From: a virus
Reading direction: 5' to 3' (one strand)
Length of the DNA: 37,433 nucleotides
Virus record (IMG/VR): IMGVR_UViG_3300024262_000109
Coordinates: 1 to 37,433 of that record
Below are positions 1 through 37,433 of this stretch, piece by piece (the stretch's first letter is position 1; the number at the start of each line of letters is the position of its first letter). A program made the translations under genes and the position numbers. Below the pieces are notes generated by a model. That model saw nothing but the letters and a program-made list of their open reading frames with translations. It was not told where the DNA came from and did not search any database.

Positions 1-1212
1 AATTAATGAACAATTACTATAAGTTTCTAAAATATCAGTATCGTAGAATGAACGAATAATAACATCAAATTGTTTTAGGTGTGGGTCAATATTACCAATA
101 GTTATTTTAATTTCTTGATTCGCACTATCACCATCAGAAATACTAATAAACTTAAATAATCTATTAATAACATTACCTTTTAATTGAGATACAACCCAAG
201 GTGTTTCAGGTGTTTGAAATGATATTTCATAATCACTAAAATAATCAGTAGTACCTGTAACCATAACAGTATTGATACCATAACCAATTCCATCATTATC
301 AAGTTTCTTAATAAGATCAGGATAAATTGCCTCTGTCCAAATCATTGTTGATTTATCTTTTGCTTTACTACCAATAACATTAGGTAAGAAACTAGCATCA
401 TTTGGATTTAACGAAACGTTATATGTTGCAGTAGTTGTACCACTTGAAGCAACTAAATTAAATTCCCCAAAAAGGTCACCAGTTGGACTTATTATTGAAT
501 CTATTGTTGTGTTACTAGTAATTACAAGATTAGTTGTATCGAATTCAGTAACAGGAATTGAATCAATTGGTGTTGTTGAATCACCCCTACTTCTAATTAC
601 AGCTAAAACCATACCTTCATAATCTGATAATGATGTTCCTGTCATTACTGATGTTGTACCACTAACTGTACCTAATCCTGTTGTACTACTATATGTTAGT
701 ACTTCAAAATATGTTACTACATTACCAAAACTAGTTGTTCCAGTCTTTTCCCAGCCAGTACTAGTTGTTCCAGTTTGACCGATATTACTTATAGCAACAC
801 CTAAAAATGCACTATCAGTAAATGCTGTTGAACCAAATGTGACTGTTGAACTAAGACCTGTTGTTGATGAGTCAACACCAGCACTCATTGTGATATTCCA
901 AGCAGTACCTGCTTTATATCCACTAAGTCCAAGGACTCTAGTAACCCAAAGTTGTTGTGCTTCTTCTAAAAATGAATTAGCAACATAAGGTAATTGATAT
1001 TGAAGATTCCCATCAGGAAATCTTGTAACACTTTGATTTCCAAACCTATTTGAAAATTGTGTTTGGTCTTGTATGAAAACTGGTTCAAATGCGGGACCCT
1101 TTAGTGTTTCACCAGCAACCCCTAATGTTGTTATACCGACATTACGTGTTACATAAGTTAAGTCACGTTCTTTAAATTTTACGCCCGGAGAAGTAAATAC
1201 GAAATCTGCCAT
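1..1212 (-). CDS. Tail sheath protein, gp18-like (3' end beyond window)
   Basis: The reading frame is open from a start codon at 1210-1212 to the left window edge, so only the N-terminal 404 residues are present. The N-terminus reads MADFVFTSPGVKFKERDLT, followed by segments like TLGVAGETLKGPAFEPVFI and a Phe-x-x-Arg-Phe-Gly motif. This is the characteristic start of contractile phage tail sheath subunits (T4 gp18 family), which bind the tail tube through the N-terminal SPGV segment. The middle is rich in Ser/Thr/Gly, typical of the variable outer sheath domains. Sheath subunits polymerise around the tube and contract on infection. The gene has its own late-type promoter motif at 1271-1281, about 58 bases upstream, giving an unusually long AT-rich leader. 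The family call is firm. The C-terminal domain that carries the conserved sheath fold is not visible here. Confidence 0.88.
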   Translation of the reverse strand, partial: MADFVFTSPGVKFKERDLTYVTRNVGITTLGVAGETLKGPAFEPVFIQDQTQFSNRFGNQSVTRFPDGNLQYQLPYVANSFLEEAQQLWVTRVLGLSGYKAGTAWNITMSAGVDSSTTGLSSTVTFGSTAFTDSAFLGVAISNIGQTGTTSTGWEKTGTTSFGNVVTYFEVLTYSSTTGLGTVSGTTSVMTGTSLSDYEGMVLAVIRSRGDSTTPIDSIPVTEFDTTNLVITSNTTIDSIISPTGDLFGEFNLVASSGTTTATYNVSLNPNDASFLPNVIGSKAKDKSTMIWTEAIYPDLIKKLDNDGIGYGINTVMVTGTTDYFSDYEISFQTPETPWVVSQLKGNVINRLFKFISISDGDSANQEIKITIGNIDPHLKQFDVIIRSFYDTDILETYSNCSLI

Positions 1213-1270
1213 ATTGTTTATTGTTTAATTATTTATTATTTTTATTTCAATGTTATTACATGTTCTTTTC

Positions 1271-1281
1271 AAATAAATACT
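1271..1281 (-). promoter_or_regulatory. Late-type promoter motif for tail sheath
   Basis: On the minus strand the site reads AGTATTTATTT. It belongs to the family of sites with core GTATTTAT found upstream of structural genes in this window. It lies 58 bases before the sheath start codon. Confidence 0.6.
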
Positions 1282-1474
1282 AAAAAAATACCGAAAAGGT
1301 GTATTATATAAAATAATATAAATTTGTTATTTTTCACTAAACACCAATTCGTTAGTTTATTATATATATTTTCTTAAATTTTGAAAAATTTTAGATTTTT
1401 TTGGATAAAATCGATTAAATTTCAAAAAAAATATTTTTCAGAAAATTTAATTTTTTTTGGTTTTTTCTCGTATT

Positions 1475-1485
1475 AGTATTTATAT
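1475..1485 (+). promoter_or_regulatory. Late-type promoter motif for the 710-aa gene
   Basis: The site reads AGTATTTATAT on the plus strand, 14 bases before the ATG at 1500. Spacing and orientation match the other members of the motif family. Confidence 0.65.
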
Positions 1486-1499
1486 TAAACAATTTACTT

Positions 1500-3632
1500 A
1501 TGAATAAATCACAAAAAATTTACTTTAGTACAGGTGATACAGGAAATAATAATCTTGATAAATATGTAAAGGTTAAACTTGAACAAGATGTTGAGACTCT
1601 TGAATTTATGTCAATAAAACTTGGTACTACTGATGTGTATCAAAATTTTAATGCCGATTATGGTGTTCTTGTTGGAAGAGTACTTGCTAATGGTGGAATT
1701 GGTATTCCAAATGCTAAAATTAGTATATTTATTTCGTTAACCGATGAAGATGCAGAAAATGAGGAAATTTATAGTGTTTATCCATATAAAACACCAAGAG
1801 ATAAAAATAATGAGGGAAAGAGATATAATTTATTACCACGTGTTTCTAAAATTAATCCAGAAACACAACAACCCGAACCAAAACAGGCATTTGGTAGTTT
1901 TCCAATTAAAGAAGAAGTTGTTACAAATCCACCATTTCTTGCAACATATAAAAAATATTATAAATATACAGCACTTACAAATGATGCTGGGGATTATATG
2001 ATATTTGGTGTTCCAACAGGTACACAAACTATTCATCTTAGTGTTGATATAACTGATATTGGTGAATATAGTATGAATCCTGCTGCAATGATTCAAAACC
2101 TTGGGTATTCTTCAAGTTTATTTACTAATTATGGTACGACAATTAAACCAAGTAGAGATTTAGGTGATTTACCAAATATTGAAACTCAAGAAATTACTGT
2201 TGATATAATACCATTTTGGGGTGATACTGAAAATTTCGAAATTGGAATTAATAGACAGGATTTTAGAGTTCGTGCAATACTTACCAACACTTTTACTATT
2301 TTTGGTAGTGCTTTTACCGATAGTGACTTAACTATGAGAGGTACTGAAGATAATGATAAACCAAACGAAAGGGAAATTAGAGATTTATTTTTTATATACC
2401 CTAAAGGTTCTTCATCAGAAGGTTTCTCGCTTTCAGCAAAAAGAATTGGAAAGATTAAAGAAACAATTTATTATTATCCATCAGAAATGACTGATGCTGA
2501 GATTGATAATGCTGACCCAGAAACTGACATGAAAGTACTTGACCCCAGTGAATATTCTGTTTATAAACGTAATGGTGATTTTGCTTTTATTATTAATTGT
2601 AATAGAGATAAAATAATCACTGATGAGTTAGGTGAGAAGATTTCTGTTGATTATGATTATCCTGATGGTGTTTTCACAACATTTAGAGGATTTATCACAC
2701 TTGAATATACTGAAGAAGAACTCCCAATGATAGCTACCAGTGGTTTAGAAGAATCAGACGTTTTTAATGTGGGTACAATCAAAGAAAAAAATAGAACATA
2801 CCCATTAAGACTGAAATTTAAATTTCCACAACATGCTGGAGGTCATGCAAGTTTTAATTATATTACTAGTGATAATAATAACAATAATGCGTGGCGAAAA
2901 CAACACATGAAATTCGAAGCGCAAAAATTTTATAGTTTTTCTAAATTTCATGGAACTGTTGCTAATAATGCTGATAGAGATGATGATTCCGAAAACGGTC
3001 AATTCCCATTAAAAGAAGATTTATTTTTTAAAGCGGATAAAGTAAATTGGGCAGACAGAAATAAGGAAGAAAATGTTGGTATTATTTACAACGATACTGG
3101 TGAAATGGTATCTAATTCTAGTGATAGATTTGGGGCAAATTGGTTAAATCTCAGTGTTTATTTTCCACAAACAGGATATGCATTAAATTCGCTTAGTGCG
3201 ATTAAACGTGTTAGAACATCAGACTTTTTAGCGACACAATGGGAAGATAATACATCAAGAAATGCTTATTTTGTTTTTGATAATTCAATGGCGATTGCTG
3301 CTGGTCAAATTAATACTAAATGGTATGGACGATCTGATTTACATTGGACTGATATAATTGAAGTACCATTAAATGACATAATTAAAATGAGTAATACCGA
3401 TAAAGGATTTACTAATAATGATGTTACGGGATTAAATGGATTATATAGAAATGGTACTTACACTCCACCAGTAACTGATTGGAAGGGTGATTGGGACACA
3501 GCATGTCCATATAAAGGTGGTCAAATAGGTGGTATTCCAGATAATGGTGTTGACCCAAAAACATATTTTTTTAAAGGGGTTAATACTGCTGATTGTATTC
3601 AATTTTTATATGAGTTAGGTTTAATAATATAA
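1500..3632 (+). CDS. Putative tail/baseplate structural protein with carboxypeptidase-regulatory-like fold
   Basis: This is a 710-residue protein without a signal peptide or membrane segment. Residues 54-80 (GVLVGRVLANGGIGIPNAKI) and about 155-185 (NDAGDYMIFGVPTGTQTIHL) look like the two halves of a CarboxypepD_reg-type beta-sandwich: a Gly-x-Val strand, then a T(N)DxGxY-PxGxY-like segment. An insertion separates the halves. Such Ig-like domains are common in phage tail, baseplate and fibre proteins, and a virion role also fits the late-type promoter and the position beside the tail sheath. The rest is unfamiliar. The gene leads a plus-strand set of three, followed by the genes at 3659 and 4834. 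The structural role is inferred from context and the domain hint; the exact place in the tail is unknown. Confidence 0.5.
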   Translation: MNKSQKIYFSTGDTGNNNLDKYVKVKLEQDVETLEFMSIKLGTTDVYQNFNADYGVLVGRVLANGGIGIPNAKISIFISLTDEDAENEEIYSVYPYKTPRDKNNEGKRYNLLPRVSKINPETQQPEPKQAFGSFPIKEEVVTNPPFLATYKKYYKYTALTNDAGDYMIFGVPTGTQTIHLSVDITDIGEYSMNPAAMIQNLGYSSSLFTNYGTTIKPSRDLGDLPNIETQEITVDIIPFWGDTENFEIGINRQDFRVRAILTNTFTIFGSAFTDSDLTMRGTEDNDKPNEREIRDLFFIYPKGSSSEGFSLSAKRIGKIKETIYYYPSEMTDAEIDNADPETDMKVLDPSEYSVYKRNGDFAFIINCNRDKIITDELGEKISVDYDYPDGVFTTFRGFITLEYTEEELPMIATSGLEESDVFNVGTIKEKNRTYPLRLKFKFPQHAGGHASFNYITSDNNNNNAWRKQHMKFEAQKFYSFSKFHGTVANNADRDDDSENGQFPLKEDLFFKADKVNWADRNKEENVGIIYNDTGEMVSNSSDRFGANWLNLSVYFPQTGYALNSLSAIKRVRTSDFLATQWEDNTSRNAYFVFDNSMAIAAGQINTKWYGRSDLHWTDIIEVPLNDIIKMSNTDKGFTNNDVTGLNGLYRNGTYTPPVTDWKGDWDTACPYKGGQIGGIPDNGVDPKTYFFKGVNTADCIQFLYELGLII

Positions 3633-3644
3633 AATTTCTTTAAT

Positions 3645-3655
3645 GGTATTTATAT
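3645..3655 (+). promoter_or_regulatory. Late-type promoter motif for the 394-aa gene
   Basis: The site reads GGTATTTATAT and ends only 3 bases before the ATG at 3659. If it is a true promoter, the transcript would start at or very near the start codon and be essentially leaderless. Confidence 0.55.
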
Positions 3656-3658
3656 TAT

Positions 3659-4843
3659 ATGGATAAAAAGGTAGAAATATTACTTGGTAGTGAGAAAAAT
3701 ATTATTTCAGTTAATACTGACTCATACGATAAGGTTGAACTAAATAATAAGACATCAGAACTTACAGAATTTAATGTGAATGATGTTGTAAATTCTACTG
3801 AACAATTTAATATTGAAAGAGAAAATAACCCAATTTATAGAATATATGGTAGAATTGAATATTTATCATTACTTAATGGATTAGTTAATAATTATACTCA
3901 ACTCGACGATTATTTTACTCCAAACTATACAGACACATCAAAAAACATATTAAATTCATTTGATTTTTATCTTGTAAAACCATCAGTAAGTGGTTATACT
4001 GAATTTATTGGTACTAATGAATATGTTAGACATTTTCAAGTAATCGCAACACCAGATGAATTTGAACTATATCCAGCAGGTTTTTCTAATAATGTATATG
4101 GTGAACAAACATACACATTTAGTTTTAATGAAGATTTTGATATTAGCGAATATTTTGATAATTTTGGGTTTCCAGTAACAGAATTATTTCTATATGCACA
4201 ATATAAATTAAAAGCAAATGGAAATTATGTTGCTGAAACAATGAAATATTCATTCTTTATTAACGGTGGTGCTATATCAAAAAGTAATTTTCCAACAACA
4301 ACCTTTAATATTGGTGATTATATATCAACAGCAACAGGAAGTAGAATTGGTGATAAAATTAATTATAATAAAGAAGAATTCACACAAACTCAAATAGCCG
4401 AACAAAAATTTTATATTACTACTGAATATTGGACAAGTAATAATCAATCAAAAAATCTAGTTTGGGTTTATAATCCTTTCATTCCATTTAGATTAAGATA
4501 TTTTAGTGAAGAATTGAATAATACAAATACTGGTAGCACATCATATGATATAGCAAATTCAATTCCAGATTATGCAACAAAATTAGATGATGATGGAAAT
4601 TATGTGTGGCGTGATATTAATCCACAAGGATATACTGAACCTTTAACTGGTGTTGGGGTTGATTACCCATTTTTTAATGGAAAAAGATATTTATTTTCTC
4701 CAATCATACTTTCAGTTTTACCAGATTTAACTGATTCAAATACTCTTGCAGTATTTAATGAAATTTGGTATACAAGATATACAACAAATTTAGATATAAC
4801 ACCAACAGATGATTTAGATAATATAGGAAAGCCATGTCAATAA
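3659..4843 (+). CDS. Hypothetical late protein, probable tail/baseplate component
   Basis: This 394-residue protein was not recognised. It is rich in Asn, Tyr, Phe, Thr and Asp with few charged clusters, as in beta-rich virion proteins. It has no signal peptide, transmembrane segment or catalytic motif that I can see. It is flanked by the 710-aa structural candidate 26 bases upstream and overlaps the next gene by 10 bases, so the two downstream genes are probably translationally coupled. A late-type promoter motif ends 3 bases before the ATG. No alternative in-frame ATG lies close downstream, so this start is retained. A virion role is inferred only from location, composition and promoter class. 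Confidence 0.45.
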   Translation: MDKKVEILLGSEKNIISVNTDSYDKVELNNKTSELTEFNVNDVVNSTEQFNIERENNPIYRIYGRIEYLSLLNGLVNNYTQLDDYFTPNYTDTSKNILNSFDFYLVKPSVSGYTEFIGTNEYVRHFQVIATPDEFELYPAGFSNNVYGEQTYTFSFNEDFDISEYFDNFGFPVTELFLYAQYKLKANGNYVAETMKYSFFINGGAISKSNFPTTTFNIGDYISTATGSRIGDKINYNKEEFTQTQIAEQKFYITTEYWTSNNQSKNLVWVYNPFIPFRLRYFSEELNNTNTGSTSYDIANSIPDYATKLDDDGNYVWRDINPQGYTEPLTGVGVDYPFFNGKRYLFSPIILSVLPDLTDSNTLAVFNEIWYTRYTTNLDITPTDDLDNIGKPCQ

Positions 4844-5628
4844 AAAGAATAATAAAATCTAACGGTAATGATAACAACCTAAAATTTTCATTAGGGTCTA
4901 GTATTAATTTCGTTGATTATCAACAAGAAATTGATAATACTGTGGAAGAAACTAAAAAAAAATTAATTAATACGATTGTTGATTATGAAGTACGTAGGTT
5001 TACATATAAATCAGATAAAGAAACATTACTTAGTTTTGTTTTTACAAATAGTGACGGGTCGTTTTATTATAGTAATTTCGCATTAATCGGATTTACACCA
5101 ATAGAGTTTATATTTAATGCAGATGTGGTACGTAACAGTTTTTTTATTGTAGATTATTATGATACTTATGATAGTAATACACAAACAAAAATTTTTACAT
5201 CATACATGACTCAATTAATAAATGAAAATAAAGTACCTTCATATACAGTTTCTCCTGAAAATGAAAATCAGTTTTGTACTTTAAATATTCCTAAATCATA
5301 TCTTGATATTAATACTGAACTTGGTTATAGTATAATTAGAGGTTACATTAAATTAAGTTTATATAATGCTAAAGACGGTAAGGTTTATTTGTTTTATAAT
5401 AAAGCAAATGAAACTCTTAGTACTGAAGAAAAAATGTATTTTAAAACCACATTATATCTTAATACTATGGAATGGAAATGGGATTTAGAATCTACACAAG
5501 CATATCAAATACCAATATCGAACTCATATGTTAATAAAGTTAATAATACGTTTACTACGTTTGATAATAATAAACAAACATATCCAGAAGGAAATATATT
5601 TAAAGATGGTACTTATGAAACAGAATAA
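4834..5628 (+). CDS. Hypothetical late protein, probable tail/baseplate component
   Basis: This 264-residue protein of unknown family is probably beta-rich (many Tyr, Phe, Asn, Thr). The short N-terminal segment contains IKRIIKSNGNDNNLKFSLGS, followed by a helical stretch with VEETKKKLINTIVDYEVRR. No known domain or catalytic motif was seen. It overlaps the end of the preceding gene by 10 bases in another frame, which supports translational coupling. Its stop region overlaps the convergent gp15-like gene by 16 bases, so the two transcripts meet tail to tail with no hairpin between them. A tail role is inferred from its place in the plus-strand trio next to the sheath and gp15-like genes. Confidence 0.42.
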   Translation: MSIKRIIKSNGNDNNLKFSLGSSINFVDYQQEIDNTVEETKKKLINTIVDYEVRRFTYKSDKETLLSFVFTNSDGSFYYSNFALIGFTPIEFIFNADVVRNSFFIVDYYDTYDSNTQTKIFTSYMTQLINENKVPSYTVSPENENQFCTLNIPKSYLDINTELGYSIIRGYIKLSLYNAKDGKVYLFYNKANETLSTEEKMYFKTTLYLNTMEWKWDLESTQAYQIPISNSYVNKVNNTFTTFDNNKQTYPEGNIFKDGTYETE

Positions 5629-6377
5629 CTAATTTTTGTTTTTCTAATTGTTTTAACAATTTCAAATTCCTTTTCATCTTGAATGAACCCTAAAATTTTT
5701 AAAGCATATTTTGATACAAAAAACCTATCACCATCAATATTTTCGATTGGATTACTTTCTGCAAATCCCTCAAATAACAATACCAATGGATTACCATTAA
5801 CCCAAACATAATCTTGTCGTGATGCAAAGTTTTTAAGTACTTGTTCATCATATTTATTGACATCAACACGATATTTTGTAAATAAAGCTACTTCATATAT
5901 CATATCAACATTTACTGGTTCAGGCATTTTAAATTGTAGAAAAATTTCTTGACCCTCATCAAGAATAGGTACGTTTACATATCTAAATTTTTTAGGTTGT
6001 GGAATTCTATATTTACTACCAAGTCTTGTGCCCGGTTGTTTATCAATACGTCTTACTGTAATATATGGTGTTGGAACGTTTTTATCATCATCCATAAACT
6101 TCCAAGTTTTACTAAATTCTCCCCAACGATCATTATCGAGATAGAATGTTGGAACTAATCTATTATCTAATGTTAATTGCATACCTTTATCATTTACATA
6201 ATCAAAAAGTGATGCATCAAGGTCTTCAAGTAAAATAGTTCTTGGCAAATACTTACTATTAGTATTTGTTTTAGCCATAAGTTCAGCAATTCTATCAAAC
6301 CCATATTCAAGATACTTAGTACCAATATCTGGTGGATTAGTATCAATACTTAATTTTATTTTTTTTGGAAGTGACAT
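5613..6377 (-). CDS. gp15-like tail completion / sheath stabiliser candidate
   Basis: This is a 254-residue protein. The segment from about 131 to 231 (start FRYVNVPILDEGQEIFLQFK, then VDMIYEVALFTKYRVDVNKY and LVLLFEGFAESNPIENIDGD) matches the layout of T4 gp15. In gp15, a RVPITYAS-like strand is followed by an MIYELSIFTRYEDD-like segment, then a strand plus an acidic loop before the last strands. gp15 forms a hexamer that caps the tail tube and sheath where the tail joins the head. The protein lies between the sheath gene and the neck operon, as expected for T4-type order. It is transcribed alone from its own late-type motif (6389-6399), 11 bases upstream of the ATG. The assignment rests on remembered motif resemblance, not an alignment. 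Confidence 0.55.
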   Translation of the reverse strand: MSLPKKIKLSIDTNPPDIGTKYLEYGFDRIAELMAKTNTNSKYLPRTILLEDLDASLFDYVNDKGMQLTLDNRLVPTFYLDNDRWGEFSKTWKFMDDDKNVPTPYITVRRIDKQPGTRLGSKYRIPQPKKFRYVNVPILDEGQEIFLQFKMPEPVNVDMIYEVALFTKYRVDVNKYDEQVLKNFASRQDYVWVNGNPLVLLFEGFAESNPIENIDGDRFFVSKYALKILGFIQDEKEFEIVKTIRKTKISYSVS

Positions 6378-6388
6378 TTAATCTTTTT

Positions 6389-6399
6389 ATATAAATACT
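6389..6399 (-). promoter_or_regulatory. Late-type promoter motif for the gp15-like gene
   Basis: The minus strand reads AGTATTTATAT, 11 bases upstream of the start codon. It sits back to back with an early-type element for the divergent operon at 6452. Confidence 0.65.
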
Positions 6400-6400
6400 C

Positions 6401-6431
6401 TTTGATTTTAATTATTTATTACCTATATTTA
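6401..6431 (+). promoter_or_regulatory. Bacteroidota-type promoter of the nucleotide-metabolism operon
   Basis: TTTG at 6401-6404 and TATATTTA at 6424-6431 are separated by 19 bases. This is one mismatch from the Bacteroidota consensus TTTG / TAnnTTTG. The ATG at 6452 follows 20 bases later. It suggests transcription by the unmodified host polymerase, so early expression. Confidence 0.55.
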
Positions 6432-6451
6432 CCACCTATTAAACTTATAAT

Positions 6452-6787
6452 ATGCTCGTAGAACGAAAAGAAATTAATAACGAAGATGGTAGTATTGGTT
6501 ATATTGAATCAGTGTTTAAATCTGAAAATATACTCAAAACAACATATTTCCCTAAAAATGAGAGACTCTATATTGCATTTAGTCGTGGTGATACATACTC
6601 TTATGGGAATATTAGTGAAGAATTTTATGAAGAATTTGAAGAAGCGGAATCTCATGGCAAATTTTTCTATAAAAATATAAATAAGAAATCAGAATATCCT
6701 TATCGTAGAGAATTTACACTTTATCCGAATGAAGTGCAAGGACTTAAGGAAGTTGTAGAAAACCATAAACCTGATGAAGATGAATAA
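6452..6787 (+). CDS. KTSC-domain protein
   Basis: This is a 111-residue protein. Residues 18-77 fit the KTSC domain: a short beta strand (YIESVFKSENILKTTYF), a strand pair with LYIAFSRGDTYSYGNI, then EEFYEEFEEAESHGKFFYKN, corresponding to the family pattern of Val-Pro-x-x-hydrophobic-Tyr-x-x-Phe-x-x-Ala-x-Ser-x-Gly-x-Phe-x-x-x-x-Ile. KTSC domains are small, named after a Lys-Thr-Ser-Cys pattern of other members, and are frequent in phages. Their molecular role is unsettled, with nucleic-acid binding suggested. It is the first gene of the early plus-strand operon and overlaps the next gene by 14 bases. The C-terminus is acidic. Confidence 0.68.
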   Translation: MLVERKEINNEDGSIGYIESVFKSENILKTTYFPKNERLYIAFSRGDTYSYGNISEEFYEEFEEAESHGKFFYKNINKKSEYPYRREFTLYPNEVQGLKEVVENHKPDEDE

Positions 6788-7103
6788 TACTGAAGAATAT
6801 AGGAATCTAATTTCATTGCTTCAAGAAGCATTAAAGTTTTATGCTAATGCCGATAATTATGAAAAGAATGTTACTTATCCTGAATACAGTGAACTATTTT
6901 CTTATATTGAAATGGATGTTGGAACACAAGCCAGATTCGCATTGAAACAAGTTCAAGATACTCTTGATATGAAACAAAAAATGGAAGAAGATTATGAAAA
7001 ACTTATAGATGAAGCAAAAAAAGCACTTGGAAATGTTGAAGATATTCCAACTGATCTTATGGATACTATGAAAACACTAAAAGATATTAATGATGGAAAT
7101 TAA
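6774..7103 (+). CDS. Hypothetical helical phage protein
   Basis: This 109-residue protein appears almost entirely alpha-helical, with a segment like LLQEALKFYANADNYEKN and later VGTQARFALKQVQDTLDMKQ. The pattern of a helix, a DN-Y motif, then an aspartate/glycine-x-x-ARxAL stretch is one I associate with widespread small phage proteins of unknown function. No catalytic motif is visible. An alternative ATG lies two codons downstream at 6780. The gene overlaps the KTSC gene upstream and the dUTPase gene downstream by 14 bases each, so all three are likely translated in a coupled way within the early nucleotide-metabolism operon. Confidence 0.5.
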   Translation: MKMNNTEEYRNLISLLQEALKFYANADNYEKNVTYPEYSELFSYIEMDVGTQARFALKQVQDTLDMKQKMEEDYEKLIDEAKKALGNVEDIPTDLMDTMKTLKDINDGN

Positions 7104-7578
7104 ATTTAAAAAATTAATACCAGAAGCTAAAACACCGTATAGAAAATATGATGTTGATGCAGGATTTGATTTATTTTGCACATCAATTGAAGAAAAACCA
7201 GAATACATCCAATATAATACAGGAATAGCTGTTGAAATTCCAGAAGGTTATGTTGGGTTAATTTTTCCAAGAAGTTCTGTAACTAAATATGATTTAATGT
7301 TAAAAAACTCAATTGGTGTTATTGATGCCAGTTACAGAGGCGAAATAATGTGTAGATTCTTTGAAACTAAAGAAATTAAAGATTATATTGAAATTGAAAA
7401 TGCTGGTGTTATAAATATGGTACATAATCTTCGTAATGGAAGAAAGGTTTATAAGGTTGGGGAACGTGTTGCACAAATTGTGTTCATGGAAATACCAAAA
7501 ATAACATTAGTCGAAACAGAAGAACTCTCTAGTACTGAACGTGGTGATGGTGGTTTCGGACACACAGGTAAAAAATAA
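7090..7578 (+). CDS. dut: dUTP diphosphatase (trimeric dUTPase)
   Basis: Hydrolyses dUTP to dUMP and pyrophosphate, keeping uracil out of phage DNA and feeding dUMP to thymidylate synthase two genes downstream. All five trimeric dUTPase motifs are present in order: I DAGFDLF (23-29), II PRSSV (60-64), III GVIDASYRGEI (76-86) with the catalytic Asp and the uracil-pocket Tyr, IV GERVAQI (124-130), and V RGDGGFGHTG (151-160), the glycine-rich P-loop-like tail. The length of 162 is only slightly above the usual size, with a small insertion before motif IV. The start is at 7090; a second ATG follows immediately at 7093. It overlaps the preceding gene by 14 bases and lies 23 bases before the next. 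Confidence 0.96.
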   Translation: MMEIKFKKLIPEAKTPYRKYDVDAGFDLFCTSIEEKPEYIQYNTGIAVEIPEGYVGLIFPRSSVTKYDLMLKNSIGVIDASYRGEIMCRFFETKEIKDYIEIENAGVINMVHNLRNGRKVYKVGERVAQIVFMEIPKITLVETEELSSTERGDGGFGHTGKK

Positions 7579-7601
7579 TAATAAGTAAAATAATAAATAT
7601 T

Positions 7602-7805
7602 ATGAAAGGTACAACTGGAAACAGATTAAGAAGAGAAAATGCAAAGAAAATGCTTGAAGCACAACTTAAACGTGGTACAAAACCAGAAAAGGTTGATGGA
7701 AAAACAACACGTAATATGATTCCATTAACTGATGCTAATAGGAAGCGTATTGAACGTGAAATTGAAAATATAAATAATAAGAAAAGTAAAACTACTTTTG
7801 TATAA
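7602..7805 (+). CDS. Small basic hypothetical protein
   Basis: This 67-residue, strongly basic protein (many Lys and Arg) has a predicted N-terminal helix around RLRRENAKKMLEAQLKRG and a C-terminal helix ANRKRIEREIENINNKKS. No known domain was recognised. The charge would suit nucleic-acid or acidic-partner binding, but that is only inference. Its stop codon overlaps the ATG of thymidylate synthase (TAATG at 7803-7807), a classic sign of translational coupling. This supports it as a real gene despite its size. Confidence 0.55.
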   Translation: MKGTTGNRLRRENAKKMLEAQLKRGTKPEKVDGKTTRNMIPLTDANRKRIEREIENINNKKSKTTFV

Positions 7806-8857
7806 TGAAACAATATTTAGATTTATTAGAAAACATCCTTGATAATGGTGTTGAAAAAGAAAGTGGTAGAGCAAATATGCCGAACACTAGAGGTATATCT
7901 CACGGTGTAATCCAAATGGATTTACAAGATGGGTTTCCATTGCTTACAACTAAGAAAATGTATTGGAAAGGTATTGTACACGAACTCCTATGGTTTCTTA
8001 GGGGAGATACTAATATTGCATATCTTGTGAATAATAATGTGAATATCTGGAATGCAGACGCTTATAGATGGTATTTGAAATATAATGAAAATAATAGTCA
8101 TGGGACTCCACCGTTAACGATGGAACAATTTATTAATGAGATAAAAATGGGTGGACACGTAAATCCCCATTTTGTTAATACTGATTATTATCTTGGTGAT
8201 TTAGGTAAAGTTTATGGTTACCAATGGCGTAATCAAAACGGTGTTGATCAAATAAAAGAGGTTTTAGATGGGTTAAAATCAAATCCTTATAGCCGTTATC
8301 ATATTATTGATGGTTGGAATAAGGCAGATTTTAAAGATATGGCACTTCCACCATGTCATTTACTTTATCAGTTTATTGTAAGACCATTAGATACTATTGA
8401 AAGAACAGAATTAGCTTGGAAAATTGGGTTAGAATCTGAATACAGGGAGAATTTACCGAAAATGGTAGAAGAGTGGGATATTTGGTTTGATGAAAGAAAT
8501 GTACCAAAGTTTTATCTTGATTTAAATATGTACCAACGTAGTTGTGATACAATGCTCGGAGTTCCTTTCAACATAGCTTCAATGTCATTATTATTAATGA
8601 TTTTTGCAAAAGCATCTAATATGATAGCTGGTGTTTCAACTTGGATTGGTGGTGATACTCATTTATATATGAATCATATTCCTGCCGTTAATGAACAACT
8701 TGAAAGAGAACCATATGATTTACCTCAAATGGTAATTAATAAAGAACTAAATAATCTTGAAGATATATTGGGATTAACTATCAATGATTTTGAATTACAG
8801 AATTACGAATGTCACTCAACAATCAAAGCAGAATTATTTACTGGATTAAAAAAATAA
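7805..8857 (+). CDS. thyA: Thymidylate synthase (ThyA type)
   Basis: Converts dUMP to dTMP using methylenetetrahydrofolate, the step after dUTPase. Visible family features are the N-terminal RGISHGVIQMDLQDGFPLLTTKK region (30-51), ELLWFLRGDTN (60-70), YGYQWRN (137-143), the catalytic Cys184 in LPPCHLLYQF, YQRSCDTMLGVPFNIAS (243-259) for phosphate and folate contacts, and GDTHLYMNH (283-291). At 350 residues it is longer than the roughly 264 of E. coli ThyA. The extra length sits around residues 90-130 and 195-235, between conserved blocks, and does not look like an intein. It is coupled to the small basic gene upstream through an overlapping TAATG. No FAD-dependent ThyX or dihydrofolate reductase gene is present in the window. 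Confidence 0.97.
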   Translation: MKQYLDLLENILDNGVEKESGRANMPNTRGISHGVIQMDLQDGFPLLTTKKMYWKGIVHELLWFLRGDTNIAYLVNNNVNIWNADAYRWYLKYNENNSHGTPPLTMEQFINEIKMGGHVNPHFVNTDYYLGDLGKVYGYQWRNQNGVDQIKEVLDGLKSNPYSRYHIIDGWNKADFKDMALPPCHLLYQFIVRPLDTIERTELAWKIGLESEYRENLPKMVEEWDIWFDERNVPKFYLDLNMYQRSCDTMLGVPFNIASMSLLLMIFAKASNMIAGVSTWIGGDTHLYMNHIPAVNEQLEREPYDLPQMVINKELNNLEDILGLTINDFELQNYECHSTIKAELFTGLKK

Positions 8858-8864
8858 AATAATC

Positions 8865-9137
8865 ATGGACGAAAGATTAAGAGATGTCAATTTAATTGAC
8901 GAACTAGAAGAAACATTTAAAGATGTAAAAGCACAACTTACTGATGACGAAAAACGGTATGGTGATACTTGGAAAAAACGTGGTCTTGTGTATCATGAAC
9001 AAAGTCAGGAATTACGTTGGTTTTTTAAGATGCAAGATTATATTCAAGATTTTGAAGATCACGGAGTTCCAATTCCTTGGACAAAAGCTCTTGGAGAAAC
9101 ACACATTTGTCTTGTAAGAGAAAAAAAACTTAAGTAA
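8865..9137 (+). CDS. Hypothetical phage protein in nucleotide-metabolism operon
   Basis: This 90-residue protein follows thymidylate synthase by 7 bases. The sequence runs from an acidic helical N-terminus through YGDTWKKRGLVYHEQSQELR to a C-terminal segment GVPIPWTKALGETHICLVRE. The paired conserved-looking motifs GDTW and PIPW, separated by about 40 residues, and a terminal ALxREK-like helix resemble small phage proteins near nucleotide pyrophosphohydrolases, but I cannot name the family. Function is unknown. Operon position is the only hint of a nucleotide-metabolism link. Confidence 0.5.
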   Translation: MDERLRDVNLIDELEETFKDVKAQLTDDEKRYGDTWKKRGLVYHEQSQELRWFFKMQDYIQDFEDHGVPIPWTKALGETHICLVREKKLK

Positions 9138-9142
9138 ATTGA

Positions 9143-9385
9143 ATGTTAATATTATACATAGTAATAATATTATTAATTATAATAATAATTTTACTTGCAG
9201 GTGCATTATATTTTTTAATTAAAAAAACTGTATATATATCTGATAAGGAAAAAGAATTCATAATATTCGTTATTGATATTTTTGCTGAGTATGGTGATGA
9301 TTTAGGTGTTCAATCTAAAGAACAACACAATAAACTTGTTGGAGAACTGGAAAAAATAAAAACTAAATATATAAAGAATGAATAA
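9143..9385 (+). CDS. Small single-pass membrane protein
   Basis: This 80-residue protein has one strong N-terminal hydrophobic segment (about residues 2-27, mostly Ile and Leu), followed by a Lys-containing stop-transfer and a soluble helical tail with SDKEKEFIIFVIDIFAEYGD. The segment is long and lacks a cleavage motif, so a membrane anchor is more likely than a secretion signal. The tail is most simply placed on the cytoplasmic side by the positive-inside rule, since Lys residues follow the segment. The function is unknown. It starts 5 bases after the previous gene and overlaps the next by 8 bases. A role such as superinfection exclusion is possible but has no specific support. Confidence 0.55.
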   Translation: MLILYIVIILLIIIIILLAGALYFLIKKTVYISDKEKEFIIFVIDIFAEYGDDLGVQSKEQHNKLVGELEKIKTKYIKNE

Positions 9386-9641
9386 ATTAGAGATAATTAA
9401 TGAATATTTAGAGGGTTTAGATATATCTTCATTATCAGCAGATGGGTTTGATGATGCGATAATTGGAATACATGGTGAAAAAATTGTATACTCTACAACC
9501 AAATGTATTGAAATTTTAATTACTAGAGATAAAATGAATAAAGAAGATGCTGAAGAATATTTTGATTTTAATGTTGAAGGTGCTTATGTAGGAGAAAACA
9601 CACCAATATTTGTTAATGATTCTATGTTCTATGGATTATAA
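9378..9641 (+). CDS. Conserved-type small phage hypothetical protein
   Basis: This 87-residue acidic protein has the pattern DGFDDAIIGIHGEKIVYSTT, then an Asp-x-x-Asn/Glu-helix and EDAEEYFDFNVEGAYVGENT. I associate this GFDDAhIGh...EAxEYhxxNhxxAYhGExTP pattern with a widespread small phage and bacterial protein of unknown function. It is the last gene of the early plus-strand operon. It overlaps the preceding membrane-protein gene by 8 bases and is followed at once by a hairpin terminator shared with the convergent neck operon. Confidence 0.6.
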   Translation: MNKLEIINEYLEGLDISSLSADGFDDAIIGIHGEKIVYSTTKCIEILITRDKMNKEDAEEYFDFNVEGAYVGENTPIFVNDSMFYGL

Positions 9642-9670
9642 TAACGGACATTTATCGGACATGTCCGTTA
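9642..9670. terminator. Bidirectional terminator hairpin between convergent operons
   Basis: A perfect 9-bp stem, TAACGGACA (9642-9650) pairing with TGTCCGTTA (9662-9670), encloses an 11-base loop. It is followed on the plus strand by TATTTATTATTT. It starts one base after the stop of the 87-aa gene and ends 6 bases before the stop of the convergent gp14-like gene, so it can serve both. The loop side also contains a 12-base perfect palindrome, CGGACATGTCCG (9656-9667), allowing an alternative fold. Confidence 0.7.
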
Positions 9671-9676
9671 TATTTA

Positions 9677-10231
9677 TTATTTAGTGCCTTTTGTTTCACT
9701 TAAGAATGGAACAACATCTTCTTTCACAGGAACACCAGTTATTTGTTTCCAATAATTTTTAAACCCACCAATTGTCTTACTAGTTGTATCAGTAACACTA
9801 TTAACACTTTCAACTTCATAATATCGGTTTTTCTCACCACTTAAATTATATTCGATAATATCACCTCTATCAATCTCAATTTGTTTATCTTCTAATTCCT
9901 TAAGATAAACACCAAAACTAATAATTCCAGTATCATCACGTGTAATACCACCTTGATTTCCACCATAATAGTCTTGTTTACCATCTTCAATAGTTATCAT
10001 AACACTTATAGTAATTGGGGACATATATTTTTTATCCTTACTTTTTGCCTGTCCATATAATGCATGGACTTTAGTTTCAATAATATTAATTTTATGAATA
10101 ATAACCGTTTGTGCGTTATCAGTTTGTAGAAAATTCCTACCATACATAACATCCAAATCAAATGAATTATCATTCATAAATAACCCCATTCTATTGTCTT
10201 CAATATCAGTTAATTGTTTTTTCTTTTTCAT
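9677..10231 (-). CDS. Putative neck protein, gp14-like
   Basis: This is a 184-residue protein. The core runs DLDVMYGRNFLQTDNAQTVI, then an inserted strand set, SFGVYLKELEDKQIEIDRGD and IIEYNLSGEKNRYYEVESVN. The order (an early D-h-h-hGcDh motif, a central strand-rich segment, then a GDhIhh...hYEVxxV motif) matches that of the T4 gp14 family of neck proteins and related head-tail connector proteins, which join the portal-bound neck to the tail. It is the last gene in the leftward operon beginning with the gene at 12408, directly downstream of the gp13-like candidate and one small gene. This is the T4 order. The similarity is by eye and remote. Confidence 0.5.
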   Translation of the reverse strand: MKKKKQLTDIEDNRMGLFMNDNSFDLDVMYGRNFLQTDNAQTVIIHKINIIETKVHALYGQAKSKDKKYMSPITISVMITIEDGKQDYYGGNQGGITRDDTGIISFGVYLKELEDKQIEIDRGDIIEYNLSGEKNRYYEVESVNSVTDTTSKTIGGFKNYWKQITGVPVKEDVVPFLSETKGTK

Positions 10232-10234
10232 TTT

Positions 10235-10558
10235 TTATAAAAAATAATCATGAATATTATATGCTAAATCCTTAACGATTTTATCATCGAATTCTTGTCC
10301 CCTGTTTTTCAACATTATTTCAAGTTCATATGTTAACATATCTGCTTTATAATACCCAAACGGGTCATAGTGAGGGGATTCACTATTCATTGTTTCATAA
10401 AATGATTCAATATCATATAAATCAGCCTCTTCTAATTTTTTTAATTCTTCAGCCGAAAACATTTTTTCAATTTTATTATTATCATTCTCCATTGATGAGA
10501 ATGATGGGTCTAATTTTTCTATGACTTCAAAAAGTCGTTGTTTATCGTATTTTTTCAT
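10235..10558 (-). CDS. Small head-region protein with capsid-targeting-like N-terminus
   Basis: This 107-residue, acidic, helical protein is of unknown family. Its first 20 residues (MKKYDKQRLFEVIEKLDPSF) match those of the 162-aa protein at 36512-37000 (MKKNSKERLFEVMGRLDKTF) at 12 of 20 positions, although the rest of the two proteins is unrelated. The shared piece contains L9-F10-E11, which fits the (L/I)-x-E cleavage rule of T4-type prohead proteases, so the leader could be a capsid-targeting sequence. The gene sits between the gp13- and gp14-like genes, with 14 and 3 bases of spacing, and is clearly in the same late operon. Confidence 0.55.
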   Translation of the reverse strand: MKKYDKQRLFEVIEKLDPSFSSMENDNNKIEKMFSAEELKKLEEADLYDIESFYETMNSESPHYDPFGYYKADMLTYELEIMLKNRGQEFDDKIVKDLAYNIHDYFL

Positions 10559-10572
10559 TATTAAATAATTTA

Positions 10573-11697
10573 TTAAATTGGTATAATTGGGAACATTGGT
10601 GGTTGATATCCACGTTCTTTATTCACATTTTCTGCTATTTCTGCACGTTCTTTAGTTAAATTAGCTTGACTCAATCCTTCTAATTGTCCAATTATGATTT
10701 TTTCAGTATCTTCTTTTAGTTTAATTCCCTCATCAAGTAAATGACGATAATCCATAGTTAATTGTTTCTCAGTTGCACCTAATTCACCACTATAAAACCC
10801 ACGAATTCCACCAATTACCATTTTTACTTTAGCGATTAAAAAATTTCTAATTTGTTGTCTAGCAACATCATTTATTCGAGACCATTCTAAAATTTGTGTT
10901 GGTGGGTCTGAAGGTAATTTAACAATATCACTATTTTCTTCTAAACACTTATCTCTATCACCATTACCATCCATAGTATCATAATACCAATACCATACTT
11001 TTCTACCTTGATAATGTTTACCCCAAGATGCAGCAATTTCATGACGATCATTAGGTATTGGATATAAATGTAACATTTTTTCACCACTAGCTAAACCAGT
11101 AATACGGTATGTTAGTGTTGATTGTAATACCCTTTGTTTCATTCTTCTATCTTGCGCAGCTAATAATGTAGAATACGTTGGTTGCACATATAAAGCAGGA
11201 CGACCTAAATAAGACATACCCATCATACCAGCACTCCATGCGTTTAATGCAAATGGGTCAACTAATCCACCATCAATTTGAGGTGGTGTTTCCCAAAGTA
11301 CTTCATTTACTTCACGACCTGCTGGAATTATATAATGTTGTGTGTGTGCTGAACAAACAATATAATCACGTTTCAATTCCCAACCAGTTGCTGCTGGAGC
11401 ATTTGTACCTAAACCAACTTGACGTGAATATGCATAAGTAAAACTTTCCATATACGAATTCGGTTTAGTTGTAAAAGCTGCAAGAAAATCACCTGTTTCC
11501 TTGTTCATACCTTCTAACCCAATCCATTGTTGATGAATTAACCATTGATTAAGTAAAGCAGAATAATCCTCAACAACCATTTCTAAATAAGAATCCATCA
11601 TTTCGTCAACAATTTCAAATGGTCTTAATGGATATCCTAATTCATGCTTTATTTTAAGATATAATTTATTTTTTTCTACTACTGTTATTAGTGCCAT
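10573..11697 (-). CDS. Putative neck protein, gp13-like
   Basis: This is a 374-residue protein. The N-terminus has an acidic helical segment (FEIVDEMMDSYLEMVVEDYS) like the portal-facing part of neck proteins. A middle strand-rich region ends with LTYRITGLASGEKMLHLYPI. The C-terminal part has WSRINDVARQQIRNFLIAKV, an IRGFYSGELG loop and then a long helix LLDEGIKLKEDTEKIIIGQL. This arrangement (strand domain, aromatic-rich entry, Lys-x-x-Trp/Phe-like helix, Gly-rich loop, long terminal helix) resembles T4 gp13, the first neck protein bound to the portal. It is two genes upstream of the gp14-like gene, as in T4. Assignment by architecture and gene order only; the protein is somewhat longer than T4 gp13. 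Confidence 0.5.
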   Translation of the reverse strand: MALITVVEKNKLYLKIKHELGYPLRPFEIVDEMMDSYLEMVVEDYSALLNQWLIHQQWIGLEGMNKETGDFLAAFTTKPNSYMESFTYAYSRQVGLGTNAPAATGWELKRDYIVCSAHTQHYIIPAGREVNEVLWETPPQIDGGLVDPFALNAWSAGMMGMSYLGRPALYVQPTYSTLLAAQDRRMKQRVLQSTLTYRITGLASGEKMLHLYPIPNDRHEIAASWGKHYQGRKVWYWYYDTMDGNGDRDKCLEENSDIVKLPSDPPTQILEWSRINDVARQQIRNFLIAKVKMVIGGIRGFYSGELGATEKQLTMDYRHLLDEGIKLKEDTEKIIIGQLEGLSQANLTKERAEIAENVNKERGYQPPMFPIIPI

Positions 11698-11709
11698 AAT
11701 TTTTTATTT

Positions 11710-12408
11710 TTAGGTTCTGCTTTGAGCTTTTTCACCAAAATATGTATATATAAAATCATTAGGTTTTAATAAATGATTACCTGCTGCCATTTCATAAACT
11801 CTAGTAAGAAATAATTTTCTTGTTGGAAATGGAGACGAATCGGTTCTTCGTGGTGGAAAAAATGGTTTTATTTCATCAAAATTACTTACTACTTTATAAT
11901 TTGCTGGGTCTCTTAATCCTTCAATACCAAAACCAATATCATAGACAGCATATGTCGATTTACCAAAACCTTGTGGTAATATTGTGAAATAATCACCATT
12001 CGGACCTGATTCAACATATCTCATATCAGGATGTTTAGTTAATGATGTTTGTCTATCAGTATTTGGTTGCCACTCAGGATTTATTTTTTTCATTTTATCA
12101 GCATATAATTGTCCAAAACTAAATGAATACCAACTACTTTTAAAAATAATTGAATGACCAAGTTCTTCACTATACATTGGATTTTTTATTGCATTTTTAC
12201 CCCTACCCTCTAAATTCTTATTAATTTTTACTGGTGCACAATAATAAACAAATGCAACACTCCCAGCTTTTGGATTCGTTGCTAAAAAATCAAAAAAATC
12301 TTCAACAGTTGTTATTTGTTTCACTTCAGAAAGATAATTCTCAACAAGATAATAATCGAGATTAAATTTCTTAGCAATTTCCTGAAGTTTTTCTTTATTA
12401 AGTTTCAT
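11710..12408 (-). CDS. Hypothetical late protein in neck operon
   Basis: This is a 232-residue soluble protein of unknown family and the first gene of the leftward neck operon. It starts with a helical segment EKLQEIAKKFNLDYYLVENY that could be a helix-turn-helix-like unit, followed by an aromatic-rich mixed domain containing WYSFSFGQLYADKMKK and YVESGPNGDYFTILPQGFGK. No catalytic motif, signal peptide or membrane segment was found. A late-type promoter motif lies 14 bases upstream (12423-12433), and the next gene begins 12 bases after its stop. A head-to-tail or virion role is suggested by context only. Confidence 0.45.
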   Translation of the reverse strand: MKLNKEKLQEIAKKFNLDYYLVENYLSEVKQITTVEDFFDFLATNPKAGSVAFVYYCAPVKINKNLEGRGKNAIKNPMYSEELGHSIIFKSSWYSFSFGQLYADKMKKINPEWQPNTDRQTSLTKHPDMRYVESGPNGDYFTILPQGFGKSTYAVYDIGFGIEGLRDPANYKVVSNFDEIKPFFPPRRTDSSPFPTRKLFLTRVYEMAAGNHLLKPNDFIYTYFGEKAQSRT

Positions 12409-12422
12409 ACTTTGATGTTTTC

Positions 12423-12433
12423 TAATAAATACT
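12423..12433 (-). promoter_or_regulatory. Late-type promoter motif for the neck operon
   Basis: The minus strand reads AGTATTTATTA, 14 bases before the start codon at 12408. A plus-strand host-like element for the opposite operon lies 45 bases away (12478-12485). Confidence 0.6.
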
Positions 12434-12477
12434 AAAAAGTTTTTTTAAAAAACAAGAGAATTCCCAAAAAAAAATCA

Positions 12478-12485
12478 TATATTTG
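12478..12485 (+). promoter_or_regulatory. Bacteroidota-type -7 element of the helicase operon
   Basis: TATATTTG is an exact match to the TAnnTTTG -7 consensus. The ATG at 12512 follows 26 bases later. No convincing TTTG -33 box is seen at the expected distance, so the promoter may be weak or need an activator. Confidence 0.5.
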
Positions 12486-12511
12486 TTGATCTTAACCTAA
12501 ATTAAATAATT

Positions 12512-13012
12512 ATGTTTAATATTGAATATGGAATTAGATTAAATGAAGAAGGAAGACCTTACATTCATTTACCTGAAGATTATGAACAAAGACCTGAAGA
12601 CCGTTTTTTTGCAATCGAAATCGCCAGATATATGCTTAGAGACCTATTAATACGTAGAACTGAAGATTTGGATGAATCGACAGTAACTATGATGGATGAA
12701 GCTGAAAGACTGTTTGGACAACTCGGTGATGAAATAGCAAATATTCTATATGGTCAAATGAAATCTATGGGTGATGTCTCATTAATGATCGATAATAAGT
12801 ATCACATTAGAGTTGATTCAATTAAAGAACGAGATGATTTACCTGAAAAAGACATTTTATATAATGGTAAAATTTTCGACAGAACAGAAGGGTTGAGAGT
12901 ATGTACTGACCCAATATATAAGTCACGACACAAAGCAGACACATTTGAGCAAATATTTGAGATTTATGAATTAGTTGGTGGAATCACTAACGAAAATTGG
13001 GTGAAATTATGA
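12512..13012 (+). CDS. Hypothetical early protein
   Basis: This is a 166-residue acidic, mixed alpha/beta protein of unknown family. Residues around 20-75 form a helical stretch with EDRFFAIEIARYMLRDLLIR and VTMMDEAERLFGQLGDEIAN. The C-terminal half is more varied and contains IRVDSIKERDDLPEKDILYN. No known motif was recognised. It is the first gene of the early operon holding the helicase, is preceded by a TATATTTG element, and its stop overlaps the next start as ATGA (13009-13012). Confidence 0.5.
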   Translation: MFNIEYGIRLNEEGRPYIHLPEDYEQRPEDRFFAIEIARYMLRDLLIRRTEDLDESTVTMMDEAERLFGQLGDEIANILYGQMKSMGDVSLMIDNKYHIRVDSIKERDDLPEKDILYNGKIFDRTEGLRVCTDPIYKSRHKADTFEQIFEIYELVGGITNENWVKL

Positions 13013-13254
13013 GGGTAAATAAAATTAGATTTAAAATAAACATAGATTTCGAACATTTATCAGAAGAAGATTTTTATTCAACAATAAGTGATTTTGTTGA
13101 AAATATTAGAACTGGTGATAAATTTGATTTTAATAAATTAAATAGGACTCTTATTTTAAGTGGTAGAAACTATGATATCATTAGTGTGAATATGCCTAAT
13201 TTAAAAAATGATGATTCAATACCACTTGAAACAACAATCGAAATTCGTGGATAA
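13009..13254 (+). CDS. Small hypothetical early protein
   Basis: This is an 81-residue protein read from the ATG at 13009, which overlaps the preceding stop codon as ATGA. A longer reading is possible from a TTG at 12997, but the ATG and the tight overlap make the shorter form preferable. The protein has beta-strand-like segments (MRVNKIRFKINIDFEHLSEE, LILSGRNYDIISVNMPN) and an acidic helical middle. No family was recognised. The next gene, the helicase, starts 31 bases later with no separate promoter visible, so all belong to one transcript. Confidence 0.5.
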   Translation: MRVNKIRFKINIDFEHLSEEDFYSTISDFVENIRTGDKFDFNKLNRTLILSGRNYDIISVNMPNLKNDDSIPLETTIEIRG

Positions 13255-13285
13255 CCCAATTTCTAACTATTTTAAATAAAATTAG

Positions 13286-14770
13286 ATGAATTTTAAACCA
13301 ACGGCAGAACAAGATCGAATATTCTTATTTACGAAAAAAAGACCAGAAAATATTTTAATTAAAGCATATGCTGGTACTGGTAAAACATCAACTATTGTTG
13401 AAGCAGTAAAATTACTCCAAAAAGATAAATCGATAACATTTCTAGCATTTAATAGACATATTAAAGAAGAATTAAAGACAAAATTACCTGAACATGTTAG
13501 ATGTTATACAACTTATGGTATTGGTGTGGGAGCAATTAAAAGAAAATATGGTGATAGTATTAAATTCGATGAATTCAAAGCAGATAAGATCATATTAAAA
13601 AAATCTAAATCTTGGGAACTAGAAGATGAACTTAAATCTGAAGAAGAAATTTCAGTATATTTGAATAATATAAAGAAACTTTGTAATTTATGTAGATTAA
13701 CACTTACAGTAAAGCCAGAATATATTCCTTATGTTTCAGAAAGATATGACATACCATTAAATAAACCCAGAGATATTAAGCGTGTTCTTAAAATCTTAAA
13801 TTTTATGACTACAGATAGAAAAACTTATGATTATACTGATATGGTTTTTTTACCTGCTATTGATAATGGAATATGGTTCTTTCCACAAGATTACGTTTTT
13901 GTTGATGAAGTACAGGATTTGAATCGTTGTCAAATTAAAATAATTGAAAAGGTTCTTAAACGTAACAGAAAAACAAAAAAACTCGAAGGTAGATTAATTT
14001 CTGTTGGTGATTTTTTTCAAGGAATTTATGGTTTTAATGCTGCTGATGAAAAATCATTCCAATGGTTTGAGAAATTCCCAAATACTAAGGTCTTATCATT
14101 ATCAGTATCATTCAGATGTTCACAAAATGTAATAAAAAAGGCACAAGAAATTGTGCCAGATATTAAAGCGTTACCAAATGCCCCAGAGGGTCTTGTAAGA
14201 GTGGGTAATGTTCTTGAAGAAGCAGAGAGTGGTGATTTTGTTTTATGTAGAACAACTATGCCGTTAGTGAAACTATTTTTTGAATACTTAATTCAAGGTA
14301 AAAAAGCGATTATTAAGGGGAGTGATATTGGTGTTCATCTTATTGAATTAATTGGAAAAATTAATAATGTTGAAAAATTAATTACTTTCTGGGAAGGGGA
14401 ATTATCAAAATTTAGAAATGATTTAAAAAAAGAAGGTGTTTTAAATCCTAATGAACATAGTGGGTATACTACTCTTGAAGATAAAGTAACAACATTATTA
14501 TTTTTAGCTAGAATTGCTGACAGTATTGTTGATCTAAAATTTAAAATTAAAACAATTTTCACTGATGAGATACAGGGTATTGTGTTAAGCACAATACATA
14601 AAATCAAAGGTTTAGAAGCAAACAGGGTCTTTATAGTTAGACCAGATTTATTACCAATGCAAACTGCAAAACCTTGGCAATATGTTCAAGAAAAGAACTT
14701 AGAGTATGTTGCGTATACTAGAGCCAAACATGAGTTAATATTTGATAATAATTGGACAGATGAATCATGA
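13286..14770 (+). CDS. UvrD/PcrA-like SF1A DNA helicase
   Basis: ATP-dependent DNA strand separation for phage replication or recombination, acting in the cytoplasm. Motifs in order: an N-terminal Q-motif-like TAEQDRIF (6-13), Walker A AGTGKTS (29-35), motif Ia LAFNRHIKEEL (53-63), Walker B VDEVQDLN (206-213) with DExQD, motif III GDFFQGIYGF (241-250), motif IV SFRCS (275-279), motif V STIHKIKGLE (435-444), and motif VI YVAYTRAK (474-481). At 494 residues it is shorter than UvrD or PcrA (about 700), with reduced accessory subdomains. That is closer in size to the phage Dda type, although its motifs look UvrD-like. Its stop overlaps the next start as ATGA. Confidence 0.92.
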   Translation: MNFKPTAEQDRIFLFTKKRPENILIKAYAGTGKTSTIVEAVKLLQKDKSITFLAFNRHIKEELKTKLPEHVRCYTTYGIGVGAIKRKYGDSIKFDEFKADKIILKKSKSWELEDELKSEEEISVYLNNIKKLCNLCRLTLTVKPEYIPYVSERYDIPLNKPRDIKRVLKILNFMTTDRKTYDYTDMVFLPAIDNGIWFFPQDYVFVDEVQDLNRCQIKIIEKVLKRNRKTKKLEGRLISVGDFFQGIYGFNAADEKSFQWFEKFPNTKVLSLSVSFRCSQNVIKKAQEIVPDIKALPNAPEGLVRVGNVLEEAESGDFVLCRTTMPLVKLFFEYLIQGKKAIIKGSDIGVHLIELIGKINNVEKLITFWEGELSKFRNDLKKEGVLNPNEHSGYTTLEDKVTTLLFLARIADSIVDLKFKIKTIFTDEIQGIVLSTIHKIKGLEANRVFIVRPDLLPMQTAKPWQYVQEKNLEYVAYTRAKHELIFDNNWTDES

Positions 14771-15132
14771 AAATAATAATTGCTGGTGGTCGAGATTTCG
14801 ATGACTATAAAAAACTTTCAGATTATTGTGATTACCTTTTACAAAATAAAAATAAGGGTGAGATAGAAATTGTTAGTGGTACTGCAAAGGGTGCTGATAA
14901 ATTAGGGGAATTATATGCAGAAGAACGTGGTTATAATATAAGAAGATTCCCAGCAGATTGGGGTACATATGGTAAAGGTGCTGGATATATAAGAAATGAT
15001 GAAATGGCTGACTATGCTGATGCATTAATAATTTTTTGGGATGGTAAAAGTAAGGGGACTCAACATATGATAAAATCAGCAGATAAAAAAGGTTTAAAAT
15101 TAAGAATATATAAATATGGAATGGATAGTTAA
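14767..15132 (+). CDS. SLOG-superfamily protein (DUF2493/YspA-like)
   Basis: This 121-residue protein has a Rossmann-like fold. The N-terminal strand and first loop MKIIIAGGRDFDDY, the second-strand signature VSGTAKGADKLGELYAEERG (36-55), and then RNDEMADYADALIIFWDGKS (76-95) are the diagnostic motifs of cpYpsA-type SLOG domains, formerly DUF2493. SLOG domains bind nucleotide-derived ligands, and some act in conflict systems, but for this subfamily the reaction is not established. Here it overlaps the helicase gene by 4 bases (ATGA) and the next gene by 17 bases, so it is in the same early operon. The family call is confident; the role is not. Confidence 0.8.
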   Translation: MKIIIAGGRDFDDYKKLSDYCDYLLQNKNKGEIEIVSGTAKGADKLGELYAEERGYNIRRFPADWGTYGKGAGYIRNDEMADYADALIIFWDGKSKGTQHMIKSADKKGLKLRIYKYGMDS

Positions 15133-15400
15133 AATTGAAGGTGAAACTAATCAAAGAATTAGAATAGATTTCAAACCACTTATAAATAAACTTCGTTTTT
15201 GTGGTCAATATAAACCAAAAAATAAAGAATGGGTAACATTTACCATTATAATAACTGAAACTAATCTTACTTTAGAAAATGTTCAAGTAATAATGTTTGA
15301 TCTTATAAAAGTTCTAAAAGAAAGAGTGAGTGATTATGAAAATCTTAATAAAGGATTTAGTGTTCTTAAATTAGTTGCTTTTGAGGAAAATATGGATTAA
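15116..15400 (+). CDS. Hypothetical small early protein
   Basis: This 94-residue protein is of unknown family, with beta-strand-like segments WIVKIEGETNQRIRIDFKPL and WVTFTIIITETNLTLENVQV and a C-terminal helix. It overlaps the end of the SLOG gene by 17 bases. It ends in a TTAA that also forms the stop of the convergent membrane-protein gene (shared 15397-15400), so the two genes end tail to tail with a 4-base overlap and no hairpin. No functional motif is visible. Confidence 0.48.
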   Translation: MEWIVKIEGETNQRIRIDFKPLINKLRFCGQYKPKNKEWVTFTIIITETNLTLENVQVIMFDLIKVLKERVSDYENLNKGFSVLKLVAFEENMD

Positions 15401-15825
15401 TTACTTGTTGAAGCAAAATTAGAACCATTATATCTCGTATTATCGGTTAGTCCATTACGAGTCGAATTATTAATGTCTGGTTCATTAGTTTCTAAAACAT
15501 CACTACTCAAAGTACCACCACTTTTATCAATTGTTTTACTAAGCTCATCAAATTTAAGACTAAGATTAGTGATTGTTTTACTATTTGTCTTAATTGCTTC
15601 ATTAACTTTATTAAATTCTTTTGAAATATAGAGTTGTTGTTGTTCGTATAGTTCTTTTTGATGTGCACTACTTTCACTGACCCTTGGAATAAAAACAAGA
15701 AAATAAAAACTAACAAACAATCCTAATATCGAACCTAATGTTAATAAGAAAGTTTTTATTGTGAACAAAATTTGTGTGTCTGCTCCAATAACTGAAATAT
15801 TGTTTTGTGTAATATCTTCTCCCAT
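15397..15825 (-). CDS. Single-pass membrane protein with coiled coil
   Basis: This 142-residue protein has a hydrophilic N-terminus of about 20 residues, one transmembrane segment around 22-46 (ILGLFVSFYFLVFIP), then a helical coiled-coil-like region (LYEQQQLYISKEFNKVNEAI; SKTITNLSLKFDELSKTIDK) and a Ser/Asn/Thr-rich tail. This topology (short N-tail, single TM, longer C-terminal part) is compatible with a holin or spanin-type role or a host-membrane effector, but there is no family match. It follows the secreted-protein gene by 22 bases and is presumably in the same late transcript as it. Its stop overlaps that of the convergent gene at 15116-15400. Confidence 0.5.
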   Translation of the reverse strand: MGEDITQNNISVIGADTQILFTIKTFLLTLGSILGLFVSFYFLVFIPRVSESSAHQKELYEQQQLYISKEFNKVNEAIKTNSKTITNLSLKFDELSKTIDKSGGTLSSDVLETNEPDINNSTRNGLTDNTRYNGSNFASTSN

Positions 15826-15847
15826 TTTTCTTTAATTTAATACTCAA

Positions 15848-16378
15848 TTAATTATTTTTTGGTGTTTTTGTTTCATATACAGATTTAGCCCAATTAATTT
15901 CGAATTTAATATCGGGTTTATCTGAATTATATGAGTAAATTTTTGTTGGATTTACACCTATCGAAACAATAAAACCATCAGGAAATTGATCAACCAACAC
16001 ATTTACCGAATCAATTAAAATTTTAGTACCATATAACCATGTATTTGTAGGTTTACCATTAAAAATCGATTTACTCACCAAATATAAATCATAATGATAA
16101 TATTTTTTATTCTTCTTACTACCAGTACTACCTATCTCATTAACCCAATTTTTTTTAACAATTGTCGAATTAGTTTGAAATTTTTTATCGTAAAATGCTT
16201 CTGAATCAATTTCTTCAATTGTAACATATCCACTAACAGAAATTATATTATTTTCATAATGTAATATGAAAGTCCCATAATCCTGATGAATCTTTCTATG
16301 CTCATTATAGATACTATTTTGACTAACTATATTAGTTACAATGAGTAATGAAATAAAAAATAATAATAATTTTTTCAT
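15848..16378 (-). CDS. Secreted/periplasmic hypothetical protein
   Basis: This 176-residue protein has a clear signal peptide: a KK positive start, a hydrophobic core FFISLLIVTNIV (7-18), and a cleavage region around VSQ/N at residues 18-21. It has no lipobox Cys. The remainder looks strand-rich (Tyr, Ile, Ser, Lys), with NNIISVSGYVTIEEIDSEAF and KIYSYNSDKPDIKFEINWAK, and has no known domain. It has a late-type promoter motif (16404-16414) and precedes the membrane coiled-coil gene in the same direction. That would suit an envelope-modifying or lysis-related pair, but this is speculative. It may instead act on the host envelope. Confidence 0.5.
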   Translation of the reverse strand: MKKLLLFFISLLIVTNIVSQNSIYNEHRKIHQDYGTFILHYENNIISVSGYVTIEEIDSEAFYDKKFQTNSTIVKKNWVNEIGSTGSKKNKKYYHYDLYLVSKSIFNGKPTNTWLYGTKILIDSVNVLVDQFPDGFIVSIGVNPTKIYSYNSDKPDIKFEINWAKSVYETKTPKNN

Positions 16379-16403
16379 TCTAAAAATAATTTCTTCACAC
16401 TAC

Positions 16404-16414
16404 TAATAAATACT
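16404..16414 (-). promoter_or_regulatory. Late-type promoter motif for the secreted/membrane gene pair
   Basis: The minus strand reads AGTATTTATTA, 25 bases before the ATG at 16378. It separates this pair from the Mom-HEG gene upstream, whose stop is at 16436. Confidence 0.6.
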
Positions 16415-16435
16415 AAATTAAATTGGAAAATATAT

Positions 16436-17905
16436 TTATTTAGGTAAATATGTCCATAAAAAATCGTTAACTATTTTATTTTTCACACACCACCTTGAAA
16501 TGGTTGATTGGTTTACATTTTCAATTATTGAAGCAATTTTTGTTGATTCAAATATTTTAATAATCTCATTATTGTTTGAATCTATCTTATATACTTTTTT
16601 ACATAAAATATCTTTTTGTTGTTTGGATAATCCTTTTAGTTTTTTTGTTTCACTTATTTTTGTTTTAGTTTTTTCACTTCTAGTTTTTCCTAACCAAAAT
16701 TTTGTTGAAGAAACACTCAAATCTTTCTTTTCTTCTTCGGTTTTTAATTTACCATATTTTTTTGCTTCCTCACTACCAGCAACAGCAATTCGTTTATTAA
16801 TCCAATTTTCTGTTTGTTTAATACCTAAATGTGATTTAGACATCTTCTCAATAGTATGTGTGTTAGGAATTGCATTTTTACCACCACTTTCAATATTATA
16901 ACCAAAATCTTTTTGATCAGATTTAAATTCTTTAATATATTTAATTTCTTTTTCGTTAAGTTCATTAATATTCTGCGCAGTATCAATTATTGAAAATTCA
17001 AAATTTTTAAAACCATATTTTTTAAACGAATTATTTAAATATTTATTACTATAACCCTTTTCATATTCACGAATTCTATCACGAAATGAACGTATTGTTT
17101 GACCAACATAATGTTTATTATTTATTCTATTTTTTATTAAATATATGATTCCTGAAATTTCATAATTTCTTTTTTTATATGGTAGGATAATATGTTTAAT
17201 AGCATTTAAATATTTTCTATTTTCAGTTTTATTCCCAATAAAATAGAAATATCTTTCTTTTCTAAATTGAGGAACAAATATAGCATTTGGATAATATTTT
17301 AAGACTTCTTCTTTTCTCATGCTTCCAATTTTGTTTCTAACCCAACGAGAAAATCTTAATTTACCATCAATAATAACCCCAAATCTTGTTGCCATTTTGT
17401 TACCATGATAATTCCCACTCATTAAACCAACATAATACCAATTTAATGACTGATATATAGTTCCAATCTCACCAGCAGCTTTATCTACCGTTGCTGTAAT
17501 TATTTTATATTCAGTATTATTTTTTAACCATTTACACACTCTACTAATAAAATATGATGCTGAATTTTTGGGTGTCCACCATAAACAAACTCCTCTACTT
17601 AATAATAACATTTTATTTTCAAAACCATATTTTTTCCAAGCACCAGTATTTTCGGAATACTCATTACCAAAAACCAATACACCACCTAAATATTCTTTAT
17701 TGTTGATTATAAAGTATAATCCAAAAAAATATTTATTTGCAAATGGCATTGAATGTAACCATTCATATTCTAAAACTATTTTAGTTGCAGTTTTTTTATC
17801 GATTTTTCTGATTATTGAATCTTTTAAATTTATTTGATATTTATCAAATTCAATTGTTTCAGATTTCTCTTTCTCTTTTCTAATTTTATATTGATATGCT
17901 TCCAT
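16436..17905 (-). CDS. Mom-like DNA-modification acyltransferase fused to GIY-YIG homing endonuclease
   Basis: This is a single continuous 489-residue frame with two modules. Residues 1-246 match Mom-family GNAT proteins (phage Mu Mom makes a carbamoylmethyl adenine): YEWLHSMPF (47-55), GGVLVFG (74-80), LLLSRGVCLWW (100-110), PKNSASYFISRVCKWL (112-127), EIGTIYQSLNWYYVG (146-160), RKERYFYF (215-222), and the family-typical C-terminal PYKKR (242-246). Immediately after comes GIIY (252-255) and YVG (266-268), then R275/R277, E318/E320 and N337 in GYNIESGG, the GIY-YIG nuclease core. Residues about 346-425 look like NUMOD3 DNA-binding repeats and about 436-487 like a NUMOD1/IENR1 helix-turn-helix. 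It has a host-like promoter rather than a late-type motif. Each module is recognisable; the joint function is unknown. Confidence 0.88.
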   Translation of the reverse strand: MEAYQYKIRKEKEKSETIEFDKYQINLKDSIIRKIDKKTATKIVLEYEWLHSMPFANKYFFGLYFIINNKEYLGGVLVFGNEYSENTGAWKKYGFENKMLLLSRGVCLWWTPKNSASYFISRVCKWLKNNTEYKIITATVDKAAGEIGTIYQSLNWYYVGLMSGNYHGNKMATRFGVIIDGKLRFSRWVRNKIGSMRKEEVLKYYPNAIFVPQFRKERYFYFIGNKTENRKYLNAIKHIILPYKKRNYEISGIIYLIKNRINNKHYVGQTIRSFRDRIREYEKGYSNKYLNNSFKKYGFKNFEFSIIDTAQNINELNEKEIKYIKEFKSDQKDFGYNIESGGKNAIPNTHTIEKMSKSHLGIKQTENWINKRIAVAGSEEAKKYGKLKTEEEKKDLSVSSTKFWLGKTRSEKTKTKISETKKLKGLSKQQKDILCKKVYKIDSNNNEIIKIFESTKIASIIENVNQSTISRWCVKNKIVNDFLWTYLPK

Positions 17906-17927
17906 AGATATATGTGTTAATGCATGA

Positions 17928-17958
17928 CAAATATAAAAAAAAGGGTTGGAAAACCCAA
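17928..17958 (-). promoter_or_regulatory. Bacteroidota-type promoter of the Mom-HEG gene, interleaved with the capsid terminator
   Basis: On the minus strand, TTG (17958-17956) and TATATTTG (17935-17928) are separated by 20 bases, matching TTTG / TAnnTTTG spacing. The start codon at 17905 lies 22 bases downstream. The spacer is the hairpin and T-tract that terminate the capsid transcript, so the two signals share DNA. Confidence 0.6.
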
Positions 17959-17968
17959 CCCTTTTTTT
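17935..17968 (-). terminator. Terminator of the protease-scaffold-capsid operon
   Basis: A 7-bp GC-rich stem (GGGTTGG, 17943-17949, with CCAACCC, 17955-17961) has a 5-base loop and is flanked by A8 and T7 tracts, a strong intrinsic terminator. It lies 18 bases beyond the capsid stop. The symmetrical tracts would also let it work on the plus strand. Confidence 0.85.
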
Positions 17969-17985
17969 ATTTATCTATTTATTGA

Positions 17986-19674
17986 TTACTGTAAGTCACC
18001 AATTCCGAAGGTCTGAAGACCATCACAGTAAATTCTACCATAATAACGGTTTAATACCATTTTCTTTGCGTAACGAGTCATGATACCACGAATCGGTGTA
18101 AAATCAAATGGATTATACATTACAGGAGTTAATTGCATTGGCACGTATGGTGCATATATGTAACCGGTCTCAAGAATACTAGTACCTTTATGACCAATAA
18201 GTACTGTGTTAGCAGGAGAATAAGGGTCACGATATACTAAGTAACGTCCACTTAAAGTACCGATTTTCTCAATACCCATATTGTATTTATCCTGCTCTGG
18301 AGCAGCATTAGATACGTGGAAATATTCAAGGTCATCAAATACAGCAGAAACTTCTGGAGAAACAACTACCCATGATGCACCACCACGAAGTGTTGCTTTG
18401 TGGATTTGTGCTGAAATCTGGTTAATTTTAGTAACTAACGTCTGATTCCAGTCTTTTTGAACACCGTAATACTGGTTAGTACTACCTTGTTTTCTAAGAC
18501 CATTATAGTCCCAACGAGCAGTCCAAGCAGCACCTCTACGAAGGTCACGAAGAATTTCACGGTCAATTTCAGCAGCCATTTGTTCTGACAATAAAGCAGT
18601 TAATTCAGCTTCAGCATCGATATTATGGAAAGCAGAAACGTCCTGTGCTAATTCAGGTGTCCACATAGCACGCATTTTACGTGTTTCAACAGAAACAGTA
18701 ACTTGGTCTAATTGGAAAGTAACTTCAGCCATTCTTGAATCTTCTTCAAGGTCTGAATATGTTCTGTAAGTAGCTGTGAACGTAGGAGTACTAGCACCAC
18801 TAAGTGCTTGATATCCATTAGTACCAGCATATGTTAAATCAACAAGAAGTATAAGTACGCCTGTTGGACTAACAATTGCTTGTCCGTATTTTTGAACTTT
18901 TACGTTAAAAGGAATAGATTCACCAGCAGTAATACCTTCACTTGCGTAAGGTGCTGGAGCAGTTAAATCAATATTTGCAACAACTTTTAAACCAGCAAGG
19001 AAAGACTCAGTGTCCATAGGAACACCAGTAGGTCCTACCAATTTACCATCACCAGTTGAAGTAATACCACTAACATTTAATGTTACATATTTATCAGTTC
19101 CAATAGTGAAAGCAACAGCAGATGAACTACCTGTTACAGTTGTAATGTCACCTTTTGAACGATCAAATAATGATGTTCCTTCTTCATCATATTCAGTCGC
19201 ATAAAATGCATCATATAATGAACGAGATTCGAATTGAGTTCTTGATGACTCAACTTTATCAGCAGCATTTCCATAAGCTCCATCAGGAGATGTGTGTAAT
19301 GCACCCGGAGTTGTTGTAGTAGTAGCACTTTCTACTCTTACACTTGTCTTAGGGTTGATATAATACAACTTACCAATAGGTAGGTTAAGTGCCTGTACAG
19401 ACACGATGTCGTTTGCTAACAATTTAGCAAATACTCTTCGGATTACAGGAAAAGCAACTGTTTCAAATTGACCACTATTTGATGAATCTGATGATTCATT
19501 AATCATGTGTGACAACTGATTCTCGAATAACTGAGCACAGTTTTCTTTTACATTACCTTCTAATCCATCTAACAAACCAATCTTTTCCCAACGATTAGTT
19601 GTTATTTCTCTTTGTTCTCGCAAATTTTTCAAACCAATGTTTCCAACATCTGCGCTTTCGGTTAAAAATCCCAT
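17986..19674 (-). CDS. Major capsid protein, gp23-like
   Basis: This 562-residue protein builds the prohead shell. It parallels T4 gp23 throughout: the N-terminal LFENQ (49-53; T4 IFENQ), FPVIRRVFAKLLANDIVSVQ (75-94; T4 VRRAIPNLIAFDICGVQ), MRAMWTPELAQDVSAFHNID and AEAELTALLSEQMAAEIDRE in the HK97 spine-helix region, and YIYAPYVPMQLTPVMYNPFD near the C-terminus. A candidate maturation site is I58-N59-E60|S61, at a position close to the T4 cleavage after residue 65 and fitting the (L/I)-x-E rule. The gene follows the scaffold gene by 21 bases and has no promoter of its own visible. Its codons look visibly less AT-extreme than those of neighbours, consistent with high expression, though I did not compute this. 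Confidence 0.96.
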   Translation of the reverse strand: MGFLTESADVGNIGLKNLREQREITTNRWEKIGLLDGLEGNVKENCAQLFENQLSHMINESSDSSNSGQFETVAFPVIRRVFAKLLANDIVSVQALNLPIGKLYYINPKTSVRVESATTTTTPGALHTSPDGAYGNAADKVESSRTQFESRSLYDAFYATEYDEEGTSLFDRSKGDITTVTGSSSAVAFTIGTDKYVTLNVSGITSTGDGKLVGPTGVPMDTESFLAGLKVVANIDLTAPAPYASEGITAGESIPFNVKVQKYGQAIVSPTGVLILLVDLTYAGTNGYQALSGASTPTFTATYRTYSDLEEDSRMAEVTFQLDQVTVSVETRKMRAMWTPELAQDVSAFHNIDAEAELTALLSEQMAAEIDREILRDLRRGAAWTARWDYNGLRKQGSTNQYYGVQKDWNQTLVTKINQISAQIHKATLRGGASWVVVSPEVSAVFDDLEYFHVSNAAPEQDKYNMGIEKIGTLSGRYLVYRDPYSPANTVLIGHKGTSILETGYIYAPYVPMQLTPVMYNPFDFTPIRGIMTRYAKKMVLNRYYGRIYCDGLQTFGIGDLQ

Positions 19675-19695
19675 TTTATTTAATTTTTAATTGTT

Positions 19696-21210
19696 TTAAA
19701 TTATTTTTTTGCCTCTAGTTTTTTCAACATACTCTATCAAACTTCTCATTTTTTGAATGTGTTTGTCATCAGCGTATGCTGTAACTTCTTTTGCCTCATC
19801 AATTTGTTTTGAAGATGAAGGTGCAACTGAGGCAGACACCTTATTTTCAATACTTTCAGTTAAAGTTTTTTTACTTTCTTTCATTTCAGTTAAGAAATAT
19901 TTATACTTTTCCTGTGATTCGGTAATTGTTTCAACTTTTTTAAATTCGTTGATAATTTTTATTTTATCTTCTTGAGTTAATGCCAAACTTTCATTTACCA
20001 ATAGGTTATTTACATGCGCTAAGTTGGTATTGAATGTTGCCATTTCTTTCAATTGATTTCGATACTTATCGAGTGCAGACTTATATTGTTCCACCAATGT
20101 TGTTACTGATTTCTTATAGCTTTTAGTTTCATTTAATTTTTTTGTCAAACTTTTGTTTTCATTAATTAAACCACTAATCTTTGCTTTAGATTCTTTAACC
20201 CATTCTGGTGATTGGTCTAGTTCACCCTTACTCAAATATTCTGGAGCAGGATTTTCCCTACCGGGCATCTTACGTCTTTCGGCGTAAGTCATACCGTGTG
20301 CTTCATCAACATCTTGTTCAGAAATTTCTTCACCACCACCTAATACAGCCATTACATCTGCATCTGTTATTTCTCCTTCTTCTTCGTCAATCATAGCTTG
20401 TGTAGGACCGCCAGCATTTACTTTGTTAGCACCCTGTCCACCATGATTTTTTTGTTCAGAAGTCATACCACCAAGCATTTCGTCAAGTTGTTCTCGCATC
20501 TTAACTAATTTACTATAAGCATCACCACCTTGACCTTCAGCAGAACCACGTTTTTCTAATTCTGGACGAGGTAAACCACCCATATCACTGATCTCTTCAC
20601 CTAGATTTTCCATACCAGAAATTTCGCTTTCAATTTCATCCATTGTGATGACTTCATCGTCACCATCCGCATTTTCTAAAGCAGAACCAACACTCTCAGC
20701 ATCCATACTTGTCATATTAAATTCTTCCTTAATAGAGGTTTTATTTGCTATAGTTTCTTTTTTAGTTGTAACTTTTTCAACGAAAGTGTCACCATCTTCG
20801 GTTTCACCTTTACCTTGATTTGGAGTATCGCTTTCGATATCACCCATGAAGTCTTTTTCACGTTCTTCTTTTACAACTTCAACTTTTTTTGGTGTTTCTT
20901 CGAACGGTTGGTTCTCATCACCTTCTTTTACGACTTTTTTAGTTTCCTTAGTCTCTTTAGTTTGGTTCTTCATAACAGATTCTTTTTTTGTTTTTTCGTC
21001 TGAATCCTCAGACTCTTTAGCTTCGTCTAATTTTTTATAAGACTCTTTAGCTTTTTTATTTTTATTTAATTCTTCTTTTAATAGTTCGTTAAATTTTTTT
21101 GGAAATTCATCCACTAAATTTTTTTTAGCATTAGCAACCGCAGCTTCTTGAATTTCACTATACTCTGTGAGAGCTTCTTTAATTACTGAATTTTTTTTAT
21201 CGTCTTTCAT
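19696..21210 (-). CDS. Prohead core scaffolding protein, gp22-like
   Basis: This is a 504-residue, highly charged, mostly helical protein with Glu/Lys-rich low-complexity middle sections, followed by a long coiled-coil-like region (MRSLIEYVEKTRGKK at the C-terminus; SGLINENKSLTKKLNETKSY and SALDKYRNQLKEMATFNTNL upstream). This fits the T4 gp22 type of internal scaffold that shapes the prohead and is destroyed by the protease. It carries many (L/I)-x-E sites, such as ALTE (13-16), FLTE and TLTE, the same consensus as T4 gp21 cleavage. The gene lies between the protease and capsid genes, the T4 order 21-22-23, with a late-type motif 35 bases upstream. It is longer than T4 gp22. Confidence 0.85.
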   Translation of the reverse strand: MKDDKKNSVIKEALTEYSEIQEAAVANAKKNLVDEFPKKFNELLKEELNKNKKAKESYKKLDEAKESEDSDEKTKKESVMKNQTKETKETKKVVKEGDENQPFEETPKKVEVVKEEREKDFMGDIESDTPNQGKGETEDGDTFVEKVTTKKETIANKTSIKEEFNMTSMDAESVGSALENADGDDEVITMDEIESEISGMENLGEEISDMGGLPRPELEKRGSAEGQGGDAYSKLVKMREQLDEMLGGMTSEQKNHGGQGANKVNAGGPTQAMIDEEEGEITDADVMAVLGGGEEISEQDVDEAHGMTYAERRKMPGRENPAPEYLSKGELDQSPEWVKESKAKISGLINENKSLTKKLNETKSYKKSVTTLVEQYKSALDKYRNQLKEMATFNTNLAHVNNLLVNESLALTQEDKIKIINEFKKVETITESQEKYKYFLTEMKESKKTLTESIENKVSASVAPSSSKQIDEAKEVTAYADDKHIQKMRSLIEYVEKTRGKKII

Positions 21211-21245
21211 AATCTTAAATTGTTGTGTCTAATACTTTAATTTTA

Positions 21246-21256
21246 ATATAAATACA
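21246..21256 (-). promoter_or_regulatory. Late-type promoter motif for scaffold and capsid
   Basis: The minus strand reads TGTATTTATAT, with T rather than A at the first position. It lies 35 bases before the scaffold ATG and would also transcribe the capsid gene. Confidence 0.6.
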
Positions 21257-21342
21257 TTCTTATTGAGAAAAAGTATATTTTTTAATAAAAACTAGTTAAA
21301 TATTCTTGCAAATATTGAATATTATAATTATCTTACGAGTTT

Positions 21343-22044
21343 TTATAAAATAAATCTATTCAAAGCACGTGTTATTTTACTATCATCTTCCTTAAGATAA
21401 ATACCATTTTTCTTTACATAATTTTCTCCAAAATTACCAGTTTCCATTTTTTCTGGAAAGAGGTAAGCACCGGGCGTACTTGGTGATGCAACTAAATCAA
21501 AACCAATAAGTTCGAAATCATCTTGAACTATGTTTTCACCATTAATATCATCAAGTGTTCCAACACCACGACTTGAAATTCCTAACTTAATTTTGTTTTG
21601 TAAATAAAGAACAATTTTATCCCCAATGACTGAAACAATACCCAATTTAATATAGCCCGGTGAGACAATTAATTTTAATTGACCATATAAAATATTTTCT
21701 TGTTCATTCTTACCCCACCACATTTTAGTAATCATGTGTGAAATATTTTGTAGTGAAATTATACTCGAATCAGGATGATCAGCTTCCGATACAGCACTAT
21801 TTGAATTCACTAATTCTTGATATATATCTACTTGTGGGACTAATATTTCTTTAGGATAGATACGACCATTTTTGTTTTTTACACCCCATTTTTGTAGGAC
21901 ACAATTAACTAAAACAGGTTCATTAGGTTTTAATTCAAAATTCTCATTTAATATGTCTTTATTGATTTCAGAGTTAATAAACCCAGCATCATGCTCTATT
22001 AAAATTCCAAATCCTGATTCACCCTTTTGTAATATCTTGCTCAT
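21343..22044 (-). CDS. Prohead maturation protease, gp21-like
   Basis: This 233-residue serine protease of the T4 gp21 type digests the prohead core and trims the capsid protein. Diagnostic segments are NKNGRIYPKEIL (57-68), the catalytic His90 in SEADHP, SLQNISHMITKMWW (97-110), GQLKLIVSP (121-129), and the catalytic Ser157/158 in LGISSRGVG (154-162). FELIGFDLVASPSTPGAYLF (177-196) completes the family fold. Positions are consistent with the His and Ser of the gp21/U9 peptidases. It is followed by the scaffold gene after 132 bases that hold a separate late motif. Its own late-type motif is at 22060-22070. Confidence 0.93.
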   Translation of the reverse strand: MSKILQKGESGFGILIEHDAGFINSEINKDILNENFELKPNEPVLVNCVLQKWGVKNKNGRIYPKEILVPQVDIYQELVNSNSAVSEADHPDSSIISLQNISHMITKMWWGKNEQENILYGQLKLIVSPGYIKLGIVSVIGDKIVLYLQNKIKLGISSRGVGTLDDINGENIVQDDFELIGFDLVASPSTPGAYLFPEKMETGNFGENYVKKNGIYLKEDDSKITRALNRFIL

Positions 22045-22059
22045 ATTTAAAAATCTTTT

Positions 22060-22070
22060 ATATAAATAGT
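22060..22070 (-). promoter_or_regulatory. Late-type promoter motif for the prohead protease
   Basis: The minus strand reads ACTATTTATAT, the only member with C in place of G in the core. It lies 15 bases before the start codon. Confidence 0.5.
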
Positions 22071-22145
22071 TTTAATTATTGGTTTATATTAAATACTAAC
22101 CTAAATATTTACTAAATACCACATAATCCACATTTTTTATTATAA

Positions 22146-22156
22146 GGTATTTATAT
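22146..22156 (+). promoter_or_regulatory. Late-type promoter motif for the hub-like gene
   Basis: GGTATTTATAT overlaps the first possible ATG (22155). The next in-frame ATG at 22170 is 13 bases after the motif, the usual spacing here, and may be the true start. Confidence 0.55.
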
Positions 22157-25100
22157 GAAAAATCAGAAGATGGTAGATAACACAAATGGTTGTGAAAATA
22201 AAGAGAATAGAAATCCTCAAAGTAATGTTACTCTTATAGAACCAAATTGCGCTAATATTAATAAAAGTGTGGTTAATGGAATTCCACAATATCAAGACAT
22301 GTACATTTTTGCTGAATTGGTGGCTGAAAGTAAAGGGAGAACTGTTATTATTGATGGAAATACATCAAGTACCACTTCGAAAAAATTAAATTTTATTGGA
22401 AACGATCAAACTGATGAAAATGAAAATAACCCAAATAGATTAAATTTCACAACCAATTATTATGATGGTAGTAATGGTGAGGGTGAATATTATGAAGGTT
22501 TTGGAATGAATGATATTAAAATTGTTGTTAATTCATCATTTATACCACAAGTTGATATTCAATTTATTGATATTAGAGGTTTAGCGTTTTTTAATCAAAA
22601 AGATTCACCGTATAGAATATTATTTGATTTCCCACCACCAATATTTAAATTAACAGTTAAAGGTTATTATGGTAAAGCACTAACATATAAATTACATCTT
22701 GTTAGCTATACTTCGGAATTTAGTTCCCAAAACGGTAACTTTATTATTGACGCAAAATTTGTTGCAGTAACATTTGCACCATTATCAGATGTTTTATTTA
22801 GATATGTTGTAAATTTTCCAATGATAAATAATATGAACTCAAGTAGTTCATTGACTACTCTACCACCAGCAAACACTTTTGAATTAATCTTAAAATTAAA
22901 GAATCTTTATAAAGCTATTGGTAATAAATTAAAAACAGACATAGACAATAAAAATTTCCAATCAACATTAACATCATTAGAAAATATTGATAGTGTTATT
23001 GGTATGTTGAATACCGTACCTAAAAACCAAAACGAGGTTTTAAGTAGTGGCAATCAAAAACCATATATTATAATTAAAACACCACAAACAGATTCAACAC
23101 AAAAAAATGAAGCATATGATCTTACACCAATTGGGTCATTAAATGTATATGATAAATTGATTCAAGATCAAGAAAGTAGTAATACTAGTACAAACTTAAA
23201 GAATAGATTAGTTATTGGTTATGAAATTGGAACTAATTTGAGTACAAGTGATGACGAATTTCTATCATCCGATAATTCAATTCCTTGGTTTAATTCTGAA
23301 ACTCAAAATTATAGTACATATACCACACCATTATCGAAATATAAAAAAATGTTATTAGATAATAGTCCAGCATCAATTAATATTAACGATACTGATATAG
23401 GAGAACCTAAACCTTTTATTAATAATAAAAGTGTTAAAGAGTCAAAAGAAATTAAAACACAATATTATTCAATAGATATTACTGATTTTTATTATAAAAT
23501 TTATAAAGAAAAAACTAAATTAAATACTGAAAGAGAAAATTTATCGATAATTATTAGTGATAAGATTAATAATATGGTTATTGAAAATCTTGGAATGATA
23601 CCATCAATATACAATATTTTTAATATTATTTTAACTGATGTTGATAGGTTTTTTCAGATAATGAAAACCAAATCAATCGAAGCTGAAACTTCACATAATC
23701 TCGATACGAATAGAAATAAAATTTATGAACTGACTAAAGGTATTGACACACCAATAATTGACGCTGAAAAACAACATATTTATTCATACCCATTAATTAT
23801 CGAAAACTCAAATATTTTTGGTGGAATACAACGAGAAAGAAAAGCACCAATTAATCTTCGTGAAAGTGGTGTTGAGTTTCCTGAATTAGACTTGGTTAGT
23901 GATTTTATGAAAACCTTTAGTCTTCAAGATTTTCAATCCGACTTATATAATCAAAGAGATAACCAAAATGATGATGGAACATATAAATGGTTACCAATAA
24001 CACCATTCGACTCAACACTTGTTGGTACAACAGCAGAAAGTCCATATTTAGGTATTACTGATAATATTATTGATGAAGCACTTAAGATATTTTTAATGAG
24101 ATTTTACATTTTAACACAGGGTGTTGTTACTGATAATTTTTATGAGAAAAAAGATAATAATGTATATCTGAATATGTTCTCAGCCACTGAAGCAATTAAT
24201 TTAGCTTCAACCATGACAACAGTTGAAAATATTAAAATGTTGAGAAACAATGCACAAAGATATAAAAATAATCTCGATAATGAAGATGGTTTTTATGATT
24301 ATATTCAAAAACTTAATTATACTGGTAAAACTGATGGTGGGGAGATAGTCCAATTTAAACTATATGATTTTCTAACCGATGAAATTAAATCATTTCCAAT
24401 AACTCCGAAAAAATCAAATACTGATAAAGTATATACTGATAGAAATAATGAAAATTTTGAAGGACTTAAATTGGTGTATGTTGAAGGTGGTATACCGTTA
24501 CTTGATAATACTGAAGATAAAGATTCTACAAATCCTATTGATAAATTTAATATTGATGCGGAAGAGAAAGGATTTTTAAGGAAAATTTTTAAAGGAAATC
24601 CTGCTGAATACTTTTTTGAGTTTACTTCACAGAATTTAATTTTTATTAGTGATAGTAAGAATAATAGTGATAATGTTATAATTGATGGTCTTTCGACATG
24701 GACAAGATATTTGTGGAATGATAAATATGATAATAGTAAATTTCCAGATACTCTTACACAAGCATTAGCTGAAGGAAATGCTGCCTTTGATACGAATGAT
24801 AGAAAAGACAAAAATAAATTAAATTCTGGAAATAATTTTATCGATCTTTGGAGTACACAATTAGGGACTATTAATCCAAACATACTTAACACACTTACTG
24901 GTAATACAACACTTACAGGTGATACTAATTTAAGTCCATTATTAGTTCTTTCGTGTTTTGGTAATATATTAAGTCCGTATAATAAATATCCAACTGATTT
25001 AAATAATTTAATATTTAACACACCTGCCGTTGTTGAAGTCCCAATAATTTATGCACAATATCTGGGAATACTTGTCGATGCTATTGAAAATGAATGGGAA

Positions 25101-26729
25101 GATGAGATTTTAGAGTATTTTACTATTAATGAAGATTTTTTAAATAATGGTGGTTATTTTATTCTTGCCGATTTACATGATGTTAAATATTATTTATCTC
25201 AAAAGGATAAAAATATTTTTAAAGCAGAATATATTAAATACTTAAATGGACAACATAATGATGTGATAAGAGGTATTACAAGTTTAATTAATGATGTTAG
25301 AACAGCACCTATAGATACAACAGCATTTGAGTATTCTAGGTTATATGAATACCATTTAAATCCAAATAGTCTTTTTGATTTTTCTAAATATTACGGTACT
25401 TCAACTAAAGGAAAATATTTTTATTTGATTAAAGATTTTGCTGAAAGATGGAATATTATTAATTATAGTCAATTAACATTTAAAATGTCATCAACTGAAA
25501 TAGGTTATACTAGTCTTAAAACAAAAAATCTTAATACTGATAATAAAGGAATTAATGATAAATATTTTGTGCAATTTTTTAGTAAATTAGATGAGGTATT
25601 AAAAGATAAAGAAAAGGAAATATTAAATAAAGAAAATGCACTAAAAAAATTAGAAGGTGATGTTGATATTGTAACACAATTATATTATTCATTTAAAAAT
25701 ATTAATGATAAATGGCTCACAGGTGCACCTAAAACACAAATAAAATACCCATATAATAAAAAGGGTAAAAATCTAATCGATTCGTTTGCTTTTGTTGATA
25801 GAGGAATGAATCCAAATGGGGACACTATTATTAATGGTGAAATTCTTATAGAGATGTTAAGTGACCATAATATCAGTTTATTTTCAGTATTAACACAATT
25901 ATTATCACTAAATGGTTTCATGTTTTTCCCACTTCAAAACTTTATGAGTTTTGAAAATGCTGAATGGGAAGATTCGTTTAAAATTACTGATGAAACAAAT
26001 GTTAAATCATCACCAACATTTGTATGTATGTATATGGGTGGTAGTGCTAGTTATCCATCAGTCTCTGGAAATGGTTTTGTAAATGATGGTGTTATTGATA
26101 TTTCAGAACCCGGATTACCTAGTTTCAACACAATCGAACCATCAGACACTAGTGATGTACAAGAAGATAATAATACCGATTTTCCTTGGCGACAAGTACG
26201 TGCATTTAAAGTTGGTTTTGGAACACAAAATCAATCAATGTTTGTTGACATGAAAATTGATAGTAAGGAATATCCTGATACTAATGAAAGTATCCAAATA
26301 TTATCAAGATTAGCTGGGGATAATAATCCCGATGCACCAGTTCCAAAAGGTCAAAATCTTTATAATTTATATGAAAATAGATCATATAAAGCAACGATCA
26401 CTGGTCTTGGAAATATGATGATTCAACCAACACAATATTTTCAATTAGAAAATGTTCCATTATTTAATGGTGCTTATGTAATACTTGATATTGAACATAA
26501 AATCACTCAAAATAAAATGGTTACTAGTTTTTCGGGCACTAAATTATTAAAATATCCTGTAGCAAAAGTAACTAGTCCAGTAGCACTTACAGGATATAAA
26601 GGTTTATCGGCTGGTGATATTGTTGTGAATGCGCTTAATTATGAAAATATTTTATCTGACAATAAAAAAACTAATTACAAATCAATGTATTATGGTGTCG
26701 AACCCAATAATGCTGGATTAAAACTATAA
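22155..26729 (+). CDS. Giant baseplate hub-like protein
   Basis: This 1524-residue protein has two recognisable ends. Residues about 115-220 (FGMNDIKIVVNSSFIPQVDI, then RILFDFPPPIFKLTVKGYYG and the LHLVSYTSEF strand) match the N-terminal barrel of phage tail hub proteins of the gp27/gpD type, with the VDIxFxDxRG motif. Residues 1411-1467 (YKATITGLGNMMIQPTQYFQ to MVTSFSGTKLLKYP) match the C-terminal hub strand set (GN-x-x-I-x-P, then a final strand pair with H-x-I). About 1200 residues of unknown sequence lie between, much larger than any hub insert I know. The start codon at 22155 overlaps the late motif; 22170 is a likely alternative. The lysozyme follows 4 bases later, a T4 gp27/gp5-like pairing. 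Confidence 0.62.
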   Translation: MKNQKMVDNTNGCENKENRNPQSNVTLIEPNCANINKSVVNGIPQYQDMYIFAELVAESKGRTVIIDGNTSSTTSKKLNFIGNDQTDENENNPNRLNFTTNYYDGSNGEGEYYEGFGMNDIKIVVNSSFIPQVDIQFIDIRGLAFFNQKDSPYRILFDFPPPIFKLTVKGYYGKALTYKLHLVSYTSEFSSQNGNFIIDAKFVAVTFAPLSDVLFRYVVNFPMINNMNSSSSLTTLPPANTFELILKLKNLYKAIGNKLKTDIDNKNFQSTLTSLENIDSVIGMLNTVPKNQNEVLSSGNQKPYIIIKTPQTDSTQKNEAYDLTPIGSLNVYDKLIQDQESSNTSTNLKNRLVIGYEIGTNLSTSDDEFLSSDNSIPWFNSETQNYSTYTTPLSKYKKMLLDNSPASININDTDIGEPKPFINNKSVKESKEIKTQYYSIDITDFYYKIYKEKTKLNTERENLSIIISDKINNMVIENLGMIPSIYNIFNIILTDVDRFFQIMKTKSIEAETSHNLDTNRNKIYELTKGIDTPIIDAEKQHIYSYPLIIENSNIFGGIQRERKAPINLRESGVEFPELDLVSDFMKTFSLQDFQSDLYNQRDNQNDDGTYKWLPITPFDSTLVGTTAESPYLGITDNIIDEALKIFLMRFYILTQGVVTDNFYEKKDNNVYLNMFSATEAINLASTMTTVENIKMLRNNAQRYKNNLDNEDGFYDYIQKLNYTGKTDGGEIVQFKLYDFLTDEIKSFPITPKKSNTDKVYTDRNNENFEGLKLVYVEGGIPLLDNTEDKDSTNPIDKFNIDAEEKGFLRKIFKGNPAEYFFEFTSQNLIFISDSKNNSDNVIIDGLSTWTRYLWNDKYDNSKFPDTLTQALAEGNAAFDTNDRKDKNKLNSGNNFIDLWSTQLGTINPNILNTLTGNTTLTGDTNLSPLLVLSCFGNILSPYNKYPTDLNNLIFNTPAVVEVPIIYAQYLGILVDAIENEWEDEILEYFTINEDFLNNGGYFILADLHDVKYYLSQKDKNIFKAEYIKYLNGQHNDVIRGITSLINDVRTAPIDTTAFEYSRLYEYHLNPNSLFDFSKYYGTSTKGKYFYLIKDFAERWNIINYSQLTFKMSSTEIGYTSLKTKNLNTDNKGINDKYFVQFFSKLDEVLKDKEKEILNKENALKKLEGDVDIVTQLYYSFKNINDKWLTGAPKTQIKYPYNKKGKNLIDSFAFVDRGMNPNGDTIINGEILIEMLSDHNISLFSVLTQLLSLNGFMFFPLQNFMSFENAEWEDSFKITDETNVKSSPTFVCMYMGGSASYPSVSGNGFVNDGVIDISEPGLPSFNTIEPSDTSDVQEDNNTDFPWRQVRAFKVGFGTQNQSMFVDMKIDSKEYPDTNESIQILSRLAGDNNPDAPVPKGQNLYNLYENRSYKATITGLGNMMIQPTQYFQLENVPLFNGAYVILDIEHKITQNKMVTSFSGTKLLKYPVAKVTSPVALTGYKGLSAGDIVVNALNYENILSDNKKTNYKSMYYGVEPNNAGLKL

Positions 26730-26733
26730 TAAA

Positions 26734-27573
26734 ATGGGAAAAATAATTAAATTATCAGAATCTGGTGAAACATTTATTCGAAGTATATGTAATGGTAATG
26801 GTACTGCACATGTTAGTGGTGGAGCAAGTTATGTATTACCATATTGTACACCAAAATCAACTCTTAAAGTCTGGACATCAAATCAAAATATTAATGGTGG
26901 AATAGAAACTGATGGTCAATTAGCCGATGCATTAATTAGATTATATAATAAATATGGAGAACTATATAGTATAGACCCAAATATTATGGTAGCACAAGCG
27001 CATACAGAGTCAGGATTATATATTTGGAATTACGCACCAAATAGTACTGCTTCTGGTATTAGTCAGTTTATTGTTGGAACTATACATGAACTTATAATTT
27101 CTAATAATCGTGGGGAATTTAGTAACGCTGAAAGACAAGCGATAACAAAAAACATTAATGGATATACATTTACATCAAGTACATCACAACCTAAAGACCC
27201 GTTTTTAGTTAATAATGAATTAGGTAGACAAAATAGAGAACAATTACATCAAAATACAATTGATAATCTTGAAATAATGATAAAAGCACAATTTGTATAT
27301 ATGAGATTTATTTCATCACGTTGTGATGGGTTAGCAAGTAGTGCTTTGTTCGGATATAATAGAGGACCGTACTACGTCAAAGGAACATCATATGTTCAAG
27401 CAATAACTACTGCCAAAAACGTTAGTGTTGGTTATGAAAAAGAGGGTATTGATTATGTATATAAAATATTTAAATTACTATATACTAGATTTGGAATTGA
27501 ATACGCTAAATTAAATATCACTCAAAATGGTTTAGATACGTTCAATAAAAAAACGGACCCGTTTTTAGGTTAA
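26734..27573 (+). CDS. Tail-associated lytic transglycosylase/lysozyme
   Basis: This 279-residue peptidoglycan-degrading enzyme has an SLT-type fold. Residues 78-112 contain YSIDPNIMVAQAHTESGLYI with catalytic Glu92 in HTESGL, then ASGISQF (106-112), matching the family A-x-G-h-x-Q-F motif. YNRG (208-211) matches the substrate-cleft motif N-x-G. The N-terminal residues 1-70 are a separate Gly- and Ser-rich part. It lacks a signal peptide, so delivery as part of the tail tip is more likely than secretion. It starts 4 bases after the hub-like gene and is the last gene of this plus-strand pair. It ends in a hairpin shared with the convergent gene. Confidence 0.8.
   Translation: MGKIIKLSESGETFIRSICNGNGTAHVSGGASYVLPYCTPKSTLKVWTSNQNINGGIETDGQLADALIRLYNKYGELYSIDPNIMVAQAHTESGLYIWNYAPNSTASGISQFIVGTIHELIISNNRGEFSNAERQAITKNINGYTFTSSTSQPKDPFLVNNELGRQNREQLHQNTIDNLEIMIKAQFVYMRFISSRCDGLASSALFGYNRGPYYVKGTSYVQAITTAKNVSVGYEKEGIDYVYKIFKLLYTRFGIEYAKLNITQNGLDTFNKKTDPFLG
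27547..27566. terminator. Terminator-like hairpin at the convergent lysozyme/core gene ends
   Basis: A 7-bp stem AAAAACG (27549-27555) with CGTTTTT (27560-27566) and a 4-base loop lies within the last codons of the lysozyme gene and reaches the end of the convergent gene. The A- and T-rich stem ends could serve both directions. Weaker than the other hairpins. Confidence 0.4.
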
Positions 27574-28356
27574 TTCCTTTTTCAATTCATAAAGTTCAAT
27601 AATATTATCGTCAACATTTTTTTCATCATAAACCATTTCATTAATTTTCTGAATTGCTTTTTCAAATGATTTAATTGCCATATCTTTAGTGTCTTCACTA
27701 TTTATTTTATTTAATATTGAAAGACTCTCAGTTTTAAATTCTTCAAGAAGTGTTTTTTTCTGATCACTATCTGATTTAATAAGTTTCTTTAATAAATCTC
27801 TATCACCTTCATCAAGTGAAACATATTTCTCATTGAATTTACCAACAGCAATCTCAATAACTTCTTCATTAAGTGGTTCAACATCAACATTTTCAAGTAA
27901 TGTCGTTTTAGGTGTTTGAATATGTTTTAAAACTAAAACGAATGCTTCATGCATTTTATCGATATCAGTCACACTATAATCTTCAAGTGTTTCGTTAATT
28001 AATACATCGATTGCTTCATATAATTTTACAGTATTGTTATCTTTAGGTATATCAGCTTCATTAACGAATTTTTTTAATTTACTACGTTCCGCATCAATTT
28101 CTTCAATAGTATATATCTCAAACAAATTAATATGTTTATCAATATAATCTTTAGCAAGTAATTCATTTTCAATATATTTTCCTGCAAGATTATTAAAAAC
28201 TTTGAATTCTAATTGAAGAATCGGAGAATCTTTTACAATACCAAGTAGTTCATTTGATATTTCTTTAGATTCTTGAATATTTTTCTTATTAAAATAAGAT
28301 TCTTGGAGTTTCTCTGAAACTAATAAATTAATAATTCCTATATTGAAGTTTTTCAT
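27565..28356 (-). CDS. Hypothetical helical late protein in head gene cluster (gp67/gp68 position)
   Basis: This 263-residue, acidic, probably all-helical protein is of unknown family. Segments such as FNNLAGKYIENELLAKDYID and LVLKHIQTPKTTLLENVDVE show heptad-like spacing. It contains (L/I)-x-E sites (LQE 18-20, IQE 27-29) compatible with prohead-protease processing. It lies between the portal and protease genes, the place of the small core proteins gp67 and gp68 in T4, so an internal head role is plausible, but sequence similarity is not evident. Its stop overlaps the lysozyme gene end by 9 bases. A late-type motif lies 13 bases upstream. Confidence 0.5.
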   Translation of the reverse strand: MKNFNIGIINLLVSEKLQESYFNKKNIQESKEISNELLGIVKDSPILQLEFKVFNNLAGKYIENELLAKDYIDKHINLFEIYTIEEIDAERSKLKKFVNEADIPKDNNTVKLYEAIDVLINETLEDYSVTDIDKMHEAFVLVLKHIQTPKTTLLENVDVEPLNEEVIEIAVGKFNEKYVSLDEGDRDLLKKLIKSDSDQKKTLLEEFKTESLSILNKINSEDTKDMAIKSFEKAIQKINEMVYDEKNVDDNIIELYELKKELT

Positions 28357-28369
28357 GCTATTTAATTTT

Positions 28370-28380
28370 ATATAAATACT
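28370..28380 (-). promoter_or_regulatory. Late-type promoter motif for the 263-aa core-like gene
   Basis: The minus strand reads AGTATTTATAT, 13 bases before the ATG. It also follows the portal gene end by 27 bases, so it may re-initiate transcription after the portal. Confidence 0.62.
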
Positions 28381-28407
28381 ACAAATACAAATAAATGCTA
28401 CTATAGA

Positions 28408-30390
28408 TTAATTATCTAACTCAATATCTTCAATATTATCGATTTCTACATCAATAATATTATCATTTTTTTCTTGAGTATTAAAACGCTTACTGTTTTC
28501 TAATAACTGATCAATCTCATTAACCATATTTTGAGCCTTACTATTTAATATGTTATTTTTTTTATTATTCTCTTGTATTATTTTTTTCTGTTTATTATTT
28601 TTATTCTTTTCCTCTTCTTGGGTATTAGAATTAACAAGTTTTTCGAGATAATTATTATATTCTTCTTCACTCATATTGGTTTCCATCATTGGGGGTATAC
28701 CACCACCAATATCACCACCGATGTCTCCACCCATATCACCTGCTGCATTATCTAATGGAGCACCCATATCACCACCTACTGGGGGCATACCTGCATCACC
28801 TTCTGGTGGCGCACCACCTTCAGTTCCACCACTAACTTCCATATCATCAATTGGTACACCATATCTCTTATCAATATCGGCAAACAAACCAGATTTCTTA
28901 ATAGTAACTGGTGAATCTGCAAGTTCTTGCATAACAACTTTCTCCATCTTTTGTTGTTTTAAATCATCAACAATTTCTCTGTCACTCATATTAAATAATA
29001 TACGTTTTGCTGTTGTGTGTGACATTGCAGCAATACCACCTTCAGCACGAGTTAAATCTGTATATGTTTGTGCTTTATCTCTTAATAATTCAGATTTTAA
29101 CAATTCTTGTTGAGTAGATGGGTTTGTAAGTGTTAATTGGAAACTACTTAAATCTTCCCCACTATAACCTAATAAATAAAGATGAATCATTGCCATCTTA
29201 TTAAGTTCCTGAATCATTGCTTGTTGAATACGATTAATTTTTTTAGAAAATCTAATATCGTATTGTGCCATATTTTTACCACCACCAGATGCATCTTGAA
29301 AACTTAAAAATGGTTTTGGAACACCAAGACCAGTAAATAAATTATCTCTAAGATATTCAATATCAGCGATTTGATCAAGATTCTGTGCTCCCGGTAGGGT
29401 ATCAATCCCAGTTTGAGTATTTTGGTTTCTTACAGGAAGGAAATAATCTTCGTCATTACCTAATATATTAAAACGGTAATCAATTTGTCCATCATTAGGT
29501 GCAACTTGTGCTGTTTTTTTGAATGTTGTTGCAACCTTGTAGATATATTCTTCAATATCGTCTTCATCGATATTACCAACATCAATCTTAAATACTTTTT
29601 TCTCCCCAGCACGAATGATTCTATATGTAAGCATAGCATCTTCAGCCATTACAAGTTGACGGAATACTCTACGAACTTTATTTAAAATGGAACTACCATA
29701 AGGTAAATATTTATCATCACCAAGTAATCTAAAATGCGCTATTTCGAAAACATTAAATTCATCACCAGTCATTCGTTCTTTGAATTTAACTAATGGTTTT
29801 CCGTTTTGTATCCTTTCAAATCTCTCAATCTCATAATTAACTAATTGTTTTACATGAGAAATACCTTTTTTTCTTTCACCATATAATAAAACAAAATTAT
29901 CGCCATATTTACAAACATTTCTTACCCAAAAAGGTAAATTAACATTTACATTAACAGTATCATAGAAAAATTCTTCTAATATTTTTTTTATTCTTTCTTT
30001 ACTTGAATAAATATTAAGCATTTTCCCGTTTAACCCAATTGTTGTGGCTTCTTCCATAAATAAATCCAAAGCACTACTGATAATTGGGTAATATTCCATA
30101 CCTTCATAATCAATATATGCTGGAAGTCTGGCTGCTTCATATTGTAATGCTTTTTGGAATCCTCTATCTGTTGTTCGGAAAAATTTACTTTGAAGTTCAC
30201 GTTTCTGTTCAATTTCTAAACCTTTCTTATGAATTTCTTCAGGGGAATTACCTCTAATAACAATTTTTGATTTCTCTGTTGTCGCTACTGGTGCACTAGC
30301 AGATGATTCTTGATTTCCAAAACCGTCAAGATTTAACATCTTGTTTAGTTCTTGATATATTGTACCGCTATTTTTCTTTTCGTCAGTCAT
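28408..30390 (-). CDS. Portal protein, gp20-like
   Basis: This 660-residue dodecameric vertex protein is the DNA entry and exit channel. The central region shows FRTTDRGFQKALQYEAARLP near the N-terminus, EYYPIISSALDLFMEEATTI, an ERMTGDEFNVFEIAHFRLLG segment, and DNLFTGLGVPKPFLSFQDAS, all typical of T4-type portals. C-terminal residues after about 520 are an addition: a Gly/Pro/Met/Asp-rich low-complexity tail (522-568), then an acidic helical end. T4 gp20 is 524 residues, so the extra tail accounts for most of the difference. The gene lies between terminase and the core-like gene, the T4 order 17-20. A tandem pair of late motifs precedes it. Confidence 0.92.
   Translation of the reverse strand: MTDEKKNSGTIYQELNKMLNLDGFGNQESSASAPVATTEKSKIVIRGNSPEEIHKKGLEIEQKRELQSKFFRTTDRGFQKALQYEAARLPAYIDYEGMEYYPIISSALDLFMEEATTIGLNGKMLNIYSSKERIKKILEEFFYDTVNVNVNLPFWVRNVCKYGDNFVLLYGERKKGISHVKQLVNYEIERFERIQNGKPLVKFKERMTGDEFNVFEIAHFRLLGDDKYLPYGSSILNKVRRVFRQLVMAEDAMLTYRIIRAGEKKVFKIDVGNIDEDDIEEYIYKVATTFKKTAQVAPNDGQIDYRFNILGNDEDYFLPVRNQNTQTGIDTLPGAQNLDQIADIEYLRDNLFTGLGVPKPFLSFQDASGGGKNMAQYDIRFSKKINRIQQAMIQELNKMAMIHLYLLGYSGEDLSSFQLTLTNPSTQQELLKSELLRDKAQTYTDLTRAEGGIAAMSHTTAKRILFNMSDREIVDDLKQQKMEKVVMQELADSPVTIKKSGLFADIDKRYGVPIDDMEVSGGTEGGAPPEGDAGMPPVGGDMGAPLDNAAGDMGGDIGGDIGGGIPPMMETNMSEEEYNNYLEKLVNSNTQEEEKNKNNKQKKIIQENNKKNNILNSKAQNMVNEIDQLLENSKRFNTQEKNDNIIDVEIDNIEDIELDN
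28687..28827 (-). repeat. Gly/Pro/Met low-complexity repeat in the portal C-terminus
   Basis: A repeated unit on the model of GGDMG/GGDIGG and (M/A)PPxGG encodes residues 522-568 of the portal. The DNA repeats on the plus strand as ATCACCACC-like units. The Pro-Pro-Glu-Gly motif also occurs in the 720-aa protein at 34682-34870. Confidence 0.6.
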
Positions 30391-30412
30391 TTTTATATTT
30401 TTTTATATTTTT

Positions 30413-30423
30413 TTATAAATACT
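30413..30423 (-). promoter_or_regulatory. Late-type promoter motif for the portal
   Basis: The minus strand reads AGTATTTATAA, 22 bases before the portal ATG. It is the nearer of two tandem motifs. Confidence 0.62.
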
Positions 30424-30448
30424 TTCTAATTTTAGAAAAGTCTATTTT

Positions 30449-30459
30449 ATATAAATACA
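30449..30459 (-). promoter_or_regulatory. Second late-type promoter motif upstream of the portal
   Basis: The minus strand reads TGTATTTATAT, two bases after the terminase stop and 58 before the portal start. The region between the two motifs contains no other gene. Confidence 0.5.
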
Positions 30460-30461
30460 AT

Positions 30462-32522
30462 CTATCTTTTATTTTTATCTTTAAGACCACTAAATAACCA
30501 TTCATTTGCACCATATGGATTTAGTGGGTTTGTACTATCTAATGAGATCATTGGTTTATTTTTTATTTTTTGTTTAGCACCAATTTCTTTAATATCATTT
30601 ATTGTTAGAATTGAATTAAGCATTTTTTCAGTAATACCTTTATTTTGTTTAAATCTTGCCATATCAAAATTTAAAACAAATAATCCGATTGCTAATCCCA
30701 TAATACTATCATCATGGAAACTACGCTTATGGTCAGCAACACGATTTCCAGATACTGTAACAAATGTTTTTAATTCATTTAATAATCTTATTGATCTGAT
30801 AAGAACATCCTCTAAATGAATAGCTCTCTGCATCTCAAGAATAACAGAAGGTCGATTATTTCCGATGAAGAAACCGGGAATTAAATCAACATTAATAACA
30901 TTTCCATCAGTCATTACTTTCTGCCCTTTTTTAATATAACCTTGTAATCTATCTCTTGAAGGTTTATGTGTTACTTCAGCAAAATGAACATTTTCATATC
31001 CAAACTCTAATAATTTTTCAACAGTTTGTACACCATAACCACCTGTAATATCAACAACCGCATATGCATCATTATAACGTTTTCCATATTGGTAAGCAAT
31101 TTCAGCAAGCATTTGTGGTGTTACTTTACCATAATACTCAGCAACTTGCTCAACTTTATGTCTTTTTATTTTAACCTTTTTTGTTTTACCATTCTTAGTA
31201 ACAACCCTCTCTTCAACAATCTCAATAGTTTTTAACATATTAAGTGTGGAATTATCCTCACCGTGACCCGGTGAGGCATCCAACGCCATAATATATGTTT
31301 CACCAGCTTGTGCTTCTTCAAAAATCCACATATTACCATCAAGATATTCTTGAGTGAATTCGGTTTGAACTTCATTTTCTTCAATTCTTTTAAGATATTC
31401 TTCGGAAATAAAGTTATCGCCAGAACCTAGAAATGAACAAAGTAATTCCTGCGCAACTTTACGCATATCACCATTGGCATTTCGAATTTGAGTTTCAAAC
31501 CAAGGAGAACTAGCTTCCCAACCATCATCCATTAATTGAATTCTTTGTTTATTTGATCGATTATGATCTTCTAATCTAATTTCATTAGTTTTATTTTTAT
31601 TTTTTAACCAAACTAAATCTTTATTATATCTTGGGTCGTTAAACCACCAAAGTTCAACAGCATGAAATTCATTTTTATGGTGTCTTGCACCGTCAAAAGT
31701 TTTATAAAAAACTGCATCTAAACCTGATGGTGTACTTACCATAATTGCACGACCCCCAGTTTGTAAAGTTGGTTGTGCTGAAGTCCAGAATTTATCACCC
31801 TTTTCTGCCCATGCAGTTTCATCCCAGAATAATAGTGTTGGTGTCATACCACGTAATGATTTAGATGCAAAAGCACCAAGTCTTGAATCATTATCATAGA
31901 TTTTAAGTTTCTGTGTATCCTTTAGATTCTTTTCAGTATTTCTCCCAGTTTTTGGTTTAAGCCATGTTGGGCAACTTTCGATAAAATCAACAACATCACT
32001 CATTAATTCACCAGTAGCAGTCTCCAACTTATCAGCAACAATTGCAACTTGACGATTTCGATTAAACATAACATACCAAGCGATATAAGCACAGGTTGTT
32101 GTTGAAATACCTGCCTGACGATATTTATTAGCAACAACAAATCGATGATCTTGATAACCTTTAATTAAATCTTTCTGAAAATCGAATAATTTAAAAGGTA
32201 CAATTAAACCAGCTACACCTTGAGTCTGGTCAAAAATTGTTAAATATGTTTCAATAAAATAGATTGGGTTGGTTGCACAACGAATAAACTCATCTTCTTG
32301 TTCAGGTATATTTAATTCACTTGCTTTTTTTGCAATACCAGCCTTAGTTGTGACAACAGCTTCAACACTACCCTTTTCCCTTAATTTCTTTACTAATTTC
32401 CTTAATTCTTCTTTTTGTTTTTCAACTAAAGTATTAGGTGGAATAACAGGAACGTGTTCAGGGAAATTTTCTTCCTTCTTTTTTGGCTTCTTTTTTAAAT
32501 TATCATCCGATTCAATATTCAT
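30462..32522 (-). CDS. terL: Terminase large subunit, gp17-like
   Basis: This 686-residue packaging ATPase and headful nuclease has an N-terminal ATPase with Walker A-like KYRQAGISTT (133-142; a classic terminase variant), Walker B TLLFWDE (229-235) and coupling motif MVSTPSG (261-267). The C-terminal RNase H-like nuclease has Asp415 in MALDASPG (413-419), Asp491 in VVDITGG (489-495) and Asp604/605 in FHDDSI, an arrangement matching the T4 gp17 two-metal site. Length exceeds T4 gp17 (610), mainly through a Lys/Glu-rich N-terminus and an insertion around 430-465. It is preceded by a late-type motif 12 bases upstream. No small terminase subunit was identified in the window. Confidence 0.97.
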   Translation of the reverse strand: MNIESDDNLKKKPKKKEENFPEHVPVIPPNTLVEKQKEELRKLVKKLREKGSVEAVVTTKAGIAKKASELNIPEQEDEFIRCATNPIYFIETYLTIFDQTQGVAGLIVPFKLFDFQKDLIKGYQDHRFVVANKYRQAGISTTTCAYIAWYVMFNRNRQVAIVADKLETATGELMSDVVDFIESCPTWLKPKTGRNTEKNLKDTQKLKIYDNDSRLGAFASKSLRGMTPTLLFWDETAWAEKGDKFWTSAQPTLQTGGRAIMVSTPSGLDAVFYKTFDGARHHKNEFHAVELWWFNDPRYNKDLVWLKNKNKTNEIRLEDHNRSNKQRIQLMDDGWEASSPWFETQIRNANGDMRKVAQELLCSFLGSGDNFISEEYLKRIEENEVQTEFTQEYLDGNMWIFEEAQAGETYIMALDASPGHGEDNSTLNMLKTIEIVEERVVTKNGKTKKVKIKRHKVEQVAEYYGKVTPQMLAEIAYQYGKRYNDAYAVVDITGGYGVQTVEKLLEFGYENVHFAEVTHKPSRDRLQGYIKKGQKVMTDGNVINVDLIPGFFIGNNRPSVILEMQRAIHLEDVLIRSIRLLNELKTFVTVSGNRVADHKRSFHDDSIMGLAIGLFVLNFDMARFKQNKGITEKMLNSILTINDIKEIGAKQKIKNKPMISLDSTNPLNPYGANEWLFSGLKDKNKR

Positions 32523-32534
32523 TATAATTTTTTA

Positions 32535-32545
32535 TAATAAATACT
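32535..32545 (-). promoter_or_regulatory. Late-type promoter motif for large terminase
   Basis: The minus strand reads AGTATTTATTA, 12 bases before the terminase ATG. A terminator for the upstream gene sits just before it, so terminase has its own transcript. Confidence 0.65.
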
Positions 32546-32563
32546 ATCGACATTAAAATAGCA

Positions 32564-32595
32564 AAACGGGATACATATCTTGATGTACCCCGTTT
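32564..32595 (-). terminator. Terminator of the 155-aa gene
   Basis: A stem of 7 bp (AAACGGG/CCCGTTT), one mismatch, then 5 bp (TACAT/ATGTA), with a 6-base loop. On the minus strand it is followed by TTTTGCTATTTTAAT. It lies 41 bases beyond the stop of the 155-aa gene and before the terminase promoter. Confidence 0.8.
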
Positions 32596-32636
32596 CGATT
32601 TCCTTCTCCCAAATGGTGAGATGAACATTTTTTATA

Positions 32637-33104
32637 TTAGAATTGTATAGAGGATGTTTCGATGAATTCGTTATTCCTTAATATAATATTTCTTCCAGCT
32701 AATAAATTCTTAATTTTCGTTAACGACATTCCATAATGAAATACAAGTAATGGTAAATCATCATCTTTTTCTTCAAACATTTTTTCATAATTATTAATAT
32801 CAGTTTCGCTTTCTATTTCATATGCAAGCGCATGAATTGTATGATAACCATGCATATATTCTCTATCAACGGCTTCATGTAGACAAAACAATTCAAATGA
32901 ACTTGTTTTTAAATTGAAAATTCCATTAATTAAGTCAGCACTTGGTGGCATAGCATTATCGCAAGCAGGTGTTAAGTCCCAACACCAACCTTCAACGTCA
33001 ATATTTGTTGGGTCTAACGAAAAGATAAATTCATATAATCCTTCATCTTTCGCATTATATCCAATTTTTAAGACATATATTAATTTTAATTTATCTTCAT
33101 CCAT
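32637..33104 (-). CDS. Hypothetical late protein upstream of terminase
   Basis: This is a 155-residue acidic protein of unknown family. The N-terminal strand-rich part contains KLKLIYVLKIGYNAKDEGLY, then an IDVEGWCWDLTPACDNAMPP segment with two Cys. The second half has HEAVDREYMHGYHTIHALAY and a run of aromatic and His residues. No domain was recognised, though the single-gene transcript with its own promoters and terminator suggests a defined role. It lies between the 720-aa protein and terminase. A small terminase subunit was considered, but there is no helix-turn-helix or coiled-coil supporting it. Confidence 0.45.
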   Translation of the reverse strand: MDEDKLKLIYVLKIGYNAKDEGLYEFIFSLDPTNIDVEGWCWDLTPACDNAMPPSADLINGIFNLKTSSFELFCLHEAVDREYMHGYHTIHALAYEIESETDINNYEKMFEEKDDDLPLLVFHYGMSLTKIKNLLAGRNIILRNNEFIETSSIQF

Positions 33105-33116
33105 AATATGGTTTTC

Positions 33117-33127
33117 ATATAAATACT
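33117..33127 (-). promoter_or_regulatory. Late-type promoter motif for the 155-aa gene
   Basis: The minus strand reads AGTATTTATAT, 12 bases before the start codon. A TATATTTG host-like element also lies just upstream (33136-33143), so this gene might use both polymerase programmes. Confidence 0.62.
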
Positions 33128-33146
33128 ATTGTAGACAAATATAAAT

Positions 33147-33174
33147 AAAAAAACCTGAATCTCTTCAGGTTTTT
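33147..33174 (-). terminator. Terminator of the 720-aa acidic protein gene
   Basis: A perfect 9-bp stem AAACCTGAA (33151-33159) with TTCAGGTTT (33164-33172), a 4-base loop TCTC, and a T-tract on the minus strand. It lies 10 bases past the stop of the 720-aa gene and before the next promoter. Confidence 0.85.
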
Positions 33175-33184
33175 AAATTAATCA

Positions 33185-35347
33185 TTATTTCTTTTTTTCT
33201 GGTTTATTTTTATTAAATCTAATATCAATTGTTTTATCAATCGTTCTATCAAGTTTTTTTAATACTTCAGATTTCTCATTTTCATTTAAACTTGGCTTTC
33301 TAATACCAACACGTTCTTCAAGTCTATTACGAATATATTTTCTAAGTTTTCTTTCACTTTCATTCATTGTAACATTAACACTATCCTTAGTTACCTCAAC
33401 AGTTGTAGTTTCAGCACCATCAGGTTTAGCAATACCACCACCCATTGATTCAAAACCAGCAGTCATACCCATTTCAGGTTCTTCGTGTTTCGTTAAATCT
33501 AAAACTTCTTCTTCACCACCATTGTCATCACTAACATCAAGTTTATCAACATCAATATCGACATCATCGCCTTCTTTTTCTTCATTTTCTTTCATTTCAA
33601 CTTGAGGTACGTTATCTGGACTAAGTTTCTTACCTGCTTTTTCACTAACTTTAAGTGTCACATCTTCATCAATCACTTTTTCTTCCATCATTGGTTGAAC
33701 TTCAACACTATCAACAGGGATACCTTCTTCATTAGTTCTGAATTTACTTAAATCAGCAGCACCGCTACTACCAACCTGATTTTTTATGGTTGTTAAAATA
33801 CTACTAACATTAATTGGTTCTTGACCAGCTTTAGTTGCTTGTTTATTAACAGCAGCAATTTGTTGTCCTAAATTAGCAGCGATTTTTTCAAGTTTACCAA
33901 GTGCAGCATTTTTCTCACCAGCATGGTATGTTTGTTTAACATTAGTAGCTGCTTGTCCGACAGCTTGTCCAACTTGTTGTGCTTTATCACCAACAGCTTT
34001 TCCAACAGCTTGTGCACCTTTAGCAATTCCTTGTCCAGCTTTATTTGCCATTTGACGAAGACCACCAAATAATTCATTAATTTGTACATCACGATCTTCA
34101 ACACTTGTTTCATTCATTTCTGTTGAAAATGGTTCTGCTTGATTTGCAAATTCATCGTGTCCGTATTCACCTTTAAGTTTTTCTATAATTTCTGGAGTGA
34201 TAAATAATGCAATCGCTTTAAAATCACCATCATTTTGACCTTCTTCATGACCATTTGCATACCCACTAATAAGATTAGTCATTTCTTCTTCACCACATTC
34301 TTTAATTGAATCGGCGTTATAACCTCTTGATTCTGCATATTGTGCAAAACCACCACATTCACTACATTTTTCTTCTGTAAAATCTTCTTCTTCAGCGATA
34401 CCTGATTCTTCAGAATCTTCAACATTTTGTCCCAAATCTTCAATATCTTCAGGTGGAACAACTTTAGTGATCTTTTCTGCCATTTCTTTTCTATCCTCAA
34501 TATCAATATCTGGGAATTTATCTTTAAATGCAGAAAGAAATGTATTAACATACGATTTAACTTGTGAATCAGTTAATTCTGTTTTTCTTAATGTATTGGT
34601 TAATTTACCAAGATTTTTTTCGATTTCTCTTTCTTCTTCACTTTGTGGGTCTTCAACAGCAACTTCTTCTTCATCACCTGTTGACATTTCTTCGTCACCA
34701 TCTGCTGGTGGCATATCACCCATTTCTTCACCACCTTCTGGTGGAATTCCACCTGTCTCAATACCATCACCTTCTGGTGGCATACCACCCATTTCTTCAC
34801 CACCTTCTGGTGGCATATCAGGAATAGGTTCTGCTGGTGGCATATCTTCACTACCACCTTCTGGTGGCATTTCAGGAGCAGGTTCTTCGGCAGAAACTTC
34901 AGCAGCAGCAGTTGCTGCTTCTAAATCACCTAACTTACTTTCAGCACTATCAATTTCTTGAGCAGCTTTATCTTCAGTTAGCATTACTTTCTTCTTACTA
35001 CCAGATTTATTAATTTTCATTGAATAACCTTCATTAATTGTTTGAAGAAGAAAGTTTCTATTTTTCTGAGCTTCACCCAATTTACCGTATTCAAAATTAG
35101 TTAAATTACCCAATCCACCAATATAAGCAAAATCGGCAACATTTTGGTTTTCGTTAAGGTTACCCTTTTTAATATAATATTTATGATTTTCTTTAATAAT
35201 CCCATAAGCAACACCATTTGCTGCTCTTTGAAAATCAATTAGAGTTCCTAAATTACGACTCCCTGATTCTTTTAGCGAAGTTTTATCTACGTCAGCTAAA
35301 TTTTTCATCCTGTCGAAATATGCTTCTTTTGATGTATATTTTTTCAT
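33185..35347 (-). CDS. Large acidic head-region protein with PPEGG repeats
   Basis: This is a 720-residue, highly acidic protein of unknown family. The N-terminus (MKKYTSKEAYFDRMKNLADV) is loosely similar to the leader shared by the 107- and 162-aa proteins. Residues 160-222 hold five to six (M/I)PPEGG-type repeats. Residues 328-331 are CSEC with a further Cys at 351, a possible small metal site. Residues about 430-500 form an Ala/Gly/Gln-rich helical stretch with heptad-like units (GKAVGDKAQQVGQAVGQAAT), and 660-680 has NESERKLRKYIRNRLEERVG. It contains many (L/I)-x-E sites, such as LKE, LNE and INE (102-106, 423-426). A core or internal head protein digested during maturation is the best inference from content and context. 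Confidence 0.55.
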   Translation of the reverse strand: MKKYTSKEAYFDRMKNLADVDKTSLKESGSRNLGTLIDFQRAANGVAYGIIKENHKYYIKKGNLNENQNVADFAYIGGLGNLTNFEYGKLGEAQKNRNFLLQTINEGYSMKINKSGSKKKVMLTEDKAAQEIDSAESKLGDLEAATAAAEVSAEEPAPEMPPEGGSEDMPPAEPIPDMPPEGGEEMGGMPPEGDGIETGGIPPEGGEEMGDMPPADGDEEMSTGDEEEVAVEDPQSEEEREIEKNLGKLTNTLRKTELTDSQVKSYVNTFLSAFKDKFPDIDIEDRKEMAEKITKVVPPEDIEDLGQNVEDSEESGIAEEEDFTEEKCSECGGFAQYAESRGYNADSIKECGEEEMTNLISGYANGHEEGQNDGDFKAIALFITPEIIEKLKGEYGHDEFANQAEPFSTEMNETSVEDRDVQINELFGGLRQMANKAGQGIAKGAQAVGKAVGDKAQQVGQAVGQAATNVKQTYHAGEKNAALGKLEKIAANLGQQIAAVNKQATKAGQEPINVSSILTTIKNQVGSSGAADLSKFRTNEEGIPVDSVEVQPMMEEKVIDEDVTLKVSEKAGKKLSPDNVPQVEMKENEEKEGDDVDIDVDKLDVSDDNGGEEEVLDLTKHEEPEMGMTAGFESMGGGIAKPDGAETTTVEVTKDSVNVTMNESERKLRKYIRNRLEERVGIRKPSLNENEKSEVLKKLDRTIDKTIDIRFNKNKPEKKK
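34682..34870 (-). repeat. PPEGG tandem repeat in the 720-aa protein
   Basis: A 60-residue stretch (160-222) is built from units like MPPEGGEEMGG. On the plus strand the DNA shows recurring CCTTCTGGTGG at about 34734, 34770, 34803 and 34856, with related TCTGCTGGTGG units between. Related Pro-Pro-Glu-Gly motifs occur in the portal tail. Confidence 0.75.
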
Positions 35348-35387
35348 TTTATATTTTTTTTTATGTTAATTATTTAGTTACATTTTT

Positions 35388-35398
35388 TTATAAATACT
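35388..35398 (-). promoter_or_regulatory. Late-type promoter motif for the 720-aa gene
   Basis: The minus strand reads AGTATTTATAA, 40 bases before the ATG, leaving an A-rich leader. The 82-aa gene ends 27 bases further upstream. Confidence 0.6.
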
Positions 35399-35424
35399 TA
35401 ATTAAGAACAAAAAAATGCACATA

Positions 35425-35673
35425 TTATATTATTTCCCTTTTTTCATTAATAATATTATGTTTAATGAGCATCTCATTTACTTTAGGTGTAATTAAGTTT
35501 TTTCTTAAATAATTATTTATTATTGATTGATTTGCATTCTTAATTGAAATATTTTCATTAAGATTTTTACGATTTAAATGTAAATCACTAACAATATCAT
35601 AAAACACTTTTTCTGCCTTTTTCGTTTCAACGAAAACTTTTAACTGTTCTTCTGTAACAATAATTCTTCTCAT
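35425..35673 (-). CDS. Small basic hypothetical protein
   Basis: This 82-residue protein starts MRRIIVTEEQLKVFVETKKA and is helical and Lys/Asn-rich. The opening basic strand plus TEEQL recalls many short phage proteins annotated as hypothetical. No domain was recognised. It starts 2 bases after the stop of the nucleotidyltransferase gene and is surely in the same late operon. A head or internal role is possible because the operon also encodes the protein with the capsid-targeting-like leader. Confidence 0.48.
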   Translation of the reverse strand: MRRIIVTEEQLKVFVETKKAEKVFYDIVSDLHLNRKNLNENISIKNANQSIINNYLRKNLITPKVNEMLIKHNIINEKREII

Positions 35674-35675
35674 CT

Positions 35676-36488
35676 CTAATCAATAAATTCATTTAAACTT
35701 AATTCTTGTGTGAGGAATTCATTTTTGATTTTAGTTAATCTTTCAAGAAACCCACTATTTCTTAAGACTTTAAAGACTAGGTTTTCTGTTGAATATTCAC
35801 CAAATCTATCAAGTCCTGATTGTCTATATTTTTTTATTTTATTCTTTAACGCTTCATGTTTTGTTAAAAAATCCTTTTCATTTCGATTATTCTCCAAATC
35901 TTCAATTGCATTCATTAAATCTGCCGATTTTAATTGTACGTTTGCAGTATCAATATTTATAATCTTTTTTGTTGGTCTTCTAATCCACTCATCTTTAACC
36001 AATGAATATGTTCCTGATGAATGATGTGGTTCTTCAGCATCCTGAAAATACATTTCAACATCATGTCCTTTAATTTGAATTGGAATTGTTTCTGCCCAAA
36101 GTGCTTTTTTTAATTTAAAATAATCACCAACAAATTCCTTGTTTTCAGAAATCTGATTGAAATCAAGAATAATATGAACATCTAAGTCAGAATTCTCATT
36201 ATAATTAAAGTTGGCTAAACTACCTGTTAAAATAACATCTTTAAATTTAAGGTTGTCAGCATCACAGAATTCAATAAATCTTTTAGCATTTAATAATAAA
36301 CTTTTTCGTATTTCTGATTTAATTTTATCATCAGACTCCCAGATAATTGGATTTAACGTATCATGCATTTGAATTGATGATACATCAACGGTATCTGGTT
36401 CAACAACCTCTTTCAGAGTATCTGAAACGTTGTGTTTTCTCCAATACTTACCTGACCAAAAACGTGGGGTCTTTTTAATCTCGTCCAT
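35676..36488 (-). CDS. Nucleotidyltransferase-fold protein (Pol beta superfamily)
   Basis: This is a 270-residue protein. The active-site pattern is present: Gly89-Ser90 in LTGSLANFNYN, then Asp101 and Asp103 in NSDLDVHIIL, with a third acidic residue in HDVEMYFQD (142-150, Asp143 or Glu145), matching hG(G/S)x9-13Dh(D/E)h of nucleotidyltransferases. EEPHHSSGTYSLVKDEW (152-168) is a segment I associate with a phage subgroup of this family. The C-terminal third is helical. Substrate is unknown; tRNA or small-molecule nucleotide transfer are both options. It sits between two hypothetical genes in a late operon, so it might be packaged or act late. Confidence 0.72.
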   Translation of the reverse strand: MDEIKKTPRFWSGKYWRKHNVSDTLKEVVEPDTVDVSSIQMHDTLNPIIWESDDKIKSEIRKSLLLNAKRFIEFCDADNLKFKDVILTGSLANFNYNENSDLDVHIILDFNQISENKEFVGDYFKLKKALWAETIPIQIKGHDVEMYFQDAEEPHHSSGTYSLVKDEWIRRPTKKIINIDTANVQLKSADLMNAIEDLENNRNEKDFLTKHEALKNKIKKYRQSGLDRFGEYSTENLVFKVLRNSGFLERLTKIKNEFLTQELSLNEFID

Positions 36489-36511
36489 ACTTTTATTTAA
36501 TAAATGTTAAA

Positions 36512-37000
36512 TTATTTACCAACCTTTGCCACTGCTTCAACAGGAATTTTCTTTGATGATTCGTCAATATCTTCTTCTTTATCCTCTTTCTTTTCTTCCT
36601 TATCATCATTTTTCTTCTCTTCCTTATCCTCTTCTTTATCTTCACCCTTTTTCTTATCAAAATTCCATTCTTGAAGATTTTCAACATCAACGTCATCTTC
36701 TGCTGGTACTTCAGCACCCATTTCAGGTTCTTCAGTCTCACCATGAAGTAAAGCATAAAGTTCATCAACTTTTGATGTCAATTCACTAAGTTTTTCTTCT
36801 GGAGACTTTTCTTCAGGTACTTCTTCACCAGCACCCATTTCATCTCCAACACTCATTTCTGGTGGTAATGCAACGTCATCAGTTGTTTCAACATCATCAG
36901 TACTTTCAATTTCTTCAAAACCTTCATTTAATTTAGGTTTAAATGTTTTATCGAGTCTACCCATGACTTCGAACAATCTTTCTTTACTATTTTTTTTCAT
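36512..37000 (-). CDS. Acidic head-region protein with capsid-targeting-like N-terminus
   Basis: This is a 162-residue protein. Residues 1-20 (MKKNSKERLFEVMGRLDKTF) share 12 positions with the 107-aa protein at 10235-10558, including L9-F10-E11-V12, while the remainder does not resemble it. The middle is rich in Glu, Pro and Met, and residues 116-145 are a Lys/Glu/Asp low-complexity region. Further (L/I)-x-E sites, including LNE (24-26), fit prohead-protease processing. This is the pattern of an internal or core head protein with a cleavable leader. The gene heads the late operon leading to the nucleotidyltransferase and the 82-aa protein, with a motif 35 bases upstream. Confidence 0.55.
   Translation of the reverse strand: MKKNSKERLFEVMGRLDKTFKPKLNEGFEEIESTDDVETTDDVALPPEMSVGDEMGAGEEVPEEKSPEEKLSELTSKVDELYALLHGETEEPEMGAEVPAEDDVDVENLQEWNFDKKKGEDKEEDKEEKKNDDKEEKKEDKEEDIDESSKKIPVEAVAKVGK
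36566..36655 (-). repeat. Lys/Glu/Asp low-complexity tract
   Basis: The region encodes residues 116-145 of the 162-aa protein (KKKGEDKEEDKEEKKNDDKE and following). The DNA is a nearly continuous pyrimidine-rich strand on the plus side, built of units like TTCTTCTTTATC and TCCTTATC. Confidence 0.6.
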
Positions 37001-37035
37001 ATTCTTAATTTTTACTGTTTTCGTTTTATTATTTA

Positions 37036-37046
37036 TTATAAATACT
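37036..37046 (-). promoter_or_regulatory. Late-type promoter motif for the 162-aa/nucleotidyltransferase operon
   Basis: The minus strand reads AGTATTTATAA, 35 bases before the ATG. It directly follows the stop region of the next upstream gene (stop at 37048). Confidence 0.62.
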
Positions 37047-37047
37047 A

Positions 37048-37433
37048 TTATCTATGCTTTAAGTTATATACTGCCAAAACATCTTTACGTAAAGCAGGGA
37101 TATCATTGTTTCCACTCCAATTAATTACTATCCATTTCCTCTCATGTTTACCTTTTTCATCATAAGGAATTTCCATTATTTCTTTATTGGTTAATAAAAT
37201 ATTTCTATCCACACTATATTTTTTAGATATTCTATCCTTTAATTTCTCAATAGCTTCTGGACTAAAATCCCAATTTCTACCAGTTTCTTTTGGTTGTAAA
37301 TCTTTAAATAACTCATCAGGTATTATTCTTGAATGACCCTGTGCATTTGAATCAATTAAATTATCTTCTTTTCCACCAAAAGAAAATTTAATTTCAAAAT
37401 TATCTGGTACTTCTTTACTTTGCACTAAACTAA
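37048..37433 (-). CDS. Hypothetical protein, 5' end beyond window
   Basis: The frame stays open from the stop at 37048 through the right window edge, so the N-terminus is missing. A GTG at 37425 is only a possible internal start. The visible 128 or so residues are mostly charged, with FKDLQPKETGRNWDFSPEAI, an RISKKYSVDRNILLTNKEIM segment and WIVINWSGNNDIPALRKDVL. No family was recognised. It is transcribed toward the late operon starting at 37036, and a head-region role is inferred from position only. Confidence 0.5.
   Translation of the reverse strand, partial: SLVQSKEVPDNFEIKFSFGGKEDNLIDSNAQGHSRIIPDELFKDLQPKETGRNWDFSPEAIEKLKDRISKKYSVDRNILLTNKEIMEIPYDEKGKHERKWIVINWSGNNDIPALRKDVLAVYNLKHR

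Follow-up and report, generated by a model that had tools for sequence, protein, structure and literature searches.

The window analysed here, i.e., the whole of an IMG/VR contig of 37,433 bases, contains a minus-strand ORF (16436..17905, 489 aa, no internal stops) in which two modules are joined in one frame, a Mom acyltransferase domain at the N-terminus and a GIY-YIG homing endonuclease at the C-terminus, and both the modifying and the cutting domain are conserved within this single ORF. The gene is best explained, with a probability of roughly 0.75, as a free-standing homing endonuclease to which Mom is attached as an accessory, probably an active one; cleavage, homing, and the activity and benefit of Mom are what we infer. 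The fusion, its two conserved active sites, the purifying selection on it, a mobile hotspot with empty sites, the swapping of partners and the association with a single site are established. The ORF is made up as follows:

17168..17905, minus strand: Mom acyltransferase (GNAT-fold) domain, residues 1-246 (PF25680, phrog_1384, Foldseek, conserved residues)
16436..17167, minus strand: residues 247-489 and the stop codon, GIY-YIG homing endonuclease including a DNA-binding region at its C-terminus (TIGR01453, phrog_314, 1ln0)
16913..17152, minus strand: GIY-YIG catalytic core, residues 252-331 (PF01541 and residues invariant in 15 fusions)

The initial annotation had assigned residues 1-246, up to PYKKR, to the Mom family, and the profiles agree with it. 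Pfam PF25680 (Mom) matched residues 31-232 (E 1.5e-23, 84 bits, the curated cut-off being 27.1 bits), and phrog_1384 (Mom) of PHROGs matched residues 17-249. When the AlphaFold model of the ORF, which is of moderate quality (pLDDT 70, pTM 0.43), was searched with Foldseek, the crystal structure of Mu Mom, 8bv8, ranked first among PDB entries for the N-terminal half (E 2.1e-7), with I-TevI among the significant matches of the nuclease. The two Mom proteins share the fold and the equivalents of the catalytic Ser124 and of R111, D149, Y159 and K223, which showed no variation in an alignment of 15 sequences: S117 of the ORF is aligned to Mu S124, the residue mutated in the inactive crystal structure 8bv8, and R104, D141, Y151 and K216 are likewise invariant. 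The present protein differs from Mu Mom, to which it is ~21% identical, in its fused nuclease and in the replacement of KHY by YEW/YEY. The latter motif is found throughout the fused subfamily and in one solo Mom (L092), whereas KHY, which is not known to be essential, is found in Mu and the classical stand-alone Moms; the replacement implies that substrate or chemistry may differ. Judging from the conserved residues, the fused domain probably functions as a DNA-adenine acyltransferase.

The nuclease core had been proposed to start within six residues of the end of Mom, and PF01541 (GIY-YIG) indeed covers residues 252-331 (E 1.2e-8). NCBIfam TIGR01453 (grpIintron_endo) matched residues 253-481 (8.8e-25), phrog_314 (homing endonuclease) residues 252-479 (6.7e-32), and I-TevI (1ln0) was matched both by sequence (2.5e-5) and by fold. 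No catalytic residue is lost in the alignment, G252/Y255, Y266/G268, R277, E320 and N337 being invariant across 15 fusions. The two NUMOD parts proposed downstream fared less well, as NUMOD3 is weak in the ORF (E 0.76) and NUMOD1 reaches significance only in relatives, e.g., L012. The GIY-YIG core and the overall nuclease architecture are shared with I-TevI and the TIGR01453 group I intron endonucleases; unlike these enzymes, the Mom-GIY gene lies outside any intron, with zero matches in an Rfam search for group I introns over the whole window. The insert is placed between genes, and no split host gene surrounds the ORF. An endonuclease encoded by a group I intron or an intein was dropped as a candidate on these two grounds.

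That two complete modules are fused in frame is borne out by the profiles, each half having matched its own, and by the invariant active-site residues. The junction reads PYKKR followed directly by NYEISGIIY, and it occurs at the identical position and in the identical frame in independent contigs at 50-75% identity. When the Mom half was used for a scan, 11 loci were recovered at 58-80% identity, and 11/11 run in frame into a GIY-YIG nuclease; later scans raised the total to 18 Mom-GIY ORFs on 17 contigs, a count that takes in a tandem pair on L002 and one Bacteroidales MAG contig, and all of them have both active sites. Purifying selection acts on the Mom halves (dN/dS ~0.07-0.30) as on the GIY halves (~0.10-0.35). 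A product of frameshift, misassembly or chance is next to inconceivable here: nothing was found in its favor, and against it stand the same architecture in independent contigs from many metagenomes and the selection on both halves. Misassembly or a frameshift at the junction was discarded, since the in-frame fusion recurs in independent contigs. No named phage with a Mom-GIY fusion was found in the phage collection at 80% coverage, and the genome collection gave a single MAG contig (L207), with a GNAT-GIY gene followed by a Mom-GIY gene.

The position of the gene is described by the following features of its surroundings:

17986..19674, minus strand: gene of the major capsid protein (MCP), the neighbour that is conserved and in which the homing target probably lies (matched by phrog_138, major head protein, at 1.7e-67)
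17943..17961, minus strand: terminator hairpin GGGTTGG..CCAACCC between MCP and element (from the hairpin types of occupied and empty sites)
17928..17935, minus strand: TATATTTG, promoter-like -7 element (TAnnTTTG, Bacteroidota type; layout repeated in relatives)
16406..16414, minus strand: AGTATTTAT motif upstream of the right-flank gene, kept in empty sites
15848..16378, minus strand: right-flank gene, which directly follows MCP in empty-site relatives

A survey of 80 MCP loci revealed a hotspot at the 3′ end of MCP. The Mom-GIY gene is located there wherever the contig includes MCP, sometimes with another hotspot element between MCP and the fusion (L005, L141 and L207) and with the opposite orientation in L012. 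Many relatives are empty at this site, including one with an MCP 91% identical to that of the window (L052), where a terminator separates MCP from the right-flank gene known from the window. The AGTATTTAT motif is retained at the empty sites, which indicates that the insert ends before it. On the MCP side, a TTGG/TTGC-type hairpin is found in most occupied sites and other hairpins in most empty ones, and a hairpin immediately followed by TAnnTTTG is usual at occupied sites (many of the other Mom-GIY copies, though not every one, are preceded by it) and rare at empty ones, so that both terminator and promoter appear to be part of the element. Presence of the element is not linked to the MCP protein tree, on which the Mom-GIY label makes 10 changes in 11 rows against a shuffled mean of 10.3.

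None of the empty MCP-flank sites of close relatives has a Mom gene, from which it follows that Mom-GIY was inserted as one entire ORF. This bears on the initial proposal that a homing gene had inserted where a resident Mom gene ends, at its stop codon, which would make the fusion incidental. The coincidence of the junction with the usual Mom C-terminus, PYPKR, speaks for such a landing; against it are the empty sites without Mom, the retention of the frame in 18 fusions, and the fusion of Mom at its other end to an HNH domain at the same locus. A resident Mom was accordingly discarded for its absence at empty sites, and we regard an incidental fusion as highly improbable. The homing part of that proposal has good support from the hotspot after MCP, the empty sites, a presence unlinked to the MCP tree and the probable target with its putative immunity allele (see below).

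The occupants of the hotspot are several: besides Mom-GIY, they comprise GNAT-GIY, REase-(Mom-like GNAT) and lone GIY-YIG genes, and HNH-Mom in distant phages. Mom partners with both nuclease types, GIY-A (~240 aa) and GIY-B (~325 aa), and the Mom-GIY nucleases are polyphyletic, the supported branches forcing at least 3 changes. The GNAT-GIY nuclease of L093 branches within the group of the window ORF's nuclease, and is itself a chimera with ~90% identity to L002a in its middle part only. In the distant phages (MCP 52-55% identical) the order is reversed, an HNH/endonuclease VII-like domain preceding the same Mom subfamily after MCP; the HNH assignment is based on phrog_1035 and the motif, the structure model being unusable (pLDDT 60), and the catalytic Ser is invariant in 8 HNH-Mom proteins. 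In the tree, the fused Moms and the solo ones of L092 and L165 are separated from the classical stand-alone Moms (100/99). The L072 protein, in which a weak REase-fold match is followed by a Mom-like GNAT (Pfam Mom 1.6e-5, just under the curated cut-off), represents a separate gene type in relatives, the window ORF's nuclease not being of the REase fold.

Several single loci may be recorded alongside. L092, where the MCP site is empty, has an unfused Mom (8736-9680, minus strand; 45% identity) that belongs to the fused subfamily and lies near the helicase gene. A GIY-A remnant in L127 (5208-5609; C-terminal part, 71% identity to that of the window) stands just before an intact Mom-GIY-B, which suggests the replacement of one element by another. 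In L105, GNAT and GIY-YIG are overlapping ORFs (7075-7887 and 7829-8536), either a split gene or a sequencing frameshift. Homing endonucleases are common in the neighbourhood of ribonucleotide reductase genes, and phage f2b1 (L295) has a stand-alone Mom-like gene (MN940411.1, 44889-45752) between the genes for the alpha and beta subunits of that enzyme.

The candidate homing site was sought within MCP itself, where the codon alignment was scanned for bases that divide genomes carrying a fused GIY-A from empty ones. The scan pointed to one place:

18142..18177, minus strand: probable nuclease target, the MCP codons for ILETGYIYAPYV (carrier versus empty base scan)

At window position 18166, the synonymous third position of the codon for Thr in ILE-T-GYIYAPY, carriers have ACC instead of ACA/ACT. 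The base C was present in 27/27 fused GIY-A carriers versus 1/20 empty genomes (permutations 0/200); the runner-up, 9 nt away, stood at 19/27 versus 2/20, and outside this neighbourhood the difference was at most 0.48, the permutation maximum (n=200) being 0.64. Independent pairs on the MCP protein tree gave 11:0 for 18166 (p 0.001, the site having been chosen on the same data). The few held-out genomes, compared post hoc, both fit, one with GNAT-GIY having ACC (L006, which brings the fused GIY-A carriers with C to 28/28) and one with no GIY element having ACT (L092); further scanning of MCP for such genomes brought up hardly any new contigs. The bases from 18166 to the element showed at most a weak association with carriage, which speaks against simple hitch-hiking. 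The lone GIY-A copies of L009, L080 and L101, which have intact motifs and neither Mom nor GNAT, lack the C and sit with the MCP allele presumed to be sensitive, unlike all fused copies. This MCP site is probably the homing target, with a putative silent immunity allele, as far as comparison of genomes can tell.

The C allele was found regardless of the partner, in 10/10 carriers with Mom and 16/16 with GNAT, and since the GNAT carriers have it just as the Mom carriers do, protection of the homing site would not seem to require Mom. A mark in MCP specific to Mom, e.g., GAG before the Thr codon, was not significant (103/200 permutations), and Mom with GIY-B showed no clear MCP signature among the 4 genomes available; the genomes were too few for signature scans of GIY-B and REase-GNAT.

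Taken as a free-standing homing endonuclease, the element would be an intronless gene directly behind MCP in a large T4-like phage that probably infects Bacteroidota. The most likely target of its GIY-YIG nuclease would be MCP in co-infecting phages without the element, with a cut near the ETGYIY codons, at a putative position ~180 bp before the MCP stop. Repair of the break from the element-bearing genome would then copy the element together with flanking MCP sequence, and resident genomes would be immune via the silent change of ACA/ACT to ACC. Mom would travel as an accessory, most plausibly one that shields the carrier DNA from restriction or nuclease damage; the threat countered may be restriction by the host or cutting of lower specificity.

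Mom could also be tied to the nuclease more closely, as a one-chain weapon resembling restriction-modification (R-M), where the mark set by Mom identifies DNA as the phage's own and the nuclease attacks host or rival DNA that has no such mark, the other idea of the initial annotation. It gains from the pairing of Mom with at least 2 unrelated nucleases in both domain orders, from the recurrence of a Mom-like GNAT with a REase-fold nuclease, from the retained Mom catalytic residues, and from having been put forward in print for Mom-REase fusions (PMC7824862). Such a weapon is nevertheless unlikely: all fused GIY-A carriers, the GNAT partner included, have a putative immunity allele at the level of sequence, the nuclease also occurs without Mom, the MCP signature specific to Mom was not found, and a PADLOC search for defence systems gave zero matches. 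A hybrid form, in which the Mom mark blocks the fused nuclease, so that a selfish homing gene serves at the same time as an R-M-like weapon against the DNA of hosts and rival phages, with the nuclease (GIY-YIG, HNH, REase) exchangeable and Mom or a Mom-like GNAT retained, strikes us as similarly doubtful.

Mom might alternatively have lost its modification activity, its fold being co-opted as a DNA-binding or regulatory part of the homing endonuclease. Related GNAT domains do stand alongside many phage homing endonucleases (phrog_3339/559), and one nuclease takes GNAT or Mom interchangeably; but the Mom half is the more strongly constrained (dN/dS ~0.1), and Ser117 with the R, D, Y and K residues is invariant in 15 Mom-GIY proteins, as is the Ser in 8 HNH-Mom proteins, which makes co-option improbable. 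The recurrence of Mom with unrelated nucleases, together with its conserved catalytic residues, favors a functional link.

Other genes show interruptions in relatives. In L006 (4847-7348, minus strand), a Hint/LAGLIDADG insert that resembles an intein (Pfam Hom_end_hint 7e-14) breaks a UvrD-like helicase gene near Walker A, and split helicase matches were also found in L010, L058, L086 and L100; the window's helicase (13286-14770) has no interruption. In L007 (624-2495) and L140 (1-1698), ~1.2 kb separates the two parts of the prohead protease gene, with the break at one and the same residue (~92), which suggests an intein or intron there; the window has this gene intact (21343-22044).

The nearest precedent among Mom proteins is that of Iyer et al. 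2021, who described jumbo-phage Mom domains fused to REase-fold nucleases and proposed an R-M-like role (PMC7824862). These fusions likewise combine a Mom-family domain and an endonuclease in one chain in large phages, whereas the present nuclease is a C-terminal GIY-YIG and relatives have an N-terminal HNH; a REase-GNAT protein of the type reported there shares the hotspot in relatives (L072, weak REase match). The available part of the paper describes neither the hotspot nor the empty sites nor the target-site marker (PMC7824862). Among homing genes, the closest parallel is given by the free-standing Seg endonucleases of T4, also GIY-YIG, intergenic beside a conserved structural gene and patchy in presence, with segD adjoining MCP gene 23 (PMC2988022). 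In contrast to Seg, the present protein has an additional N-terminal Mom or GNAT domain, and the element has its own terminator/promoter cassette and a probable target ~180 bp from the MCP stop. The initial statement that no fusion of the pair was known holds for GIY-YIG in the collections searched, and Mom fused to REase-fold nucleases had been published (PMC7824862). Mom with GIY-YIG, Mom with HNH, a partner-swapping MCP hotspot and the silent marker were absent from the literature and collections searched, a search that was incomplete. The Mom-nuclease fusion as a concept is already known, and its GIY-YIG and HNH versions appear to be new.

Homing nucleases and DNA hypermodification, usually treated apart, are joined here in one mobile gene, and at a single capsid-gene hotspot Mom or a related GNAT teams with nucleases of two or three unrelated folds. 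Carriage of the element goes together with one silent base of the capsid gene, which offers a concrete, testable candidate homing site. Purified protein and short DNA substrates would suffice to probe the target, self-immunity and the role of Mom, with no need for a cultured phage.
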